Shown piece after piece: positions 1 to 64,000 of a stretch of DNA of 64,000 bases. The position numbers and the translations under genes were made by a program. Source of the DNA: Shimia sp. R10_1 (lineage in GTDB: Bacteria > Pseudomonadota > Alphaproteobacteria > Rhodobacterales > Rhodobacteraceae); NCBI RefSeq assembly GCF_017744095.1, contig NZ_JAGHQX010000001.1, positions 620,001 through 684,000 on the forward strand, in the 5' to 3' direction. Positions within the stretch are counted from its first letter, which is position 1. The number at the start of each line of letters is the position of its first letter. Below the pieces are notes generated by a model. That model saw only the letters and a program-made list of their open reading frames with translations. It ran no database searches and had not been told where the DNA came from.

Positions 1-1329
1 CGCAGCCGCCGTCAGGCCAAGCACAAGGCCCAGCCAGATGCCCACGCCGCCTAACTCCAGCTTAAAGCCAAGCACATAGGCACAGGACACCCCAAGCAGC
101 CAGTAGCTGATCGCAGCAATCACCATCGGGCCGCGCGTGTCCTGCACCCCCCGGAGCAATCCGAGCGCCATAACCTGTGCGCCATCCACAACCTGAAACA
201 ACGCCGCGACATAAAGCAGGCTCACGCCAATGGCCAAAATCGCGTCCCGCTCAGTTTCATCCGCATCGATGAACAGCCCGAGCAAATACTCAGGAAACAG
301 CAGAAATAGAATAACGGTGACACAGGCCATGCCAAAAGACATCACAATTGCCACAATCGCGCCGCGGGCCATATGGTCTGCATCCTTGCGCCCCATGGCG
401 TTGCCTACCCGCACGGTGGCGGCATTAGACAATCCCAGATGCACCATAAAGGCCAGACTGGCCAGTTGCAGCGCAATGCCATGCGCCGCCAACGGGATCT
501 TGCCGAGCCAGCCCATCATAGTGGCGGAGGCGGCAAACAGACCAACCTCAGCCAGATTGGTCAACCCAATCGGCAACCCCAGTTTAAACACCTGCGCAAA
601 CACATCCCAGTCAGGCCGCCAGATCCGCGCAAACAACGCATGCTGCGGCAGAGCCCGCAGCGCATAGATCACCACGCCAAACAGCGACACAAACTGCACC
701 ATGATCGAGGCAATCGCCGCCCCACGCACGCCCATCTCCGGCAGGCCAAAGTTGCCAAAGATCAGGCCATAGTTCACCAAAGCATTGACAGGCACCGCCG
801 CAACGGTGACCCAGAACACCACGCGCGTGTGCTCAAGTGCGGCGAGATAGGACTTCAACACCATCACCAAAAGCGCTGGCACCAATCCAAACCCGGCAAT
901 GCGCAAATACGCCTGCGCCAGCTCGGACACATCCGCTTCTTGCAGCAACACAGCCTGCAACACTCCGCCAGACAGCAAGAAAAGCGGCTGCACAACCACA
1001 CCGAATATCAACGATAGCCACAGCCCCATACGCGTGACCCGGCGCAAGGCAGTTTCATCGCCTTCTGCATCCGCTTCCGCAACCAGCGGCATCACCGCAA
1101 TCGCAAAGCCAGAGCCCAAAATAAACAGCACAAAGAAAAACGTGCTGCCCAAAACAACCGCCGCCAACGCGTCAACAGAGTAGCGCCCCAGCATGATGGT
1201 ATCGGTCAGACCAATGGCAAACTGCGCCACATGACCGCCAATCAAAGGCACCCCAAGGCGCAAAAGCGCGCGCACGTGCTCGCGTGTTGGCATCGGGGAC
1301 TTGGGGGGTATGCTGCTGACTGTGCTCAT
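1..1329 (-). CDS. MATE family multidrug efflux transporter, C-terminus cut by window edge
   Basis: Multidrug and toxin extrusion (NorM-like) inner-membrane antiporter, which would export cationic drugs in exchange for H+ or Na+. The reading frame stays open from an ATG at 1329 to the first base, giving 443 residues; the family is usually about 450, so only a few residues are missing. The protein is a chain of hydrophobic helices. The N-terminal family signature is visible (PLIGGHVAQFAIGLTDTIML, around residues 28-47), and a second repeat half begins near residue 240 with LGLPIGLTNLAEVG. GAGGA lies directly against the start ATG, so a later in-frame ATG about 12 codons downstream is an alternative start. 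It stands alone on this strand, downstream of ppk2. The substrate cannot be predicted. Confidence 0.9.
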   Translation of the reverse strand, partial: MSTVSSIPPKSPMPTREHVRALLRLGVPLIGGHVAQFAIGLTDTIMLGRYSVDALAAVVLGSTFFFVLFILGSGFAIAVMPLVAEADAEGDETALRRVTRMGLWLSLIFGVVVQPLFLLSGGVLQAVLLQEADVSELAQAYLRIAGFGLVPALLVMVLKSYLAALEHTRVVFWVTVAAVPVNALVNYGLIFGNFGLPEMGVRGAAIASIMVQFVSLFGVVIYALRALPQHALFARIWRPDWDVFAQVFKLGLPIGLTNLAEVGLFAASATMMGWLGKIPLAAHGIALQLASLAFMVHLGLSNAATVRVGNAMGRKDADHMARGAIVAIVMSFGMACVTVILFLLFPEYLLGLFIDADETERDAILAIGVSLLYVAALFQVVDGAQVMALGLLRGVQDTRGPMVIAAISYWLLGVSCAYVLGFKLELGGVGIWLGLVLGLTAAA

Positions 1330-1406
1330 TCCTCAGCCATATGCCTGTTATCTGAACAGAGCAAGCCGCCTCTTTGCATGGTCTTTCAATCAGGGGGCCA
1401 CAAACG

Positions 1407-1436
1407 CAAAAGGCGACCTCACGCCTGAGATCGCCT
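1407..1436 (-). terminator. Rho-independent terminator after ppk2
   Basis: Read on the minus strand, AGGCGA and TCGCCT arms (with inner CTCA/TGAG pairs and one mismatch) form a hairpin with a four-base loop, followed by four T residues. It lies about 50 bases beyond the ppk2 stop codon and before the MATE gene. Confidence 0.65.
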
Positions 1437-1484
1437 GGGTCTTTGACACGTCAGGCTTGCGCACAAAACGTGCTGAAATCCGCG

Positions 1485-2432
1485 TTACTTCCGGCTATCT
1501 GGATGCAGCGCCGTGCCAAGAATATGCTCGGATTTGTGGATCACATGGCTCGCCGTGTTTGCAATCAGCGGGTCTGCTGGCTGTGCAATCTTGGGGTCTT
1601 TGCCCGGATAATCCAATGTGCTCAGGAAGTGGCGCATACAGTTCAGGCGCGCACGTTTCTTGTCATTGGATTTGATAACCGTCCAGGGCGCATCTGCGGT
1701 GTCCGTATAAAAGAACATCGCCTCTTTGGCCTCTGTGTAGTCGTCCCATTTGCTCAGAGACGCCTTGTCAATCGGGCTGAGTTTCCACTGCTTCAGAGGA
1801 TCGGTCTCCCGGCTTTCAAACCGGCGTTTCTGTTCGTCCTGAGTCACGGAGAACCAGTACTTGTAGAGCCGGATACCAGAGCGGACAAGCATGCGCTCCA
1901 GATCCGGTGTCTGGCGCATGAATTCCAGATATTCATTTGGCTCACAAAAGCCCATCACCCGCTCAACACCCGCGCGGTTGTACCAGCTGCGATCATAAAG
2001 CACGATCTCACCCGCAGTCGGCAGATGCTCAATATAGCGCTGGAAATACCACTGTCCGCGCTCTTCGTCCGTTGGCTTATTGAGCGCCACAACGCGCGCC
2101 GTACGTGGATTCAAATGCTCGGTGAAGCGTTTGATCGTGCCGCCTTTGCCCGCCGCATCCCGGCCCTCAAACAGCATCACGAACTTCTGGCCGGTCTCCT
2201 GCGCCCAAAGCTGCACTTTCAAAAGCTCCGCCTGCAACTTGGCTTTCTGCGCCTCATAACTGCGGCGCGACAGCTTCGAGGGATAGGGATACTCGCCACG
2301 CTCAAAGGCACGTCGCACGTCATCCATGGTGGCCTTGTCGACGCTTGATGTGGTCTCTGTGGCCTGCGGTGTTTCAATTGTTTCCAACGCCAGATCTCCC
2401 TCGAATGTGTCTTGCTCAAATTGCTTTTCCAA
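1485..2432 (-). CDS. ppk2: Polyphosphate kinase 2 (PPK2 family)
   Basis: Cytosolic kinase that transfers phosphate between inorganic polyphosphate and nucleoside diphosphates; most class I PPK2 enzymes make GTP or ATP from polyphosphate. The protein has 315 residues, within the class I range. Walker A GRDAAGKGGT is at residues 90-99, and the lid and Walker B segment VLYDRSWYNRAGVERVMGF at about 144-162. The C-terminal half holds the conserved FSVTQDEQKRRFESRETDPL block. The start taken is a TTG at 2432 because AGAGGG sits about 8 bases upstream; the first in-frame ATG would be at residue 36. Monocistronic with its own terminator. Nucleotide preference and direction are not decidable from the sequence. 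Confidence 0.93.
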   Translation of the reverse strand: MEKQFEQDTFEGDLALETIETPQATETTSSVDKATMDDVRRAFERGEYPYPSKLSRRSYEAQKAKLQAELLKVQLWAQETGQKFVMLFEGRDAAGKGGTIKRFTEHLNPRTARVVALNKPTDEERGQWYFQRYIEHLPTAGEIVLYDRSWYNRAGVERVMGFCEPNEYLEFMRQTPDLERMLVRSGIRLYKYWFSVTQDEQKRRFESRETDPLKQWKLSPIDKASLSKWDDYTEAKEAMFFYTDTADAPWTVIKSNDKKRARLNCMRHFLSTLDYPGKDPKIAQPADPLIANTASHVIHKSEHILGTALHPDSRK

Positions 2433-2723
2433 CGGCTTTTCCCTCTACTGAAATTCTTCGGCAGAACCCTACCATTGGGCGTGCGGCTTGACTTTGACAC
2501 ACGTCAATTTGGAGGAATAAGCGCGCTGATTTGAAACCAAAAAAACTGCGCCGTACCTCCCCCGTCAAAGCCGCCAATCAAGAATTCGCAACAGGTAAGC
2601 GCCACTCGATGGCGCAGCACCTTCAAAAAAACTGAAATAGGTTTCACAAAGACCAAAGCATGTAAGACTTGCTTAAGACTCCTATTCCTAGGCTACCCCC
2701 GGTACTTAGGAGGACTTTAAAAA

Positions 2724-3500
2724 ATGAAGCTAATCGCCACGTTTTGGGCCGCCACCTCTCTCACATGTGTGGCCGCACCGGTATTTGCAGACACAATCAC
2801 GATCATGGCCGCTGACCTGCCGCCGATGGTATATGCGGACGGCACTGGCCGCGAAGCGGAGATTGTTAAAACCGTCATGGGGCACTGCGGCCATGACGTG
2901 AAGTTTGAAGTGCAACCCTTCACCCGTCACTGGGCAACCTACGAAAGCGGCTCTGGTGATGCGGTCATGACGGTCCCGCTTGGCATGCCCATGGAAGGCA
3001 GCCAAAGCGCACCCTACATCGCCTACCAAAATGGTGTGTCTTTCCTTGCCGGATCGGGCAATGACTACACCGCGCTCAGCGATCTCGCTGGCCTTAGCAT
3101 TGCGGCGTTTCAGGGCGCGTCAAACATTCTGCCAGGACTTGCAGATGCCTCTGGCAGCTTTGGATCTTATCGCGAAATGACAGATCAGGAGACACAGTCC
3201 AAACTGCTCTTCGGAGGCCGTGTAGATGGCATTTTGGGTGATGGTATGCTGTTTGCTGCCTACACCGAGTCACTGCGCGACGCAGGGGACAAGTCCGGCA
3301 TTGACGCGTCCTTGCCAGTTGAGTTCCGCGCAATCTTTGAACCCTCAAGCTATGCGATGAACTTTCGCGACGCAGCGCTGTCGGCTGACTTTGACCGCTG
3401 TTTTGCAGAACTTGACGCAAATGGCACAATCGCAGCGATCAACACAAAATGGATCGACAAATACCGCGATACACTGGGAACAAACTACCTGTCGATGTGA
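2724..3500 (+). CDS. Family 3 periplasmic solute-binding protein
   Basis: Probable periplasmic binding protein of the SBP_bac_3 type (amino-acid-like ligands). It has 258 residues. A signal peptide occupies about residues 1-22, ending in PVFA before DTITIMAADLPPMVYADGTG, a typical first strand of this fold. GGAGG lies about 9 bases before the ATG, which fixes the start. No ABC permease or ATPase gene is adjacent, so it is either an orphan binding protein serving a distant transporter or a sensory or redox-associated member; many roseobacter genomes carry such singletons. The 291-base gap upstream (2433-2723) holds no gene that I can see and presumably carries the promoter. Ligand unknown. Confidence 0.8.
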   Translation: MKLIATFWAATSLTCVAAPVFADTITIMAADLPPMVYADGTGREAEIVKTVMGHCGHDVKFEVQPFTRHWATYESGSGDAVMTVPLGMPMEGSQSAPYIAYQNGVSFLAGSGNDYTALSDLAGLSIAAFQGASNILPGLADASGSFGSYREMTDQETQSKLLFGGRVDGILGDGMLFAAYTESLRDAGDKSGIDASLPVEFRAIFEPSSYAMNFRDAALSADFDRCFAELDANGTIAAINTKWIDKYRDTLGTNYLSM

Positions 3501-3566
3501 TCGCAGCCAAATCGGCAAGCGCAGAGGCACGATCACAGCATCAGCGTTTGCCGCACAGTTCGGTGT

Positions 3567-4202
3567 TCAATCACAAAATCGCCCCTGCACCTCATAGCGT
3601 GCGAACGGGATCTTATCTGGCCTCTCTGGCCGGTCACGCCGCTCTGGCGGGCCAATCACATAATCCTCTGGATTGCGGGTTCCGCGTAGGCTGTCTGGAT
3701 CCACCGCGCGGCGGTCACATGTGGCCAAGCTGCGGATCGTGATGGCCTCTGGCGTGCGCAAATCGATCAGATACCCTTCTCGTCGCGTGGCCGTCGCAAC
3801 AAAACGCAGCGGGGGCTCCAACTGAAAAGCGTCGGTGTCTGTGCCAAACAGCAGGGTTTCGCCTTGCCACTCCCGCCCAGAGGCAAAGATCAGCTCATAA
3901 ACACCCGGCGGCACCAAAACTCGGAAAAAGTCGCCACCCCGGATATAGGCGGCCAACGCCATTTCTCCGCTGTCTAGACCACGCAGCCGCAATAAGTAAT
4001 CCGCCGTATCCGTGGTTTTGATTTGCAATGGGATGGTCGCCGGCAAGCCACTGCGGTTCCAAAGCAAGCCCTGTGGGCGCTCAAGCGCTGTGGCCTGCGC
4101 GCCAAAAGCCAATGCAACCAAAATAGACAAACCCAAGCGCCGCACCGCTTTCACTCCATATTTACTACGTAAGCCTACCGCGCCAACGGATCGGACAGCC
4201 AT
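3567..4202 (-). CDS. Exported hypothetical protein
   Basis: Not recognised. It has 211 residues from the ATG at 4202. The hydrophobic segment LGLSILVALAFGAQATA near residues 23-39 looks like a signal peptide. A GTG at residue 17 would place that segment at the true N-terminus and is a plausible alternative start. The mature part is mostly short beta-like segments (FFRVLVPPGVYELIFASG), as in small periplasmic beta-sandwich proteins, and ends in a charged tail, GPPERRDRPERPDKIPFARY. It contains two cysteines, including the penultimate residue. It is convergent with the solute-binding protein gene and divergent from parE. Probably periplasmic; function unknown. Confidence 0.6.
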   Translation of the reverse strand: MAVRSVGAVGLRSKYGVKAVRRLGLSILVALAFGAQATALERPQGLLWNRSGLPATIPLQIKTTDTADYLLRLRGLDSGEMALAAYIRGGDFFRVLVPPGVYELIFASGREWQGETLLFGTDTDAFQLEPPLRFVATATRREGYLIDLRTPEAITIRSLATCDRRAVDPDSLRGTRNPEDYVIGPPERRDRPERPDKIPFARYEVQGRFCD

Positions 4203-4325
4203 CTAATTTTGCGTGATCTCCCTGCGTCATCGCTTCATCCCGTCTCTGCGCGTTCTTCCTCTTCCCCCTGCCGCGCTCCCCTGCCATAATGCGGCTCAAG
4301 CAACACCAACAAGAGCAGCCCACGA

Positions 4326-6284
4326 ATGCCCAACGATCTTCTGGCCGACAGCCAGCCGACTGATTACGACGCCTCCTCCATCGAAGTCCTTGAGGGCCTC
4401 GAACCCGTGCGCAAACGCCCGGGCATGTATATTGGCGGCACGGACGAACGCGCGCTGCACCATATGGTGGCAGAAATCCTCGATAACTCCATGGACGAAG
4501 CGGTGGCCGGTCATGCCAACCGCATCGAGGTGGAGCTGCATGAAGACTATTCGCTGACCGTGCGCGACAACGGGCGCGGCATTCCTGTGGATCCCCACCC
4601 CAAATTTCCCGACAAGTCCGCGCTGGAGGTCATCCTCTGCACCCTGCACGCGGGCGGCAAATTCTCCGGCAAAGCCTATCAGACTTCGGGCGGTCTGCAT
4701 GGGGTTGGTGCCTCCGTGGTGAACGCGCTGTCCGATCTGATGGTTGTGCAGGTTGCGCGCAACAAAGAGCTCTATGAACAGCGCTTTTCGCGCGGCATCC
4801 CGCAAGGCAAAGTCGAGAAAATCGGCGCCGCGCCAAACCGTCGCGGCACCACTGTGACCTTCCACGCGGATGAGCAAATCTTTGGCTCCCACCGCTTCAA
4901 GCCCGCGCGCCTCTTCAAATCCATCCGCTCCAAAGCCTACCTCTTCTCTGGTGTCGAAATCCGCTGGAAAACCGCCATTGATGACGGCGAAACCCCAACA
5001 GAGGCCACCTTCCACTTCCCCGGCGGTCTGGCGGATTACCTCAAAGAAACCATGGCCAAGGCGACCACCTACGCCGAACAGCCTTTTGCGGGCACCGTGG
5101 ATTTTCAGGAGCGGTTCAACACACCGGGCAAGGTCGAATGGGCCATCAACTGGACCCCGTCCCGCGACGGCTTCATCCAGTCTTACTGTAACACCGTCCC
5201 CACCCCTGAGGGCGGCACGCATGTCTCTGGCTTCTGGGCCGCCGTGCTCAAGGGCATCAAGGCTTACGGCGAGCTGGTGAACAACAAAAAAGCCGCCCAG
5301 ATCACCCGCGACGATCTCATTACGGGAGGCTGCGCGCTGGTCTCCTGTTTTATCCGCGAGCCCGAATTTGTCGGCCAGACCAAAGACCGCCTCGCCACGG
5401 TGGAGGCCCAGCGACTGGTGGAAAACGCCGTGCGCGACCACTTTGACAACTGGCTCGCCGCCGACACCAAATCCGCCGGCGCGATCCTTGATTTCCTCGT
5501 GCTGCGCGCTGAGGAGCGTCTGCGCCGCCGTCAGGAAAAGGAAACCGCTCGTAAAACCGCCACCAAAAAGCTCCGCCTGCCCGGCAAGCTGGTGGATTGT
5601 TCCGCCACCAACCGCGAGGGCACCGAGCTGTTCATTGTGGAGGGTGACTCCGCGGGCGGCTCCGCCAAAATGGCGCGCGACCGCAAGAAACAGGCCCTGC
5701 TGCCCCTGCGCGGTAAAATCCTCAACGTGCTTGGCGCGGCCAGCTCCAAGATCGGCACCAATCAGGAAATCAACGACCTGACCCAGGCGCTTGGCGTCGG
5801 GCTTGGCACCAAATTCAACGTCGATGATCTGCGCTATGACAAGATCATCATCATGACCGACGCGGATGTGGACGGCGCCCACATCGCCGCACTGCTGATG
5901 ACCTTCTTCTACACCCAAATGCGCCCAATGATCGACGCGGGCCACCTCTACATGGCCTGCCCCCCGCTCTTCCGCCTCACCCAGGGCGCAAAACGCATCT
6001 ACTGCGTGGACGAAGCGGAAAAAGACATGTGGCTGGAAAAAGGCCTCGGCGGCAAAGGGCGCATCGACGTCTCCCGCTTCAAAGGTCTTGGCGAAATGGA
6101 CGCCAAAGACCTCAAAGAGACCACGATGGATCCGAACTCCCGCAAACTGATCCGCGTGACGATTGACGAGGACGAACCCGGCGAAACCGACGCGCTGGTG
6201 GGCGATCTGATGGGCAAAAAGCCCGAGAAACGCTTCCAGTACATTCAGGAGAACGCGCGGTTTGTGGAGGAGTTGGATGTTTGA
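4326..6284 (+). CDS. parE: DNA topoisomerase IV subunit B
   Basis: ATPase subunit of topoisomerase IV, which decatenates daughter chromosomes together with ParC. The 652 residues match ParE length and are shorter than GyrB. The GHKL ATPase domain is at the N-terminus (AEILDNSMDEAVAG, then DNGRGIPVD, then GGLHGVGASVVNAL). The TOPRIM domain shows EGDSAGGSAK and IMTDADVDGAHIAALL, followed by the C-terminal RFKGLGEMDAKDLKETTMDP block. ParE is preferred over GyrB because of its length and the IDDGETPTEATFHFPGGLADYL transducer region. The start ATG lies 13 residues before the conserved YDASSIEVLEGLEPVRKRPG. It is convergent with the low-G+C gene that follows, with only three bases between the two stops. 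Confidence 0.96.
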   Translation: MPNDLLADSQPTDYDASSIEVLEGLEPVRKRPGMYIGGTDERALHHMVAEILDNSMDEAVAGHANRIEVELHEDYSLTVRDNGRGIPVDPHPKFPDKSALEVILCTLHAGGKFSGKAYQTSGGLHGVGASVVNALSDLMVVQVARNKELYEQRFSRGIPQGKVEKIGAAPNRRGTTVTFHADEQIFGSHRFKPARLFKSIRSKAYLFSGVEIRWKTAIDDGETPTEATFHFPGGLADYLKETMAKATTYAEQPFAGTVDFQERFNTPGKVEWAINWTPSRDGFIQSYCNTVPTPEGGTHVSGFWAAVLKGIKAYGELVNNKKAAQITRDDLITGGCALVSCFIREPEFVGQTKDRLATVEAQRLVENAVRDHFDNWLAADTKSAGAILDFLVLRAEERLRRRQEKETARKTATKKLRLPGKLVDCSATNREGTELFIVEGDSAGGSAKMARDRKKQALLPLRGKILNVLGAASSKIGTNQEINDLTQALGVGLGTKFNVDDLRYDKIIIMTDADVDGAHIAALLMTFFYTQMRPMIDAGHLYMACPPLFRLTQGAKRIYCVDEAEKDMWLEKGLGGKGRIDVSRFKGLGEMDAKDLKETTMDPNSRKLIRVTIDEDEPGETDALVGDLMGKKPEKRFQYIQENARFVEELDV

Positions 6285-6287
6285 GGC

Positions 6288-7343
6288 CTAGCTAAACAAT
6301 GAGCCGCCATAATCGCCTTCTTCGGAATCAGTTTCAATCCTCCCTAGGGTGGCGGTGAGCGCGTTATCATCAAGTGGCTTGCCCATTGAAACGCCATTGA
6401 AGCTAATTACGCGCAGCACCGTGTTTCCTCTGGGGCGACCGTTGACCAAACGTGTCGCAAGCTGAACACCCATTCGATCATCCTCTGCAAAGGTTACTTC
6501 AAGAGAATGCACTTTGCGCCAAAACTCTCTATCTTCAACATTGAACAGAATAGCCTTGTTGCTTCCAGTTCTTCCCTTCCATTTGCGAGGCTGGTCGTCT
6601 TCATCCAGATTGGGTGAGGTAACAACTATTTCTTCATTCCGAACCCGCCAAGACTTTTCATCCTCGTCCTTGTCTTTTAGTTTCGCAGGCCGAATTGCGC
6701 GCTCCGGAAACTGATTTCGAGGAATTGGTTCATATTTCGAGTTTTCAAAAGTAACACCACTGATCGTCTTGTCCTCAATACACTGCTCAAACATATCCGA
6801 TTGAGCATCTGAAAGCTTGAATGTAGCTTCGTCGGACATTGGAAGGCGATTGAGAACATCACGGCTCGCCGCTAATGCTCCGCTTGTGGTGCCTGTGAGT
6901 ATACCCTCTACCTCGCGGCACAACTGCTCGATTGCCTCTTGTTCCAATTCTTTCGCTGCTTTTTCATTAGCAGCCTCTTCTCTTTTTGTTTTGTAGTCTC
7001 GCGCAATACGTCTGGCAATTTCGGCTGGAGTGTCTCCAGTCAATTCTTCAACGACGCCCATCGCGATTTCTGTTTCGAGAACCTGAACAACAGACCAAAA
7101 ACCCGCCCATGTTGTTCCACTTACGACCACACCAATCTTGCCAAGCTTAACGATAACTTTCAAAACTTGACGCAAGCTACCTTGCTGCGGAGCTGCGACG
7201 ACTAGCTGAACATCAAAAATTCCATCAAACAATTCGTCATTGAGCGTGGCGATTGCTGTTTCCGCAGCCCGCGCTGAGGCGACAAAGGCGGAGACGCTTA
7301 CTTGATGATCCGGAACATCAAACAGAATTTTTAGTTCTTGCAA
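6288..7343 (-). CDS. Low-G+C orphan protein of unknown function
   Basis: Not recognised. It has 351 residues. Base composition differs sharply from its neighbours: one line (6541-6600) has 29 G+C of 60, against 42 of 60 in a parE line (5641-5700), which suggests recent acquisition. Visible parts are an N-terminal mixed region with a GSLRQ turn (about residues 55-60), a glycine-rich hydrophobic helix (GKIGVVVSGTTWAGFWSVVQ, about 69-88), a strongly charged helix likely to be a coiled coil (about 115-145), a lysine/aspartate-rich linker near residues 220-240, and a C-terminal region ending in an acidic GDYGG tail. No catalytic motif stands out. It is a single gene, inserted between parE and a structured repeat. 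No toxin, nuclease or phage partner is adjacent. Confidence 0.7.
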   Translation of the reverse strand: MQELKILFDVPDHQVSVSAFVASARAAETAIATLNDELFDGIFDVQLVVAAPQQGSLRQVLKVIVKLGKIGVVVSGTTWAGFWSVVQVLETEIAMGVVEELTGDTPAEIARRIARDYKTKREEAANEKAAKELEQEAIEQLCREVEGILTGTTSGALAASRDVLNRLPMSDEATFKLSDAQSDMFEQCIEDKTISGVTFENSKYEPIPRNQFPERAIRPAKLKDKDEDEKSWRVRNEEIVVTSPNLDEDDQPRKWKGRTGSNKAILFNVEDREFWRKVHSLEVTFAEDDRMGVQLATRLVNGRPRGNTVLRVISFNGVSMGKPLDDNALTATLGRIETDSEEGDYGGSLFS

Positions 7344-7413
7344 AATTGTTTATCCAATATTTCAGCCTCTAGCTCAATTAACTACCAGATTACGTTACTT
7401 TAAAGTGAAAACA

Positions 7414-7490
7414 GCGCCTGACCCGAGGGTGGGTGCGGAACGCGCCCTCCCATGGGGGAGGGTCGGGCGCGGCGGAATGCTATGCATTCC
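7414..7490. repeat. Structured intergenic repeat with nested hairpins
   Basis: GCGCCTGACCC (7414-7424) pairs with GGGTCGGGCGC (7460-7470), an 11-base stem with one wobble pair. A CTCCC/GGGAG-type inner stem lies between them. GGAATGC-TAT-GCATTCC (7474-7490) adds a perfect 7-base hairpin directly after. There is no coding potential on either strand that would explain it. It separates the low-G+C orphan gene from the next small gene and resembles extragenic palindromic elements. Confidence 0.6.
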
Positions 7491-7512
7491 GAACAAGATC
7501 AACTCCCAAGCC

Positions 7513-7704
7513 TCAGTGACAATGCAGCGGCTGCTTGCCTGCATGGCAGCATTGCCCCGGAGGAGAGCTTTTACGGCAGCCGCCACTGTGCTGCACAGTG
7601 CTCTCTGTTGTCAGGGGTTGGGTGAAAACGGGGGCCAAAGCATAGCTCGGCGCGGGTGTCGCAAGGATCGCTGCGATCACGATGGTCAAAGTCTTCAAAT
7701 TCAT
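7513..7704 (-). CDS. Small Cys/His-rich exported protein
   Basis: A 63-residue protein starting MNLKTLTIVIAAILATPAPS, a clear signal peptide with a probable cleavage after SYA. The short mature part ends with a compact Cys/His motif (GGCRKSSPPGQCCHAGKQPL then HCH), suggestive of metal binding. This tail pattern looks like one I have seen in small exported proteins of Proteobacteria, but I cannot name a family. The start is the ATG at 7704, chosen because it puts the hydrophobic segment at the N-terminus; AGGA is only a few bases upstream. A GTG eight codons earlier is possible. Next to structured repeats on both sides. Function unknown. Confidence 0.5.
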   Translation of the reverse strand: MNLKTLTIVIAAILATPAPSYALAPVFTQPLTTESTVQHSGGCRKSSPPGQCCHAGKQPLHCH

Positions 7705-7811
7705 ATTCCTATGTTTCAACAACACCACTTAAAGTAGATCCACCCACCAAAATACAATCAAAAAATAAAGCTGCGACATTAAGCATCAAAGGCACACCTA
7801 CGAAACCGTCC

Positions 7812-7908
7812 CCGTAGGGTGCGCATTCACTGCGCACCACCTTTCCGATAAACCACGCCCCCAAAAACACCCAAAAAAAACCGGTGCGCATAAATGCGCA
7901 CCCTACGG
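7812..7908. repeat. REP-like inverted repeat pair
   Basis: Two copies in opposite orientation: 7812-7838 (CCGTAGGGTGCGCA, then TTCAC, then TGCGCACC) and 7883-7908 (GGTGCGCATAAATGCGCACC, then CTACGG). Each copy is itself a hairpin with GGTGCGCA/TGCGCACC arms, and the two pair with each other across 44 bases of A-rich sequence. The same GCGCACCCTAC core recurs at the end of hisB (32321-32331). This layout is typical of extragenic palindrome doublets. Confidence 0.75.
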
Positions 7909-7944
7909 CTTGTCCTTGCACTGCCCCCCTGCCAAACTCCGCCC

Positions 7945-8349
7945 ATGCGCTTCATCCTGATCCTCGCCTTCCTGCTCCCCACCTCCGCCCTCGCCCAGGC
8001 CCGCGCGGACAGCGAGCGTTATCAAAACAACCACATGTCGCCGCAAAGCCAACAGGCGCAGCGCCCGCGCCAATGGTCGCAGAACACCCCGCGCACAGCG
8101 GATTTCTGCGACCGATACGCCCGCGACGTCTCCCGCCCCTCAGGCCACAACACAACCGCCAATCTTGCCCGCAATCTTGGCTACATCGGCACGCGCGATG
8201 GCAAACAGGCGGATGCCTTTGGCATGATCGGCGGGGCCATCAGCGGACACCCCCAAGCGCAACAAACACCCCAACAGGCGCAAAACCTTTACCAGCTGCA
8301 CTATCGGGACTGTCTGGAGGGCAAACCGCTGCGCCCGTCCCCACAGTGA
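7945..8349 (+). CDS. Exported hypothetical protein
   Basis: Not recognised. It has 134 residues from the ATG at 7945, chosen because MRFILILAFLLPTSALAQ is a signal peptide; an earlier in-frame ATG would add 17 residues of unlikely sequence. The mature part is rich in Gln, Asn and Arg, has two cysteines (DFCDRYA and YRDCLEG) that could form a disulfide, and contains a glycine-rich GMIGGAISG segment like the short glycine zippers of small outer-membrane-associated proteins. It lies just downstream of the repeat pair at 7812-7908 and 72 bases before the next gene. Probably periplasmic or envelope-associated. Confidence 0.6.
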   Translation: MRFILILAFLLPTSALAQARADSERYQNNHMSPQSQQAQRPRQWSQNTPRTADFCDRYARDVSRPSGHNTTANLARNLGYIGTRDGKQADAFGMIGGAISGHPQAQQTPQQAQNLYQLHYRDCLEGKPLRPSPQ

Positions 8350-8421
8350 AGGGGCATTAACCGACACACGCCTGACCCACCTGTGAACCCTGTTTCAATG
8401 GAAACCCGCTAAGGTCGCCGC

Positions 8422-9168
8422 ATGGTCGATTTTATTCACATCTATCAACTGCCTCTGATCCTGCTGTTTTTTGTGATCGGCAGCATTGGCGCGCTGTTGC
8501 TGTTCAAATACGCCCACCGCTCCAAAGCGTGGGAGCTGGCCGATGTGATCTGGGTCGCGCTTGGCGGACTTGGCGCGGTGGTGGCGATTGCGGTGGGCAT
8601 CTATCAGGAAGACAGCAGCGCGCTCAATCGTCAGGTGACGGTGGCCTATACCGCCAGCCGCGCCTTTGATGCGGATGCCGCCCGCTTCCGCCTGCGCTAT
8701 TGCACCAATGTCGATGCGGATGATCTGCAAAAGCTCTGTGAAAAGGTGGAATACCTCTCGGCCAGCTCCGCCAGCAACACCGCCTTGCCGCTCTTTGTCT
8801 CTGTGACAGAGCGCACCGCCCCACTCGAAGGCTTCACCCTGCTGTTCAAAAACCGCGATGATATGGACACCATGAAAAAGGCCGCCGCCGAACTGGAAGA
8901 GGCGGAGTTCCTCGCCTTTGACACACGCGACGTGCCCACCGTCATGGCGCTCAAAGACATCGCGCCAACCCGGCCCGACATCGCCGCGGATTATCGCGTG
9001 CTGGCCCTCACCTATGATGCGCTGATCGAAGATGTCAGCGCCCTGCGAGAAGCATGGGAGGTGCTGCAATCCGGCCGCGCCCTGTTGATTTTGCAATTTG
9101 TCGCCATTTGCCTCGTGGCCTTTGCCGCGCCTTTCAGGCTGGGGCGCACGATTGACGGGTTGATCTGA
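8422..9168 (+). CDS. Inner-membrane hypothetical protein, three predicted helices
   Basis: Not recognised. It has 248 residues. Hydrophobic segments are at about 8-27, 40-60 and 220-240, leaving a soluble central domain of about 150 residues, most of it probably on one face of the membrane. The central domain has two cysteines in FRLRYCTNVDADDLQKLCEK and an acidic coiled-coil-like stretch (KKAAAELEEAEF). No catalytic or binding motif is obvious. It is preceded by a small exported protein gene and followed 56 bases later by a lipoprotein gene on the same strand; the three could be co-transcribed, but the gaps leave room for separate promoters. Confidence 0.65.
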   Translation: MVDFIHIYQLPLILLFFVIGSIGALLLFKYAHRSKAWELADVIWVALGGLGAVVAIAVGIYQEDSSALNRQVTVAYTASRAFDADAARFRLRYCTNVDADDLQKLCEKVEYLSASSASNTALPLFVSVTERTAPLEGFTLLFKNRDDMDTMKKAAAELEEAEFLAFDTRDVPTVMALKDIAPTRPDIAADYRVLALTYDALIEDVSALREAWEVLQSGRALLILQFVAICLVAFAAPFRLGRTIDGLI

Positions 9169-9224
9169 GCGTCATGGCGCGACTTCGGCCTTGTCCGCTC
9201 AGGCCGCTTTGCTAATCTCGCCCC

Positions 9225-9899
9225 ATGCACCGCCTGCTTTGTCTCCTTTCGCTCACATTGATTTCCTGCTCCCGCCCCCTGACGGAGTCAGAGGCCGCCT
9301 TTGCACGCGATGTGCATGGCGCAGGTCTGGACACCGCGCGTGTGCGCATCACCCGCGACGTGCCGCTCGGTGTGGCCACTTTTGAATATAAAAAACGCCC
9401 GCGTCTGGCCTGTCGCGAACGCATCAATCCCGAGCCCAAAGAAGAGCTCATCACCGCCTCCCCCGCAGGCGTTGTGCTGTTCAATCGGCTTTTCACGACA
9501 GAGGGCTGGTCCGTGCCAAATTATGTGCCCGACTATCCCGAAAAACTGCACATGAGCGCCGCGCTGTTCTTTGCCCATGAAATGACCCACATCTGGCAAT
9601 GGCAAAACCGCGAGATCACCGGCTACTCGCCGCGCCGCGCCGCCAGCGAGCACAAACGCGGCGTGGATCCTTATCAATTTGAAACCGCCTCTGCTGAGAC
9701 ATTTCTGGACTATGGCTATGAGCAGCAAGCAGCGGTGGTCGAGGAATATCTCTGTTGCGCGATCCTCGATCCCGAGGCGCCGCGCACCACACGGCTGCGT
9801 GCGCTGCTCGATGATCACTTCCCGGTCGAAGATCTGCCTCGGCTGGAGTCTGTGATCCTGCCGTGGGACGGTGCCGAGATTGAGGGTATTTGCCGCTGA
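9225..9899 (+). CDS. Lipoprotein with HExxH zinc-protease-like motif
   Basis: A 224-residue lipoprotein. The N-terminus MHRLLCLLSLTLISC has a lipobox LISC ending at Cys15. HEMTH at residues 118-122, followed by IWQWQ, is the pattern of zinc metalloproteases of the gluzincin/DUF4157-like kind, where the two histidines bind zinc and the glutamate activates water. A third ligand is not certain: the glutamates in TASAETFLDYGYEQQAAVVEEY about 35-50 residues later are candidates. It has no large pro-domain. Role unknown; it could be an envelope peptidase or an inactive relative. It is followed by the 11-base tandem repeat. Confidence 0.65.
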   Translation: MHRLLCLLSLTLISCSRPLTESEAAFARDVHGAGLDTARVRITRDVPLGVATFEYKKRPRLACRERINPEPKEELITASPAGVVLFNRLFTTEGWSVPNYVPDYPEKLHMSAALFFAHEMTHIWQWQNREITGYSPRRAASEHKRGVDPYQFETASAETFLDYGYEQQAAVVEEYLCCAILDPEAPRTTRLRALLDDHFPVEDLPRLESVILPWDGAEIEGICR

Positions 9900-9916
9900 T
9901 CACCCCGCGATTTTGC

Positions 9917-9971
9917 ACCGACGTGATACCGACGCAATACCGTAGCGATACCGACGCAATACCGATGTGTT
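9917..9971. repeat. Five tandem 11-base repeats
   Basis: Five consecutive 11-mers: ACCGACGTGAT, ACCGACGCAAT, ACCGTAGCGAT, ACCGACGCAAT, ACCGATGTGTT. The ACCG start of each unit is invariant and the rest drifts. The same unit in the opposite orientation recurs at 23509-23545. It lies between the stop of the lipoprotein gene and a terminator. Confidence 0.8.
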
Positions 9972-9980
9972 TCCCCGCAC

Positions 9981-10003
9981 AAAAAAGGGGCCATCGGCCC
10001 CTT
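9981..10003 (-). terminator. Rho-independent terminator after PA14-domain gene
   Basis: On the minus strand AAGGGGCC-GAT-GGCCCCTT is followed by a T run (six A residues on the plus strand, 9981-9986). The perfect 8-base stem ends 14 bases beyond the stop of the PA14-domain gene. Confidence 0.9.
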
Positions 10004-10017
10004 CTGTGCATTTACGC

Positions 10018-10596
10018 CTATTTGTAACCGAAGGCGCTGTCTGGGATCAGCTGCCTCTTTCCCCCCGGTGGCGTCCACTCACTTTCAAAACAGGCAGTGC
10101 CTTCTTTCTGGAAATACAACACCTTAATGTCATACCAGCCCGCCTTGGGCACATTCACCTGCGGCCGCCCCGCGCTGGCACAGGCCGTAATGCCATCCAG
10201 CTTGCCCACAGTCTGCCCGCTGATCCAGATCTGAGCGCCATCATTTGTATAAAATTCAATACCATAGACCCCAGCAGCCGGGAACTTGATGTAGCCCTTA
10301 ACCTCGGCTGAAACCAGTTCAGCGCGACCGGATGTCATCACTGGCGCACCTTTGCCCTTGTCAGGGAAATTCAAACCCGGCAGCGGCTCACCCGCCTCAC
10401 CAAAGCGCTCAATCCGTCGTTGCGCAGGATGCAGATTGCGCACATTCCGATCATTGACCGCATAGACCACCGACAACCCGGTCTTGAGACCCTTCGGTTG
10501 CGGGTTGGCAGGTGTCAACTCAATCACCTGCGCCGAAAGTGCGCCCCCCAACAGCACAGAAACAGCTGTCAACGCACTGAAAACAATAGACTTCAT
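10018..10596 (-). CDS. Exported PA14-domain protein
   Basis: A 192-residue secreted or periplasmic protein. The signal peptide covers about residues 1-22 (MKSIVFSALTAVSVLLGGAL, then SA). The rest is one PA14-like beta-barrel domain: VKGYIKFPAAGVYGIEFYTN, then DGAQIWISGQTVG, then KAGWYDIKVLYFQKEGTACF match the usual strand-turn pattern with the DGAxxWI ligand-loop signature. PA14 domains bind carbohydrates or act as spacers in adhesins and glycosidases; here the domain stands alone. GGGAGG lies about 9 bases before the start. Its own terminator follows and the gene upstream is 100 bases away, so it appears to be monocistronic. Confidence 0.8.
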   Translation of the reverse strand: MKSIVFSALTAVSVLLGGALSAQVIELTPANPQPKGLKTGLSVVYAVNDRNVRNLHPAQRRIERFGEAGEPLPGLNFPDKGKGAPVMTSGRAELVSAEVKGYIKFPAAGVYGIEFYTNDGAQIWISGQTVGKLDGITACASAGRPQVNVPKAGWYDIKVLYFQKEGTACFESEWTPPGGKRQLIPDSAFGYK

Positions 10597-10696
10597 TTTG
10601 CAACCTCCCTCGTGTCGCAGACTTCTTTGGCAGCCTAAAACCTTTGCCGCCTTCAGGGCAAGTCACAGTTCAGAAACTGCGAGACCTATCTGGCAT

Positions 10697-11356
10697 TCAG
10701 CCTGCACTACGGCGCAACCCTGCCGCGTCCAAGAGCTCGCTCCAATGAGAAAAGGCCACATCATGAGAAATCTCGGCTACAGCGGACTTTCGATACCCTT
10801 CGGTAAACAAGGCGAAAGTCACCCCAGCGTTTGACGCAGTATCCGCATCCACTTCGCTATCCCCGACATAAAGCACGTCACTTTTCTGGACATCGCCCAT
10901 CGCTGCCAACAACGGTTTTGGATCAGGTTTGCGCACCGACAAACTGTCCCCACCAATCACAGCCTCAAAAAAGCCGGCCAGCCCCAAACCGTCCAGGACA
11001 TGCCGAGCAGGCTCCACAGGTTTGTTTGTGCACACAGCCAAGGTTAACCCTTGTTCCTGCAGATACTTCAGCGTGTCGAGCACACCATCATAGACCACCG
11101 ACTTGTCAGAGTTTGAAGCGTTGTAGATCGCCAGAACACGCGCATGGATCCGATCGAACTCTACCTCTTCAATGTTGCGGGCCGCCATGACCCGTTCCAC
11201 CAAAGTTGGCAAACCGTTTCCGATGAACTGGATGGTGGTAGGAAGGTCGAGCGGCCCGAGCCCCTCCTCTTCCAGCATCACATTTACGGATGCCTGAATG
11301 TCTGGTGCGCTATCTACCAGCGTGCCATCCAGATCGAAAATCACTGCCTTGACCAT
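10697..11356 (-). CDS. gph: Phosphoglycolate phosphatase (HAD family)
   Basis: Hydrolyses 2-phosphoglycolate, the by-product of RuBisCO oxygenation and DNA 3'-end repair, to glycolate. The HAD motif I FDLDGTLVDSAPD is at residues 7-19 (nucleophile Asp8, acid/base Asp10). Motif II is CTNKP, the motif III lysine is in RKPDPKPLL, and motif IV is YVGDSEVDADTA. The start is the ATG at 11356 because GGGAGC precedes it and the usual N-terminus is short; an earlier in-frame start would add 12 residues. The 219 residues agree with Gph. It lies 64 bases downstream of puuD on the same strand, so it may be co-transcribed with it, and glycolate/glyoxylate metabolism links it to urate breakdown. Confidence 0.9.
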   Translation of the reverse strand: MVKAVIFDLDGTLVDSAPDIQASVNVMLEEEGLGPLDLPTTIQFIGNGLPTLVERVMAARNIEEVEFDRIHARVLAIYNASNSDKSVVYDGVLDTLKYLQEQGLTLAVCTNKPVEPARHVLDGLGLAGFFEAVIGGDSLSVRKPDPKPLLAAMGDVQKSDVLYVGDSEVDADTASNAGVTFALFTEGYRKSAVAEISHDVAFSHWSELLDAAGLRRSAG

Positions 11357-11420
11357 CTTCACCGCTCCCTTGCGTTTGGCGCAAAGAAACAAGGTTTTAG
11401 ACCAATGGCAAGCGCCCCGG

Positions 11421-12653
11421 TCAGCTTCCTGCTGCGCGGTACCAGGAAATGATCGCCTGCCGCTCTTCTAGCTCCATCCAGCTTACATTGGCCGGGGGCA
11501 TCGCATGGCTCACGCCCGATTGAAGGTAGATTTCACGCGCCATCGCGGCGACTTCTGTTGGCGTTTCAAGCAAAACGTTCTTTGGCGCTCGATGGATGCC
11601 ATCATAAAACGGCTCACGTGCATGGCACATGGAACACCGTCCCAAAACGATATCAGTAACATCTTCAAAACCACTTGCAGAGGCAAACACCTGCTCGGCA
11701 GGCGTGAGGTCACGCGCCTCCTCTTCCTCAAGCGGGGTGTGCGCCATCGGAGCCGTTGACAACCACATGATGAGCACAAACAGGATCGCAGTCACTGCCC
11801 ATGTCCAATACGGCATACCTTTGCGCGCATGCATGGTGTTGAAGAAATGCCGGATTGTGACCCCCATCAAGAACACGAGCGCCGCAATGATCCAATTGTA
11901 CTCGGTGGCGAAGGCCAGCGGGTAGTGATTGGACAACATCAGGAACACGACCGGCAAGGTCAGATAGTTGTTGTGGGTCGAGCGCAGCTTGGCAATTTTG
12001 CCGTACTTCGGATCGGGCGTGCGACCTTCTTGCAAGTCTTTCACCACGATACGCTGGTTCGGCATAATGATAAAAAACACGTTTGCGGTCATGATCGTTG
12101 CGGTAAATGCCCCAAGGTGCAGCATCATTGCGCGACCAGTGAACACCTGAGTGTATCCCCAGCCCATCACAACAAGCAGAGCAAAAAGCAGAACCATCAA
12201 AACCGTTGGAAATTCACCCAACTTGGATTTGCAGAGAAAATCATACACCAACCAGCCAACGCCAAGCGAGAGCGCTGAGATCACAATGCCTTGCCAAAGT
12301 ACGAGATCAGATTTGGTCTGATCCACGAGGTAAAGTTCGCCGCCCACCCAATAGACGACCATCAAAAGTGCCGCACCGCTGAGCCAAGTGGAATAGCTCT
12401 CCCATTTGAACCAGGTCAGATGCTCTGGCATCGCCTCGGGGGCCACGAGGAATTTGCGGATGTGATAAAACCCACCGCCATGCACCTGCCATTCTTCGCC
12501 ATGCGCTCCGACAGGCAGATTGGGCGCTTTGCGCAGCCCCAAATCCAATGCGATGAAGTAGAAAGATGAGCCAATCCAGGCAATCGCGGTGATCACGTGC
12601 AGCCAACGCACGGCAAATTCCAGCCAATCCCATATGATCGCGAACTCGTTCAT
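11421..12653 (-). CDS. puuD: Urate hydroxylase PuuD, membrane-bound with cytochrome c domain
   Basis: Membrane urate oxidase that converts urate to 5-hydroxyisourate and passes electrons to the respiratory chain through its own c-type heme rather than to oxygen. It has 410 residues: a multi-helix N-terminal region of about 310 residues typical of the family (RWLHVITAIAWIGSSFYFIA, GYTQVFTGRAMMLHLGAFTA), then a small cytochrome c domain with the heme motif CSMCH at 340-344 and a likely axial methionine near 385 (SHAMPP). GAGAG precedes the ATG. It is divergent from the LysR gene, with 100 bases between. The neighbours uraH, puuE-uraD, allA and a permease confirm the pathway. The match in length and domain order leaves little doubt. 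Confidence 0.95.
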   Translation of the reverse strand: MNEFAIIWDWLEFAVRWLHVITAIAWIGSSFYFIALDLGLRKAPNLPVGAHGEEWQVHGGGFYHIRKFLVAPEAMPEHLTWFKWESYSTWLSGAALLMVVYWVGGELYLVDQTKSDLVLWQGIVISALSLGVGWLVYDFLCKSKLGEFPTVLMVLLFALLVVMGWGYTQVFTGRAMMLHLGAFTATIMTANVFFIIMPNQRIVVKDLQEGRTPDPKYGKIAKLRSTHNNYLTLPVVFLMLSNHYPLAFATEYNWIIAALVFLMGVTIRHFFNTMHARKGMPYWTWAVTAILFVLIMWLSTAPMAHTPLEEEEARDLTPAEQVFASASGFEDVTDIVLGRCSMCHAREPFYDGIHRAPKNVLLETPTEVAAMAREIYLQSGVSHAMPPANVSWMELEERQAIISWYRAAGS

Positions 12654-12753
12654 GGTTTTCTCTCTTTTTGTCGTCGCAGTAAGCTAGCGCGCCTTCGTTT
12701 TCTTCTCTATCGTGAAAAACTCCGAACAGCTTCAAGAAAATCCTGAAGATCAC

Positions 12754-13680
12754 ATGTCTTACATCGACAACATTCGCACATTTGTGCGCGTTTATGAACT
12801 TGGCAGCATGTCAGCCGCCGCGCGGGATCAGCGTATTTCAGCAGCGGTGGCCTCATCGCGCATCTCACAATTAGAAGAATATCTAAGCGTTCGACTGTTC
12901 CACCGCACGACACGTCAGCTCAATCCAACGGAGCAAGGCAACACCTTCTATGACGGAGCCTGCAAGATTCTGGAGGCCATTGACGAAGCTGAAGCCGCGG
13001 TTAACTCCATAACGCAAAGCCCGCGTGGATTGCTGCACATCGCGGCACCTCTCGGCGTTGGCCGCCGCCTGATTGCACCTTTAGTGCCTGAATTCAAAAA
13101 AGAATATCCTTTGATAGATCTGCGATTGCGTCTCTCAGACCGCAAGCTCGATCTCACCGCTGAAGGTCTGGATGTGGCCTTCTTTCTTGGCGTGCCCGAA
13201 GATAGCACTCTGCGCATTCGCAAAATCGCCGACTGCCCTCGCGTGCTCTGCGCCGCGCCCACATACCTTTCCGAACGCGGCGTGCCGGAACACCCTGAGG
13301 CGCTCACGAACGGCGCCCACGATTGTCTGAACTTACGATACCCTGGGGCACCGGAGTTTCAGTGGCCACTGGAGACAGAGACCGGAACCCGCCGCTTCGC
13401 TGTCAGAGGGCCCTTTGAATCTGACGATGGGGATGTGCTCACAAATTGGGCGCTTGAGGGCTTTGGCATCACCCTCAAGCCCGTGTTTGAAATTGCTGAG
13501 CATCTCAAATCCGGTGCCTTGGTCCCAGTGCTTCAAGATACGCCCCCGATCCCCATTCAAATGGCGCTCTTGTACACGCACAGGCGCCATCAAGACCCCA
13601 AAACGCGCCTTTTGATCGACTTCATGACCCCGCGCGTGCAGGCCGCGCTCAAAGGAACACTGTCAATCTCAGATCCTTAG
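12754..13680 (+). CDS. LysR-type regulator of the purine genes (probable)
   Basis: LysR-family transcription factor of 308 residues from the ATG at 12754. The N-terminal winged helix-turn-helix is clear ([20 protein letters not shown], then [20 protein letters not shown], then [16 protein letters not shown]), followed by a periplasmic-binding-type effector domain. A GTG 14 codons earlier would also keep the frame, but the conserved N-terminus argues for the ATG. It is divergent from puuD, and its stop overlaps the convergent uraH stop by four bases. Location suggests control of urate catabolism, perhaps with a ureide as effector; that is inference. A CTCTTT-N7-AAAGAG dyad upstream of puuE-uraD is a possible binding site. 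Confidence 0.88.
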
Positions 13681-14033
13681 CTGCCCCGATAGGTGGAATA
13701 GCCATAGGGGGACAGCAAAAGGGGCACGTGATAGTGCGCAGCGGCATCAGACATGCCAAACCGGATTGGGACGTCATCCAAAAACAGCGGATCATCACCC
13801 TCCTGCCCTGTCTCACGCAGATAGTCTCCACAATGGAAGATCAACTCGTAAGACCCGGTCTGGAATTTGTCTTCCGGCAAAATCGGCGCATCGGTGCGGC
13901 CATCATCATTGGTGATGGTCTCGGCAATCTTACGGTGAGAGTTGCCGCTCACCTTGTATAGCGAAATACGAATGCCCTTTGCCGGCACCCCACGCGCAGT
14001 GTCCAAAACATGTGTTGTCAGAAAACCAGCCAT
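13677..14033 (-). CDS. uraH: 5-hydroxyisourate hydrolase (transthyretin-related)
   Basis: Hydrolyses 5-hydroxyisourate to OHCU, the second step of urate breakdown. It has 118 residues, the usual length. The N-terminal [17 protein letters not shown] carries a conserved active-site histidine, and the C-terminus ends in the family signature YRGS, preceded by [21 protein letters not shown] precedes the ATG. There is no obvious signal peptide, so it should be cytosolic. It is convergent with and overlaps the LysR gene by four bases, and is divergent from puuE-uraD across a 154-base region. Confidence 0.95.
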
Positions 14034-14107
14034 GACTATCCCTCATATATTCTGTGCCTTGTCTATCGCCGATGATGAAACCGCGCGCAAAGTCAGAGTG
14101 CCAACAA

Positions 14108-14126
14108 CTCTTTCATGAATAAAGAG
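14108..14126. promoter_or_regulatory. Dyad in the uraH / puuE-uraD promoter region
   Basis: CTCTTT, seven bases, AAAGAG: a perfect six-base inverted repeat roughly midway between the divergent starts. Its placement 62 bases before the puuE-uraD ATG suits a regulator site, possibly for the adjacent LysR protein, although the spacing is not the classical T-N11-A. Confidence 0.4.
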
Positions 14127-14187
14127 AAAGTCTTGGGCATTTTCACGCGTTAGAACATAATGACAAAAATGTGAGGGAGCCGACCAC

Positions 14188-15603
14188 ATGACTCGTTACG
14201 TCCGGAACATGCGGGGCTATGGCCCAAATCCACCCAAAGCCGCCTGGCCCAACGACGCTAAAGTCGCCGTTCAGTTTGTGCTGAACTACGAAGAAGGTGG
14301 CGAAAACTGTGTCCTGCATGGAGATGCAGCCTCAGAGGCGTTTCTGTCGGATATCCCGGGCGCCGCCCAATGGCCCGGCCAGCGTCATTGGAATATGGAG
14401 TCGATCTACGAATACGGCGCACGGGCCGGGTTCTGGCGCTTGCACCGCCTGTTCACCGGAGCCGACATCCCCGTCACAATCTATGGCGTGGCCACTGCCC
14501 TCGCGCGCAGCCCCGAACAGGTTGCCGCCATGAAAAGCGCAGGCTGGGAGATTGCCAGCCATGGCTTGAAGTGGGTTGAACACAAAGACATGCCGGAGGA
14601 TGAAGAGCGCGCTTCGATCGCAGAAGCAATCCGGCTTCACACCGAAGTCGTCGGGGAGCGCCCGCGCGGTTGGTACACAGGCCGCTGTTCAGAAAACACG
14701 GTGCGTCTGGTCGCAGAGGAAGGCGGCTTTGACTACATTTCAGACACTTATGACGATGACTTGCCTTATTGGATAGAGCTTGAAGACCGTGATCAGCTGA
14801 TCATCCCCTACACGCTTGAGGCCAACGACATGCGTTTTGCCACCGCGCCGGGATGGGTCACCGGGCAAGATTTCTATACCTATTTGAAAGATGCATTCGA
14901 CGTCCTTTATGCCGAAGGCTGCGACGGCGCGCCCAAGATGCTGTCCATCGGTCTGCATTGTCGCTTGGTGGGACGTCCTGGTAAGCTTGCGGCCCTCAAA
15001 CAGTTTATAGACTACATCCAGAGCTTCGAAGGAGTCTGGACGCCGCGGCGTATTGAAATTGCCGAACACTGGCAATCAAACCACCCGCATCGCCGCATCG
15101 AACGCCCCAGCCAAATGAGCAAAGACCGCTTTGTTGACTGCTATGGCGGGATCTTTGAGCACTCTCCCTGGGTGGCCGATTTGGCTCACGATCTGGAACT
15201 TGGGCCAGCCCATGACTGCGCAGCGGGTGTGCACAATGTGCTGTGCCGTGCGTTCCGCCGCGCACCGAAAGACGCGCGCCTTAAAGTTCTGCGTGCCCAC
15301 CCTGATCTGGCAGGAAAACTGGCCGCAGCGGGGCGTTTGACCGAAGAAAGCACATCAGAGCAGGCCAGCGCAGGGCTTGATATGTTGACTGACGGTGAAC
15401 GCACCCGTTTCACCCAGCTCAACACCGATTACGTCGCAAAGCATGGGTTTCCGTTCATTATCGCGGTGCGCGATCACAACAAAGCGTCGATCATGGCGGC
15501 TTTTGAGCGCCGAATCGGCAACGACAGCGAAACTGAATTTGCCGAGGCCTGCCGCCAGGTTGAGCGGATCGCGGAATTCAGATTACAGGATCTTCTGCCG
15601 TGA
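14188..15603 (+). CDS. puuE: Allantoinase PuuE fused to OHCU decarboxylase UraD
   Basis: Bifunctional enzyme of 471 residues. Residues 1 to about 305 are a PuuE-type, metal-independent allantoinase of the polysaccharide deacetylase fold (VAVQFVLNYEEGGE, then YEYGARAGFWRLHRLF, then GWEIASHGLKW, then RPRGWYTGRCSENT), opening allantoin to allantoate. Residues about 310-471 are a UraD domain, which decarboxylates OHCU to S-allantoin; its catalytic histidine is in RAHPDLAGK near residue 371. Joining the two puts consecutive steps in one chain. GGGAG lies about 9 bases before the ATG. The last four bases overlap allA (GTGA), so translation is coupled. Such fusions are known in Proteobacteria; domain order here is PuuE first. 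Confidence 0.94.
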   Translation: MTRYVRNMRGYGPNPPKAAWPNDAKVAVQFVLNYEEGGENCVLHGDAASEAFLSDIPGAAQWPGQRHWNMESIYEYGARAGFWRLHRLFTGADIPVTIYGVATALARSPEQVAAMKSAGWEIASHGLKWVEHKDMPEDEERASIAEAIRLHTEVVGERPRGWYTGRCSENTVRLVAEEGGFDYISDTYDDDLPYWIELEDRDQLIIPYTLEANDMRFATAPGWVTGQDFYTYLKDAFDVLYAEGCDGAPKMLSIGLHCRLVGRPGKLAALKQFIDYIQSFEGVWTPRRIEIAEHWQSNHPHRRIERPSQMSKDRFVDCYGGIFEHSPWVADLAHDLELGPAHDCAAGVHNVLCRAFRRAPKDARLKVLRAHPDLAGKLAAAGRLTEESTSEQASAGLDMLTDGERTRFTQLNTDYVAKHGFPFIIAVRDHNKASIMAAFERRIGNDSETEFAEACRQVERIAEFRLQDLLP

Positions 15604-16112
15604 AACAGATCATCGCGCGCCCGCTGTCCGCAGAAGGTTTTGCGCCATTTGGCGATGTCATCGAGCTGAAAGACACACCCGACAAAATCATCAATCAGGG
15701 CATGTGCGGCCGCCATCACGATCTGGCGAACATGGATTTCGGGCCAGACGGGCGCGCTGGCATTTCATTGTTCAACGCCACGCCGCGCGCGCTCCCATAC
15801 ACCGTCGATATGGTGGAGCGTCACCCCGAAGGCTCCCAGGCTTTCATACCGATGACAGAACACGCGTTTTTGGTGATCGTTGCCAAAGATTTAGGCGGAT
15901 CGCCAGATGCACCGCTGGCCTTTCTCACAGCACCGGGACAAGCGATCAATTTTCATCGCAATACGTGGCACGGTGTCCTGACTCCGCTTTCAAACCCCGG
16001 CCTCTTTGCTGTGGTGGATCGCATTGGAGACACTGCCAATCTTGAAGAATTTTGGTTCGACACACCCTATCAGGTTGTGGAGGAGCAAAGCCCTCGATCA
16101 GGTCCGCCCTGA
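15600..16112 (+). CDS. allA: Ureidoglycolate lyase
   Basis: Splits ureidoglycolate into glyoxylate and urea, the last carbon-releasing step of purine catabolism. It has 170 residues, the normal length. Family features are QIIARPLSAEGFAPFGDVIE at the N-terminus, a cupin-like core (VERHPEGSQAFIPMTEHAFLV), then PGQAINFHRNTWHGVLTPL and FAVVDRIG near the end. The GTG start overlaps the puuE-uraD stop in a GTGA junction. Its substrate would normally come from allantoicase, which is not in this window. It is followed 66 bases later by the permease on the same strand. Confidence 0.94.
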   Translation: MKQIIARPLSAEGFAPFGDVIELKDTPDKIINQGMCGRHHDLANMDFGPDGRAGISLFNATPRALPYTVDMVERHPEGSQAFIPMTEHAFLVIVAKDLGGSPDAPLAFLTAPGQAINFHRNTWHGVLTPLSNPGLFAVVDRIGDTANLEEFWFDTPYQVVEEQSPRSGPP

Positions 16113-16178
16113 TCTTATCGCTCCAAGTGGCTCACCTAACGAAGCTGCGGGGCACAACGACCGACAGGAGAAGACAAC

Positions 16179-17519
16179 ATGGCTGAAACCACAGCTACGA
16201 ATACACAGAGTTTGGGACAGTACTCTGACCCAAACGTCACGCCACCTCTTGGCCAAGCGATCCCGCTGGGCTTTCAACACGTTTTGGCGATGTTTGCCTC
16301 AAACGTAACCCCCTCCATCATCGTGGCCGGGGCGGCTGGGCTCGCCTTTGGCGGGCCTGAGCAAATTTACCTCATTCAGATGGCGATGCTGTTTGCCGGG
16401 ATTGCAACACTGTTTCAGACCGTGGGCATAGGCCCAATCGGCGCCCGCCTTCCCATTATGCAGGGCACGAGCTTTGCCTTTGTGGGCGTACTGGCAGGTG
16501 TTGCAGCCACTCAGGGCCTTAGTGTTGCGCTCACAGCCTGCATCATTGGCGGTGTGATCCACTTTGCGCTCGGCTCTGTGATTGGCAAATTGCGCTGGCT
16601 GTTCCCCCCATTGGTCACTGGCCTCGTGATCCTTGCGATTGGCCTCTACCTGATCCCAGTGGCCATCAAATATGCGGCAGGCGGGGCGGCACCAATTCAA
16701 ATGGAGGCGGAAAGTTTTGGCTCGCTCAAGCACTGGTCCGTGGCGCTGACCGTTGTTATCGTCGCGCTGGCATTGAAGTTCTACACCAAAGGCGTGTTGT
16801 CCAACGCCGCTATACTGGTGGGCCTGCTTGCAGGCTATGTGCTGGCATTTGCGCTTGGCATGGTCAGCTTTGCAGCGGTGGGCAAAGCCTCGTGGATAAC
16901 AGGCATCACCCCCCTACCCTACGGCTTTGAATTCAGCCTTGGTGCGATCATTGCCGTCACGCTGGTGTCGGTTGTGTCTGCAATTGAGACGGTGGGCGAT
17001 GCCTCTGCCACGGCCAAAGCAGGTGCAGGACGTGACGCAACCGACGCAGAAATTCAAGGCGCGACCTACGCTGATGGTCTCGGCACGGCAGTTGCGGGTG
17101 TCTTTGGCGGATTGCCAAACACCTCGTTCAGCCAGAACGTCGGCATTGTCGGTATGACCGGTGTCATGAGCCGTCATGTTGTGACCATCGGCGGCATCGT
17201 TCTAATCATCTGTGGCCTGCTGCCAAAAATCGGTGCGGTCATCGCATCCATGCCTCTCCCCGTGCTTGGTGGTGGTGTGATCGTGATGTTTGGTATGGTG
17301 GCCTCTGCGGGTCTCAACGTGCTGACCGAGGTGAATATGAACCGCCGCAATATGGTGATCATTGCAGTCTCGCTCGCCGCGGGCCTGGGGCTTAACTTGG
17401 TGCCAACAGCGGTTCAATATCTGCCAGGTGTCGTCAAAACGCTGATGACCTCAGCAGTCGCCCCAACAGCGCTCTGCGCAATTGTTTTGAACTTGGTGCT
17501 GCCACAAGAAGACAACTGA
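16179..17519 (+). CDS. NCS2-family purine (urate/xanthine) permease
   Basis: Proton-coupled nucleobase importer of the NAT/NCS2 family, 446 residues with about 14 membrane segments. Family marks are GFQHVLAMFASNVTPSIIVA near the N-terminus, RLPIMQGTSFAFVGVL, SAIETVGDASATAKAG (the conserved acidic region), and the signature stretch GLPNTSFSQNVGIVGMTGV. AGGAG sits about 9 bases before the ATG. As the last gene of the puuE-uraD/allA operon, its natural substrate is most likely urate or xanthine rather than uracil; that is inferred from context. A perfect terminator follows 20 bases after the stop. Confidence 0.92.
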   Translation: MAETTATNTQSLGQYSDPNVTPPLGQAIPLGFQHVLAMFASNVTPSIIVAGAAGLAFGGPEQIYLIQMAMLFAGIATLFQTVGIGPIGARLPIMQGTSFAFVGVLAGVAATQGLSVALTACIIGGVIHFALGSVIGKLRWLFPPLVTGLVILAIGLYLIPVAIKYAAGGAAPIQMEAESFGSLKHWSVALTVVIVALALKFYTKGVLSNAAILVGLLAGYVLAFALGMVSFAAVGKASWITGITPLPYGFEFSLGAIIAVTLVSVVSAIETVGDASATAKAGAGRDATDAEIQGATYADGLGTAVAGVFGGLPNTSFSQNVGIVGMTGVMSRHVVTIGGIVLIICGLLPKIGAVIASMPLPVLGGGVIVMFGMVASAGLNVLTEVNMNRRNMVIIAVSLAAGLGLNLVPTAVQYLPGVVKTLMTSAVAPTALCAIVLNLVLPQEDN

Positions 17520-17538
17520 TAACACCTAAGCACTGGCG

Positions 17539-17564
17539 AAAGGGGCGCGCGCGCCCCTTTTTTT
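17539..17564 (+). terminator. Rho-independent terminator of the purine operon
   Basis: AAAGGGGCGCG and CGCGCCCCTTT form a perfect 22-base palindrome followed by a run of T residues, 20 bases after the permease stop. Confidence 0.92.
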
Positions 17565-17631
17565 ATGCCTAAATCTAGGCCAACATCTCCGCATCAAATA
17601 TACATACTTAGTATTTATCAGTCATGACGCC

Positions 17632-17652
17632 TGCGCATGGGAGCCATGCACA
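17632..17652. promoter_or_regulatory. Inverted repeat upstream of aceE (distal)
   Basis: TGCGCATGG-GAG-CCATGCACA: nine-base arms with one mismatch, about 75 bases before the aceE start. It looks like a binding site for a dimeric regulator; which one is unknown. Confidence 0.45.
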
Positions 17653-17670
17653 GGCCCCACTAGCAGAATG

Positions 17671-17684
17671 GTTTAATATTAAAC
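17671..17684. promoter_or_regulatory. Perfect 14-base palindrome upstream of aceE
   Basis: GTTTAATATTAAAC reads the same on both strands and is followed directly by TATAAA. It is placed where a repressor would cover the promoter, 42 bases before the aceE ATG. It is the most AT-rich stretch in the region. Confidence 0.5.
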
Positions 17685-17725
17685 TATAAAGGCTGAAACG
17701 CGGATTTCAGTGGAGGAGACGCCGC

Positions 17726-20380
17726 ATGGCGAACGAGATTTCTGACATCGACCCGGTCGAATCCCAAGAATGGCAAGACGCAATCGAAGATGTGATTGCA
17801 CGGGATGGACCGGACAGAGCCCACTACTTGCTCGACAAAGCTGTACAACAAGCCCGTGCGGCCGGGGCCACTTTGCCCTTCTCAGCAACCACACCTTACC
17901 AGAACACCATTCCAACGGATGATCAGGAAGACTTCCCTGGTGATCTGGACATGGAATGGCGTATTCGCACCATCAACCGCTGGAACGCGATGGCGACCGT
18001 GGTGCGCCGCAACAAGGAAAGCAGCGAGTACGGCGGGCATATCGCCTCCTTCGCCTCTTCTGCGGTGATGTATGACATCGGCCTCAACCACTTCTGGCGC
18101 AGCAAATCTGCGATCCATGGCGGTGACCTTGTCTTCTTCCAGGGCCACGTGATCCCAGGTATCTACGCGCGCTCCTTTATGGAAGGCCGCCTGACCGAAG
18201 AGCAGCTGGAAAACTTCCGCTCCGAGGTGAACGGCAAAGGCCTTTCCTCTTACCCGCACCCATGGTTGATGCCCGACTATTGGCAGTTCCCAACAGTCTC
18301 CATGGGCCTCGGCCCGCTGATGGCGATCTACCAAGCGCGGTTCATGAAATACATGCACAACCGCGGCCTCATCGACATGGCAGACCGCAAGGTCTGGTGC
18401 TTCCTCGGCGATGGTGAGATGGACGAGCCGGAAAGCCGTGGCGCCATCGACCTCGCGGTACGCGAAGGCCTCGACAACCTGATCTTCGTGGTGAATTGCA
18501 ACCTGCAACGTCTGGATGGCCCTGTGCGTGGCAACCACAAAATCGTGCAGGAACTCGAAGGCGACTTCCGCGGTGCAGGCTGGAACGTCATCAAGCTGCT
18601 TTGGGGCAAAGGCTGGGATGAACTGCTGGAAAAAGACACCTCCGGCAAGCTGCGGCAGCTGATGGATGAAACCGTTGACGGTGACTATCAGACCTTCAAA
18701 TCCAAAGATGGCGCATACATTCGCGAGCATTTCTTTGGCAAATACCCAGAAACGGCGGAACTGGTCAAAGACTGGACAGATGAACAGATCTTCGCCCTGC
18801 GCCGTGGTGGCCATGACCCGCAAAAGGTTTACACCGCATTCAAACGCGCCACAGACACCAAAGGAATGCCAACCTGCCTGCTGATCAAGACGGTCAAAGG
18901 TTACGGGATGGGCAGTGCTGGCGAAGGCCAGAACACCACGCACCAGCAGAAGAAAATGGCCGAAGATCAGCTGCGCGCCTTCCGGGATCGCTTTGAGATC
19001 CCTGTGAGCGACGAAGATCTGCCCAAAGCGCCATTTGTGAAGCTCAACAACGCGCAGAAAGCCTATCTCGCAGATCGCCGTAAGGCACTTGGCGGCGAAT
19101 TCCCAAAACGGGAAACCAAGTCTGCCAAAATGGAGATCCCTGCCCTCGATAAGTTTGCGGCGCAGCTGAAAGGCACTGGTGAGCGTGAAATCTCTACCAC
19201 GATGGCCTTTGTGCGTATCCTGACCACACTCTTGCGCGACAAGCAGATCGGCAAAAACGTGGTGCCCATCGTGCCTGACGAAAGCCGCACATTCGGTATG
19301 GAAGGCCTGTTCCGCTCCGTGGGGATCTATAACCCTGAAGGGCAGAAATACACGCCCGAAGACGCGGATCAGATGATGTACTACAAGGAATCGACCTCTG
19401 GTCAGGTTCTGCAGGAAGGCATCAACGAAGCCGGTGCGATGGCAGATTGGATTGCGGCAGCGACCTCCTATTCCAACCATGGCGTTCCGATGATCCCCTT
19501 CTTCATCTACTACTCCATGTTTGGCTTCCAGCGGATCGGCGATCTGGCATGGGCCGCAGGCGACAGCCGTGCACGTGGCTTTATGCTGGGTGGCACCGCA
19601 GGGCGTACGACTCTGAACGGTGAAGGTCTGCAGCATGAGGACGGCCACAGCCATATCCTCGCAGGCACCATCCCGAACTGCGTGAGCTACGATCCGACCT
19701 TCCAATACGAGGTTGCAGTGATCGTTCAGCATGGCCTGAAGCGCATGTATGAAGATCAGGAAGACGTGTTCTTCTACCTCACTCTGATGAACGAAAACTA
19801 CGCCCATCCGGATATGCCAATGGGTGTGGAAGATGAGATCATCAAAGGTCTCTATCGCTTCCAAGAGGTGAAGAAACCGACCAAGAAGCATGTGACGCTG
19901 ATGGGCTCCGGCACCATTCTGGTGCAGGTCATGAAAGCGGCTGAAATGCTGAAAGAAGACTTCGGTGTCACATCCGAAATCTGGTCCGCGACCAGCTTTA
20001 ATGAGCTGGCACGTGACTGTCAGGACGCAGCACGCCACAACCGCCTGAACCCACTGGCTGAGCCAAAAGTGCCTTTTGTGTCTGAGCAGCTCGCAAAGGC
20101 CACCGGCCCTGTGATTGCCGCAACAGACTACATGAAGAACTACGCAGAACAGATCCGCGCCTGTGTGCCGGGCCGCTACACCGTGCTCGGAACCGACGGG
20201 TTTGGACGCTCTGACAGCCGAGTGAACCTGCGCCGTTTCTTTGAGGTGGACGCAAATCACATCGCCGCAGCCGCCATGGTGGATCTCTACCGTGAGGGCG
20301 CTGTGACCAAGAAAGACCTTGAGGCCGCATTGGCCAAATATGACATCGACGGCGCCAAGCCGAACCCGCGCCTGGTGTGA
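17726..20380 (+). CDS. aceE: Pyruvate dehydrogenase E1 component, homodimeric type
   Basis: Thiamine diphosphate enzyme that decarboxylates pyruvate and passes the acetyl group to the lipoyl arm of E2. It has 884 residues, close to the usual size of single-chain E1. The ThDP motif begins GDGEMDEPES at about residue 228 and ends with VVNCNLQRLDG about 28 residues later. The central and C-terminal regions show GEGLQHEDGHSHILAGTIPN and TDGFGRSDSRVNLRRFFEVD, both typical of AceE. GGAGG precedes the ATG by about 8 bases. First gene of aceE-aceF-lpd, 24 bases before aceF. Two palindromes upstream suggest repression; no regulator gene is adjacent. Confidence 0.97.
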   Translation: MANEISDIDPVESQEWQDAIEDVIARDGPDRAHYLLDKAVQQARAAGATLPFSATTPYQNTIPTDDQEDFPGDLDMEWRIRTINRWNAMATVVRRNKESSEYGGHIASFASSAVMYDIGLNHFWRSKSAIHGGDLVFFQGHVIPGIYARSFMEGRLTEEQLENFRSEVNGKGLSSYPHPWLMPDYWQFPTVSMGLGPLMAIYQARFMKYMHNRGLIDMADRKVWCFLGDGEMDEPESRGAIDLAVREGLDNLIFVVNCNLQRLDGPVRGNHKIVQELEGDFRGAGWNVIKLLWGKGWDELLEKDTSGKLRQLMDETVDGDYQTFKSKDGAYIREHFFGKYPETAELVKDWTDEQIFALRRGGHDPQKVYTAFKRATDTKGMPTCLLIKTVKGYGMGSAGEGQNTTHQQKKMAEDQLRAFRDRFEIPVSDEDLPKAPFVKLNNAQKAYLADRRKALGGEFPKRETKSAKMEIPALDKFAAQLKGTGEREISTTMAFVRILTTLLRDKQIGKNVVPIVPDESRTFGMEGLFRSVGIYNPEGQKYTPEDADQMMYYKESTSGQVLQEGINEAGAMADWIAAATSYSNHGVPMIPFFIYYSMFGFQRIGDLAWAAGDSRARGFMLGGTAGRTTLNGEGLQHEDGHSHILAGTIPNCVSYDPTFQYEVAVIVQHGLKRMYEDQEDVFFYLTLMNENYAHPDMPMGVEDEIIKGLYRFQEVKKPTKKHVTLMGSGTILVQVMKAAEMLKEDFGVTSEIWSATSFNELARDCQDAARHNRLNPLAEPKVPFVSEQLAKATGPVIAATDYMKNYAEQIRACVPGRYTVLGTDGFGRSDSRVNLRRFFEVDANHIAAAAMVDLYREGAVTKKDLEAALAKYDIDGAKPNPRLV

Positions 20381-20404
20381 TCGGGAAAAGAGGAGATTTT
20401 AGAC

Positions 20405-21670
20405 ATGGCAATTGAAGTCAAAGTTCCCGACATCGGTGATTTCACTGACGTTCCAGTGGTTTCCGTCTTGGTCAGCCCGGGCGACCTGATCGCCGCAGAA
20501 GATCCATTGATCGAAGTCGAAAGCGACAAAGCCACCATGGAAGTGCCGTCTCCAGCGGCTGGCAAAGTTGTCGAAATCAAAGTGGCTGAAGGCGACAAGG
20601 TTTCCGAAGGCTCTGTGGTTCTTCTGCTTGAGGCAGAAGACGCCGCAGAAGCGGCTCCGGCTGCAAAGACGGAAACAGCGCCAGCTGCGGCCCCTGCCGC
20701 AGCACCTGCACCTGCAGCACCTGCTTCAGCTCCAGCAGCTGTGACAGACGCCGGCTTTGGCAAAGCGCATGCATCGCCTTCTGTGCGTGCATTTGCACGT
20801 CAGCTTGATGTTGATCTTGCCAAAGTGAACGGCTCCGGCCGCAAGGGTCGCATTTTGCGTGAAGACGTGACCGCCTTCTTGAAATCCACCACCGCAACAG
20901 CCGCACCTGCTGCTGGCGCTGCTCAGGGTGGCATGGGCATTCCGCCCATTCCAGCCGTCGACTTCTCCAAGTTTGGCCCGGTCGAAGATGTGGATATGCC
21001 TCGGATCAAAAAGATCTCTGGCCCGGCTCTGCATCGCAGCTGGCTCAACATCCCGCACGTCACCCATAACGACGAAGCGGACATCACCGATCTGGACAAG
21101 TACCGCAAAGAAATGGACACGATGGCCAAAGAAGACGGCTATCGCGTGACATTGCTTTCCTTCGTAATCAAAGCCTCGGTGTCGGCCCTGAAACAACATT
21201 GGGAAGTGAACTCTTCGATCCACCCCGATGGCGACAAGCTGATCAAGAAAGACTACTACAACATCGGCTTCGCAGCAGACACGCCAAACGGTCTTGTGGT
21301 GCCGGTGATCAAAGACGCGGACCGCAAAGGCATTGTGGAAATCTCCAAAGATCTCATGGAGTTGTCCGGCAAAGCCCGCGCGGGTGAGCTGAAAGGTCCG
21401 GATATGCAGGGCGCAACTTTCACCATCTCCAGCCTTGGCGGCATTGGCGGCACTTCCTTCACCCCGATTGTGAACGCACCTGAGGTCGCAATCCTTGGCC
21501 TGACCCGCTCAAAAATGGCGCCGGTTTGGAATGGCGAAGAGTTTGTTCCACGTCTGATGCAGCCGCTGTCGCTGTCATATGACCACCGCGCCATTGATGG
21601 GGCCTTGGCTGCACGGTTTACCGTGACGTTGAAAACCCTGCTGGGCGATATGCGCAAGTTGATGTGGTAA
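20405..21670 (+). CDS. aceF: Dihydrolipoamide acetyltransferase (E2) of pyruvate dehydrogenase
   Basis: Core of the pyruvate dehydrogenase complex; transfers the acetyl group from lipoate to CoA. It has 421 residues: one N-terminal lipoyl domain (lipoylated Lys42 in [10 protein letters not shown]), an Ala/Pro-rich flexible linker at about 80-118, a peripheral-subunit-binding domain ([20 protein letters not shown], then KGRILREDV), a second short linker, and the catalytic domain ending in [14 protein letters not shown] with the active-site histidine near 394. A single lipoyl domain in E2 fits with a further lipoyl domain on E3 in the next gene. AGGAG precedes the start; lpd follows after 11 bases. 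Confidence 0.97.
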
Positions 21671-21681
21671 GGAGAACAGAG

Positions 21682-23412
21682 ATGGACGTCAAAGTACCTG
21701 ATATTGGTGACTTTTCTGAAGTTCCCGTTGTCTCCATTCTGGTCTCTGTCGGCGACACAGTCGCTGCAGAAGACCCGCTGATCGAGCTAGAAAGCGACAA
21801 GGCTACGATGGAGGTTCCTTCCCCCGCCGCTGGTGTGGTGAAGGAGATCAAAGTGGCCGAGGGCGACAAGGTTGCCGAAGGTAGCCTGATCGTTGTGCTG
21901 GAAGCTGAAGGTGCCGCTGAGGCGCCCAAGGCCGCCGCTCCTGAAGCGCCTGCCGCACCGCAAGCTGTGGCCGCTACTGGCACCGCTACAGGCGCAGGTG
22001 ACGTGCATGCGGAAGTTGTGGTTCTGGGCTCAGGCCCCGGCGGCTACACCGCAGCTTTCCGCGCCGCAGACCTTGGCAAAAAGGTTGTGCTGATCGAAAA
22101 AGACAGCTCCCTTGGTGGTGTCTGCCTCAACGTCGGCTGTATCCCCTCCAAAGCGCTGCTGCACTCTGCGAAAGTGATCACCGAAGCCGAGGAAATGGCC
22201 GATCACGGCATCAGCTTTGCCAAGCCGGAGATTGATCTCGACAAGCTGCGCGGTTGGAAAGAAAGCGTTGTTAATCAACTGACTGGCGGTCTTGGCGGAC
22301 TGGCCAAGGCACGCAAAGTGCAGGTTGTGAACGGCTATGGCACCTTCACCGGCCCCAACATGATTGAGGTCGATAATGACGGCGAGAAATCCACCGTCAG
22401 CTTTGATCAATGTGTGATCGCAGCCGGCTCTGAGCCTGTCACCCTGCCCTTCATTCCACATGATGATCCGCGCGTGATCGACAGCACCGGTGCGCTGGAG
22501 CTGGAAGACGTGCCAGAGCGCCTGCTCGTGCTCGGCGGCGGCATCATTGGCCTTGAAATGGCGACCGTCTATGACGCGCTTGGTTCCAAAGTGACCATCG
22601 TTGAATTCATGGACCAAATCATTCCGGGTGCGGACAAGGATGTGGTCAAACCGCTGCATAAACGCATCGATTCGCGCTATGAGGCGATCCTGACGCAGAC
22701 AAAGGTCACAGCGGTTAACGCTACGGACGCGGGCCTTGAGGTCACCATGGAAGGCCCGAAGGGCGAAGTGGTTGATACCTTTGACAAAGTGCTTGTTGCG
22801 GTGGGACGTCGCCCAAATGGGGCGAAAGTCAACGCAACGGCGGCAGGTGTGGCCGTGGATGAGCGCGGCTTTATTGCGGTCGACAGCCAGCAACGCACTG
22901 GCGTGCCTCACATTTTTGCCATTGGTGATGTGGTTGGCCAACCAATGCTTGCCCACAAGGCCGTGCATGAAGGCAAAGTGGCCGCAGAGGTTGCAGCCGG
23001 GCACAAACGTCACTTTGATGCGCGGGTGATCCCATCGGTGGCCTACACCGATCCAGAGGTCGCCTGGGTGGGTGTCACCGAAAACCAAGCCAAGGCCGAA
23101 GGGCTCAAGATTGGCAAAGGTGTGTTCCCGTGGGCCGCGTCCGGTCGTTCCCTCAGCCTGGGGCGCTCTGAAGGGCTTACCAAGTTGATTTTTGACGAAG
23201 ATTCCGAGCGAGTGATTGGCGCAGGGATCGTTGGACCCAACGCCGGTGACCTGATTGCCGAGGTGGCGCTGGCCATTGAAATGGGCGCGGATGCGGTGGA
23301 TCTGGGACACACGATTCACCCTCACCCAACCCTGAGCGAGACAGTGAATTTCGCTGCGGAAATGTTTGAAGGCACAATCACTGACCTGATGCCGCCCCGC
23401 AAAAAGAAATAA
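21682..23412 (+). CDS. lpd: Dihydrolipoamide dehydrogenase (E3) with N-terminal lipoyl domain
   Basis: FAD enzyme that reoxidises dihydrolipoamide with NAD+. It has 576 residues, about 100 more than plain E3, because residues 1-78 are a lipoyl domain (Lys40 in [10 protein letters not shown]) followed by an Ala/Pro linker. The E3 core then shows [17 protein letters not shown] for [19 protein letters not shown] with the redox cysteine pair, [10 protein letters not shown] for NAD, and [11 protein letters not shown] with the catalytic His-Glu. The start is the ATG at 21682, because AAGGAG sits 7 bases upstream; an earlier ATG six codons back overlaps aceF. Last gene of the operon, before a strong terminator. 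Confidence 0.97.
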
Positions 23413-23433
23413 GAAAACCACCCGTTTTCTGTC

Positions 23434-23466
23434 AAAGCGCGCCTTCGCTGAAGGCGCGCTTTTTCA
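23434..23466 (+). terminator. Rho-independent terminator of the pdh operon
   Basis: AAAGCGCGCCTTC-GCT-GAAGGCGCGCTTT, a perfect 13-base stem with a 3-base loop, then T residues, 21 bases after the lpd stop. Confidence 0.95.
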
Positions 23467-23508
23467 ATTAAGGAAGGTTAAGCCAGTTCAGATGGCAAAA
23501 ACCCTCTT

Positions 23509-23545
23509 CGGTATTGCGTCTGTTTCGCGTCGGTATTGCGGCGGT
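23509..23545. repeat. Second array of the 11-base tandem repeat
   Basis: On the plus strand CGGT is followed by ATTGCGTCTGT, TTCGCGTCGGT and ATTGCGGCGGT: three 11-base units that are the reverse complement of the ACCGACGCAAT unit at 9917. It sits between the pdh terminator and the stop of the convergent transporter gene. Confidence 0.7.
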
Positions 23546-23639
23546 GTTAATAGGTGTCACACACGCGCAAGGAGAGGTGAACAAAGCGCACGTCGCCTGC
23601 CCTGTTTGCGCAACAGCCCGCCGGAATAGCGGGCGGCGC

Positions 23640-25418
23640 TCAGAGCGGCCAGAAGAACGGGATCAGCAGCGAGGCCAGAAGTCCAATCGACAGGTTCAGC
23701 GGAATGCCGACACGCATGAAATCGGTGAACTTGTACCCCCCAGGGCCAAACACCAGCATGTTGGTCTGATAACCGATGGGCGTGGCAAAACTTGCCGAGG
23801 CCGCAATCATCACCGCCACCACCAGCGGACGTGGATCGACGCCAATGGCCTGCGCCAAGCCCACCGCGATGGGTGTGACAACCACTGCAACCGCATTGTT
23901 GGAGACAAGCTCTGTCAGCACAGAGGTCAGCAAATAGATTGCCCAGACCAACAGGAAAGGTGGCAGGTTTTCTAGCGCAGGGGCCAGAGCTGTGACGATC
24001 AGAGACACCGCTCCCGACGAAGACAGCGCCGCCCCAATGGCGAGCATGGCAAAGATCAGCGACAGCAATCGCCCATCCACGAAGGAGAACGCTTCGTCGG
24101 CGTCAATACAGCGGGTCAAAAGCACCACCGCCACCGCAAGCAGAGAGAGCAGCAGGATGGGGGCCACGCCAAGCCCTGCGAGGATCACAATGCCCGCCAT
24201 CGCCCCAAGCGCAATGGGGGCGTGACCACGGCGGTACTCACGCTCTGAAGGTTGGGAGACATCCACCATATCCATGTCCGCAGACAGGCGCTGAATGTCT
24301 TCGGGCGCGCCTTCGAGCAGGAGCGTGTCCCCCACACGTACCACCAGTTGGTCGAGTTGCTGGCCGATGTTCTGGTTGCGACGGTGAACGGCGAGCGGGT
24401 AGACGCCATAACGGCGGCGCAGACGCAGGGAGCCAAGGCGGCGGCCCACCATACGACAGCCCGGCGTGATCAGGGCCTCTACCGTGGTGGTTTCCACCGC
24501 ACCCACCTGATCCAGCCGTTTGAGTGATTTGTTGCGTTGCAGGCTGAGCAGTTCGGTCATCTTGGTGCGCAGCACCACGCGGTCGCCCACCTGCAGCGTC
24601 ACCTCTTTCAAATTGCGGCGCAGCGAGGTGTCGCCCCGGATCACGTCAATCAGGCGCACGCCATCGCGTTTGAAAAGCTGAACACCGGTGACTTCGCGCC
24701 CGACAAGGTTGCTTTCTGGGGGGATCACCGCTTCGGTGAAAAATTTCATCTGGCTGCGGTTGGACAGCAGGTCTGCCATGCTGGCGCGATCGGGCAGCAG
24801 GCGGCGGCCTATCAGGTAGAGGTAAAGCATGCCCCAGGCGACAATGATCAGGCCCAGCGGTGTGACCTCAAAAATCGAGAATGGCGCGAGCCCCTGATCG
24901 CGGGCAACCCCATCCACCAGAAGGTTGGTTGAGGTGCCAATCAGCGTGAGTGTGCCGCCCATAATCGCAGCATAGCTGAGTGGTATCAAAAGCTTAGAGG
25001 CCGAAGTTCCCAGAGTGCGTGCCAGCTGTGTGAACACGGGGATCATCACCACAACAACCGGTGTGTTGGAGACAAAGGCCGAGGCGACAATCACAAAGGC
25101 AAGCAGCATGATGATGGCCAGCGCGGGGTTCTTTTTGGCCTGCCCATCTGCGAGCTGCGTGAAGGTAGAGAGCGCGCCGGTGCGCACCAAGGCGCCCATC
25201 ACAATGAACATGGCGGCAATGGTCCAGGGCGCGGGATTGGAGAGCACATTGAGGGCCGCGTCATAGGGCAGCACCCCCAGAAACAGCAGCACCGCAACAC
25301 CGCCAATGGCCACCACTTCGGTGGGGTAGACCTCTTTCAAAAACAGCACAAACATGCCCGCCACGGTCAGCAGTGCGAGCACCGCCTGGGTGGTTTGAGA
25401 AAACGCGAAAAGATCCAT
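23640..25418 (-). CDS. SLC13/DASS-type anion transporter with two RCK-C domains
   Basis: Membrane transporter of the divalent anion:sodium symporter superfamily, 592 residues. Two hydrophobic halves flank a soluble region of about 200 residues that holds two TrkA-C/RCK-C domains (SNLVGREVTGVQLFKRDGVR with LQVGDRVVLRTK, and GCRMVGRRLGSLRLRRRYGV with VRVGDTLLLEGA). The paired substrate motifs SNTPVVVVMIP and SNNAVAVVVTP are visible in the two halves. Relatives with RCK-C domains carry sulfate or other small anions, but the substrate here is unknown. The ATG at 25418 follows AGGA by 6 bases; a start nine codons earlier is less likely. Convergent with lpd. Confidence 0.88.
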   Translation of the reverse strand: MDLFAFSQTTQAVLALLTVAGMFVLFLKEVYPTEVVAIGGVAVLLFLGVLPYDAALNVLSNPAPWTIAAMFIVMGALVRTGALSTFTQLADGQAKKNPALAIIMLLAFVIVASAFVSNTPVVVVMIPVFTQLARTLGTSASKLLIPLSYAAIMGGTLTLIGTSTNLLVDGVARDQGLAPFSIFEVTPLGLIIVAWGMLYLYLIGRRLLPDRASMADLLSNRSQMKFFTEAVIPPESNLVGREVTGVQLFKRDGVRLIDVIRGDTSLRRNLKEVTLQVGDRVVLRTKMTELLSLQRNKSLKRLDQVGAVETTTVEALITPGCRMVGRRLGSLRLRRRYGVYPLAVHRRNQNIGQQLDQLVVRVGDTLLLEGAPEDIQRLSADMDMVDVSQPSEREYRRGHAPIALGAMAGIVILAGLGVAPILLLSLLAVAVVLLTRCIDADEAFSFVDGRLLSLIFAMLAIGAALSSSGAVSLIVTALAPALENLPPFLLVWAIYLLTSVLTELVSNNAVAVVVTPIAVGLAQAIGVDPRPLVVAVMIAASASFATPIGYQTNMLVFGPGGYKFTDFMRVGIPLNLSIGLLASLLIPFFWPL

Positions 25419-25512
25419 ATGTGTCCTGCCCTTGTCAGCGGACAAGTTTTACCATGGCGCCAAGGTCGGACAAGCGATTTTCGCGCTCGGACACTGGCAA
25501 TTGCGCCATCTT

Positions 25513-25559
25513 GGGGGCCAGCCCCCACACCCCCGGGATATTTTGGGCAAGAGGAAGGC
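25513..25559. repeat. Dispersed GGGATATT element, copy A
   Basis: GGGGGC-CA-GCCCCC hairpin (25513-25526), then CCCCGGGATATTTTGGGCAA and GAGGAAGG. Similar sequence recurs at 33057-33115 (shared hairpin and ACCCCGGGATATT) and 39751-39774 (shared GGGATATTTT and GGCAAGAGGAAGG). It lies in the 250-base gap between the DASS transporter and EamA genes; the rest of that gap shows nothing recognisable. Confidence 0.7.
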
Positions 25560-25668
25560 AGATCCGGGTGCGCGCAAGGCAACGGGGCCTCTTTGTCCGC
25601 CATGGAGATTCGGCGGCATTGCAGGCGGTTGCCGATGAACTGGCGGGCAGCAGGTCGGTCTGCTGCGT

Positions 25669-26553
25669 TCAATCTGTCTGTTGGGTGCGGGGACGCACAA
25701 GTGTCATGCCAAGCAGGATCAGAGCCAGAGCTGCCCAGACCCAGAGCGAATAGCGTTCAGACAGCAGGATCATCGCCCAGAGCACGCCTGTGCCTGTCAC
25801 CACATAGGCGACCTGTGCGGCAAAAACCGCCCCGGCGCGCGACACGAGCCAGACATAGGTGGTGTAGACACAGACATGGATCAGCGAGCCGAGCACCAGC
25901 GCAAACTCTGGTGCGTTCCAGTGGGTGCGCGGATCAATGAACTGATCTGTCGCCAGCGCAAGCGGCAGTGCCAGTACAGCGCCGATGACACAGGCCCCAT
26001 ATAGCACCTGCCCTGCGCCAAGCCCGTGCATGCCCCATTTGGACACGACGTTGCCTTCCAACGCGTAGCAAATGGGCGCGATGACCGCGATGGGCAGCCA
26101 GAGCGCCATCGCCGGATCCGGCAGAGCTTCGGGTTCGGACAGGATCACCACGCCGCCAAGCCCTGCGATCAGCCCGGCCAGACGGCCCCAGCCGAAGCGA
26201 TCCACCCGAAAGAGCAGCGCCATTGGGAAAGCGACAATCGGCACCAGAGAAATCACAATGGACATCACGCCAGAGGGCAATTCCGCGGCGGCACGGTAGG
26301 AAAAGCTGTTGGGAATGAGCGTGCCAAGCGCGGCGATCAGAAGAAAGAACCACAGCTTGTCGCGTGGCAACGCGATTGACTTACCGGTGCAGAGCCGCAG
26401 CAGGAACAGAACCAGCGCGCCAATTAAGAGTTGCCAGAAAATCAGGCCAAGCGGTTGATAGCCTTCAGAAACCGCGATTTTTGTCAGAGGTTGTGTGAGC
26501 CCCCAGCCGGTGCCGACAGCCAGCAGGATTGCGGTGAAATGCAGGGGCGTCAT
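25669..26553 (-). CDS. EamA/DMT-family transporter
   Basis: Drug/metabolite transporter superfamily protein of 294 residues with ten hydrophobic segments arranged as two EamA repeats (first ending near GGVVILSEPEALPDP, second ending LALILLGMTLVRPR). These proteins usually export amino acids or small metabolites; the substrate cannot be read from sequence. The gene is 15 bases downstream of ymdB on the same strand, so the two are probably co-transcribed, though no functional link is known. Several glycines and prolines in the loops (GWGLTQPLTK at the start) match the family. Confidence 0.88.
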   Translation of the reverse strand: MTPLHFTAILLAVGTGWGLTQPLTKIAVSEGYQPLGLIFWQLLIGALVLFLLRLCTGKSIALPRDKLWFFLLIAALGTLIPNSFSYRAAAELPSGVMSIVISLVPIVAFPMALLFRVDRFGWGRLAGLIAGLGGVVILSEPEALPDPAMALWLPIAVIAPICYALEGNVVSKWGMHGLGAGQVLYGACVIGAVLALPLALATDQFIDPRTHWNAPEFALVLGSLIHVCVYTTYVWLVSRAGAVFAAQVAYVVTGTGVLWAMILLSERYSLWVWAALALILLGMTLVRPRTQQTD

Positions 26554-26568
26554 GCAAAAACCGCTGCG

Positions 26569-27387
26569 TCAGCTGGGGCCGGACTGGCTGAGCCTGCCGC
26601 CCTGACGCACCATCTCGATGCGGGTGGCGGCGCCGGTGCGGTCATCGGTTTCCACATAGACGCCGGAGAGCGTCGCCTCCCCCAGCGCCGGGGTGAAGCG
26701 TGCCTTTGGCATGCCAGTGACAAAGCGGCGCATGGGCTCTTCTTTCTCCATGCCAATGACGGAATTGTAGTCACCACACATGCCGGCATCGGCCTGAAAG
26801 GCGGTGCCTTTGGGCAGGATCTGGGTGTCGGCGGTGGGCACATGGGTGTGGGTGCCGACAACAAGGCTGACCCGGCCGTCGCAGAAATGCCCCATGCCCA
26901 TTTTCTCCGAGGTGGCCTCGCAGTGTATGTCGACGATGGCGGCCTGCACCATGCCGCCGCGCGGATGGGCGCGCAGCACCTGATCGATGGCGGAGAACGG
27001 ATCGGCGTAGGGCTGTTTCATAAAGACCTGCCCCAGCGCCTGCGTGACCAGCACCTTGCGCCCGCCGCGCGCGTCAAACACCCGGAAGCCTTTGCCCGGC
27101 ACATCGCCGCGTGCGATGTTGAGCGGGCGGATGATGCGCGGTTCCGACTGGATGAACTGCATCATCTCTTTCTGATCAAAGGCGTGATCGCCCAGCGTGA
27201 GGCAGTCGGCACCGGCATCAAGCAGCGCTTTGGCATGGGCACCAGAAAGCCCCATGCCGTTGGAGGCGTTTTCGCCGTTCACCACGACAAAATCGAGCCG
27301 CCAGTCTTCCCGCAGTTTGGGAAGGCGTTCCACCACAGCCGCGCGTCCGGCGCGACCCATCACATCACCGAGAAAGAGCATTTTCAT
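26569..27387 (-). CDS. ymdB: YmdB-family 2',3'-cyclic nucleotide phosphodiesterase
   Basis: Metallophosphoesterase of the TIGR00282/YmdB family, 272 residues. Metal-binding motifs in order: FLGDVMGRAGR (Asp8), VVNGENASNGMG, LTLGDHAFDQKE, VDIHCEATSEKMGMG and GTHTHVPTADT. In Bacillus the enzyme hydrolyses 2',3'-cyclic nucleotides and affects biofilm decisions; the role in Rhodobacterales is not established. The start is the ATG at 27387, which gives the normal N-terminus MKMLFLGDVMGR; upstream in-frame codons add 34 unlikely residues. No strong ribosome site is visible. It lies near the cyclo-ligase gene, with the small lipoprotein gene between them on the other strand. Confidence 0.92.
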   Translation of the reverse strand: MKMLFLGDVMGRAGRAAVVERLPKLREDWRLDFVVVNGENASNGMGLSGAHAKALLDAGADCLTLGDHAFDQKEMMQFIQSEPRIIRPLNIARGDVPGKGFRVFDARGGRKVLVTQALGQVFMKQPYADPFSAIDQVLRAHPRGGMVQAAIVDIHCEATSEKMGMGHFCDGRVSLVVGTHTHVPTADTQILPKGTAFQADAGMCGDYNSVIGMEKEEPMRRFVTGMPKARFTPALGEATLSGVYVETDDRTGAATRIEMVRQGGRLSQSGPS

Positions 27388-27560
27388 GGGGGATGGTCCT
27401 AGGCGGCGGGGGCGCGGATGGCAAGTCTGATGGGAGCGATTTGTCAGAGTGACGCAGCGCAGACGGTGCCTTGCTGTGCAGATGTGCACATTAGAAGGAG
27501 GTTGCGCGCGCGCGTGGTCGCGTTATCGTTGCAAGAGAGATTTTAACAAACAGGTGAATT

Positions 27561-27797
27561 ATGAAAGCCGTTCTTGCCCTGACCGCCGCTGCTGGCACTC
27601 TGACCCTCGCGGCATGTGTCGAACCCTATCCAAATGATGCGACCAACCTCGCCAATCCGGCAGCAACCTTCTGTGTTGATCAGGGCAACCAATATGAGGT
27701 GCGTCAGGATGCGGCGGGCAATGCCGTGGGCTATTGCATTCAGCCAAACGGCACTGAGGTCGATGCCTGGGAGTATTTCCGCGTCAACGCAACCTGA
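27561..27797 (+). CDS. Small DUF333 lipoprotein
   Basis: A 78-residue lipoprotein: MKAVLALTAAAGTLTLAAC with the lipobox LAAC ending at Cys19. The mature part matches DUF333: NPAATFCVDQGNQYEVRQD, then GNAVGYCIQPNGTEVDAWEY, with the family's paired cysteines about 20 residues apart. Function unknown; such domains occur in envelope proteins and next to protease inhibitors. GGTGAA precedes the ATG. The gene stands alone on the plus strand between two minus-strand genes and has a 173-base upstream region, so it should have its own promoter. Confidence 0.85.
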   Translation: MKAVLALTAAAGTLTLAACVEPYPNDATNLANPAATFCVDQGNQYEVRQDAAGNAVGYCIQPNGTEVDAWEYFRVNAT

Positions 27798-27830
27798 GCG
27801 CCGCCCCCTCCTCTGACGGGGCAGGCATGT

Positions 27831-28400
27831 TTATGAAAATTCGATCACCCGGTTTTGGGTGATCATCATATCCAGAGGCTGATCGGTGGCTTCCAGCGGC
27901 AGGGCCTCGGCCATCTGTTCTTCAAACGCAAAACCGATTGCCAGCGTGGCCCGATGGCTGCGCAGAAGCTCCAGCGTGCGGTCGTAAAAGCCACCGCCAT
28001 AGCCCAGACGCCCGCCTTTGAGATCAAAGCCCACCAGTGGCACGATCACGATCTCTGGCTCAAAAAAGTCATCCACTTCAGGCACTTTTGCGCCAAAAGG
28101 GCCATCACGCAGCGCGCCCTCTGGCTCCCAGCGGGAAAATTTGAGCGGCATGGCCTCGCCCTGAATGACGGGCACGCCAACAGGCCCATAGGCGGCGGCC
28201 TCAGCCATTGCAGCGAGGGGCGAAATTTCGGTGCGGATGGGCATATAGCCCGCAATCGGCACCCCACGATAGCCTGCCAGCACCTCTGATAAATGGCCCG
28301 CCTGACCGGGGCCTGCCATGGCAAAGGCCGCCTTGCGGCGCGCAAAGGCCGCTTTGCGGGCGGCGGCTTTCTGTTCGTTCAACGTCATCTCTGTGCTCAT
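27831..28400 (-). CDS. 5-formyltetrahydrofolate cyclo-ligase
   Basis: ATP-dependent conversion of 5-formyl-THF to 5,10-methenyl-THF, which rescues an inhibitory folate. The ATG at 28400 gives 189 residues, the usual size. Family motifs are KAAARKAAFARRKAAF at the N-terminus (basic ATP-binding helix), IAGYMPIRTEISP, and the substrate loop FDLKGGRLGYGGGFYDRTL. A start further upstream is unlikely because it would run back across the mgtE stop. The gene is 10 bases downstream of mgtE and probably co-transcribed with it. The protein corresponds to E. coli YgfA (FAU). Confidence 0.92.
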   Translation of the reverse strand: MSTEMTLNEQKAAARKAAFARRKAAFAMAGPGQAGHLSEVLAGYRGVPIAGYMPIRTEISPLAAMAEAAAYGPVGVPVIQGEAMPLKFSRWEPEGALRDGPFGAKVPEVDDFFEPEIVIVPLVGFDLKGGRLGYGGGFYDRTLELLRSHRATLAIGFAFEEQMAEALPLEATDQPLDMMITQNRVIEFS

Positions 28401-28410
28401 GGTCAGTCGC

Positions 28411-29811
28411 TCACAAAAGAACCTGGGCCGCGAGGCCGAGGAAGAGGAAGAAGCCCACAACATCGGTCACCGTGGTGACAAACGGGCCAGAGGCCAGCGC
28501 GGGGTCGATGTGCATGCGATCCAGCGCCATGGGAATAAGGATGCCGCCCAGCGCAGCAGCGATTTGAGTGAGCAGCATCGCCACACCAATCACCACAGCC
28601 AGCATCGGTACGCCAAACCAGGCGCCTGCCACCAGCGCCATGATAAAGCCGAAGAGTGCACCATTGAGCGCCCCCACCGACAGCTCGCGCCGGATCACGC
28701 GCATAGCGTTCTGCGCGGTGAGGTCTTTGGTGGCGAGCGCGCGCACCGTGACTGTCATGGTTTGGGTGCCGGCGTTGCCGCCCATGGAAGCGACAATGGG
28801 CATCAGAACCGCAAGCGCCACCATTTGATCCACCGTGTCGGCAAAGAGATTGATCACACCGGAGGCCAGAATGGCGGTCAGCAGGTTTACAAACAGCCAA
28901 GTGGCGCGGCCCTTGGCGGCGCTGAAAATCGTGTCTGAAAGGCTGGCCTCATCACTCACACCGGCGAGGCGCAGAATGTCCTCTTCGTGCTCCTCATCAA
29001 GTACCGCCATGGCGTCATCAATGGTGATCACGCCGACCAGACGCTCATCCTCATCCACCACCGGAGCAGAGATCAAGTGGTACTGGTTGAAGGCATAGGC
29101 CACATCCTCTTCGTCCTGCGTGACGGGGATGATCTGAAACACCTCTTCGACCAAAGTGGCCATCGGCAATTCGCGGCGTGATGACATGAGCTTGCCAAGG
29201 GTGACATTGCCCACAGGTTTCATGCGCGGATCCACAAGGATCACGTGGTAAAACTGTTCTGGCAGTTCCTCGGCGTTGCGCAGAAAGTCGATGGCTTCGC
29301 CCACTGTCCAATGCTCTGGCGCAAACACCGTTTCGCGCTGCATCAGACGACCAGCGGTGTTTTCCGGATAGCTCAGCGCCTGCTCCACCGCGACACGGTC
29401 GGCATCCTCAAGCTGATCCAGAATGGCTTCCTGCTGCGGCTCATCGAGATCTTCGACCAGATCAACGATGTCGTCGCTTTCCAGCTCGCGCACCGCTTCT
29501 GCCAGAACATCCGGGCGCAGGATGTTCATCACCTCTTCGCGCAGGCCCTCATCCAGTTCTGAGAGGATTTCGCCGTCAAATTCCGCGCCATAAAGCTGCA
29601 CAAGGCGGCGGCGATCAAAGGCGTTGATCTGTTCCAGAAGGTCGGCGATGTCCGCAGCATGCAGCGGGGCCATGAGTTCAAGCAGTGTGTCGCGATCCCC
29701 GGCTTCAATCGCATAAAGCACGCCTGCGGCCAGTTTTGGGTTCAGGGCGTAATCGTCCTGCTCCTCAGCGTCAGCGATGATGTCTGCGGTCTGATCGATG
29801 GCTTGGGTCAT
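28411..29811 (-). CDS. mgtE: Magnesium transporter MgtE
   Basis: Mg2+ channel/transporter of the inner membrane, gated by cytosolic Mg2+. The ATG at 29811 gives 466 residues. The N-terminal superhelical MgtE-N domain is rich in acidic residues (ADIADLLEQINAFDRRRLVQ, ESDDIVDLVEDLDEPQQEAI), then two CBS domains (around YHVILVDPRMKPVGNVTLG and HLISAPVVDEDERLVGVITI), then five membrane helices with the pore signature PIVASMGGNAGTQTM. The length and order are those of canonical MgtE. A CTTGCC/GGCAAG hairpin lies upstream, but no known Mg2+ riboswitch was recognised. First gene before the cyclo-ligase. Confidence 0.95.
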   Translation of the reverse strand: MTQAIDQTADIIADAEEQDDYALNPKLAAGVLYAIEAGDRDTLLELMAPLHAADIADLLEQINAFDRRRLVQLYGAEFDGEILSELDEGLREEVMNILRPDVLAEAVRELESDDIVDLVEDLDEPQQEAILDQLEDADRVAVEQALSYPENTAGRLMQRETVFAPEHWTVGEAIDFLRNAEELPEQFYHVILVDPRMKPVGNVTLGKLMSSRRELPMATLVEEVFQIIPVTQDEEDVAYAFNQYHLISAPVVDEDERLVGVITIDDAMAVLDEEHEEDILRLAGVSDEASLSDTIFSAAKGRATWLFVNLLTAILASGVINLFADTVDQMVALAVLMPIVASMGGNAGTQTMTVTVRALATKDLTAQNAMRVIRRELSVGALNGALFGFIMALVAGAWFGVPMLAVVIGVAMLLTQIAAALGGILIPMALDRMHIDPALASGPFVTTVTDVVGFFLFLGLAAQVLL

Positions 29812-30047
29812 GACACCTGCTCTCTCGTTCTGCCGCTGGGAAGCCGCCAGCAAGACCGGCTGCTCTGGGGCGTTTGCTCTGACATGCTTGCCTGCTTGGC
29901 AAGGCTTGGACTTGGCCCGGACCATAGGTTAAAGCAGAGAGGAAACTCAATGGGATGCGACGGATTTGCGCTCAAAAAAGGCCTGCTGCGCGCAGGCTTT
30001 GCGCTTTGCGTGACAACTGCGCCCTGAAACCTGCGGAGCCTGCCTTG

Positions 30048-31337
30048 ATGCCCCCATCTGTTTTGCTGCTTGGTCAAACCCTGTCTTTTTTGAAAAGCCC
30101 GTTTGAGGCCCCGCTTGAAAGCGCGGTGCGCCATCTGACCCACGGTGGGGTTTTGATGTCGGATGGCAAAATTGTTGCGGTGGAAGATGGGGCCACGTTG
30201 AAGGCCGCGCATCCGGACGCGCAGGTGGTGGATTATGGCGACAAGCTGATTTGTGCCGGGTTTGTGGATGCGCATGTGCATTACCCGCAGACCGGCATCA
30301 TCGCGAGTTGGGGCAAGCGGCTGATTGACTGGCTGAACAGCTATACCTTTCCCGAAGAAATGCGGTTTGGCGAGCGGGCCTATGCGGATGAGATCGCCAA
30401 GACCTATCTGGATCTGACCGCCCGGCATGGCGTCACCACCATGGCGAGTTACGGCACCATCCATCCGGAATCAGTGGAGGCGTTTTTCAGCGAAGCCCAG
30501 CGCCGGGGGCAGCGGGTTGTGGCGGGCAAGACCTGTATGGATCGCAATGCGCCTGATGGGCTGAGCGACACGCCGCAAAGCGCCTATGACGACAGCAAGG
30601 CCCTGATTGAGGCATGGCACGACGTGGACCGGATCACCTATGCGATCACGCCGCGATTTTCGCCGACCTCGACACCCGCGCAGCTGGAGGCGCTTGGCGC
30701 GCTGTGGGCAGACCATCCGGATTGCCTGATGCAGACCCATCTGAGCGAGCAGACCGATGAGATCGCCTGGGTGCGCGAGCTGTTTCCTGAGGCGCGGGAT
30801 TATCTTGATACCTATGAGCAGTTTGGCCTCTTGGGCGCGCGGGGGCTCTATGGCCATGCGATCCATCTGGAACCGCGTGAGAAAGACCGGCTGCGCGAGG
30901 TGGGGGCTGGGTTGATCCACTGCCCCACCTCTAACACCTTTATCGGGTCTGGGCTGTTTGACATGGCTGGGCTGATGGCGGAAGGGCAGCGGATTGGCCT
31001 TGCGACAGATACCGGGGGTGGGTCGAGCTTTTCGATGCTGCGCACCATGGCGACGGCCTATGAGGTGGCGCAGCTGCGTCATCACCCGCTGCATGCGGCA
31101 GAGTTGATGTGGCTGGCCACGCAGGGCTCTGCGCAGACGCTGCATATGGCCGATCAGATCGGCAACTTGGCTGCGGACATGGAGGCGGATCTTGTGGTGC
31201 TGGATCTCGCCAGCACGCCGGAGATCGCGCAACGGGCCGCACGGGCGGAAGATCTTTGGGAGGCGCTGTTTCCCACCATCATGATGGGTGATGATCGCGC
31301 GATTGCAGCAACGTGGATTGCGGGGCGGCAGGTTTAG
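30048..31337 (+). CDS. guaD: Guanine deaminase
   Basis: Zinc amidohydrolase that deaminates guanine to xanthine, which can feed the urate route encoded at 11.4-17.5 kb. It has 429 residues. The zinc-binding motif is FVDAHVHYPQTGIIASWG; then QTHLSEQTDEIAWV, HCPTSNTFIGSGLF and ATDTGGGSSFSMLRTM follow, all matching the GuaD subgroup rather than cytosine or chlorohydrolase relatives. The start is the ATG at 30048 with GGAG about 10 bases upstream; in-frame sequence before it has no family similarity. Divergent from mgtE. Not clustered with the other purine genes. Confidence 0.94.
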   Translation: MPPSVLLLGQTLSFLKSPFEAPLESAVRHLTHGGVLMSDGKIVAVEDGATLKAAHPDAQVVDYGDKLICAGFVDAHVHYPQTGIIASWGKRLIDWLNSYTFPEEMRFGERAYADEIAKTYLDLTARHGVTTMASYGTIHPESVEAFFSEAQRRGQRVVAGKTCMDRNAPDGLSDTPQSAYDDSKALIEAWHDVDRITYAITPRFSPTSTPAQLEALGALWADHPDCLMQTHLSEQTDEIAWVRELFPEARDYLDTYEQFGLLGARGLYGHAIHLEPREKDRLREVGAGLIHCPTSNTFIGSGLFDMAGLMAEGQRIGLATDTGGGSSFSMLRTMATAYEVAQLRHHPLHAAELMWLATQGSAQTLHMADQIGNLAADMEADLVVLDLASTPEIAQRAARAEDLWEALFPTIMMGDDRAIAATWIAGRQV

Positions 31338-31358
31338 CCGCCCGTGTTGCCGAAGGCG

Positions 31359-31598
31359 TTAGAACGCCTTGAACGTCAGCGTTGTCAGCGTGCGCTCAAT
31401 GTTGGGGATGTCGAGCATGTGGCTGTTGATGAATTTGCCCACGTCTTCGCCTTCGGGAATGTAGAGCTTCATCAGAAGGTCATAGTCGCCGCTGGTGGAG
31501 TGCAGCTCGGAATGGATTTCCTTCAGCGCAATGTCTTCGGCGACGCGGTAGGTGGTGCCGGGTTTGCAGCGGATCTGGATAAAGACGCAGGTGGTCAT
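31359..31598 (-). CDS. Stand-alone AsnC/Lrp effector (RAM) domain protein
   Basis: A 79-residue protein made only of the ligand-binding alpha/beta domain of Lrp/AsnC regulators (TTCVFIQIRCKPGTTYRVAE, then SGDYDLLMKLYIPEGEDVGK, then NIERTLTTLTF); there is no helix-turn-helix. Such RAM-only proteins form dimers and may bind amino acids or modulate full-length Lrp proteins. GAGGG lies just before the ATG at 31598, so the protein is complete rather than truncated. Convergent with guaD (21 bases between the stops), and transcribed away from hisB. The regulatory target is unknown. Confidence 0.85.
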   Translation of the reverse strand: MTTCVFIQIRCKPGTTYRVAEDIALKEIHSELHSTSGDYDLLMKLYIPEGEDVGKFINSHMLDIPNIERTLTTLTFKAF

Positions 31599-31730
31599 GA
31601 AGGCCCTCATTTGGTTTGGCCTCAAACTGGCACAAATGCCACCCGGCTCACAATCTGAAAATCCGCCCTCTTGGCCTGCCCCCTGCCCGCCCCTATAAGA
31701 GCGCGGCAAGACTGATCAAAGGACGTCCCC

Positions 31731-32318
31731 ATGCGCAAGGCAAGCGTGACCCGCGCCACCGCGGAAACCAACATCACCGTGGACATCAATCTGGATGGCA
31801 CCGGCCACTATGACAACAAGACCGGCGTGGGGTTTTTTGACCATATGCTGGACCAGCTGTCGCGCCACAGCCTGATTGACATGACGATCCGTGCAGAGGG
31901 CGACTATCACATTGATGACCACCACACGGTGGAGGATGTGGGCATTTCGCTGGGTCAGGCGCTGACGCAGGCGTTGGGCGACAAGAAAGGCATCCGCCGT
32001 TATGCCACCTGCCACCTGCCGATGGATGATGCGCAGGTGCGGGCCTCGCTGGATCTGTCTGCCCGCCCCTTCCTGATCTGGAACCTTGAGATGCCAACCC
32101 AGAAGATCGGCACCTTTGACACAGAGCTGGTGCGCGAGTTCTTCCAAGGATTTGCGACCCATGGCGGCATCACCCTGCATGTGGATCAGATCCACGGGTT
32201 CAACAGCCACCATATCGCCGAAGCCGCCTTCAAAGCGGTGGCGCGTGCGCTGCGCGAAGCGGTGGAAGTCGATCCGCGCAAGGCGGATGCGATCCCTTCG
32301 ACCAAAGGGGCGCTCTGA
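31731..32318 (+). CDS. hisB: Imidazoleglycerol-phosphate dehydratase
   Basis: Dehydrates imidazole glycerol phosphate to imidazole acetol phosphate in histidine synthesis. It has 195 residues, the single-domain form without the phosphatase of enteric HisB. Metal-binding motifs: [28 protein letters not shown] and [20 protein letters not shown]. First of the his genes in this window; hisH follows after 49 bases. The stop codon lies in the loop of a short GCGCTC/GAGCGC hairpin whose continuation matches the REP-like element at 7812. Confidence 0.96.
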
Positions 32319-32333
32319 GAGCGCACCCTACAG
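32310..32333. repeat. Partial REP-like element over the hisB stop codon
   Basis: GCGCTC-TGA-GAGCGC is a perfect six-base hairpin with the hisB stop in its loop, followed by ACCCTACAG. GCGCACCCTAC is shared with the repeat pair at 7812-7908. Confidence 0.5.
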
Positions 32334-32367
32334 TTACGACCAGTCAAGACTTTCAGAGGATCCGCTT

Positions 32368-33006
32368 ATGCTGACAGCGATCATCGACTATGAATCCGGC
32401 AACCTACATTCTGCCGAGAAAGCCTTTCAGCGCATGGCGACGGAAGTAGACGGCGGCGAGGTTGTGGTGACCTCTGACGCCGAGGTGGTGGCCAAGGCAG
32501 ACCGTCTGGTGCTGCCCGGCGACGGGGCCTTTCCCGCCTGTGCGGCAGAGCTGCGCGGCCATAAGGGCATTTATGACGCCATGGTGGAAGCGGTCGAAGC
32601 CAAGGGCCGTCCGTTTCTGGGCATCTGCGTTGGTATGCAACTCATGGCCAGCCGGGGCCATGAGTATGAGCTGACCGAAGGGCTGGGCTGGATCGAGGGT
32701 GATGTGAAACGCATCACGCCAGAAGACAGCACCCTGAAAGTGCCGCATATGGGCTGGAACAATCTGGTGATTGACCACCCCCATGCGCTGCTTGACGGGA
32801 TCAAGAGCGGCGATCACACTTATTTTGTGCACTCCTACCAGTTCCATGTGACCAAGGCGGAAGAACGTCTGGCGCATGTGGACTATGGCGGAGACGTGAC
32901 CGCGATCATTGGGCGGGACACCATGGTGGGCATGCAGTTCCACCCGGAGAAAAGTCAGGACATCGGACTGCGGATGATTGGCAACTTCCTTAAGTGGGCG
33001 CCGTAA
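32368..33006 (+). CDS. hisH: Imidazole glycerol phosphate synthase, glutaminase subunit
   Basis: Class I glutamine amidotransferase that supplies ammonia to HisF. It has 212 residues from the ATG at 32368, with AGAGGA about 8 bases upstream. The catalytic triad is visible: Cys in FLGICVGMQLM, His and Glu in GMQFHPEKSQ. The N-terminal AIIDYESGNLHSAEKAFQRM and the oxyanion-region VLPGDGAFPACA are typical. Its partner hisF is about 3.8 kb downstream, separated by hisA and several unrelated genes on both strands. Confidence 0.96.
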   Translation: MLTAIIDYESGNLHSAEKAFQRMATEVDGGEVVVTSDAEVVAKADRLVLPGDGAFPACAAELRGHKGIYDAMVEAVEAKGRPFLGICVGMQLMASRGHEYELTEGLGWIEGDVKRITPEDSTLKVPHMGWNNLVIDHPHALLDGIKSGDHTYFVHSYQFHVTKAEERLAHVDYGGDVTAIIGRDTMVGMQFHPEKSQDIGLRMIGNFLKWAP

Positions 33007-33056
33007 GGTTCAAGAAATGTAAACGTCACAAGGCTCAGGGGATCAACTGCGCACCA

Positions 33057-33115
33057 GGGGCCAGCCCCTCTTGGCCCCTTGGGCCAATTCACCCCGGGAT
33101 ATTGAAAGAATGAGA
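33057..33115. repeat. Dispersed GGGATATT element, copy B
   Basis: GGGGC-CA-GCCCC hairpin (33057-33068), a second CTTGGCCCC/GGGCCAA segment, then ACCCCGGGATATTGAAAGAA. Shares the hairpin and the ACCCCGGGATATT core with copy A. Lies between the convergent stops of hisH and the AraC regulator and may act as a terminator for both. Confidence 0.65.
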
Positions 33116-33136
33116 AGCGCTTTTCCAGTGCGCGCC

Positions 33137-33862
33137 TTATGCCGCGCGCAGGCTTGAGGGGGCAGCGCCATGCGCCTTGCGAAAAGCGCGGGTGAAGCTT
33201 TCGGGACTGGCATAGGCGTAGCGATGCGCCACCGCCTCCACCCGGTCGCCGCGCAGAATATCCTGATGCGCCAAAATCAGACGCCAGCGTCGCAAGTACC
33301 CCATGGGGGTTTCTCCAACCGTGGCGGCAAACAGCTCTGAAAAGCGAGACAGTGACAGACCGGCCTGCGCCGCAAGATCCCCGTTGCTCCAGAGATGGCC
33401 GGGTTGATCGTGCATGGCCACGATGGCGCGGGACAGGCGCGGATCTGCCAGCCCTGCGAGCAGGCCCACCTCTGCGGTGCCCTGACTGATCTGATCGCGC
33501 AACAGGCGCACCATCAGCGCCTCCCCCAGACGGTTGACCACCGATTGCGCGCCACAACGGTTGCCTGCGGTTTCTTCGGCCATCAAACGCACCAAGGCGC
33601 GGCTGTCGCCTTCGTCGCGCAGATTGTAGCGCACCTCATCCGGCAACGATGCCAACAGCGGATTGGACAAACCCATCCAATCAACCTCTGCCGTAAAGAG
33701 CGCAGGAGCATCCATCGCGGCCTCCCACCGCCCCCGGGGCAAAAACACCACCTCCGATGGCGCGCCGTCAGCGTCCCCAAAAGCAATAAGATTTGCCCAC
33801 TCCAAAGGTGCGTGGCTTACGCTAAGGTGGAATTTCTCCACCAATGTGGTCAATCGATCCAT
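33137..33862 (-). CDS. AraC-family regulator
   Basis: Transcription factor of 241 residues with an N-terminal cupin-like sensor domain and two C-terminal helix-turn-helix motifs (SNGDLAAQAGLSLSRFSELF, then GYLRRWRLILAHQDI and VEAVAHRYAYASPESFTRAF, then RKAHGAAPSSLR). The ATG at 33862 is preferred over a TTG six codons earlier. Divergent from a peroxiredoxin-like gene with 107 bases between, so that gene is its likely target; a redox or xenobiotic signal would fit but is inference. A 25-base dyad (33894-33918) lies in the shared region. Convergent with hisH. Confidence 0.9.
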   Translation of the reverse strand: MDRLTTLVEKFHLSVSHAPLEWANLIAFGDADGAPSEVVFLPRGRWEAAMDAPALFTAEVDWMGLSNPLLASLPDEVRYNLRDEGDSRALVRLMAEETAGNRCGAQSVVNRLGEALMVRLLRDQISQGTAEVGLLAGLADPRLSRAIVAMHDQPGHLWSNGDLAAQAGLSLSRFSELFAATVGETPMGYLRRWRLILAHQDILRGDRVEAVAHRYAYASPESFTRAFRKAHGAAPSSLRAA

Positions 33863-33893
33863 CTGTCTCTGCGCTCTCAATTTCGGATTTCAT

Positions 33894-33918
33894 GCACGAC
33901 AATTCGGAATTATTGTGC
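33894..33918. promoter_or_regulatory. Dyad between AraC regulator and peroxiredoxin genes
   Basis: GCACGACAATT-CGG-AATTATTGTGC: 11-base arms with two mismatches around a CGG centre. A related half, AATTTCGGATTT, lies about 20 bases nearer the araC-type gene. Likely operator or promoter element for the divergent pair. Confidence 0.5.
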
Positions 33919-33969
33919 AGAGAACCCTGACAAAAGGCAAGTCAACGCAATATAGAACAGGAGCAACCT

Positions 33970-34506
33970 ATGCTGATTCCCCGCCAGAAGACCCCGAACC
34001 TGACTCTGCCACTTGTGGGTGGTGGCACTTTTGATCTGTCCAAAGAGGGCTCTGAACGCGGCACCGTTGTGTGTTTTTACCGCGGTCTGCACTGCCCGAT
34101 CTGCGCCAACTACCTGACCGAGCTGGAAAAGCTGGTGGATGCTTTTGCTGAGCGCGGTGTGAGCTGTGTGGCGGTCAGCAGCGACGGGGAAGACCGCGCG
34201 GCAGAGATGGTCAAAAAGATCGACGCAAAGGGCCTGCGCTTTGCCTATGATCTGCCTTTGTCTGTTGCCAAGGAGTGGGGGCTCTATATCTCTACCTCAC
34301 GTGGCAAGACCTCCATTGGCATCGAAGAGCCTGCGCTGTTCTCTGAACCCGGCCTGTTCATGGTGAGCCCGGAGCAGTCGCTGTACTACGGTTCTGTGCA
34401 GACCATGCCGTTTGTGCGGCCGCATTTCTCTGAACTGGTTGGTGCATTGGATTTTGCCATTGCCAACAACTATCCAGCGCGTGGCGAATACACTGGCGAG
34501 GTTTGA
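33970..34506 (+). CDS. Peroxiredoxin-like thiol protein (AhpC/TSA family)
   Basis: Cytosolic thioredoxin-fold protein of 178 residues. FYRGLHCPICANYLTELEKL holds Cys42 and Cys45, a CPIC pair at the position of the peroxidatic cysteine in AhpC/TSA proteins; the RG-H-CPIC pattern defines a subgroup annotated as peroxiredoxin-like. There is no signal peptide. AGGAG precedes the ATG. It probably reduces peroxides or acts as a disulfide oxidoreductase. It is divergent from, and likely controlled by, the AraC regulator, and has its own terminator. The pair sits inside the his region without an evident link to histidine synthesis. Confidence 0.87.
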   Translation: MLIPRQKTPNLTLPLVGGGTFDLSKEGSERGTVVCFYRGLHCPICANYLTELEKLVDAFAERGVSCVAVSSDGEDRAAEMVKKIDAKGLRFAYDLPLSVAKEWGLYISTSRGKTSIGIEEPALFSEPGLFMVSPEQSLYYGSVQTMPFVRPHFSELVGALDFAIANNYPARGEYTGEV

Positions 34507-34584
34507 GCCTGCGCCCGGCAGATGGGAAAATTCAAGCTCCCGGCGTGTGCCATGTCCCCCCGGAAAACGGCACCTGCCAAACGA

Positions 34585-34613
34585 AAAGGCGCGGATCGCT
34601 CCGCGCCTTTTTT
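34585..34613 (+). terminator. Rho-independent terminator after the peroxiredoxin-like gene
   Basis: AAAGGCGCGGA-TCGC-TCCGCGCCTTT: perfect 11-base stem, 4-base loop, then more T residues, about 78 bases after the stop. A-residues on the other side would let it also serve the convergent DUF2147 gene. Confidence 0.9.
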
Positions 34614-34645
34614 GTGGTCTCATGCAAGTTGCGAGACCACCCAGA

Positions 34646-35053
34646 TCAGTTGACGCGTGTCCAATCCTGACCGCGGCAAATCACGGCAACGCAGCCTTTC
34701 ACAGTGAGTGTGCTGCCTTTCAGAGTCATTTTGGAATTGTAGGTTTTATCCGCATCTGGTGCCCAGATTTTGCCGCCGGAATAGGCCCCGCCGCCATCTG
34801 CGCCCATATCCCAGAGCATTTTCTTGCCTTGATGCTCATAATTGCTGACCACCTGGCCGTTTGCATCAAAGGCTTTGTCGATATTGCCGCAGATCGCGCT
34901 GCCGCAACTGGCAATTTTCACATGTAGATAACCGCCCGTGTCCCCCGGCTGGGTTTTCCAAGTGCCCTCGACCGGATCGGCAAGCGCAGCAGTTGCGCCG
35001 GCACACATCAGGCCCGCACATGTCAGCGCGGTGGCCAAAGCTCTTTTCATCAT
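34646..35053 (-). CDS. Exported DUF2147 protein
   Basis: A 135-residue periplasmic protein with a signal peptide (MMKRALATALTCAGLMCAGA, cleaved near ALA) and one DUF2147 domain: DPVEGTWKTQPGDTGGYLHV, CGSAICGNIDKAFD, KKMLWDMGADGGGAYSGGKI, and the ending GCVAVICRGQDWTRV. The paired cysteines of the family are present. Function unknown; DUF2147 proteins are common near envelope genes in Proteobacteria. GGGAGGACACG precedes the doubled ATG, so either methionine could initiate. Divergent from hisA. Confidence 0.9.
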   Translation of the reverse strand: MMKRALATALTCAGLMCAGATAALADPVEGTWKTQPGDTGGYLHVKIASCGSAICGNIDKAFDANGQVVSNYEHQGKKMLWDMGADGGGAYSGGKIWAPDADKTYNSKMTLKGSTLTVKGCVAVICRGQDWTRVN

Positions 35054-35221
35054 CGTGTCCTCCCATGGCTTTGCGCAAAACCCTGCGTCAGTGGATGATT
35101 CCGATCAACCGTGACTTTGGGTCAGCCTTAAGTGGCCGTAAAACGCCGCTGCGTTGCAATTTGACCAAGACCGTGCCACACCCTGCGCCAACAGACACAG
35201 CGACAAAACAGGGCCGTCACT

Positions 35222-35944
35222 ATGATCCTCTACCCCGCCATCGACCTCAAAGACGGCAATGCCGTGCGCCTTCTGCATGGCGACATGGACAAAGAGACCG
35301 TCTTCAATGAAAACCCGGCCGCGCAGGCGATGGAGTTTGTCAACGCGGGCTGTGAGTGGCTGCATCTGGTGGATCTGAACGGGGCTTTTGCGGGCGAGCC
35401 AGTGAATGCTACGCCGGTGGAAGAAATTCTGAAACAGACCAATGTGCCCGCGCAGCTGGGCGGTGGCATCCGCGACATGGCCACCATTGCACGCTGGATC
35501 GACAAGGGTCTGAGCCGGGTGATTTTGGGCACGGTTGCCGTCGAAAACCCCGATCTGGTGCGCGAAGCGGCCAAGGAATTCCCTGGCAAAGTGGCTGTGG
35601 GCATTGATGCGCGCAATGGCAAAGTGGCGACCAAGGGCTGGGCTGAGGAAACCGATGTGATGGTGACAGACCTTGCCAAGTCCTTTGAGGATGCAGGCGT
35701 GGCCGCGATCATTTACACCGACATCATGCGCGATGGCGCGATGAAAGGCCCCAACGTGGAGGCGACTGCCGCATTGGCCAAAGCTGTCTCCATCCCGGTG
35801 ATTGCCTCAGGCGGGGTGAGCTCGATTGCCGATCTTCAGGCGCTGAAGGACTGTGGCGCTTCGCTAAACGGGGCGATTTCAGGCCGTGCGCTTTATGACG
35901 GGGCAATCGATCTGGCCGAAGCGCTGGCTGTTTTGAAAGCATGA
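35222..35944 (+). CDS. hisA: Phosphoribosylformimino-5-aminoimidazole carboxamide ribotide isomerase
   Basis: TIM-barrel isomerase, fourth step of histidine synthesis. It has 240 residues. Catalytic Asp8 is in [14 protein letters not shown] and the second aspartate in [14 protein letters not shown]; phosphate-binding loops are GGGIRD and the ASGGVSS segment. AGGG lies upstream of the ATG. The 168-base gap before it holds no gene that I can see. Its stop overlaps the next membrane-protein gene (ATGA), so the two are translationally coupled. Confidence 0.96.
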
Positions 35945-36243
35945 GCCTGCGCCGTCGGATCCTCTATGCGATTTTGGGCCTGACCCTGGCTCTGTCGCTT
36001 GTTCCGGCGGGATTGGTTTACTGGGCGCATGCCACGGCGCAAAAACATGGCTGTGCTTTTGGCATGGCCATGCATGAAAACGGATGCTGGGTGGCGGGCG
36101 AAAACATCGCCAGCCAGTTGAACGCGGCCTATGCCAAAGCGGCTTTGATGATCGTGAGCCTGCCGATTGGGTTTGTTGCGATGCTCGCGCTGATCGGAAT
36201 GATCGCGGTTGATCTGCGCCGACGCGCCGCCCAGCAAGACTAA
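35941..36243 (+). CDS. Small two-helix membrane protein
   Basis: Not recognised. It has 100 residues with hydrophobic segments at about 8-27 ([20 protein letters not shown]) and 68-89 ([20 protein letters not shown]), a short loop with two cysteines ([15 protein letters not shown]) that probably faces the periplasm, and a basic C-terminus. ATGA overlap with hisA shows co-translation. Convergent with the DUF302 gene seven bases later. Its position within the his region does not imply a role in histidine synthesis. Confidence 0.65.
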
Positions 36244-36250
36244 CCTGCTT

Positions 36251-36706
36251 CTAGTTGCCAGCCGCTGCGCTGGTGAGTTTGCCAAGAGCACCGGTCATGG
36301 CCGCCAGAAACGGAGCATCCGCGGGGATATCGAGAGCGCCCAGCATCTCTGCAGGGTCTTCATAGGCCAGCCAGACTTGACCGTCAGCATCCTGATAGAC
36401 CAGCACTTTGAGCGGCAGGAACAATCCGGCGCGCGGGTCTGCCTGCATGGCCGGGGTGCCAATTTTTGGGTTGCCAAAGACCAAGAGCTCGGATGGGGCC
36501 AGCTCCTGATCAATGCTTGCGGCGCCCGCACCATGATTTACACGCGCAAACACGCGTGCGCCTGCGTTCACCACTGCGCTTTCAAGGGCGTCCATCGTAT
36601 CTGGAACCGGTTGGTTCGCTGCAATCTTTTTCAAAGGTCTCTCCATAGCCTGCGCAGCGCCGGTCAGGCCCAGCACCACGACAAAAGTCACAAAAAGTCT
36701 TTTCAT
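36251..36706 (-). CDS. Exported DUF302 protein
   Basis: A 151-residue protein: signal peptide MKRLFVTFVVVLGLTGAAQA, then a DUF302 domain (VPDTMDALESAVVNAGARVF, then RVNHGAGAASIDQELAPSEL, then VFGNPKIGTPAMQADPRAGL, then LPLKVLVYQDADGQVWLAYE). DUF302 proteins are small periplasmic or cytosolic proteins of uncertain role, often near sulfur-oxidation or redox genes. The ATG at 36706 follows GGAG by 7 bases; a GTG five codons earlier is possible. Divergent from hisF across 100 bases. Confidence 0.9.
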   Translation of the reverse strand: MKRLFVTFVVVLGLTGAAQAMERPLKKIAANQPVPDTMDALESAVVNAGARVFARVNHGAGAASIDQELAPSELLVFGNPKIGTPAMQADPRAGLFLPLKVLVYQDADGQVWLAYEDPAEMLGALDIPADAPFLAAMTGALGKLTSAAAGN

Positions 36707-36806
36707 AGCAAACTCCACCACTCACAAATCAATTATCCGTAGGGCTGGCGCGTTGAAGCGTTTCCCTATAGCTACCCACTGAGATAATCTTAAACGGGCT
36801 TCCCCC

Positions 36807-37604
36807 ATGCTGAAAACCCGCATTATTCCGTGTTTGGATGTTGCTGATGGCCGTGTGGTCAAAGGTGTGAACTTTGTTGGTCTGCGTGATGCAGGTGATC
36901 CAGTGGAGGCGGCACGCGCCTATGATGCTGCGGGCGCCGACGAAATCTGCTTTCTGGACATCCATGCCACCCATGACAACCGTGGTGTGATGATCGACAT
37001 GGTGCAGCGCTGTGCCGAGCAGTGTTTTGTGCCACTGACGGTTGGCGGCGGGGTGCGCACCGTGGCCGATGTGCGGCGTCTGCTGCTCGCGGGGGCGGAC
37101 AAGGTGAGCTTCAACTCCGCTGCCGTGGCCAACCCGGATGTGATTGCCGAAGCCTCCGCGCAGTTTGGCAGCCAGTGCATTGTCTGCGCCATTGACGCCA
37201 AGACCATCGGCCATGATGAAAACGGCGTGCCGAACCAATGGGGGATTTTCACCCATGGCGGACGCAAAGCCGCGCTGGATCAGGACGGCAACCCAATTGA
37301 CGCGGTGGAATTTGCCAAGCTGGTGGTGGCCAAAGGCGCGGGGGAAATTCTGCTGACCTCGATGGATCGCGACGGCACAAAGGCGGGCTTTAACCTGCCC
37401 CTGACCCGCGCGATCAGCGATGCAGTCAACGTGCCGGTGATCGCCTCTGGCGGCGTGGGCAATCTCGACCACCTTGTCGAAGGTGTGACCAAAGGCGGCG
37501 CAAGTGCTGTGCTGGCGGCGTCTATTTTCCACTTTGGCGAATACACCGTTGGGGAAGCCAAGCAATATATGCATGACGCCGGTATTCCGATGAGGCTGAC
37601 ATGA
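36807..37604 (+). CDS. hisF: Imidazole glycerol phosphate synthase, cyclase subunit
   Basis: TIM-barrel cyclase that, with HisH, makes imidazole glycerol phosphate and AICAR. The length of 265 residues is slightly longer than usual. Catalytic Asp11 in [18 protein letters not shown] and Asp near 130 in CAIDAKTIG are present; phosphate loops are GGGVRT and ASGGVGN. The last four bases overlap hisE (ATGA). The insertion [20 protein letters not shown] is the normal loop region of proteobacterial HisF. Confidence 0.97.
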
Positions 37605-37918
37605 GTGTTTTAAACGATCTTGCGGCCACTATTGCCGAGCGCGCGAAGGCAGATCCCGACAGCAGCTGGACCGCGAAACTTCTGGCCAAAGGCCCGGAGA
37701 AATGCGCCGAGAAATTTGGCGAAGAGGCCATTGAAGCGGTGATTGAAGCCGTGAAAGGCGACCGGGAAAAGCTGACCTATGAGGCGGCGGATGTGCTGTT
37801 TCACCTGCTGGTGATGCTTGAGGCACGGGATGTGGCGTTGGACGATGTGCTGGCAGAGCTAGCCCGGCGCCAAGGGGTGAGCGGGATTGCCGAAAAAGCG
37901 GCCCGCACCAAATCTTGA
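37601..37918 (+). CDS. hisE: Phosphoribosyl-ATP pyrophosphatase
   Basis: Hydrolyses PR-ATP to PR-AMP, second step of histidine synthesis. It has 105 residues, the stand-alone form. The MazG-like motif is seen in [20 protein letters not shown], then [20 protein letters not shown] with the metal-binding acidic residues. Starts within the hisF stop (ATGA). HisI, HisG, HisZ, HisC and HisD are not in the window. Confidence 0.95.
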
Positions 37919-37994
37919 GCAGGGTGCGATTGCCAAGGGCCGGGTATTTTCCATAGGTTTTTCATTGTGGACCAAAGCGTTTGAGGCAAAAGGC

Positions 37995-38549
37995 ATGACA
38001 TCACGGATGCAGGTAATCTGGGCCATGGTTGCGGGCCTCTTTCTGGTCGCTTGTGGTGCGGTGCCTGATGACGTGCGCGCGCCCGATCAGCCGGGCCTTG
38101 CGCGCGCCATCGCAGCATTGGATCCAGAGGTCGCGCCAGAGGAAGCGCAGCGTGTGGCGCGCATCGCCTATGCATATCCGCTGGAGCTGCGCGCTGCCTG
38201 GAATGTCACCGATGGGCCACTTGTGCATAACACCAAGGTCAATCAAGGGCGGCGGCCACGGGGGCTCTGCTGGCATTGGGCGGATGATCTGGAGGCGCGG
38301 CTGCGCCTAGAGGGCTTAGAAAGCCTGAGCTTGCATCGCGCGATTGCCAATCACGACAACATTCGCATTGAGCACAGCACCGTGATTGTGAGTGCCAAAG
38401 GTGACGCGTGGGATGAGGGCATCGTGCTCGACCCGTGGCGCTATGGCGGATACCTGTTCTGGGCGCCCGTGCTGGAAGATGAACGCTACGGTTGGGAAGA
38501 ACGCAGCCGGGTGTTTGAGATCAAAGCGGCCAGAACCGCCGCACAGTAA
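37995..38549 (+). CDS. Lipoprotein of unknown function
   Basis: Not recognised by name. It has 184 residues from the ATG at 37995 with GAGG upstream. The N-terminus has a hydrophobic stretch VIWAMVAGLFLVAC ending in a lipobox (LVAC). The mature part has a conserved-looking core: RRPRGLCWHWADDLEARLRL, with Cys, His and Trp close together, then HRAIANHDNIRIEHSTVIVS and IVLDPWRYGGYLFWAPVLED. The CWHW and distant HD/DPWR segments look like a Cys-His-Asp arrangement of papain-like/transglutaminase folds, but this is inference. Downstream of hisE by 76 bases; convergent with the CoA-binding gene. Confidence 0.65.
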   Translation: MTSRMQVIWAMVAGLFLVACGAVPDDVRAPDQPGLARAIAALDPEVAPEEAQRVARIAYAYPLELRAAWNVTDGPLVHNTKVNQGRRPRGLCWHWADDLEARLRLEGLESLSLHRAIANHDNIRIEHSTVIVSAKGDAWDEGIVLDPWRYGGYLFWAPVLEDERYGWEERSRVFEIKAARTAAQ

Positions 38550-38566
38550 GCACGCCCCATATCGCC

Positions 38567-39034
38567 TTAGAGCTTGGAAGAAATCACACCGGTGGCAAAG
38601 CCCCCCATGCGCAACTCTCCGAACAGGCGTTGATACTCGATTTTGGGGCAACGGTTCTGGATCACATCCACCCCCTGCCCTTCTGCCTTGGCGGCGGCGT
38701 CTGCGTTTTCCACACCAATCTGCATCCAGATGGTTTTCAGTGCAGGAAACGCAGCGAGTGCCCCGTCCACAATGGGCGGCACCGCGTCAGAGCGGCGAAA
38801 AACATCCACCATATCAACGGAGGCGGTGATGTCAGACAAAGACGCCACCACGGTTTCGCCAAACAGCTTTTTGCCCGCATGACCCGGATTGACCGGAATG
38901 ACCCGATAGCCCTTCAGCGACAGATAGCGCGTGACATAGTAACTGGGGCGCACCTCGTTCATCGACACGCCCACCACAGCGATCACTTTGGTGCGTTTGA
39001 GAATCGTGCGGAGATGATCGTCTGTGTAGGTCAT
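38567..39034 (-). CDS. CoA-binding protein (YccU family)
   Basis: Rossmann-fold protein of 155 residues related to the CoA-binding domain of succinyl-CoA synthetase. IAVVGVSMNEVRPSYYVTRY is the nucleotide-binding start (after about 15 residues), then GYRVIPVNPGHAGKKLFGET, DMVDVFRRSDAVP, and IWMQIGVENADAAAKAEGQG, ending with QNRCPKIEYQRL. Family members bind CoA but their role is not established; some act in acetylation control. The start is well placed relative to the conserved core. Monocistronic as far as can be seen. Confidence 0.9.
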   Translation of the reverse strand: MTYTDDHLRTILKRTKVIAVVGVSMNEVRPSYYVTRYLSLKGYRVIPVNPGHAGKKLFGETVVASLSDITASVDMVDVFRRSDAVPPIVDGALAAFPALKTIWMQIGVENADAAAKAEGQGVDVIQNRCPKIEYQRLFGELRMGGFATGVISSKL

Positions 39035-39126
39035 GGCCGCAGGCTAGTGCATCGACTCTGAAATGCGCAATATCCTCGCAGCATTGATCGGGGAGGATCT
39101 TTGATTGTTGCGCGGCTGTGGCAGAC

Positions 39127-39214
39127 AAAAAAACGCCCAAGGTGAGACCCTGGGCGCAGGTTCGGAACGAGGGACAGTGAAGTGAAACACAGAAGCTCCG
39201 ATGCCTGTGTTTCC
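39127..39214 (-). ncRNA. Candidate small RNA of about 85-95 nt
   Basis: On the minus strand a 5' hairpin (GAAACACAG / CTGTGTTTC, 9 bp, 12-base loop, 39184-39213) is followed by about 27 unpaired bases containing UCCCUCGUUCC. A Rho-independent terminator follows (CGCCCAGGGT-type stem, 39134-39156, 10 positions with one mismatch and a 3-base loop) with seven U residues (39127-39133). TTTACA (39245-39250) and TACGTA (39223-39228), 16 bases apart, are a possible promoter. No open frame with a ribosome site covers it. An alternative is a 3' extension and terminator for the zinc-ribbon gene upstream. Confidence 0.5.
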
Positions 39215-39303
39215 TGTTAGTCTACGTAGGTACGCATAATTGGATGTAAAGACTGGATCAGATTGATGTGAAGATCGCGTTACTTTTTTAGGAGCAATTC
39301 CGC

Positions 39304-39678
39304 TCAATCAAAAATATCCTCGATCACATCAAACGCCTCTTTCAGAAACCAGCGCATGGTGGATTTCTTTTTCTTGGCCGGGCGCTTTTTGTATTTCTCT
39401 GACTTTTTGCCCGCCGCCTTTTCGGGGCTGGCCCCATAGGCCGCATAGCTCACCGGCTTGGATTTGCGCGGTTTGTCGCGTTTGTCACGCTTGTCCTTGG
39501 ATTTTGGGCGGTGCGCAGGGGCCTGTTGCGCAGGAGGTGCGACACGCAGGTGTTTGAGATCATGCAAAGGCGCGCCGCAATTTGCACAGGACAGTTCGTG
39601 GCGGGCCTCTACGCGCAACACCAGCGCGGCGCGGGTGCCGCAATAACAGCAGGTGGCGATTTTGGATGCGTGTGCGAT
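39304..39678 (-). CDS. Zinc-ribbon protein with basic linker, apparent ATC start
   Basis: Reading from an ATC codon at 39678 gives 124 residues. The N-terminus holds two CxxC pairs (Cys10/Cys13 in ATCCYCGTRA and Cys31/Cys34 in SCANCGAPL), a complete zinc ribbon. Then comes a Lys/Arg/Pro-rich linker (KSKDKRDKRDKPRKSK, later KKSEKYKKRPAKKKK) and a hydrophobic-acidic tail, FLKEAFDVIEDIFD. No ATG, GTG or TTG occurs in frame before the first CxxC, yet AAGGAGG (39684-39690) sits 5 bases before the ATC. A GTG at residue 20 is the first standard start but would lose half the zinc ribbon and has no ribosome site. The basic linker suggests nucleic-acid or ribosome binding; function unknown. Confidence 0.6.
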   Translation of the reverse strand: MAHASKIATCCYCGTRAALVLRVEARHELSCANCGAPLHDLKHLRVAPPAQQAPAHRPKSKDKRDKRDKPRKSKPVSYAAYGASPEKAAGKKSEKYKKRPAKKKKSTMRWFLKEAFDVIEDIFD

Positions 39679-39750
39679 GGGCCCCTCCTTTGGTGTTTGT
39701 CGCGCCTGCCTTACCTATGCATTGCACCGCAGGCTTTGGAGCCTCCGGCG

Positions 39751-39774
39751 GGGATATTTTTGGCAAGAGGAAGG
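39751..39774. repeat. Dispersed GGGATATT element, copy C
   Basis: GGGATATTTTTGGCAAGAGG followed by AAGG; one mismatch to copy A over 24 bases. Lies between the zinc-ribbon gene and the 3' end of rlmB. Confidence 0.65.
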
Positions 39775-39789
39775 CGCGCGACGTCTTTT

Positions 39790-40581
39790 TCAGCCTTGGG
39801 CGCTTTGTGGCAGCGAGGCATAGAGCGCCACGGCGGCGGCATTGGAGACATTGAGCGAACCAAAAGCGCCTGCAAAGTTGATCTTCACCAACTGATCGAC
39901 CGTTTCCTTGGTTTTTTGGCGCAGACCCGGCCCTTCAGCACCGAGCACCAGCGCGATGGGCATATCGCGTTTGTTTTCAAGCGCCTGCTCTATCGTGTGC
40001 TCCGCTTCGCCATCCATGCCCAGCACCAGATAGCCCATGTTTTGCAGAGCTGTGATGGTGTCGGCCAGATTGCGTTCACGCAGATACGGCTGACGCTCCA
40101 GCGCGCCGCTGGCGGTTTTCGCCAAAGCGCCGGTTTCAGGCGCGGAATTGTGGCGGGTGCCGATAACAGCGAGTGCGCCAAACACTTCGGCAGAGCGCAG
40201 AATCGCGCCCACATTGTGCGGGTCTGTCACCCGGTCGAGCAGAATCAGACGTTGCGGACGGTCGTCAGAGGCAATCGCCACATCAGCCAGACGCCCCCAA
40301 TTGAGCGGTTTCACTTCAAGCACTGCGCCCTGATGCACAGATTGCGGATCAATCGGCGCTTTGAATTTGCGCGGATCGACCACTTCCGGGGTCATGCCCG
40401 AAGCGGCGATGGCATCCGCCAGTTTGTCAGCGGCATTTTTTGTCACGATCAGGCGCAATTTTTCGCGCGCGGGATTCGCCAAAGCGTCTCTCACGGCGTG
40501 CAGACCGAACAACCATACGGTTTCCGCCGCTTCTTTGCGCTTGGCCTGTTCTTTTTCCACGACCCACTTGGGTTTTTTCAT
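39790..40581 (-). CDS. rlmB: 23S rRNA (guanosine-2'-O)-methyltransferase, SpoU family
   Basis: SAM-dependent SPOUT methyltransferase that most likely methylates G2251 of 23S rRNA. It has 263 residues: an N-terminal substrate-binding domain (ETVWLFGLHAVRDALANPAR is the RlmB opening) and a C-terminal knotted domain with motif 1 LDRVTDPHNVGAILRSAEVF, motif 2 LVLGAEGPGLRQKTKE and motif 3 SLNVSNAAAVALY. The ATG at 40581 gives a basic leader MKKPKWVVEKEQAKRKEAA; a start 12 codons earlier is possible. RlmB versus TrmH-like cannot be settled completely, but the N-terminal domain favours RlmB. Confidence 0.9.
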   Translation of the reverse strand: MKKPKWVVEKEQAKRKEAAETVWLFGLHAVRDALANPAREKLRLIVTKNAADKLADAIAASGMTPEVVDPRKFKAPIDPQSVHQGAVLEVKPLNWGRLADVAIASDDRPQRLILLDRVTDPHNVGAILRSAEVFGALAVIGTRHNSAPETGALAKTASGALERQPYLRERNLADTITALQNMGYLVLGMDGEAEHTIEQALENKRDMPIALVLGAEGPGLRQKTKETVDQLVKINFAGAFGSLNVSNAAAVALYASLPQSAQG

Positions 40582-40719
40582 CGCTCTGACACCTTCAAAA
40601 TAAAGAGGTTTCACCAATGGGGAAAAGAAGCGCGCCGTGCAACCATTTTTCTGGTTGACGCCCCCTGCGCATCACAGTAATCACCCCCCACACCACGAGG
40701 CACAGCGCCTCAGGAGAGT

Positions 40720-40803
40720 GGGCGACAGGCCGCAAGGTGTGGCAGGGGACTGTAACTCCCTCGCGGAGACGCACGCTTGGTTCGATTCCAAGGTCGCCCA
40801 CCA
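40720..40803 (+). tRNA. tRNA-Tyr (GTA)
   Basis: An 84-base class II tRNA. Acceptor stem GGGCGAC (40720-40726) pairs with GTCGCCC (40793-40799), then discriminator A and an encoded CCA (40801-40803). D-arm GCC/GGC, anticodon stem GGGGA/TCCCT with loop CTGTAAC (anticodon GTA), long variable arm with a GCG/CGC stem, and T-arm CTTGG-TTCGATT-CCAAG. It is followed by an integrase remnant, as expected at a tRNA attachment site. Confidence 0.93.
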
Positions 40804-40867
40804 CTTTCCATCTTATCAGTGACTTAGCAGATGATTGGGCCCGGTGCGCCGCACAGGTGAGACACAT

Positions 40868-40999
40868 ATGCGTCCTGCAAGTTACCTCAGCACGTCCCGT
40901 CACGGCGTCTTCTACCTCCGCCTTCCGATCCCGCGTTCGGCCCATCCGGAGCGTCGTAGGACCGATCTCAAGGTCTCTCTGGCGACCCGGGCCTTTTAG
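40868..40999 (+). pseudogene. Remnant of a tyrosine-type integrase (N-terminal 43 residues)
   Basis: AGGTGAG and an ATG open a 43-residue frame: MRPASYLSTSRHGVFYLRLP, then IPRSAHPERRRTDLKVSLAT and RAF, then TAG. This is the DUF6538-type N-terminus of phage/island integrases common in Rhodobacterales (YL..SRHG.YY.R.PIP, then a K.SL.TR end). The catalytic domain is gone; the following sequence to 41174 has no further integrase similarity that I can see. It lies 65 bases after tRNA-Tyr and so marks a decayed integration site. The remaining part of the gap 40804-41174 holds only an AT-rich promoter-like stretch before the next gene. Confidence 0.7.
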
Positions 41000-41174
41000 A
41001 AAAAAGGCTGCAGCTTACAAGCAAACAATGAGCATGGCATCTGGAAGGTGTGTCGCGCAATCCCGCAACACCCATGAATGAGCAATGAATTGTCGAAACA
41101 ACCATTTGGTTAATTTGGCACTTAACCTGTATAGAAGTTGAATATTTGATTCTTTATTCTTTGGGTGATGTGCG

Positions 41175-41525
41175 ATGACTTCTGTTGATGACCTAAATGC
41201 GCGGATATCTGTGCTGGAAGCTCGACTCAGGCACTATTCTCAAGTTGTTGCCGTTTTAGATGGGCGCCGTGCGGCGGTGGAAACCACGATGTATCGCCTA
41301 TTTGCGAATTTGACCCTTCGTGGGGATCTGACGGCGCAGGATTTGCATGCCGTTTTTGCGGAGAACGCCTCCGACAAAGGCGGCAAAGCGGCCAACAACG
41401 ACAGTTACACAGATGGGTTTGCGCTTGGCCGACTGGCGCAAAACAAACAGCTTCAGGAAGTGGTGCTGCCAGCATTACTGGCGCATCTTCCGAACCCACA
41501 GCAGACAACCTCTAACGCGTCATAA
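41175..41525 (+). CDS. Small coiled-coil hypothetical protein
   Basis: Not recognised. It has 116 residues. The N-terminus (DDLNARISVLEARLRHYSQV, then VAVLDGRRAAVETTMYRLFA) has leucine/valine spacing of a helical coiled coil; the rest is polar with no cysteines. Upstream, TTGGTT (41106-41111) and TATAGA (41130-41135), 18 bases apart, form a fair promoter. Codon choice is less G+C-biased than neighbours and it follows the integrase remnant, so it may be the last cargo of a lost element. It has a strong terminator directly after. Confidence 0.55.
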   Translation: MTSVDDLNARISVLEARLRHYSQVVAVLDGRRAAVETTMYRLFANLTLRGDLTAQDLHAVFAENASDKGGKAANNDSYTDGFALGRLAQNKQLQEVVLPALLAHLPNPQQTTSNAS

Positions 41526-41546
41526 CTGCCCAACACTCACGGCACC

Positions 41547-41581
41547 ACCCAGCCTCGGACCTCGGTCCTGGCTGGGTTTTT
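41547..41581 (+). terminator. Rho-independent terminator after the coiled-coil gene
   Basis: ACCCAGCC...GGACC-TC-GGTCC...GGCTGGGT, a long two-part stem followed by TTTTTA. The T run overlaps the stop codon of the convergent LysR gene. Confidence 0.88.
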
Positions 41582-42491
41582 ATTGGGTGCGCGCAAGGCG
41601 CCCATCCGCGCCGCGCAGGTGGTCGATGAACAGGCGCAACGGCATCATGCTTCGGTATTCTTGCGGGAAGTACAGAAACAGACCGGCGGTTTCTGGCATG
41701 TCTGCGTCCAGAACAGCTTCCAGAGCACCGGCCGCTACATCCTGCGTGCAATAGTCCCGAAATGTGTAGGTAAGCCCCACGCCCTGACGGGCCAAATCGA
41801 CGGATGCAGGCAAGGCGTTGCTGATGAGCGGACCTGTGACATCGACGGAATAGAGACCCTCCTCCGAGGTGAATTCCCAGAGCGCCATACGGCCCGAAGA
41901 GGGGAAACGGTAGCGAATGCAGCTGTGCGCCAGCAGGTCGCGCGGGGTTTCGGGGCGGCCGTGCGCAGCGAAATAGGCCGGGCTGCCAAAAACTGCGAGC
42001 GGCTGGCGTGGGGTCAGGCGTACGGCAACCATATCCGGCGCGATGCGATCGCCAAGGCGGAACCCCGCGTGCAGCCCCTCCCCCAGAATATCGGAGTAGG
42101 CATCTGTCATCAGAAATTCGACTTCGATCTCCGGATAGGCCCGACTGAAGGCGGCGATCTTTGGGGCAACCACCATGTGGTAGGCAGATTCCGACAGGGC
42201 CAGTTTGAGCGTGCCGCGTGCCGCGTGGCCACTGGACCGGGCGCTGTCTACTGCCGCAGACAGCTGCTCAAAGGCGGGGCCAGCACCACGCATAAGCGCA
42301 CGGCCCGCTTCCGTCAGGCTGACCGATCTTGTGGTGCGAATGAACAGCGCTGTTCCCAGTTGCGCCTCCAGCGTTTTGAGCTGGTGACTGACAGTTGAGG
42401 GTTTGATGCCCAGCGCATCGGCGGCGGCCCGCAGGCTGCCGTGTTCTGCAATTGCGGTGAACACTTCCAGTGTGGCGAGAGGCAGGCGCAT
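41580..42491 (-). CDS. LysR-type regulator
   Basis: LysR-family factor of 303 residues from the ATG at 42491; the frame extends 12 codons upstream without family similarity. Winged helix-turn-helix: LATLEVFTAIAEHGSLRAAA, DALGIKPSTVSHQLKTLEAQ, LFIRTTRSVSLTEAGRAL. The effector domain follows (GTLKLALSESAYHMVVAPKI ...). Divergent from the alpha/beta hydrolase gene with 127 bases between. A textbook T-N11-A site with perfect six-base arms (42509-42531) lies just upstream of its own start, so autoregulation and control of the hydrolase cluster are both likely. Confidence 0.93.
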   Translation of the reverse strand: MRLPLATLEVFTAIAEHGSLRAAADALGIKPSTVSHQLKTLEAQLGTALFIRTTRSVSLTEAGRALMRGAGPAFEQLSAAVDSARSSGHAARGTLKLALSESAYHMVVAPKIAAFSRAYPEIEVEFLMTDAYSDILGEGLHAGFRLGDRIAPDMVAVRLTPRQPLAVFGSPAYFAAHGRPETPRDLLAHSCIRYRFPSSGRMALWEFTSEEGLYSVDVTGPLISNALPASVDLARQGVGLTYTFRDYCTQDVAAGALEAVLDADMPETAGLFLYFPQEYRSMMPLRLFIDHLRGADGRLARTQ

Positions 42492-42508
42492 CACAGTCTC
42501 CAAATCCC

Positions 42509-42531
42509 ATTCATAGATACAATACATGAAT
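42509..42531. promoter_or_regulatory. LysR-type operator (T-N11-A)
   Basis: ATTCAT, 11 bases (AGATACAATAC), ATGAAT: perfect inverted repeat with the classical LysR spacing, in the divergent promoter region, 18 bases upstream of the LysR start. Confidence 0.65.
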
Positions 42532-42618
42532 AAGATGAAGAATGGGGTAATTATCGAAATTTGATACAGCTCCTAAGTTCGGATCACACCTTCAGCGCAT
42601 GATCCGAGAGGAGCCCCC

Positions 42619-43524
42619 ATGACCCGCATCACCCTGCAAAAGACCAAAACCAACGCCACTGTGGAGACACGCTCCGTTTCTTTTGACAGCGGTACCGCCA
42701 CACTCAAAGGCGTGCTTTATCTGCCAAAGGCTGCAAAATCCCTCCTGCCCGCCGCAATTGTCACCGGGGCATGGACCACCGTGAAAGAACAGATGGCAGG
42801 CACCTATGCACGCGAGCTGGCCGCGCGCGGCATTGCGGCGCTCGCCTTTGATTTCACCGGTTGGGGCGAAAGCACTGGCGCGCCGCGCTATGTGGAAGAT
42901 CCTGCCGTGAAAACAGCAGATATTCGCGCGGCGGCACAATTTCTGGCAAATCTGCCTGAGATCGACGCAACGCAAGTTTCCGGCCTTGGGATCTGCGCCT
43001 CCTCTGGCTACATGGCGGCCGCTGTGGCGGATGACGCCGCCTTACAGAAAGTCGCTTTGGTTGCGCCATGGCTGCATGATCCGGCACTGGCTGAAGTGAT
43101 TTATGGCGGTGCTGAGACGGCGGCAAAGCTGATTGCCGCGAGTGAAGCCGAAGATGCTGCCGATACTGTCCTGCTTGGGGCGTCTGCCACCGATGCCACC
43201 GCAGTCATGTTTCAGGCGCCATACTACACCGAGGAAGATCGCGGGCTGATCGCGGCCTATGACAACAAGTTTTCTCTCGCCTCCTGGAAGCCGTGGCTGA
43301 CCTATGACGCTCAGGTTTCTGCTGATCGTCTGAGCAAGCCGATGCTGATGGTGGGCTCGCCTTCGATTGCCCTTCCTGCCGGTGCAGAGGCCTATGAAAA
43401 CCGCACCAAAGCACCGCTGGAAAAGCTGTGGCTTGGTGAGGATGTGACCCAGTTTGATTTCTACGACCGCAAAGACGCGGTGACAGCGGCGGCGGATGCA
43501 GTGGCGGACTTCCTCAAAGCCTAA
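42619..43524 (+). CDS. Alpha/beta hydrolase with Cys at the nucleophile position
   Basis: A 301-residue alpha/beta hydrolase of the YcjY/dienelactone-hydrolase-like kind. The nucleophile elbow reads GICASSG at about 124-130, with Cys126 where serine usually sits, as in dienelactone hydrolases. Earlier, FDFTGWGESTG is the typical oxyanion region; near the C-terminus ASWKPWLTYDAQVSADRLSK and PMLMVGSPSIALPAGAEAYE match the acid-bearing part. GAGAGGAG precedes the ATG. First gene of a plus-strand series (two SnoaL-like proteins, NAD(P)H oxidoreductase) under a divergent LysR. Substrate unknown. Confidence 0.85.
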   Translation: MTRITLQKTKTNATVETRSVSFDSGTATLKGVLYLPKAAKSLLPAAIVTGAWTTVKEQMAGTYARELAARGIAALAFDFTGWGESTGAPRYVEDPAVKTADIRAAAQFLANLPEIDATQVSGLGICASSGYMAAAVADDAALQKVALVAPWLHDPALAEVIYGGAETAAKLIAASEAEDAADTVLLGASATDATAVMFQAPYYTEEDRGLIAAYDNKFSLASWKPWLTYDAQVSADRLSKPMLMVGSPSIALPAGAEAYENRTKAPLEKLWLGEDVTQFDFYDRKDAVTAAADAVADFLKA

Positions 43525-43631
43525 CCACAGGGAGAAAATACATTTCAAATCAAGACCTCACACATCGCCGTGCCTTGCTGACCGGGGGCGGCCAGCCCGC
43601 CTGATCGGCGCTTTTTTGAAAGGAAGATCCA

Positions 43632-44126
43632 ATGAAAACCCTCCTCAGATCCCTAACCGCAGGTGCCGTTATGACCCTCAGCACAGCCGCGATGGCGGCC
43701 TCACCAGAAGACAATATGAAAGTTGTGCAGGATTTCTTTGCCGCCTATGGCACCGAAGATCTGGACGGCATTGCCAAGGTGATGGACGAGAATGTGCGCT
43801 GGCATATTCCGGGGCGGCATCCGCTGTCTGGTACCAAAAATGGCCGTGAAGAAGTTTTGGCGTTTTTTGCTCAGCTGGGTGCCGCTGGTTTCAAAGCAGA
43901 GCCGATCTATTTTGGCGCAGATGACACCCATGTGGTGGACATCCATCGCGGCTGGTCCAACGCAGAGGGCAAGCCTAATGTCGATACGCTCTGGGCCCTG
44001 CTTTACCGCATTGAAAACGGCAAGATTGTCGAGGCGACCAATCTGTCCGCAGATCAGGATGCTGCCAACACCTTCTTCTGGTCGCAGTACCAACTCGCCC
44101 CGGTGCCAGAGCGGCTGGCGGACTGA
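43632..44126 (+). CDS. Exported SnoaL/NTF2-like protein 1
   Basis: A 164-residue protein with a signal peptide (MKTLLRSLTAGAVMTLSTAA, cleaved after AMA) and one SnoaL-like cone-shaped domain: VVQDFFAAYGTEDLDGIAKV, MDENVRWHIPGRHPLSGTKN, GREEVLAFFAQLGAAGFKAE, LWALLYRIENGKIVEATNLS. SnoaL-like domains isomerise, hydrolyse or bind small hydrophobic molecules. Periplasmic location is unusual for the fold but the signal peptide is clear. AAGGA lies about 8 bases before the ATG. Downstream of the hydrolase by 107 bases. Confidence 0.8.
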   Translation: MKTLLRSLTAGAVMTLSTAAMAASPEDNMKVVQDFFAAYGTEDLDGIAKVMDENVRWHIPGRHPLSGTKNGREEVLAFFAQLGAAGFKAEPIYFGADDTHVVDIHRGWSNAEGKPNVDTLWALLYRIENGKIVEATNLSADQDAANTFFWSQYQLAPVPERLAD

Positions 44127-44179
44127 CAGCCGCCCCCGCGCTTCCCTAGACCTTCCCCAAGACACAAAGGATGAATGAT

Positions 44180-44719
44180 ATGAAAAAGATACTTGCGAGT
44201 GCTGCGCTGGCTGCGAGTGCGACCACGGCGATTGCCGAGATTTCAGATGAACGCGCGGTTCTGAATGCCATCAACAACGTGGGCTATTATGCTGATCTCG
44301 GCGATTGGGATCAGGTGGCCGCGCAGTTTCATCCAGAGGGTGCGGTGCTCGATTACACCTCTTATGCCAATGCCTCTGCCGGGACGGAACAGGCGCTGCC
44401 CACACTTCTGCCTGCAGAGATTGTGGCCGCCTGGCAAACCGTGTTGCCGGGATATGACCGCACCCACCACCTGATGGGGACAGAAAGCGTGCAGATTGAC
44501 GGAGATCGCGCGACCACAACGGCCAATATCTATGCGACCCATATTCTGGCCAATGACGGCGAGGACACCTGGGTCTTTATCGGTGACTACCAGCATGAGC
44601 TGACGAAAACCGAAGATGGCTGGAAGATCACCTTCATGCGCGCAAATCTGCGGGCGCAACTTGGCAATGAAAACCTGCCCGCACTGGCCGCAGAGCGTGT
44701 GAAAGCTGCGAGTCAGTAG
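44180..44719 (+). CDS. Exported SnoaL/NTF2-like protein 2
   Basis: A 179-residue protein from the ATG at 44180, with a signal peptide (MKKILASAALAASATTAIA) and a SnoaL-4-type domain: DERAVLNAINNVGYYADLGD, WDQVAAQFHPEGAVLDYTSY, YDRTHHLMGTESVQIDGDRA, TEDGWKITFMRANLRAQLGN. The HH pair is at the position often seen in the active-site cone. AAGGA upstream serves either this ATG or one three codons earlier. It lies 53 bases after the first SnoaL-like gene; the two differ greatly in sequence, so they are not a recent duplication. Confidence 0.8.
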   Translation: MKKILASAALAASATTAIAEISDERAVLNAINNVGYYADLGDWDQVAAQFHPEGAVLDYTSYANASAGTEQALPTLLPAEIVAAWQTVLPGYDRTHHLMGTESVQIDGDRATTTANIYATHILANDGEDTWVFIGDYQHELTKTEDGWKITFMRANLRAQLGNENLPALAAERVKAASQ

Positions 44720-44760
44720 CCCCCGCCTCTCATAGAAACATCCACTCCTGAGGTTCCCAT

Positions 44761-45363
44761 ATGAAAACCCTCGTCCTGACCGCCCACCCAGATCTGGGCA
44801 AATCCCGTATCAACAGGCTTTGGTTTGATGCGCTCTCTGACGTGGAATGCGTTACCACCCGCGATCTGACAGCCATTGGCGGCGCAACCTTCACTTTTGA
44901 TATCGAAGCAGAGCAGGCGCTGTTGCTGGCCCATGACCGGATCGTGTTTCAGTTTCCGTTTTACTGGTATTCCGCCCCGCCGGTTCTGAAGGCTTGGATG
45001 GATCAGGTGCTGTCTTACGGGTTTGCTTATGGACCGGGCGGACACAAATTAGCTGGCCGTGAGTTCCTGATCCTGGTCTCAACCGGTGGCCCGGCTGATA
45101 GTTATCACGCGGGCGGGTACAACAACTACGCGATGGATGAGTTCCTCAAGCCGTTTCAGCAGACGGCAAACCTCACCGGGATGACTTATCTGCGGCCCTT
45201 TGTGGCGCATGGGATGGCGGTGGCGGATGCTGCCAAGCTGGAGGCGACAGTGCCGTGTATGCTGGCCCATCTGACGGACCCTGCGCTCGACCCAAAGATC
45301 AAGCAAGCGCGGATCAACAAAGCGCTGGCGGAGGATCCAAGCAAGGCGGCTGCCGTCAGTTAA
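44761..45363 (+). CDS. NAD(P)H-dependent oxidoreductase, flavodoxin-like (KefF/MdaB type)
   Basis: Flavin-dependent quinone reductase-like protein of 200 residues. MKTLVLTAHPDLGKSRINRL is the FMN/FAD-binding start, QFPFYWYSAPPVLKAWMDQV the family signature, and LVSTGGPADSYHAGGYNNYA the flavin loop. Such enzymes reduce quinones or electrophiles by two electrons. Last gene of the plus-strand series after the two SnoaL-like genes. Its stop overlaps that of the convergent SDR gene by three to four bases. A detoxification role for the cluster is inference. Confidence 0.88.
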   Translation: MKTLVLTAHPDLGKSRINRLWFDALSDVECVTTRDLTAIGGATFTFDIEAEQALLLAHDRIVFQFPFYWYSAPPVLKAWMDQVLSYGFAYGPGGHKLAGREFLILVSTGGPADSYHAGGYNNYAMDEFLKPFQQTANLTGMTYLRPFVAHGMAVADAAKLEATVPCMLAHLTDPALDPKIKQARINKALAEDPSKAAAVS

Positions 45364-46145
45364 TCGGGTTTGCCGCGTACCATGCGCGCCATGACCCATT
45401 GATACAGGGTTGGCGACAGGCGGGTGAGCAGATGCGCAATCTTCGCCACCCGCCCTACCGGCACAAAGTCTTTGCCTTTGTTCAGACCACGCAGAATTTC
45501 TTTGGCGGCCTGATCTGCTGTCATGGCGTCAAAGGCATCAGGGGCGCTGCCCGGCGGTGTCAGCCCGTTTGGATCCGTCGTCGCCGCAGGATTGGTTGCA
45601 ACAAAAGAGGGCGCGGCGATGCAAACCTGCACGCCATGGGCCTCTTCCTCAGCCCGCAACGATCCAAAAAAGCCGGCCATGGCGTGTTTGGAGGCGGCAT
45701 AAGCGGCGCGTTGCCTAAGCGGCGCAAACCCCGCGACAGAGGTGAGCACCAGATGCGTGCCCTGCGTTTGGCGCAGCGCCCCCTGAAAGGCCTGCGCCAT
45801 GGTTGCGGCGGCAAAGTAATTGATTTCAAAGAGCTGTCTGTGGGCGGCGTCTGTGAGATCGGAAACTGGGCCGATCGTCGTCACGCCTGCGCTGTAGATC
45901 ACCAAAGCAATGCGCGCATGGTCTGCGCAGATCTGTGCACAACAGCTTGCAAGCTGCTCAGGATCGGTCAGGTCGCATTGCATGGGCTGCTGGCTGTCTG
46001 ACACCGCAAGTGTTGCAATGTCACGATCAAGCAACACCACGCGCCAGCCTTGATCCTGCAAGCGTTCAGACAGCGCCGTACCGAGCCCCCCTGCGCCACC
46101 TGAAATCACTGCCGTTTTACGCTCTCCCCCCTTTGTGGATGTCAC
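45360..46145 (-). CDS. Short-chain dehydrogenase/reductase
   Basis: NAD(P)-dependent SDR of 261 residues. Cofactor motif SGGAGGLGTALSERL at about 15-29, acidic residue after strand 2 (VVLLDRD, favouring NAD), active-site Ser in LVLTSVAGF and YAASK near 150. The GTG start overlaps the epimerase stop (GTGA), so it is translated from the same messenger as the three genes upstream: monooxygenase, SBF transporter, epimerase. C-terminal region is long and slightly hydrophobic (LTRLSPTLYQWVMARMVRGK), as in SDRs acting on lipids or steroids. Substrate unknown. Confidence 0.88.
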   Translation of the reverse strand: MTSTKGGERKTAVISGGAGGLGTALSERLQDQGWRVVLLDRDIATLAVSDSQQPMQCDLTDPEQLASCCAQICADHARIALVIYSAGVTTIGPVSDLTDAAHRQLFEINYFAAATMAQAFQGALRQTQGTHLVLTSVAGFAPLRQRAAYAASKHAMAGFFGSLRAEEEAHGVQVCIAAPSFVATNPAATTDPNGLTPPGSAPDAFDAMTADQAAKEILRGLNKGKDFVPVGRVAKIAHLLTRLSPTLYQWVMARMVRGKPD

Positions 46146-47080
46146 GGCGACAGGCTCCGCTTCCAGAATTCAAACACTTCTCGGCTGGATTTTTCGGGCG
46201 TGTAGCCGAAATCCCGTTTGAGTGCGGCATTGGAAAGCACCGGGCGGTATTGCAAAAACCGCACCTGTTCGGGGCCGTACTGGCTGAGCCCCAATGGCCG
46301 GGCAACACAAAGGGCGACGCGCAGAAGCCAAGCAGGCAAGCGCAACACCGGCTTGCCCATGATTTCAGACAGGTCATCCACGCTGAGGGCGCCATCGCCT
46401 GCCACGTTGAAAATGCCCTCCGGGCCATCTGTGGCAGCGCGCAACAGAATGCGCGCCAGATCACAATTCCAGACAAACACAAAGGGGCTGTCGCTGCCCT
46501 GCACCGCCAGCAGCCGCGGCTTGTGAAAGAGATCAGTGATTTGATTGTCTGTGCCGCGCCCCAGAACGGTGCCGACCCGCAGCACCACCTGCTCCAGCTG
46601 AGGCGCGTTTTCGCGCACATCAGACAGAAACTCCTCCACCAGACGTTTGTGGTGGGCGTAGGCGAACCCCTTATTGCCGCGGATCGCATCACATTCCCGA
46701 AGCGGCACCGGGTTGTCGGCGTGATAGCCATAGGCCGCGCCCGAAGAGGTGACCACAAGCCGTTTGGTGCCTGCCGCGAGGGCGGCGGTGACCACAGAGC
46801 GTGTGCCACCCACATCAACCGCATAGGCCAGATCGCGCGTGCTGTCTTTGGGTGGGGTCACAACAGAGGCCAAATGCACGATCACTTCCGGCTGGTAGCG
46901 CGCGATCACCCGCAGCGGGGCATCTGTTGTCACGTCCATTGGATGGAAACGCGCATTGGCAGGCAGGTTGTCCGGCGCCATCACATCACAGGCGATCACA
47001 TCATGAGATGTCTTGGCCAATTCCGTCAAAAGCGCGCTGCCGACCATGCCAGCGGCTCCTGTGATAAGAATGCGGGTCAT
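46142..47080 (-). CDS. NAD-dependent epimerase/dehydratase (extended SDR)
   Basis: Extended SDR of 312 residues from the ATG at 47080. The Rossmann motif is RILITGAAGMVGSAL, catalytic YAHHK follows VVTSSGAAYGYHADNPVPLR, and a C-terminal substrate domain ends in RDFGYTPEKSSREVFEFWKR. Members include sugar epimerases and 3-beta-hydroxysteroid dehydrogenase relatives; the lack of any sugar-nucleotide genes and the companions here make a lipid or steroid-like substrate possible (inference). ATGA overlap with the SBF gene upstream and GTGA overlap with the SDR gene downstream. Confidence 0.88.
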   Translation of the reverse strand: MTRILITGAAGMVGSALLTELAKTSHDVIACDVMAPDNLPANARFHPMDVTTDAPLRVIARYQPEVIVHLASVVTPPKDSTRDLAYAVDVGGTRSVVTAALAAGTKRLVVTSSGAAYGYHADNPVPLRECDAIRGNKGFAYAHHKRLVEEFLSDVRENAPQLEQVVLRVGTVLGRGTDNQITDLFHKPRLLAVQGSDSPFVFVWNCDLARILLRAATDGPEGIFNVAGDGALSVDDLSEIMGKPVLRLPAWLLRVALCVARPLGLSQYGPEQVRFLQYRPVLSNAALKRDFGYTPEKSSREVFEFWKRSLSP

Positions 47081-47985
47081 CTTGCTGCCTCTGTTCGGTT
47101 CATAAGAGAGGCCAAACCAAGGCCCGTAATCGCATGCCAAATACCCCAAAACGCGGCGACGACGGCCATGCCGCCAAGCCCACCAAAAAAGCCAAAAATA
47201 AGGATCAGACCGAGGCCTGAATTCTGAATACCGGTTTCAATTGTGATGGCGCGCCGATCATAGGCGGAAAGCCCCATCACGCTGGCGATGCTGAAGCCGG
47301 TGGTCAATGCCAGGGCGTTGTGCAACAGCACAAGGGCGGCCACAGCTGTCGCGAATTGCAAAAAATAGTCCCAGTTTGAAATCAGCGCCAAGACAATAAA
47401 GGCAATGAAAATGCCCATCGCCACATTTTGCAAAGGGCGGCGCAGGCGCGCTGTCAGGTCGGGGCGTGTGCTGTTCAGCGACACCCCAAGCACCAGCGGC
47501 AGCACCAGCATAAGCCCCACCGTGATCGCAACAGACACCGGATCAATCACTGTCGCCTGCAAAATCTCGCGCGTTGGCCCATAAAGCGCGCCCCAAAAAG
47601 CGATGTTGAGCGGAGTCATCAGGATGGCGCCCACTGTGGCAAAAGCCGTCATCGACACCGACAGGGCCGCGTTGCCGCCCGCGCGATGGGTGATGTAGTT
47701 GGAGATATTGCCACCCGGGCAAGCCGCCACCAGAATGAGCCCCAAGGCGATGGACGGCTGCGGCTGAGTGAGCAAGACCAGCCCAAAGGTCACAGCGGGC
47801 AGCAGCAGAAACTGTGAGACAAGCCCGGTGATGAGCGCGCGTGGCGACTGCAGCAGGCGACGGAAGTCAGCCAGCGACAGATCGATCGCGATGGCAAACA
47901 TCACGACAGCCAGAACCGCATTGAGCACGGTCAAGGACGATGCGCTGAAATTCAGCACAACCGCATCCAAATTGGCCTGTGTCAT
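47077..47985 (-). CDS. SBF/BASS-type sodium symporter
   Basis: Inner-membrane transporter of the bile acid:Na+ symporter superfamily, 302 residues, about ten helices in two inverted repeats. The crossover regions ACPGGNISNYITHRAGGNAA and TIETGIQNSGLGLILIFGFF (sodium and substrate sites) are well conserved. Bacterial members carry bile acids, pantoate, pyruvate or other organic anions. Coupled by overlap to the monooxygenase upstream (TAATG) and the epimerase downstream (ATGA), so it most likely imports or exports the compound those enzymes act on. Confidence 0.9.
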   Translation of the reverse strand: MTQANLDAVVLNFSASSLTVLNAVLAVVMFAIAIDLSLADFRRLLQSPRALITGLVSQFLLLPAVTFGLVLLTQPQPSIALGLILVAACPGGNISNYITHRAGGNAALSVSMTAFATVGAILMTPLNIAFWGALYGPTREILQATVIDPVSVAITVGLMLVLPLVLGVSLNSTRPDLTARLRRPLQNVAMGIFIAFIVLALISNWDYFLQFATAVAALVLLHNALALTTGFSIASVMGLSAYDRRAITIETGIQNSGLGLILIFGFFGGLGGMAVVAAFWGIWHAITGLGLASLMNRTEAAR

Positions 47986-49301
47986 TAGGGTTGCTCCGCC
48001 TCAAGCGCTTTGATCCAGCGCGTTACCGCACCACGGTATGTGGCCTTGTCAACGTAGTAGGCCATGCGTGGCAGTTCGAGGTAAGACATTCCACCAGTGG
48101 CGCGCACGAAGCCGTTCTGCTTGGTGCGTTTGAGTTTCTGGGCGGCGGGACTGCCCGCACGCAACCCGTTTATGTAGCGCGCGACCATCTCTGCCTGCTC
48201 GTGCCGCCCCTGCCAGCCGAGACCTGCGGCTTCGACCATACCCAGCACAAAAATATCGTCGCGCTCCGGGTGCATCGCATTCAGATAGAGATGCGGTGCG
48301 TCATTGCGCCAATTGAGCAGCGCCTGGTCAATAAAAGGATAGTCGAGCTTGTAACCCGTGGCGGCAAGGATCAGATCATACTCGCCCTGCGATCCATCGG
48401 CAAATGAGACGGTTTTCCCAGATATATCAGATATATCCGCGCGGATTTTCAAGTCCCCATGCCCCGCATGATAGAGCACCAGCGAATTCACCACTGGGTG
48501 GCTTTCGTAAAGTTTGTAGTCCGGTTTGGGAAAACCGTATTTCTGAGGGTTTCCAACAAACCACTTCAGGATCAGACCATCCACATGACGCTTCAGCCAC
48601 ATCGGAAGTTTGATCGCTCCGCCCATGGTGTCAGCGGGTTTGCCAAAGACGTATTTGGGCACGAAATAATAGCCGCGCCGCATCGACAAATCGCAACTGG
48701 CTGCATGGTGCACCGCATCCACAGCGATGTCGCAGCCGGAGTTACCCGCCCCAACCACAAGCACGCGTTTGCCTGCAAATTGTTCAGGATGGCGATACTG
48801 CGCCGCATGGATCAGCTCGCCGTCAAACTGCCCCGGAAACTGCGGCATGTTTGGGGTGCTGAGCGTGCCATTTGCGATCATAACGCCCGCATAGACGGCG
48901 CTATGCGTTTGCCCTCCCTGTCGCCAAATGACACGCCAGCCCGCACCGTTGTCCCCAACCGGCGCCAGCTCTTTGATCTCCGCCCCGAAACGAAAATGCG
49001 GGCGCAGATCAAAGAAATCCGCGAAGTCGCGAAAGTAGTGGGCCATCTCTCGGTGAGAGGGATATTCGGCCACATCCTCGCGCATCGGAAAGTCGGCAAA
49101 CTCTGTCATCGTCTTTGATGAGATCAGATGTGCGCTTTCATACATTGTGGACCGTGGCCCCTCGATATCCCACAGCCCGCCAACATCTGAATGCAGCTCA
49201 AACCCATCAAAGGCGATGCCCTGTTGGCGCAAAACCTTGGCCATGGCCAAACCCATGGGCCCCGCCCCCAAGAGGGCGAATTTTGCGCGCGTTTCTGACA
49301 T
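47985..49301 (-). CDS. Flavin-containing monooxygenase (FMO-type)
   Basis: FAD- and NADPH-dependent monooxygenase of 438 residues. FAD motif LLGAGPMGLAMA at about 9-20, the FMO fingerprint FDGELIHAAQYRHPEQFAGK, NADPH motif VLVVGAGNSGCDIAVDA, and ATGYKLDYPF near residue 340. The ATG at 49301 follows AAGGAG; an earlier start 13 codons back is unlikely. These enzymes oxygenate N or S atoms or act as Baeyer-Villiger enzymes; the sequence does not decide. First gene of a four-gene operon with a divergent TetR-family gene 62 bases away. Confidence 0.9.
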   Translation of the reverse strand: MSETRAKFALLGAGPMGLAMAKVLRQQGIAFDGFELHSDVGGLWDIEGPRSTMYESAHLISSKTMTEFADFPMREDVAEYPSHREMAHYFRDFADFFDLRPHFRFGAEIKELAPVGDNGAGWRVIWRQGGQTHSAVYAGVMIANGTLSTPNMPQFPGQFDGELIHAAQYRHPEQFAGKRVLVVGAGNSGCDIAVDAVHHAASCDLSMRRGYYFVPKYVFGKPADTMGGAIKLPMWLKRHVDGLILKWFVGNPQKYGFPKPDYKLYESHPVVNSLVLYHAGHGDLKIRADISDISGKTVSFADGSQGEYDLILAATGYKLDYPFIDQALLNWRNDAPHLYLNAMHPERDDIFVLGMVEAAGLGWQGRHEQAEMVARYINGLRAGSPAAQKLKRTKQNGFVRATGGMSYLELPRMAYYVDKATYRGAVTRWIKALEAEQP

Positions 49302-49363
49302 TCCTAACTCCTTAGATCGCCATTTAGATTGAACATTCATTAAAAATAAGACAAGCTGTTTTT

Positions 49364-50032
49364 ATGAGCCGTGAATTCCTGGAAGAAAAACAAAGACAAA
49401 GGGCCCCCTCTCAGAGGGCGTTGGAGACGCGGGCGCGCATCTTTGACGCAGCGGAAAGGGTGTTTTCACGCGCAGGGTTTGACGCCGCATCGATTCGCGA
49501 CATTGCCGAGGAAGCCGAGGTTCAGGGCGCGCTGGTGAACCACCATGGCGGCAGCAAAGAAGCGCTTTTCTGGCGCGTGGTTGCCCGCCGTGCCGAGATC
49601 CTCAGCACAGCCCGACTTGATGCGCTTGCCGCGCGCAAAGCAGAAGGCGCCCTGTCGCTCACCGCAGTACTGACCTGTTACTTTGAGCCCTATCTGTCGC
49701 GCGCCGAATGCGGCGATGTGCAATGGCTCGCCTATGCGCGGCTTGTGGCGATTGTCTCGTCTGACACGCGCTGGCAAGAATTGGCCGCGACCTGCTTTGA
49801 CCCAACCGCCACGCGGTTTGTCGAAGAAATCGCTGCGCTGTATCCGCCCAAGGCACAGGGAGCTGTTGCTGCGGCCTTTATCTATTCTGTTGCGGCGCTG
49901 CTCGCATTGCTGACGGCTCAGTGGCGGATGGTGGCCATGGGGGATGGGCGCACAGATGCCAGCAGCCATCTGGACGAGTTGGTGGCGTTTTGCGCCGCCG
50001 GCATTGAGGCCAGCGTCGCAAGAGCAAGCTAG
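49364..50032 (+). CDS. TetR-family regulator
   Basis: Repressor-type protein of 222 residues. Helix-turn-helix in the first 65 residues: ARIFDAAERVFSRAGFDAAS, then IRDIAEEAEVQGALVNHHGG and SKEALFWRVV. The usual Y.HF.SKE signature appears as VNHHGGSKEAL. A C-terminal domain of about 130 residues would bind the effector. Divergent from the monooxygenase operon; TGAACATTCA (49330-49339) in the 62-base shared region, a TGAA/TTCA dyad, is a possible operator. No strong ribosome site is visible. Confidence 0.9.
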   Translation: MSREFLEEKQRQRAPSQRALETRARIFDAAERVFSRAGFDAASIRDIAEEAEVQGALVNHHGGSKEALFWRVVARRAEILSTARLDALAARKAEGALSLTAVLTCYFEPYLSRAECGDVQWLAYARLVAIVSSDTRWQELAATCFDPTATRFVEEIAALYPPKAQGAVAAAFIYSVAALLALLTAQWRMVAMGDGRTDASSHLDELVAFCAAGIEASVARAS

Positions 50033-50132
50033 TCAAAGCGACAGGATTTCGCGAAAAAGTGGAATGTGCGCTTTTGCAAGCCGCCTGCCGCGCTTATAGT
50101 TGGCAAAACAAACCGGCAGAGCAGCAACACAT

Positions 50133-51137
50133 ATGGCAAAGACGCCTTTGAAATCAGACAGTTTTAACGTGGTGGTGGTGGGCCAGAACGGGCGCCTGCA
50201 ATATGAGGCCGCGCTGTTTGCCGCCTCGTTGCGCGCCAAATCCCCCCATTTCAAGGGGCGCCTGTTTGTGGCAGAGCCGCAGCCCGGGCCACGCTGGGAA
50301 AAAGATGTGCGGATCGGCAATCCGCAAGTGCGGGAGCTGCTTGAGGCGCTGGATGCGGAGATCCTGCCGTTTGAAAGCCGTGCCTTTGGCGACGATTATC
50401 CCTATGGCAACAAGATTGAGCTGCTGCGTGCCTTGCCTGAGGGCGAGCCGTTTGTGTTTTTTGACAGCGATACGCTAATCCTTGATGAGCTGAGCGATGT
50501 GCCGTTTGACTTTGCGCGCCCCTCTGCGAGCCTGCGCGTGGAGGGCACATGGCCTGTGCCACCGCTTTATGGTCCGGGCTACAGTGGGATCTGGAAAGCG
50601 CTTTATGACCGCTTTGGGCTGGAGTTTGAAAGCTCGCTGGATCTGAGCCAGCCCGATGAATACTGGCGGCGGTATCTCTATTTTAACGCGGGCTTTTTCT
50701 ACTACAAATGTCCAAAGATGTTTGGGGATCGCTTTCTGGAGTATGCGACCAGCATCCAGAATGACCCACCTGATGCGCTGGCCTCGCAAACTCTGCGCCC
50801 TTGGCTCGATCAGATCGCCCTGCCCCTTGTGATCCATGGCCTTGGCGGTTCACGTGATGCGCTGCCTGCCGGGCTGTTGGATGGGTCGGTGAGTTGTCAC
50901 TATCGCCTGATGCCGCTGCTTTATGCGCGAGAGGCGGATGTGGTTGTTGAAGCGCTGGAAGAAATTGCCGCCCCCAATCGGATCAAAAAAGTGCTTAAAC
51001 AATATGAGCCGTTCAAACGGATGATCTATCAAAAGCGGGGCCATAAAGCGCGGGCGCTGTTTGATCGTGACCATCTGCCACGCCGGGAACAGGCCATTCG
51101 CAACACCCTGAAAAAGCATGGATACTGGCTGCGATAA
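50133..51137 (+). CDS. Putative glycosyltransferase-like protein with DxD motif
   Basis: Not firmly recognised. It has 334 residues from the ATG at 50133. The N-terminal half looks like a GT-A nucleotide-sugar fold: SFNVVVVGQNGRLQYEAALF, then YGNKIELLRALPEGEPFVFF, then DSD at 111-113, the position of the metal-binding DxD of GT8-like enzymes. FNAGFFYYKCPKMFGDRFLE in the middle resembles the glycosyltransferase acceptor region (FNAG is typical of GT8). The C-terminus is basic. No polysaccharide genes adjoin. The acceptor and sugar are unknown. Confidence 0.6.
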   Translation: MAKTPLKSDSFNVVVVGQNGRLQYEAALFAASLRAKSPHFKGRLFVAEPQPGPRWEKDVRIGNPQVRELLEALDAEILPFESRAFGDDYPYGNKIELLRALPEGEPFVFFDSDTLILDELSDVPFDFARPSASLRVEGTWPVPPLYGPGYSGIWKALYDRFGLEFESSLDLSQPDEYWRRYLYFNAGFFYYKCPKMFGDRFLEYATSIQNDPPDALASQTLRPWLDQIALPLVIHGLGGSRDALPAGLLDGSVSCHYRLMPLLYAREADVVVEALEEIAAPNRIKKVLKQYEPFKRMIYQKRGHKARALFDRDHLPRREQAIRNTLKKHGYWLR

Positions 51138-51418
51138 TTCTGCCCTGAAACAGGTGCCGCAGGCCGCCCGCATTTTGAGACTGAGCAGTCCGTGACAGAC
51201 CTCAAACCGACGCATGAGTTTGTTCTTTATTTTAGCGCTTTTTCAGTGACTTGATCCAAGAGCATACATGTTTAGAGAACAGCTCTTCTCAATTCATGAT
51301 GCCGGGCCGAATTTGCCCTGGGTTGAATGGACTTCATCACAAAGTTGTGCGTTGTTCTGTTGCGCGGTAGCCGACAGCCCCCTATCACTTTGGCGAGACT
51401 TTTTCAGGGAGACACATA
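51138..51418. other. Intergenic region upstream of metY
   Basis: 281 bases without a gene. I looked for a SAM-II type riboswitch, common before met genes in alphaproteobacteria, and could not find its conserved core. An AGAG/CTCT hairpin (near 51284-51299) is the only clear structure. Confidence 0.4.
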
Positions 51419-52711
51419 ATGACCGACGGACCCACCTACGGTTTTGATACATTGCAAATTCACGCAGGCGCGCGGCCCGATCCGGCAACGGGCGCACGGC
51501 AGACCCCGATTTATCAATCCACTGCTTATGTGTTCCGCGATGCAGAGCATGCGGCGGCGCTGTTTAACCTGCAGGAAGTGGGCTACATCTATTCGCGCCT
51601 GACCAACCCGACCGTTGCTGTGCTGCAGGAACGGATCGCCACGCTTGAGGGCGGTGTTGGTGCGGTGTGCTGCTCCTCTGGTCATGCGGCACAGATCATG
51701 GCGCTGTTCCCACTGATGCAGCCGGGCTGCAATGTGGTGGCCTCGAGCCGGCTCTATGGCGGCACGGTCACGCAGTTCAGCCAGACCATCAAACGTTTTG
51801 GCTGGTCCGCGAAATTTGTCGACACCGATGATCTGGACGCGGTGAAAGCGGCGGTGGATGAAAACACCCGCGCGGTGTTCTGTGAATCCGTGGCAAACCC
51901 CGGTGGCTATATCACCGACATCGAAGCGCTTGCCGCGATTGCGGATGGTGCGGGTGTGCCGCTGATTGTCGACAACACCTCGGCCACGCCATATCTGTGT
52001 AACCCGATCAGCCTTGGCGCCACATTGGTTGTGCATTCCACCACCAAATATCTGACAGGCAACGGCACCGTGACCGGCGGCTGTATCGTGGACAGCGGCA
52101 AGTTTGACTGGTCTGCCAGCGACAAGTTCCCCTCCATGAGCCAACCGGAGCCGGCCTACCACGGGCTGAAGTTTCATGAGACCTTTGGCCCGCTGGCCTT
52201 CACCTTTCACGGGATTGCCGTAGGGCTACGGGATCTGGGCATGACGATGAACCCACAGGCCGCACATTACACGCTGATGGGCATTGAAACCCTGAGCCTG
52301 CGCATGGAGCGCCACGTGCAGAACGCCAAAGAGATTGCGGGCTGGCTCGAAACACATGACAGCGTGGACTATGTGACCTATGCCGGTCTGGAAAGCTCAC
52401 CCTATCATGACCGTGTGGAGCGGATCTGCCCGAAAGGCGCAGGCGGGCTGTTCACTGTGGCGCTGAAAGGTGGCTATGAAGCCTGTGTGAAGTTTGTTGA
52501 AAACCTCGAAATCTTCTCTCACGTGGCCAATCTTGGCGATGCGCGCAGTCTAGTGATCCACTCGGCCTCCACCACCCACCGCCAGCTGACACCAGAGCAG
52601 CAAGAGGCGGCCGGTGCCGGGCCAAATGTGGTGCGGATTTCGATTGGGATCGAAAACGCGGCAGATTTGATTGCGGATCTGGATCAGGCTTTGAAGAAAG
52701 CCCACCGCTAA
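51419..52711 (+). CDS. metY: O-acetylhomoserine sulfhydrylase (MetY)
   Basis: PLP enzyme that makes homocysteine (or methionine) from O-acetylhomoserine and sulfide (or methanethiol). It has 430 residues, the MetY size. Family motifs: QTPIYQSTAYVFRDAEHAAA, YSRLTNPTVAVLQERIATLE, SSGHAAQIMALFPLMQPGCN, the PLP lysine near residue 210 in HSTTKYLTGNGTVTGG, and RSLVIHSASTTHRQLTPEQQ then VVRISIGIENAADLIADLDQ. Length and the RLTNPT block separate it from shorter MetB/MetC/MetZ enzymes. GGGAG precedes the ATG. Monocistronic. Confidence 0.95.
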   Translation: MTDGPTYGFDTLQIHAGARPDPATGARQTPIYQSTAYVFRDAEHAAALFNLQEVGYIYSRLTNPTVAVLQERIATLEGGVGAVCCSSGHAAQIMALFPLMQPGCNVVASSRLYGGTVTQFSQTIKRFGWSAKFVDTDDLDAVKAAVDENTRAVFCESVANPGGYITDIEALAAIADGAGVPLIVDNTSATPYLCNPISLGATLVVHSTTKYLTGNGTVTGGCIVDSGKFDWSASDKFPSMSQPEPAYHGLKFHETFGPLAFTFHGIAVGLRDLGMTMNPQAAHYTLMGIETLSLRMERHVQNAKEIAGWLETHDSVDYVTYAGLESSPYHDRVERICPKGAGGLFTVALKGGYEACVKFVENLEIFSHVANLGDARSLVIHSASTTHRQLTPEQQEAAGAGPNVVRISIGIENAADLIADLDQALKKAHR

Positions 52712-52746
52712 GCGCCGCAGACCAACCAAACGGACTCAGATGGAAG

Positions 52747-52775
52747 CGCCTCAAGCCCTGGCTTTGGGGCGTTTT
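52747..52775 (+). terminator. Terminator after metY
   Basis: CGCCTCAAGCC and GCTTTGGGGCG form an imperfect stem with one bulge and a wobble pair around a CTG loop, then TTTTC TTTCC, 36 bases after the stop. Confidence 0.65.
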
Positions 52776-52941
52776 CTTTCCTAAGTGGCACCGGAGCACA
52801 AAACAGAGGGGCGCATAAAACACAGGCGATCCGCTGGCTTTGCGCCAAGTGTTTGCTTCCCCTTCGGCGATAACTTGCTATAAATTTGGCAACTTCGCAG
52901 GAACACGCGCATCCTGCACAACACCATGCTAGGGCTGTCCT

Positions 52942-55605
52942 ATGACCACGGATCTTGCGCTCACCCTGTCTTATCAAGGCATTAGCCTGCTTTCCCGCGT
53001 GGATGGTGGGTGGCATCTTTTGGGCGAGGTCGCCCTTGATGATGAGGACCTTCCTGCTGCCCTGACCGCATTGCGTGATCAGGCGGTTTTTGCAGGTGGG
53101 CCTGAGTTTGAAACAACGCTGGTTTTGCCAAATGACCAGATCAAATTTCTCTCCCTGCCGCTCGACGCGGCTGCTGAAGGGGCGCTTCTAGGACAGGTTC
53201 AAGAAGCACTCGAGGCCTCGACGCCCTACAGCGCCGATGAGCTGGTCTTTGACGTATATGAACGCGATGGTTTCGCGCAGGTGGCTGCCGTGGCCCGCGA
53301 AACGCTGGCAGAAGCCGAAGGATTCGCCAGCGAGCATGATTTCAACCCGGTCCGTTTTACGGCGATCCCAAACCCGGCAGATTTTGCGCAAGCGCCAAAT
53401 TTTGGCGCAACGCGGGGTGCGGAGGCGACGGGCGGTCTTACAGAGGCCGATCCTGTACCAATCAAAGTGATCGGTGAAGGCCTGCCCGAAATACAGCCTG
53501 ATCCGCCCGCGGAACCTGATACCCGCGCAGATGCGGTTGCCGAGCCGTCAGACGAGATACAGACAGAGACCGCAGAACCAGATCCCGCCCTGTCCGCTGC
53601 GCTGGCAGACGAAAACGCGACATTTGATCTGGGCGAAGAAAGCGCGGACACACAGGTTGCTTTCGCATTCAAAGAGCCCGAAGCGCCAACCGAGACAGAT
53701 GCCGACCCGCATGCTGAAGATGAGGTTGCTGCCCGCCCCACCGCGCGCGCAGAGGCAGAGGCCGAAAAAGAGACCGCTACCCCTTTTGCCTCCATCCGTG
53801 CGCAACGCGGTGCCGGCACCGGTGATACCGCGCCGCAGCTGAGTGGCGTCTCACGTGGGGTGCATGGCACCAATGCTCCAAGCATTCCGCCAGAAAGCCA
53901 AGATGACGCCACGCATGAACTGCGGTTTGACCCGGCCAAAGCCGTGGCAGGCCTGACGGCAGATCGCACAGAGGCCGCGCCGTCTGATGCGCGCGCGGAA
54001 CAGGTCGAAGGGCAACTGACGGACGCAGACTCTGGCACCTTTGCCAGTGCGCGCAACAAAACAAAGATCGCTGGGCCTCCACCGCGTGTTGCAAAGAACG
54101 ATCCCACCTTTCAGGAGAAATCGGCAGCCCCCTCCGAGCGCCAGAAAGGGGCTTTTGGGACGGCCCGTGCGGCTGAGGTCGGCGGCAAGCCAAAGCATCT
54201 TGGGCTGATCCTCACCACCTTGTTGCTGGTGTTTTTGGGATTGGTCGCCCTGTGGGCCACACTGTTCACGGAGGATGGTGTTGCCGGACTGATCGACCGC
54301 GACACGCCAGCAGAAAGCGCGCCAATCGAAAACACCGCCCAGCTGGATGAACAGCCTGAAACAACTGAGGTTGCTGTGGGGGATGGGCAAACCGATGCGG
54401 ATTTGGCGCAAGATGCGCCTGCCGTACCCGCCCCCACATCTGAACCAGCACCAGAGGCTTCTCACGTTGCGACAACAGCGCAAGAGCCTGCAACTGACGC
54501 AGATACGGATGCGGCGGCACCCAACGGCGCTATTGCGCTGACCGTGCCAGACGGGCTGCAGATCGAAGGGGAAAGCACGGATACGCAGACCGCCCTGCTC
54601 GAAGAGATCGCCCCAGAGGAACTGGCTGAAAGCCTTTCTGGCACACCTGAGCAGGCCGCGCCTGCCGTGCTTAGTCAAGACGAGGCTGAGACGCGCTATG
54701 CGGTAACCGGTGTCTGGCAACGTGCGCCAGACGCTGCGACCGCGCCTGAACTCAGCAATGACGAAGATGTTTTTGTCCCTGCGATCGACCGACTGAGTTT
54801 TGCACTTGATGCGGTCGCGCTGCCTTCTGCAGCAACGTATACAACCGACACTGCATTTGCGGCGCAAGTGAATCCCCCTTCAGCGACCACCGCCTTTGAT
54901 CTTGATGAGCGCGGCCTTGTGGTCGCCACCGCCGAAGGTGCGGTGAATGCGGAAGGGGTGATGGTCTATGCGGGGCGCCCCCCTGTGGTGCCTGCATCTT
55001 ACCCGAAACGCATCGTTGTGGCCGAAGCCCTGCAGGAACAAGCCGCAAGTCGGTTGGCCAATCTTCGCCCCAAGCCGCGGCCCAGCGACTTGTTGGAACA
55101 GAATGAGCGCGCCACGCTCGGTGGGTTGACCCGCGCAGAACTGGCTCGCATTCGTCCGCGTCCACGCCCGGAAAGCGCGCAAGATGTGGCCTCCGCAAAT
55201 CAGGCGCCAACGGCACTTGCTGTCTCTGCATCGCTGCGCCCCCGCCTGAAGCCCGCGAACATAGCGCAGCTTGCCGCCCGCGCCACACCGAGTGAGACAG
55301 CCCCAAAAACCACCGCGGCAGCGGCCCCGGCAGCGACTGTCATACCGGCAATCCCAACCACGGCCTCTGTCGCGCGACAGGCCACGATCCAAAATGCAAT
55401 CAACCTGAAAAAGGCGAGTTTGATCGGAATTTATGGCACATCCTCCAACCGGCGTGCGCTGGTGAGATTGCCATCTGGACGCTATAAGAAGGTGCAGGTT
55501 GGGGACAGGATCGATGGCGGCAAAGTGGCCGCGATTGGGGAAAGCGAGCTGCGCTACGTCAAAAGTGGACGCAACCTTGTGCTGAAGATGCCAAAAGACG
55601 GCTAA
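52942..55605 (+). CDS. Large single-pass membrane protein with GspL-like start and PilP-like end
   Basis: 887 residues, unnamed. Residues 1 to about 150 resemble the cytoplasmic part of GspL/PilM (ETTLVLPNDQIKFLSLPLDA, then QEALEASTPYSADELVFDVY). Residues about 150-415 are acidic, Pro/Ala/Glu-rich and probably disordered. One membrane helix lies at about 419-440 (LGLILTTLLLVFLGLVALWA). A second long disordered region holds repeated (K/R)PRP motifs (NLRPKPRPSDLL, RIRPRPRPESA, LRPRLKPANIA). The last 60 residues (IGIYGTSSNRRALVRLPSGR, then KKVQVGDRIDGGKVAAIGES) resemble the periplasmic PilP/GspC domain. This would join in one chain parts that are separate subunits in type II secretion or type IV pili. 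No pilus or secretion genes adjoin. Function inferred only. Confidence 0.65.
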   Translation: MTTDLALTLSYQGISLLSRVDGGWHLLGEVALDDEDLPAALTALRDQAVFAGGPEFETTLVLPNDQIKFLSLPLDAAAEGALLGQVQEALEASTPYSADELVFDVYERDGFAQVAAVARETLAEAEGFASEHDFNPVRFTAIPNPADFAQAPNFGATRGAEATGGLTEADPVPIKVIGEGLPEIQPDPPAEPDTRADAVAEPSDEIQTETAEPDPALSAALADENATFDLGEESADTQVAFAFKEPEAPTETDADPHAEDEVAARPTARAEAEAEKETATPFASIRAQRGAGTGDTAPQLSGVSRGVHGTNAPSIPPESQDDATHELRFDPAKAVAGLTADRTEAAPSDARAEQVEGQLTDADSGTFASARNKTKIAGPPPRVAKNDPTFQEKSAAPSERQKGAFGTARAAEVGGKPKHLGLILTTLLLVFLGLVALWATLFTEDGVAGLIDRDTPAESAPIENTAQLDEQPETTEVAVGDGQTDADLAQDAPAVPAPTSEPAPEASHVATTAQEPATDADTDAAAPNGAIALTVPDGLQIEGESTDTQTALLEEIAPEELAESLSGTPEQAAPAVLSQDEAETRYAVTGVWQRAPDAATAPELSNDEDVFVPAIDRLSFALDAVALPSAATYTTDTAFAAQVNPPSATTAFDLDERGLVVATAEGAVNAEGVMVYAGRPPVVPASYPKRIVVAEALQEQAASRLANLRPKPRPSDLLEQNERATLGGLTRAELARIRPRPRPESAQDVASANQAPTALAVSASLRPRLKPANIAQLAARATPSETAPKTTAAAAPAATVIPAIPTTASVARQATIQNAINLKKASLIGIYGTSSNRRALVRLPSGRYKKVQVGDRIDGGKVAAIGESELRYVKSGRNLVLKMPKDG

Positions 55606-55671
55606 CCCCCTGTTTCACAAACTTTTTGAACGGGCCCTCTCGCACCTGATTTGATGCGAGCGTCACACAAT

Positions 55672-55704
55672 AAAAACGCCACACGCAATGCTGCGTGTGG
55701 CGTT
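55672..55704 (-). terminator. Rho-independent terminator after hppD
   Basis: On the minus strand AACGCCACACGCA-GCAT-TGCGTGTGGCGTT, a perfect 13-base stem with 4-base loop, ends in a T run. It is 47 bases beyond the hppD stop. Confidence 0.9.
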
Positions 55705-55751
55705 CTCCTCCCCTTCCCGATCTACGCCGGGCCCCACAAACGGCTGAGCAT

Positions 55752-56849
55752 TTACTCCGCCGCCTGAATCTCACCATTGTTGATCTGTTCCTGTTCGATG
55801 GATTCAAACAGAGCTTTGAAATTGCCCTCTCCAAAGCCATCGTCGCCCTTACGTTGGATGAACTCAAAAAAGATTGGGCCGATCACGGTTTTGGAAAAGA
55901 TCTGCAGCAGGATTTTGGTTTCACCGCCGTTCACCACACCTTCGCCATCAATCAGGATGCCGTGCTTTTTCATACGTTCGAGCGGTTCATCGTGCCCCGC
56001 GACACGTGTCTTTGACAGGTCATAATAGGCATCAGGCGGGCCCGGCATGAATTTGATGCCCTTGTCCGCGATTGCGTCGGTGGAGGCGTAGATATCATTG
56101 GATCCCACTGCGATGTGTTGAATGCCCTCGCCGTTGTACTTTTTCAGGTACGCCACAATCTGGCCGGTCTCGCCACGGTCCTCGTTGATCGGGATGCGGA
56201 TCTTGCCGCAGGGCGATGTCAGCGCGCGGGAGAAGAGGCCCGTGAACTTGCCCTCTATGTCAAAGAAGCGGATTTCGCGGAAGTTGAAGAGATCGCCGTA
56301 GAACTTGAACCACTTGTCCATGTTGCCTTTGAAGACGTTGTGGGTCAGGTGATCGAGGTAGAAGAAACCATCGCCCTCAGGCTTGGACGTCACCAGCCAG
56401 TCAAACTCTTCGTTGAAGGGTGAGGTGTCATAATACTGGTCGGTGAAATAGATCAGCGAGCCGCCGATGCCTTTGATCGCGGGCCAACTCAGCGTTTTGT
56501 CATCCGCGTCATAAGGTTCAGCGCCCTTGGAAACCGCATGTTCATAGGCCTGCTGCGCATCGACAACACGCCAGCCCATAGACGGTGCACAGGGGCCATG
56601 CTCTTCCACAAAGCGCGCGGCAAAGCTGCCGGGCTCCATGTTGAGGATGTAGGTCACATCCCCCTGCTGCCACAGCTCAATCGCTTTGGTCTTGTGGTTG
56701 GCCACATGGGTATAGCCCATTTTAGCAAAGAGCGTGCGCAGCTCCTGCGGCTCGGGATGGGCGAATTCGACAAACTCAAATCCGTCTGTGCCTGCTGGGT
56801 TGAAATCAGAAATCTCTGCGCGCGGTGCATCGTGGGGGAAAGGGCCCAT
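55752..56849 (-). CDS. hppD: 4-hydroxyphenylpyruvate dioxygenase
   Basis: Iron(II) enzyme of tyrosine catabolism: 4-hydroxyphenylpyruvate to homogentisate. It has 365 residues. Two vicinal-oxygen-chelate domains; iron ligands are in YLDHLTHNVFKG (first His), IQHIAVGSNDIY (second His) and FFEFIQRKG (Glu). The C-terminal signature GDDGFGEGNFKALFESIE closes the active site. GAGGAG precedes the ATG. Divergent from an Lrp-type regulator across 157 AT-rich bases; downstream genes of the pathway (hmgA, maiA, fahA) are not here. Strong terminator follows. Confidence 0.96.
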   Translation of the reverse strand: MGPFPHDAPRAEISDFNPAGTDGFEFVEFAHPEPQELRTLFAKMGYTHVANHKTKAIELWQQGDVTYILNMEPGSFAARFVEEHGPCAPSMGWRVVDAQQAYEHAVSKGAEPYDADDKTLSWPAIKGIGGSLIYFTDQYYDTSPFNEEFDWLVTSKPEGDGFFYLDHLTHNVFKGNMDKWFKFYGDLFNFREIRFFDIEGKFTGLFSRALTSPCGKIRIPINEDRGETGQIVAYLKKYNGEGIQHIAVGSNDIYASTDAIADKGIKFMPGPPDAYYDLSKTRVAGHDEPLERMKKHGILIDGEGVVNGGETKILLQIFSKTVIGPIFFEFIQRKGDDGFGEGNFKALFESIEQEQINNGEIQAAE

Positions 56850-56986
56850 GGTGCGTCTCCTCTTTTGGTAAGCCTTTCGGCATATGCCTGTTCACATTCA
56901 AAAATAAGGCGCAGATGCTGCGTAAACACCGCAAAGTGACGTGCAAAATTTACAATTGGCGCGTATATTGACCGTAAAATAGAAAG

Positions 56987-57010
56987 ATGATGCAGAAAAT
57001 CCGCATATGA
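56987..57010 (+). other. Possible leader peptide overlapping the Lrp start
   Basis: ATG ATG CAG AAA ATC CGC ATA TGA (MMQKIRI) ends in a TGA that overlaps the regulator's ATG (ATGA). Could couple translation of the regulator, which lacks a clear ribosome site of its own. Very short, so possibly chance. Confidence 0.25.
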
Positions 57011-57462
57011 TAGATGAAACCGACATGCGCCTGCTGACCGCGTTGCAGCGCAATGCCCATCTCACCGCGCAGGAATTGGGTGAGGTTCTGAACCTGTCGC
57101 CCAGTCAGGCTGGGCGGCGGCGGCAAAGGTTGGAAGCAGAAGGCTACATCGAAGGCTATGTTGCGCGGCTCAGCCCGACGCATCTTGGCCTGTCGGTTCA
57201 AGCCTTTGTGCAGGTGCAATTGGGCACCCATGGGCCAGAACAGTCGCAGAGTTTTGCGACACTTATCAGCACCCGCGCCGAAATTGTCAGCGCTTGGACC
57301 CTGACAGGTGATGCCGACTATCTTTTGCGCACCTATTGTGAAGATCTGGCTGCACTGAACCGATTGATTCATGAAGTGCTGCTGCCGCATCCAGCCGTGA
57401 GCCGCGTGCAAAGTCAGATTGTCATGGATCAATTGAAACGCGACGCCCCTCTGCCAACATAA
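57007..57462 (+). CDS. Lrp/AsnC-family regulator
   Basis: A 151-residue Lrp-type factor: helix-turn-helix at the N-terminus (IDETDMRLLTALQRNAHLTA, then LGEVLNLSPSQAGRRRQRLE) and the RAM effector domain (QAFVQVQLGTHGPEQSQSFA, SAWTLTGDADYLLRTYCEDL, LLPHPAVSRVQSQIVMDQLK). Divergent from hppD, so it probably responds to tyrosine, phenylalanine or a keto-acid and controls tyrosine breakdown; this is inference from position. No clear ribosome site before the ATG. The antiporter gene follows after 33 bases on the same strand. Confidence 0.93.
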   Translation: MIDETDMRLLTALQRNAHLTAQELGEVLNLSPSQAGRRRQRLEAEGYIEGYVARLSPTHLGLSVQAFVQVQLGTHGPEQSQSFATLISTRAEIVSAWTLTGDADYLLRTYCEDLAALNRLIHEVLLPHPAVSRVQSQIVMDQLKRDAPLPT

Positions 57463-57495
57463 ACGCCCCTATTTCAGAAAGCCCGGACGACCCGT

Positions 57496-59373
57496 ATGGA
57501 AGAAGCCCTCTACACTGCCACGATTTTCCTGATGACCACAGTAATTGCTGTGCCTATTTCTGCGCGGCTGGGATTGGGCTCTGTGCTGGGCTATCTGGCC
57601 GCTGGCATTCTTATCGGTCCTGTTCTGGGGCTGGTGGGCACCCATGAGGCTGACGAGCTGCTGCATTATGCGGAATTTGGTGTGGTGATGATGCTGTTCA
57701 TCATCGGATTGGAACTTGATCCGCGCGCCCTGTGGGCGATGCGGGACAAGTTGGTTGGGCTGGGTGGGCTGCAAGTGCTGCTCACTGGGCTGGCGGTCTT
57801 TACGCTCGCTGTGATCCTGAACCGTCCGATCAATGTGGCGATTGCTTGCGGCATGATCTTTGCGCTCTCCTCCACCGCGATTGTGCTGCAAACCCTGACC
57901 GAAAAGGGGCTCATGCAAACCAGTGGGGGGCGATCCACCTTTGCTGTGCTGCTGACCCAAGACATCGCGGTGATCCCGATGCTGGTGATCCTACCCCTGC
58001 TGGCGGGGGCGACACTTCCACATGTGATGGCAGACGGGTCGATTTCGGTTGGCGCGCATGAAAAAGCGGCGCATGGCCTTTCTCTGGTGGACGGGCTGCC
58101 CGGTTGGGGCATGGCGCTGGTCACCTTGGGCGCGGTTGCGGCCATTATTGTGGGCGGGCGCTATCTCACCCGGCCTGTGTTCCGATTTATTCATGCGGCG
58201 CACCTGCCGGAGATGTATACGGCGCTGGCGCTGCTGATCGTGGTGGGCATTGCTTTCCTCATGCATCTGGTAGGGCTGTCCCCGGCGCTTGGCACGTTTC
58301 TGGCGGGCGTGTTGCTTGCAAACTCTGAATTCCGGCACGAGCTGGAAAGCGACATCGCGCCCTTCAAAGGGCTGTTGCTCGGGCTGTTTTTCATCACAGT
58401 CGGCGCGCAGATTGATCTGGATATTTTCTTTGCTGCCCCCGGTGACATTCTAGGGCTTACGCTGGCCGTCATGTTGCTTAAGGCCGTGGTTCTTTATGGT
58501 ATTGGCCGCGCCTTTGGCCTGCGCCGTCGCGCGCTCTGGCTGTTTACACTCGGGCTGGCACAAGCCGGGGAATTCGGCTTTGTGCTGATCACAACCGCGC
58601 TCAGCCAGAACGTGTTGCCCCATACGCTGGCTGAACGCCTGCTGCTGATCGTGGCCCTGAGTATGCTGATCACGCCGCTGTTGTTTATTCTTTATGACCA
58701 GATCTCCAAACGGTTTGGCGAAAAGGAAGAAGAACGGCGGGAGCCCGACACCATCGACCGAACAGGGCCCGTGATCATCGCAGGCATTGGCCGGTTTGGG
58801 CAGATTGTGAACCGCCTTGTGCGCGCTTCAGGCTTTGACACGGTGGTGCTGGACCACAACATTCAGGCGATCGAAACCATGCGCCATTTTGGTGTGAAGG
58901 GCTTCTTTGGAGATCCCACACGACCTGAAATGCTGCATGCGGCAGGGCTGTCTAACGCCTCTGTGTTGGTGGTTGCAGTGGATGATCCGGCGGCGGCGAT
59001 CAAACTGACAAAATTTGCGCGCCGTGAACGGCCTGACCTGCACATCATTGCCCGCGCGAACAACCGCGGCACGGTGTATCAGCTGTATAACGCCGGAGCG
59101 AATGACATTGTGCGGGAGATGTTTGACAGCTCGCTTCGGGCTGGGCGCTATGTGCTGGAGAACATCGGCCTTAGCGAATACGAGGCCGCGCAGGCGGAAC
59201 AGGCGTTTTACAAACATGACCGCTATGCGGTGCAGGAGCTGGCCGAGGTCTGGAAAGAGGGTGTCCCGAGCACTCAAAATGCCGAATACATCAAACGGGC
59301 CAAAGAGTTAGAGAGCGAACTTGAAGCAACTCTCCTCGCCCAGCTTCAAGAGAAACCGCGCGAGGAGGCGTGA
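57496..59373 (+). CDS. CPA2-type cation:proton antiporter, KefB/KefC-like
   Basis: A 625-residue inner-membrane protein with about 12-13 helices of the CPA2 fold (LGLGSVLGYLAAGILIGPVL near the start, ALSSTAIVLQTLTEKG in the core) and a cytosolic RCK/TrkA-N domain (IIAGIGRFGQIVNRLVRASG, then KGFFGDPTRPEMLHAAGLSN). The C-terminus is a charged helix. KefB/KefC export K+ and acidify the cell under electrophile stress under glutathione control; whether this homologue binds glutathione is not clear. No KefF/KefG ancillary gene is adjacent, although a KefF-like oxidoreductase lies 12 kb away. May be co-transcribed with the Lrp gene. Confidence 0.9.
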   Translation: MEEALYTATIFLMTTVIAVPISARLGLGSVLGYLAAGILIGPVLGLVGTHEADELLHYAEFGVVMMLFIIGLELDPRALWAMRDKLVGLGGLQVLLTGLAVFTLAVILNRPINVAIACGMIFALSSTAIVLQTLTEKGLMQTSGGRSTFAVLLTQDIAVIPMLVILPLLAGATLPHVMADGSISVGAHEKAAHGLSLVDGLPGWGMALVTLGAVAAIIVGGRYLTRPVFRFIHAAHLPEMYTALALLIVVGIAFLMHLVGLSPALGTFLAGVLLANSEFRHELESDIAPFKGLLLGLFFITVGAQIDLDIFFAAPGDILGLTLAVMLLKAVVLYGIGRAFGLRRRALWLFTLGLAQAGEFGFVLITTALSQNVLPHTLAERLLLIVALSMLITPLLFILYDQISKRFGEKEEERREPDTIDRTGPVIIAGIGRFGQIVNRLVRASGFDTVVLDHNIQAIETMRHFGVKGFFGDPTRPEMLHAAGLSNASVLVVAVDDPAAAIKLTKFARRERPDLHIIARANNRGTVYQLYNAGANDIVREMFDSSLRAGRYVLENIGLSEYEAAQAEQAFYKHDRYAVQELAEVWKEGVPSTQNAEYIKRAKELESELEATLLAQLQEKPREEA

Positions 59374-59387
59374 TCGAACAGACGGGA

Positions 59388-60398
59388 TCAGCCGTCTGAA
59401 ACCCCCGCTTCAGCGAAAGTGGCCATGCCAGAGTGGCAGGCCACAGCCGCTTTCAGGATATTGATTGCCACTGCGGCACCTGAGCCTTCGCCAAGGCGCA
59501 TGTTGAGGCTGAGGATCGGCTCTTTGCCGATTTTTGCCAGCACCGCACCATGCGCCGCTTCGGCGCTGACGTGGCCGGCGATCACGTGGTCCAACGCGCC
59601 GTCCTGCGCATCTGCCAGAGTGGCGGCCGCTGCGGAGGCAATGAACCCATCGAGAATCACCGGAATGCGCAGGCTGCGTGCGCGGGCAATCGCGCCAACC
59701 ATGCCAGCGAGCTCGCGCCCACCAAGACAGCGCAGCGCCTCCAGCCCTTTGGGGGTGTGGTTTGCGGCAACCCCTTCACGCACCACGCGCGCCTTGTTGG
59801 CCAGACCTGCGTCATCCACACCTGTTCCACGGCCGATCCAATCTTCCGCAACACCGCCGTAAAGCGTATGAGCGATCGCAGCCCCGCTCGTGGTGTTGCC
59901 AATTCCCATTTCACCAACCACCAGAAGGTCAGAGCTCGTTTTCACCGCATTCCAGCCTGCTGCCAGTGCCGCCACAACTTCGGCTTCGCTCATGGCAGCA
60001 CCCTGAGTGAAATCGGCCGTTGGCGTATCAAGGCTGAGCGCGATGACATTGAGATCAGCCCCTGCTGCGCGGCTCAGCTGATTGATGGCTGCGCCGCCAT
60101 GCTCAAAGTTCATGACCATCTGCTGGGTGACTTCTGCCGGGAAGGCGGAGACGCCTTGGGTGGTGATGCCATGGTTGCCTGCAAAAATAATGACCTGAGG
60201 CGCCTCGATGCTGGGACGCGGATTTCCACGCCAGCCCGCATACCAGATCGCCATATCTTCAAGGCGGCCAAGGGCGCCCGGCGGTTTGGTCAACTGGCCA
60301 TTGCGGGCCTCTGCCTCGCCCATAGCTTGTTGATCCACAGCGGGGGCCTCTGCCAGAAGAGATTGAAACGCGGCCAAAGTGGAAAAATCTGCAGACAT
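59388..60398 (-). CDS. cobT: Nicotinate-nucleotide--dimethylbenzimidazole phosphoribosyltransferase
   Basis: Activates the lower ligand of cobalamin by making alpha-ribazole phosphate. It has 336 residues from the ATG at 60398, with AGGAG about 8 bases upstream. Motifs: [78 protein letters not shown] and [14 protein letters not shown] near the C-terminus. Divergent from cobS with 83 bases between; no cobalamin riboswitch was recognised there. Confidence 0.95.
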
Positions 60399-60481
60399 CG
60401 GCGGGGCTCCTGTTGAATTCTTAACGCATGGGCTGTTTATCTCATTGCCAGGCCCCGGCAATACAGGAAAAAGACGCAGAC

Positions 60482-61255
60482 ATGCCCGCTACCGACACGT
60501 CACCGTTTCGTCCGCGTGATATCAACACCGCCATTGCCCTTTTAACGCGACTGCCTGTGCGTGCAGATTTCAGCAGAGGGGCGCGCGCAGCCTGGGCCTA
60601 TGGGCTGGCCGGGGCGGTTCTGGCCTTGCTTGCCGCTTTGCCCACCGCTGCGGCGCTTTGGGTGGGATTGCCACCTGTGCTGGCCGCCGTAATCTGGCTC
60701 ACCGGCATGGTGGTGATGAGCGGGGCCATGCATGAGGACGGGTTGGCGGATACGGCTGATGGCTTCTGGGGCGGCTGGGAGCCGGCACGGCGGCTTGAGA
60801 TCATGAAAGACAGCCGTATAGGGGCCTATGGCGTGATTGCCCTGTGTCTGTCACTGGCGGCGCGCTGGGGCGCGATCACGCTGCTGCTGGAGGCGGATGT
60901 CTGGTTGTTTGGCATGCTTGCGGTGGCGATGCTGTCACGCAGCGCCATGGTGCTGGTGATGAGCGCCCTGCCCCATGCCCGGGCAAATGGGCTGAGCCAT
61001 GCACAGGGCCGCGCCCCAAGAGGCGGCGCGATCACGGGCTTTGCTTTGGCAGCCGTCGTAGCCTTCGGTTGCGCCGGTATCCCGGGCATCGTCATGACCG
61101 GCGTGGCCTTTGTCATGGCGGCGCTGTGTTCGGCCACCGCGAAAGTCAAAATTGGGGGACAGACCGGCGATGTGCTGGGCGCAACACAACAAGTGACCGA
61201 GATCGCCCTGCTGTTCACCCTGGTTGCGGCAGCGCAGTTTAGCTGGCCTCTCTGA
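60482..61255 (+). CDS. cobS: Adenosylcobinamide-GDP ribazoletransferase (cobalamin synthase)
   Basis: Inner-membrane enzyme that joins alpha-ribazole to adenosylcobinamide-GDP, the last step of cobalamin assembly. It has 257 residues with about seven helices. The catalytic signature [20 protein letters not shown] is followed by [20 protein letters not shown]. The C-terminal [20 protein letters not shown] is also typical. Start at 60482; the frame extends 18 codons upstream without family similarity. Paired with divergent cobT, whose product supplies its co-substrate. Convergent with the K+ channel gene after five bases. Confidence 0.95.
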
Positions 61256-61259
61256 CGGC

Positions 61260-62030
61260 TTATCCGCCTTCGGTTTCAATGCAAATCAGCGTACCACAGT
61301 GTTTGCAGTGCACCGCATCCGGCTCATGACGCAGAAGCCCACAGCTTTGGCATTTATGGCGCACTTTTTGCGGTCGAATGACCGCTTGCGCCAGCTGCAC
61401 AAACAGAGCGACGCCCCCAACCATCACGCAGATGGAAAACACCTTGCCGCCCGGTGTTTGTAAGGTGATGTCGCCGTAGCCCGTCGTGGTGAGTGTCGCG
61501 ACCGTAAAATACATCGCATCAATGAACGGATGCGTCGATTGAGAGGTGTCGATGAAGAAGACCAGTGAGGTCGCGGAGGTCACCATCACAAAGACAAACA
61601 GGTTGATGCTGGCAATCACCGTGTCTTCGTGCTGTCGAAACCACGCGCTGTCATGGCGCAGATCATACAGCAAATGATACGAGTGAATCAGCCGCAAGCC
61701 ACGCAAGACGCGTAAGAAAGCAAGATCACCCTGAAGCCAGGGATCGACAAACAAAGAGACGATCACCGCCACATCGGCCAAGGTGTAGATGCGGGTCAGG
61801 AAATGGCGTCGGTCTTCGGCAATCCACCAGCGCGCCAGAAAATCCAACGCAATCACAACCCCGGCCAAACGGCTGAGCAAGACCAACTCTGCGCTATGGG
61901 GCGCATGCGCGATGGCGACAAAAAACAAAATCGTGGCAAAATCAAAGACAATCAGGGCATAGCGAAATCGCACAGCACCACGCGAATGCGCGGTGTACAG
62001 CACTTGCAGATTGGCCTTTAGTGCATCCAT
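61260..62030 (-). CDS. Voltage-gated-type K+ channel with C-terminal zinc ribbon
   Basis: Six-helix ion channel of 256 residues from the ATG at 62030 (AAGGAG upstream). S4-like segment FLRVLRGLRLIHSYHLLYDL near 105-124 has only a few basic residues. Pore helix and filter: FTVATLTTTGYGDITL with TTTGYGD at 181-187, a K+ selectivity filter. After S6 the protein ends in a short zinc ribbon, with Cys227/Cys230 in HKCQSCGL and Cys242/Cys245 in VHCKHCGTLIC, an unusual cytosolic tail in place of the common RCK or cyclic-nucleotide domain. Convergent with cobS. Monocistronic as far as visible. Confidence 0.87.
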   Translation of the reverse strand: MDALKANLQVLYTAHSRGAVRFRYALIVFDFATILFFVAIAHAPHSAELVLLSRLAGVVIALDFLARWWIAEDRRHFLTRIYTLADVAVIVSLFVDPWLQGDLAFLRVLRGLRLIHSYHLLYDLRHDSAWFRQHEDTVIASINLFVFVMVTSATSLVFFIDTSQSTHPFIDAMYFTVATLTTTGYGDITLQTPGGKVFSICVMVGGVALFVQLAQAVIRPQKVRHKCQSCGLLRHEPDAVHCKHCGTLICIETEGG

Positions 62031-62159
62031 GGCGGCTCCTTCGTGTCGAGTAAACGCCATGGCCTATGGTTATGCAATGGTTTGCTTTTTTTACGCATCT
62101 CACGCGGATCGCCCCTGCGTGAGGTAAGCCTGCGCGTCTTTGCAACGGGCTTGCAGAAC

Positions 62160-62185
62160 AAAAAAGGCCGCGCAATTGCGCGGCC
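62160..62185 (-). terminator. Rho-independent terminator after carD
   Basis: GGCCGCGCAA/TTGCGCGGCC, a perfect 20-base palindrome, followed on the minus strand by six T residues; 25 bases beyond the carD stop. Confidence 0.93.
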
Positions 62186-62210
62186 CCTATTTTAGCGTAT
62201 GTGGCTTCAA

Positions 62211-62720
62211 TCACGCAGCGCGCGACACCAGCACATCGTCAACCTGCTTGGCGGCGGCAACCTCATCGCCGCCAGCCACAGCGGCGACTTCACGGGTCAG
62301 ACGCTCAAGCGCGGCTTCATAAAGCTGACGCTCAGAATAGCTCTGCTCGCGCTGATCGTCGGTGCGGTGCAAATCACGCACCACTTCCGCGATCGCAATC
62401 AGATCACCGGAGTTGATTTTCTGTTCATATTCCTGCGCACGGCGAGACCACATGGCACGTTTGACCTTGGCTTTGCCCTTCAGGGTCTTCATCGCCTGAT
62501 CAATCACGTCAGGAGAGCTCAGACCGCGCATGCCAAAATGGGTGGCTTTGTTGGTCGGCACCCGCAGTGTCATCTTGTCTTTTTCAAACGAGATCACGAA
62601 AAGCTCCAGCTGCATCCCCGCAACTTCCTGCTCTTCGATGGAAATGATCTGCCCAACGCCATGTGCTGGATAAACAACATATTCGTTTGGGCTGAACTCG
62701 TTCTTCTTCGCTTTGCTCAT
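62211..62720 (-). CDS. carD: CarD-family RNA polymerase-binding regulator
   Basis: Global regulator that binds the beta subunit of RNA polymerase and stabilises open complexes, often tuning rRNA promoters. It has 169 residues from the ATG at 62720, with AAGGAAG upstream. The N-terminal Tudor-like RNA-polymerase-interacting domain is EYVVYPAHGVGQIISIEEQE, then MQLELFVISFEKDKMTLRVP; the C-terminal helical DNA-binding domain has KAKVKRAMWSRRAQEYEQKI, then SGDLIAIAEVVRDLHR. Widespread in alphaproteobacteria. Followed by a perfect terminator. The 299-base gap to fdxA holds no gene that I can see. Confidence 0.95.
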   Translation of the reverse strand: MSKAKKNEFSPNEYVVYPAHGVGQIISIEEQEVAGMQLELFVISFEKDKMTLRVPTNKATHFGMRGLSSPDVIDQAMKTLKGKAKVKRAMWSRRAQEYEQKINSGDLIAIAEVVRDLHRTDDQREQSYSERQLYEAALERLTREVAAVAGGDEVAAAKQVDDVLVSRAA

Positions 62721-63019
62721 GCAGTACTTCCTTTGTAGGCCCCAGTCCTGCCAGACAAAAAATTTCGCTCGAGAAAGGCGCTTTCCCGAAACGGAATGTG
62801 CTCTGGTAGAAAAAGCCACCCTCGGCGGATACGCGGGGATGGCTCTCAGGCAGTTATGTCCTCTATGAGACGATCATAACACAAAATACGCCCCCTTTAA
62901 AGCGCGACAGGCTTAAAAAGGTGCTTTCCGTAATAGTGTCAGAGCCTTAGGCCAAATTTGTTCAAAGTCAGCGTCCCCATTTGGCAGATGGAACGACGAA
63001 TCGCTCTGACAATGACAGC

Positions 63020-63358
63020 TTAGCCGCCTTCTCCCGGTGCCTCAGAGAAATATTTCTCCAATTTGTTCGGCTCACCGTCTTTTTCTTCGTGCCCTGGCAT
63101 CGGATCTTTTTTGGTGATGATCACCGGCCAGATTTCGGAATACTTACGATTGAATTCGACCCACTGCTCCATGTCAGGTTCCGTGTCCGGACGGATCGCA
63201 TCCGCTGGGCACTCAGGCTCACATACACCGCAGTCGATACATTCATCCGGATGGATGACCAGCGTGTTTTCACCTTCATAAAAACAGTCAACCGGGCATA
63301 CCTCTACGCAGTCCGTATACTTGCATGCAATGCAGTTGTCGGTCACAACATAGGTCAT
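63020..63358 (-). CDS. fdxA: Seven-iron ferredoxin
   Basis: Small electron carrier of 112 residues with one [3Fe-4S] and one [4Fe-4S] cluster, as in Azotobacter ferredoxin I. First cluster region [20 protein letters not shown] has the expanded spacing typical of the 7Fe type; the second is [20 protein letters not shown]-terminal extension of about 50 residues ([20 protein letters not shown]) is normal for FdxA. Between carD and the S4-domain gene, an order often seen in Rhodobacterales; spacing of 53 bases from the S4 gene makes co-transcription possible. Confidence 0.96.
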
Positions 63359-63411
63359 TTTGGGTTAGCTCACTTATCGTCAGATTAGGAAACTGACTAA
63401 ATCAGCATTGC

Positions 63412-63789
63412 TCAATCTTCAAGGCGCGAAGAGATTATAAGGTCGAGATTGCGCCGATCCTTCTTCGTGGGACGCCCTTTTCCGTCTGAACCCGGCGCGC
63501 GTGGAACAGGTTTCTCTTCCGGGGTCAAATCTTCGTATAATGTTTGCGCCTCGGTGGCTGGTCCCCGGCGCTCACCAAGGGCTGCGACCTTGATCACACG
63601 CACACGGCGTGCCTGTGGGAAGGTCAGCACATCACCAATGGTGACGCCATGGCTGGCCTTCCCAATTTTTTGTCCGTTCACCCGCAAATGCCCGCCTGTC
63701 ACAAGTTTGGCTGACAGGCTGCGGGTCTTGAAGAACCGCGCCTGCCAGAGCCATTTGTCGACCCGCAGTTTGGGGGACGGCGCGCTCAC
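63412..63789 (-). CDS. hslR: S4-domain RNA-binding protein (HSP15-like)
   Basis: A 125-residue RNA-binding protein. S4 fold: LRVDKWLWQARFFKTRSLSA, then KLVTGGHLRVNGQKIGKASH, then GVTIGDVLTFPQARRVRVIK. HSP15 binds 50S subunits carrying a nascent chain after premature dissociation and helps recycle them. The C-terminal tail is basic (DGKGRPTKKDRRNLD). The GTG start at 63789 lies three bases after the helicase stop, so the two genes are probably co-transcribed and translationally linked. Confidence 0.9.
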   Translation of the reverse strand: MSAPSPKLRVDKWLWQARFFKTRSLSAKLVTGGHLRVNGQKIGKASHGVTIGDVLTFPQARRVRVIKVAALGERRGPATEAQTLYEDLTPEEKPVPRAPGSDGKGRPTKKDRRNLDLIISSRLED

Positions 63790-63792
63790 GCG

Positions 63793-64000
63793 TCAGTCCT
63801 TGCCTTTCAGCCCCATAAGCGCCGCAGCGAAGGGGTTGTCCGGATCAATCGCCTTCTCCTTTTTGGGAGGGCGCGACTGGAACTGTTTCGGGCCATTGTC
63901 GCGGCGTGGGCCTTTGCCTTTGGGCTTGCCACCTTTGCCGCGCGGCTTGTCACCGCCCTGCGTGTCATTGCGGCGCTTGTTGCCGCCCTGAGCGTTGCCA
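63793..64000 (-). CDS. C-terminus of a helicase-like protein (partial)
   Basis: The frame is open from the window edge to a stop at 63793, giving 68 residues. The visible part is a Gly/Lys/Arg-rich tail (GGNKRRNDTQGGDKPRGKGG, then KPKGKGPRRDNGPKQFQSRP) ending in DPDNPFAAALMGLKGKD. A basic RGG-like tail before a DPDNPFA-type end is what I expect of the SUV3/SUPV3L1-like helicases that precede the S4-domain gene in Rhodobacterales; no helicase motif itself lies in the window, so the call rests on context. Confidence 0.55.
   Translation of the reverse strand, partial: GNAQGGNKRRNDTQGGDKPRGKGGKPKGKGPRRDNGPKQFQSRPPKKEKAIDPDNPFAAALMGLKGKD

Follow-up and report, generated by a model that had tools for sequence, protein, structure and literature searches.

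The gene at 52942..55605 of the window (the whole stretch of 64,000 nucleotides of Shimia sp. R10_1 DNA analysed here) codes for a single chain in which a GspL-like N-terminal domain is joined, across one membrane helix and two long arms, to a C-terminal HR domain of the GspC/PilP type; known secretion machines have these two parts on distinct subunits. We read this protein, with a probability of about 0.6, as a GspL-GspC fusion of old origin that the Rhodobacteraceae group has retained as a stand-alone envelope adaptor, crossing the membrane once and leading from the inner membrane into the periplasm. The gene and its parts are as follows.

52856..52885, + strand: putative promoter-like conserved element (CTTCCCC...TTGCTATAAAT) upstream of the gene (TGCTNTA-like sites)
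52942..55605, + strand: whole gene, an open frame of 887 aa with an ATG start; single-chain GspL-like / HR (GspC/PilP)-like protein
52942..53406, + strand: residues 1-155, shortened GspL/PilM-type actin-like domain, predicted to be cytoplasmic (AlphaFold2, Foldseek, VIA-align, profile matches, hhalign)
53407..54192, + strand: residues 156-417, variable Ala/Pro/Glu-rich arm, predicted to be cytoplasmic (140-469 aa in the 71 members)
54193..54267, + strand: residues 418-442, the one transmembrane helix, with the positive charges on its N-terminal side (hydrophobicity, charge bias)
54268..54681, + strand: residues 443-580, first section of the periplasmic arm, variable (member alignment)
54682..55011, + strand: residues 581-690, conserved periplasmic block with YAxTGxW, DAVALP and GRP motifs (dN/dS)
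55066..55083, + strand: residues 709-714, RPxxRP motif 1 (sequence)
55153..55170, + strand: residues 738-743, RPxxRP motif 2 (sequence)
55237..55254, + strand: residues 766-771, RPxxKP motif 3 (sequence)
55363..55386, + strand: residues 808-815, ASVARQAT motif just N-terminal to the HR domain, in part also present in a small free-standing HR protein encoded at another site of the genome
55414..55593, + strand: residues 825-884, HR domain (GspC/PilP fold) with six strands (structural model, fold searches, profile matches, dN/dS)

Relatives were collected from 84,980 species, which yielded 73 loci. Three were left out, L017 and L058 because their frames are cut at a contig start and L074 as a 150-base edge match; both ends are present in all 70 loci whose frame is uncut by a contig end, and these together with the window protein make up the 71 members referred to below. 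Dropping near-identical segments and those with X left 68 N-terminal and 61 C-terminal segments, and the alignments hold 56 and 50 of them, respectively, each plus the window protein.

Residues 1-155 can be assigned with high confidence, on the basis of a predicted model, to a shortened GspL/PilM-type actin-like domain. AlphaFold2 models residues 1-162 with a mean pLDDT of 92.3, and the top structural match of this model is cytoplasmic GspL (Foldseek E 5.8e-9; VIA Z 11.2). Rows 1-5 of the Foldseek search are all GspL, above PilM and FtsA; GspL leads in VIA as well, with PilM as the second-best structural family (5eou_B, Z 10.3) and FtsA next after these two. Three of the six PilM rows in VIA align only to residues 10-176 and the others further, 5eou_B to 10-365. 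When 337 genomes of the class were searched with the N-terminal profile, 7 were matched, 5 of the own family and 2 others; the matches in these two are GspL-type genes (Pfam PilM_2 and PilN) in T2SS operons, in both of which the GspL-type gene is followed by GspM and then by a GspC-type gene. Profile-profile comparison by hhalign gave 88.8% for the N-terminal part against GspL, a pairing that is partly circular because 2 of the 4 GspL rows came from the N-terminal profile itself, and 88.2% for the C-terminal part against GspC, the crossed controls staying at 0.3% and 0.1%. Scans of the whole protein and of the N-terminal part against Pfam and NCBIfam returned nothing over the cut-off for this end, and its identity therefore rests on the fold, the profile-profile comparison and the T2SS matches. 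Below the cut-offs, 4 of 57 members give some match to the curated GspL model TIGR01709 (best E 0.0018) and 2 of 57 to PF05134 (best E 0.036), the window protein reaching 11.2 bits on the latter against a cut-off of 25.5. A PDB sequence search with the N-terminal profile did not recover GspL, the best match being a chance-looking CENP-S (E 0.076). A PilM_2 match in the same genome was considered as a PilM and rejected, the gene being MreB.

At the other end of the chain, residues ~825-884 are, judged from the structural model, a GspC/PilP-type HR domain. The model superimposes on 3oss_C, a GspC structure, over 61 aligned residues with Z 9.9 and rmsd 1.8. The top 11 VIA rows are GspC, PilP, GspB, T4P-machine, PilQ-complex or Dot/Icm entries with Z scores from 9.9 to 6.3, among them GspB 4wfw with Z 6.5, before the score falls to 4.3 in row 12; the six strands and the HR structures at the top of the matches are consistent with the two three-stranded sheets expected of an HR domain. 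Foldseek found nothing under E 1e-3 for this model (best 1.3e-3). In sequence, TIGR03021 (pilP_fam) is matched at E <= 1 by 51 of 51 members with a best E of 2.4e-8, the window protein scoring 30.0 bits, under the curated cut-off of 34.65. When PDB sequences were searched with the C-terminal profile, a GspC came out as the best match (7oio, E 0.011), and the profile weakly finds the GspC-type genes of both T2SS operons mentioned above (E values of 0.0013 and 0.04, the set searched being small). This end also matches the ribosomal L2 C-terminal domain (E 0.033 with the full-length protein; 19 of 51 members match, with a best E of 0.00035), which we discounted as a resemblance between beta folds, since the fold search ranks HR structures first. 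The earlier note had staked its proposal on the folds of the two ends; structure prediction did not find them unrelated to GspL/PilM and PilP/GspC, and fold searches agree with it in placing GspL on top for the N-terminal end and HR structures on top for the C-terminal one. The designation of the N-terminal end as the actin-like platform part holds for the fold but not for the size, about 155 residues against the about 230 of the GspL cytoplasmic domain.

Between the two ends, a single stretch is strongly hydrophobic; it falls within residues 417-447, the next-best 19-residue window reaching 1.36 against the threshold of 1.6, and the N-in/C-out charge bias around it is present in 71 of 71 members, in line with the single membrane helix that had been proposed. 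Both arms (~156-417 and ~443-820) are Ala/Pro/Glu-rich with about 10% Pro each, so that the two Pro-rich arms of the earlier note stand; the PRP repeats it ascribed to them do not occur in both, as PRP (at 712 and 739) and the RPxxRP-type motifs are confined to the periplasmic arm. By its length, this arm could reach across part or all of the periplasm. Its conserved block at residues 581-690 has no family match.

The gene is under purifying selection, and its regions differ in how strictly they are kept. Median dN/dS is 0.093 for the N-terminal domain, 0.083 for the periplasmic block, 0.072 for the RP region and 0.036 for the HR domain (residues 815-885), with 0.284 for the first arm; the respective maxima are 0.22, 0.79, 0.28, 0.37 and, for the first arm, 0.56. 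These values come from 67-74 of 75 pairs per region, and from 71-74 pairs for the four conserved regions.

The fusion also stands apart from secretion and pilus genes, as had been proposed. Its neighbours are an O-acetylhomoserine sulfhydrylase-type gene, HPPD, an Lrp/AsnC regulator and a Na/H-exchanger/TrkA_N (Kef-type) gene, and the neighbours conserved across relatives are metabolic genes; no pilus or secretion gene was seen to adjoin it, and gene-neighbourhood comparison yielded no candidate partner. The single secretin and the single T2SSE-type ATPase found in the genome both lie on another contig (C36), in a Tad/Flp locus, and a T4P machine was not found in the genome. Asked how far the protein is spread, we found it in essentially every sampled genome of the order, the N-terminal part in 290 of 292 and the C-terminal part in 291 of 292; the missing C-terminal part in G185 and the split in G281 are due to contig ends. 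A secretin match is present in 272 of the 292 genomes, and among the 20 that have none, the N-terminal part is kept in 20 and the C-terminal part in 19. Seven of these 20 also have no match to a T2SSE-type ATPase, yet carry both parts in 7 of 7 cases and in one frame in 6 of 7 (the single frame was checked for some of the secretin-less genomes). In G001 and G093, two same-genus genomes that do possess a T2SS, a true GspL is encoded separately, and G001 also has its own M and C; the fusion profiles recognise neither protein of the G001 system (GspL, no match; GspC, E 2.3), and kinship to T2SS GspL and GspC must therefore be distant. Retention without secretin or ATPase matches and the separate GspL of T2SS-bearing relatives together indicate that the fusion is no obligate subunit of a T2SS, T4P or Tad machine; its partners would, at least in some of the order, be other than a secretin and a filament ATPase. 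One genus, g6, combines a weak C domain (E 3.4e-15 to 1.9e-23 in 19 of 20 genomes) with the lack of a secretin match in 15 of 20, which could be a hint of a link to the secretin; the C domain is, however, equally weak in those 5 g6 genomes that have a secretin, and g56, g67 and 3 of 6 genomes of g8 are weak with secretins present.

Each of the known proteins resembles the fusion in part. GspL has the actin-like fold and one transmembrane helix downstream of it, whereas the fusion places a long arm before the helix and lacks a recognisable GspL_C/PilN-like periplasmic domain (a scan of the full 887 aa with Pfam profiles showed none at E <= 10). Compared with PilM, its actin-like domain has about 155 instead of about 350 residues and shares its chain with a downstream membrane helix. 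GspC consists, according to the accessible text of PMC3169554, of a short cytoplasmic part, one TM helix, a Pro-rich linker, the HR domain, a second linker and usually a PDZ domain; the fusion shares the helix, the Pro-rich arm and the HR fold but carries a GspL-type domain in place of the short cytoplasmic part and ends with the HR domain, and the secretin with which GspC pairs has no match in 20 of the 292 searched genomes. PilP shares the HR fold, and its TIGR03021 profile matches the members of the fusion family, yet the window protein has no cysteine and hence no lipobox, and stays under the curated cut-off. GspB/OutB has one TM helix and a periplasmic HR domain, as is predicted for the fusion, which differs from it in lacking a peptidoglycan-attaching C-terminal extension and linkage to T2SS genes. 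GspB/OutB, EpsAB-type proteins and PilO-PilP fusions are precedents for one-helix HR scaffolds and fused platform subunits, but they belong to T2SS or T4P machines, and a GspL-HR fusion is not mentioned in the available portions of the two papers describing them (PMC9239104; PMC3169554). PilMNOP homologues beside Tad genes are lacking or very rare, as far as the accessible part of PMC6668835 states.

We propose that the chain would run from the shortened GspL-type domain through the variable arm and the one inner-membrane helix into a roughly 350-residue arm that ends in the HR domain. It may have originated by the collapse into a single gene of an ancestral T2SS row of gspL, gspM and gspC, the order that the two T2SS operons of other Alphaproteobacteria show. 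By analogy with GspL, which holds GspE, the GspL part would now hold a cytoplasmic or inner-membrane partner, and the HR domain might dock on a periplasmic or outer-membrane partner much as GspC docks on the N0 domain of the secretin, one chain thereby replacing a multi-subunit bridge. As the fusion is kept even where no secretion machine was found, its job is probably a different one, linking the inside of the cell to its outer layers. A more far-reaching version, to which we would give somewhat less than even odds, is that of a core envelope system present throughout the order: a single chain would take over the inner-membrane bridging that L, M and C provide in the T2SS, with its HR domain re-aimed at a non-secretin partner. 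It would then be a trans-envelope link of a new kind, derived from a domesticated platform remnant and possibly essential.

Among other explanations, an envelope-integrity or cell-division scaffold appears unlikely, if worth bearing in mind. Here the actin-like part would bind FtsA or MreB, and the arm and HR domain would bind peptidoglycan or envelope proteins, in analogy to GspB/OutB, which anchors the T2SS to the cell wall; the one-helix HR protein OutB does attach to peptidoglycan according to the accessible text of PMC9239104. The position of FtsA as the next structural family after GspL and PilM, and the constrained, nearly universal gene, would agree with such a role, but a Pfam scan of the 887 aa recognised no peptidoglycan-binding domain, the conserved neighbours are metabolic and the argument is one of analogy. 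The notion of a decaying relic of a lost T2SS devoid of present function, suggested by the T2SS-type modules and by strong divergence of some members, is scarcely credible, being largely refuted by retention in 290-291 of 292 genomes and by dN/dS medians of 0.036-0.093.

We regard it as quite improbable that the fusion serves as an extra bridge of the Tad (Flp) pilus, in which the HR domain would bind the Tad secretin at its N-terminal domain while the GspL part would hold the TadA ATPase or the platform. The one secretin found in this genome does belong to the Tad locus, its N-terminal pilus domain (PF13629) is one with which an HR domain could make contact, and in the 272 genomes with a secretin match a role with Tad pili is conceivable; the fusion, however, does not co-occur strictly with secretin and ATPase, being kept in the 20 secretin-less genomes and in the 7 that also have no T2SSE match, it is encoded outside the tad locus, and that locus already has a CpaB/RcpC over the cut-off, the protein that forms the alignment complex in P. 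aeruginosa (PMC12307814, accessible part). We are at least as sceptical of an accessory role in c-di-GMP-controlled polysaccharide synthesis, in which the GspL-like part would grip the MshEN domain of an inner-membrane GT2 glycosyltransferase, with the HR arm as the connection from there to the periplasm or outer membrane. GspL binds its ATPase, one of the two T2SS operons that the N-terminal profile retrieved (L081) encodes an ATPase with MshEN, and the only MshEN over the cut-off found in the present genome is on a 658-aa GT2 protein; MshEN-glycosyltransferase fusions are indeed described in the available text of PMC5013675. The pairing nevertheless rests on one genome, in which the two genes lie on different contigs, and nothing shows a GspL-type domain binding MshEN outside an ATPase.

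GspL and GspC are usually seen as subunits that are meaningful only together with an ATPase and a secretin. A constrained, near-universal fusion surviving in genomes in which neither of the two was detected would demonstrate that reduction of a secretion platform to one protein, and its reuse, are possible. The stand-alone adaptor proposed here can be tested as a candidate for a hitherto unknown link of the envelope in a large bacterial order, its HR domain offering a handle on the partner. Our literature search returned no paper joining 'pilus assembly protein PilP' with Rhodobacteraceae or GspL and GspC with Rhodobacterales, and the titles and abstract openings it brought up describe no GspL-HR fusion. 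The main text, in its accessible parts, of the R. sphaeroides Tn-seq study, the CenKR papers and the P. inhibens flagellum paper names no such protein; the Rhodobacterales signature-protein table of PMC2241609, available in part, may contain it under a locus tag.

An HR-only relative without a signal peptide exists beside purF, so that the HR fold alone is no proof of periplasmic docking; this relative adds to the strangeness of the family. Among cell-cycle motifs upstream of the gene, a full CtrA site is present in 1 of 71 regions and GANTC was observed in 25, against 37.8 expected. TGCTNTA-like sites occur in 60 of the 71 upstream regions, and 44 of these sites lie 66-70 nt before the start.

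The fusion gene comprises 887 codons (52942-55605, + strand, ATG start) on contig C11 of a 4.37-Mb assembly of 39 contigs, and its closest relatives are found in Shimia and other Rhodobacteraceae, the family from which the window probably derives. The architecture of its product, as compared among 71 members of the family (the window and 70 further loci), is as follows.

Segments of the fusion protein
Residues 1-155: conserved domain in the alignment
Residues 156-417: variable arm
Residues 418-442: sole strongly hydrophobic segment
Residues 443-580: variable stretch
Residues 581-690: conserved block
Residues 700-780: three RPxx(R/K)P motifs, spaced 28-29 residues apart
Residues 801-887: most conserved part

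The RPxx(R/K)P motif occurs in three copies in 38 members, two in 29, four in 3 and one in 1. The single membrane helix proposed in the earlier note holds for the window protein, with its one strongly hydrophobic segment, and for 66 of the 71 members with exactly one hydrophobic cluster; two clusters were found in the other 5. Mean net charge was +1.96 in the 20 residues before the helix and -2.96 in the 20 after it, and was higher before than after in all 71 members; by the positive-inside rule, this bias predicts a cytoplasmic N end and a periplasmic C end. Median dN/dS among close pairs lay at 0.093 in the N domain and 0.284 in the first arm; further along the chain, it was 0.083 in the conserved block, 0.072 in the RP region and 0.036 in the C domain.

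The AlphaFold2 model of residues 1-162 reached a mean pLDDT of 92.3 and a pTM of 0.85 (57 aligned sequences). In a Foldseek search of the PDB, rows 1-5 were all cytoplasmic GspL/EpsL (5tkw, E 5.8e-9; 1yf5, 8.0e-8; 4pht_X, 1.3e-7), followed by PilM (from 6.7e-6) and then FtsA (from 6.1e-5). VIA-align yielded the same ranking, with 4pht_Y at Z 11.2 (rmsd 3.6, 147 aligned) and 1yf5 at Z 11.1, ahead of PilM 5eou_B (Z 10.3) and FtsA 3wt0_C (Z 7.7). At about 155 residues, the domain is shortened relative to the 226-238 residues of most GspL chains; the alignments to PilM ended at residue 176 in three of six rows, that to 5eou_B extending to 365. The sequence link to GspL/PilM in databases is weak, as a database profile scan showed few of 57 members touching GspL or PilM models, and a PDB sequence search with the N profile (built from the aligned N-terminal segments) gave no credible match. 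When 337 genomes of the class were scanned with the N profile, 7 gave a match (310 of the 330 non-matching genomes were not itemised), five in its own family and two elsewhere (E 1.5e-5 and 1.0e-4). Both of the latter are GspL-type genes (Pfam PilM_2 + PilN), each followed by GspM (Pfam T2SSM_b) and then a GspC-type gene, in operons that also hold GspE, GspF and GspG (locus L081) or GspF (by reading) and GspD (locus L082). At the level of sequence, the strongest test of the N end is this unplanned match to T2SS GspL genes. Profile-profile comparison of the N end with four GspL sequences, two of them found with the same N profile, gave a probability of 88.8%, versus 0.3% in the crossed control with GspC.

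For the C end, mean pLDDT in the model of residues 800-887 was 78.4 overall and 89-93 in the individual blocks within residues 830-879 (51 sequences). Foldseek placed PilP or GspC entries in rows 1-5 (best E 1.3e-3; 3jc8_Pa is counted here by its chain letter). With VIA-align, the first 11 rows were GspC, PilP, GspB, T4P-machine, PilQ-complex or Dot/Icm entries, led by the GspC HR domain 3oss_C (Z 9.9, rmsd 1.8, 61 aligned), before Z fell to 4.3 in row 12. At E <= 1, all 51 members matched both TIGR03021 pilP_fam, with a best E of 2.4e-8, and Pfam PilP, where the best was 1.1e-5; the window protein lies below the cut-offs of both. In both T2SS operons, the GspC-type gene gave a weak match to the C profile (L082, E 0.0013; L081, E 0.04; small set), and hhalign of the C end gave 88.2% against three GspC sequences versus 0.1% against GspL in the crossed control. 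The predicted folds of both ends are thus best matched by the structures that the earlier note had named, GspL followed by PilM for the first and the HR domains of GspC/PilP for the second.

A small HR/PilP-like protein of 83-91 aa with a VAxxAT motif and little beyond the domain was also encountered.

Genes of the small HR protein
Contig C39, L079:7641-7895, + strand: own genome
L110:3591-3863, - strand: relative
L111:3111-3359, + strand: relative

In the three genomes inspected, it is flanked by purF on one side and a short-chain dehydrogenase gene on the other (both named by reading). Comparison with the fusion C end by hhalign gave 99.1%, and a second C-profile match occurred in nine of nine own-genus genomes, the position being checked in our genome only. 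No signal peptide was seen by eye, and the HR domain of this protein looks cytoplasmic.

Whether the fusion occurs in all Rhodobacterales or only in some had been left undecided. The spread and INDEPENDENCE survey (E <= 0.001) covered 292 genomes of the order in 112 genera, all one family in the classification used, of which 291 yielded the C part and 290 the N part. In G185, the genome lacking a C match, the fusion gene is truncated by the contig start; G281 carries the two parts at two contig ends; in G141 the N part scored 2.8e-6 once all first-look candidates were included; and only G227, with the C part in an 827-aa frame, had no recognisable N part. A secretin (PF00263) was found in 272 genomes. 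The 20 without a match kept the N part throughout and the C part in 19 (exception G185). Seven of them (G022, G055, G139, G163, G232, G281, G287) also had no T2SSE-type ATPase at E <= 0.001, and both fusion parts were kept in all seven; a shared frame, checked for these seven, was present in six, with G281 as the contig-end case. Among the remaining 13, three had only sub-cut-off T2SSE matches and nine had matching frames of 330-400 aa, the size of VirB11-type ATPases. In G172, the larger T2SSE match near a contig start means that the secretin may be absent from the assembly only. Within the genus, the profiles identified T2SS GspL, GspM, GspC, GspD, GspE and GspF in G001 and an over-cut-off GspL in G093; the fusion profiles did not recognise the GspL genes of either (GspC of G001, E 2.3). 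As the fusion is retained where no secretin was found and relatives carry a separate GspL, we take it not to be the T2SS's own L or C, nor to depend on a secretin machine. The T2SS clusters lie at L107 (G001) and L108 (G093), our genome having the Tad-locus secretin only; within the genus, T2SS is patchy, and the fusion is constant in the nine sampled genomes.

One observation points in the opposite direction. Of the 20 genomes of genus g6, 19 had weak C-domain matches (E 3.4e-15 to 1.9e-23) and 15 had no secretin match, a combination that could hint at a secretin link. But matches were equally weak in those five g6 genomes where a secretin was found (2.9e-17 to 1.9e-23), the C domain was weak despite secretins in genera g56 and g67 and in three of the six genomes of g8, and the five secretin-less genomes outside g6 gave C matches of 1.6e-28 to 1.2e-45. 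C-domain divergence seems to track clade, not secretin. Examples of strongly diverged HR domains in g6 are L101, L102 and L104.

In the T2SS, as described in PMC6882859 and PMC3169554, the cytoplasmic domain of GspL binds the ATPase GspE, and GspC, an inner-membrane associate of GspL and GspM, crosses the periplasm and docks with its HR domain on the secretin N0. The fusion has both ends of this bridge in a single chain. In the simplest model, it would be a one-protein bridge that is anchored in the inner membrane and docks at both ends, through one domain in the cytoplasm and, past a long flexible arm, another in the periplasm. The classical partners are impossible in some genomes, where neither secretin nor filament ATPase was found. 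A bridge of the Tad pilus, the obvious first guess, is disfavoured because the fusion is retained in genomes without a secretin match and our genome's Tad locus already has CpaB/RcpC, the alignment protein in Pseudomonas according to PMC12307814. Two MshEN domains suggest a possible link to a glycosyltransferase regulated by c-di-GMP: the only one found over cut-off in our genome, which is N-terminal on a 658-aa GT2 protein (contig C38, L095:8449-10425, - strand, adjoining carA by reading), and the one on the GspE beside one GspL retrieved by the N profile. A division or wall scaffold is a further possibility, for which FtsA and OutB provide the analogy. Near-universal retention and the selection seen in dN/dS practically exclude a dead relic. 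Whichever the partner of the putative bridge, its identity is a directly testable question.

In both T2SS operons the L, M and C genes stand in a row, which suggests that the fusion may have originated by collapse of adjacent genes. Its modules, GspL-type and HR, are already known, and fusions of platform proteins have precedent in PilO-PilP and, from a cited title, EpsAB; these, however, sit within working machines. A stand-alone, order-wide GspL-HR chain uncoupled from filament or secretion machines was not met in those parts of the open-licence literature covered by our search, and persistence of the two domains without a secretin would be unexpected to a specialist.

The genomic setting bears out the free-standing position claimed at the outset. 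An O-acetylhomoserine sulfhydrylase-type gene lies upstream, and an HPPD gene on the opposite strand, then Lrp/AsnC-type and Kef-type genes, downstream. Across 72 loci with the fusion family (neighbours scored at >=40% identity), 61 had the sulfhydrylase-type enzyme upstream in the same orientation and 55 had HPPD downstream on the opposite strand; 58 had an Lrp-type gene in the orientation of the fusion gene, at or past its end, and 61 a Kef-type gene. The locus is one of metabolic genes in conserved synteny rather than one for pili or secretion. An AGGAG-type Shine-Dalgarno core within 17 nt of the start was absent in all 71 members, and translation is possibly SD-less or leaderless. A promoter-like element is conserved about 66-80 nt upstream of the start codon (window:52850-52941 and the matching region in 70 loci). 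By eye, the fusion copy at L032 (JAHVJD010000002.1) is Leisingera-like; the title of that record names the actinobacterium Nocardioides marinus, and this genome is probably mislabelled.
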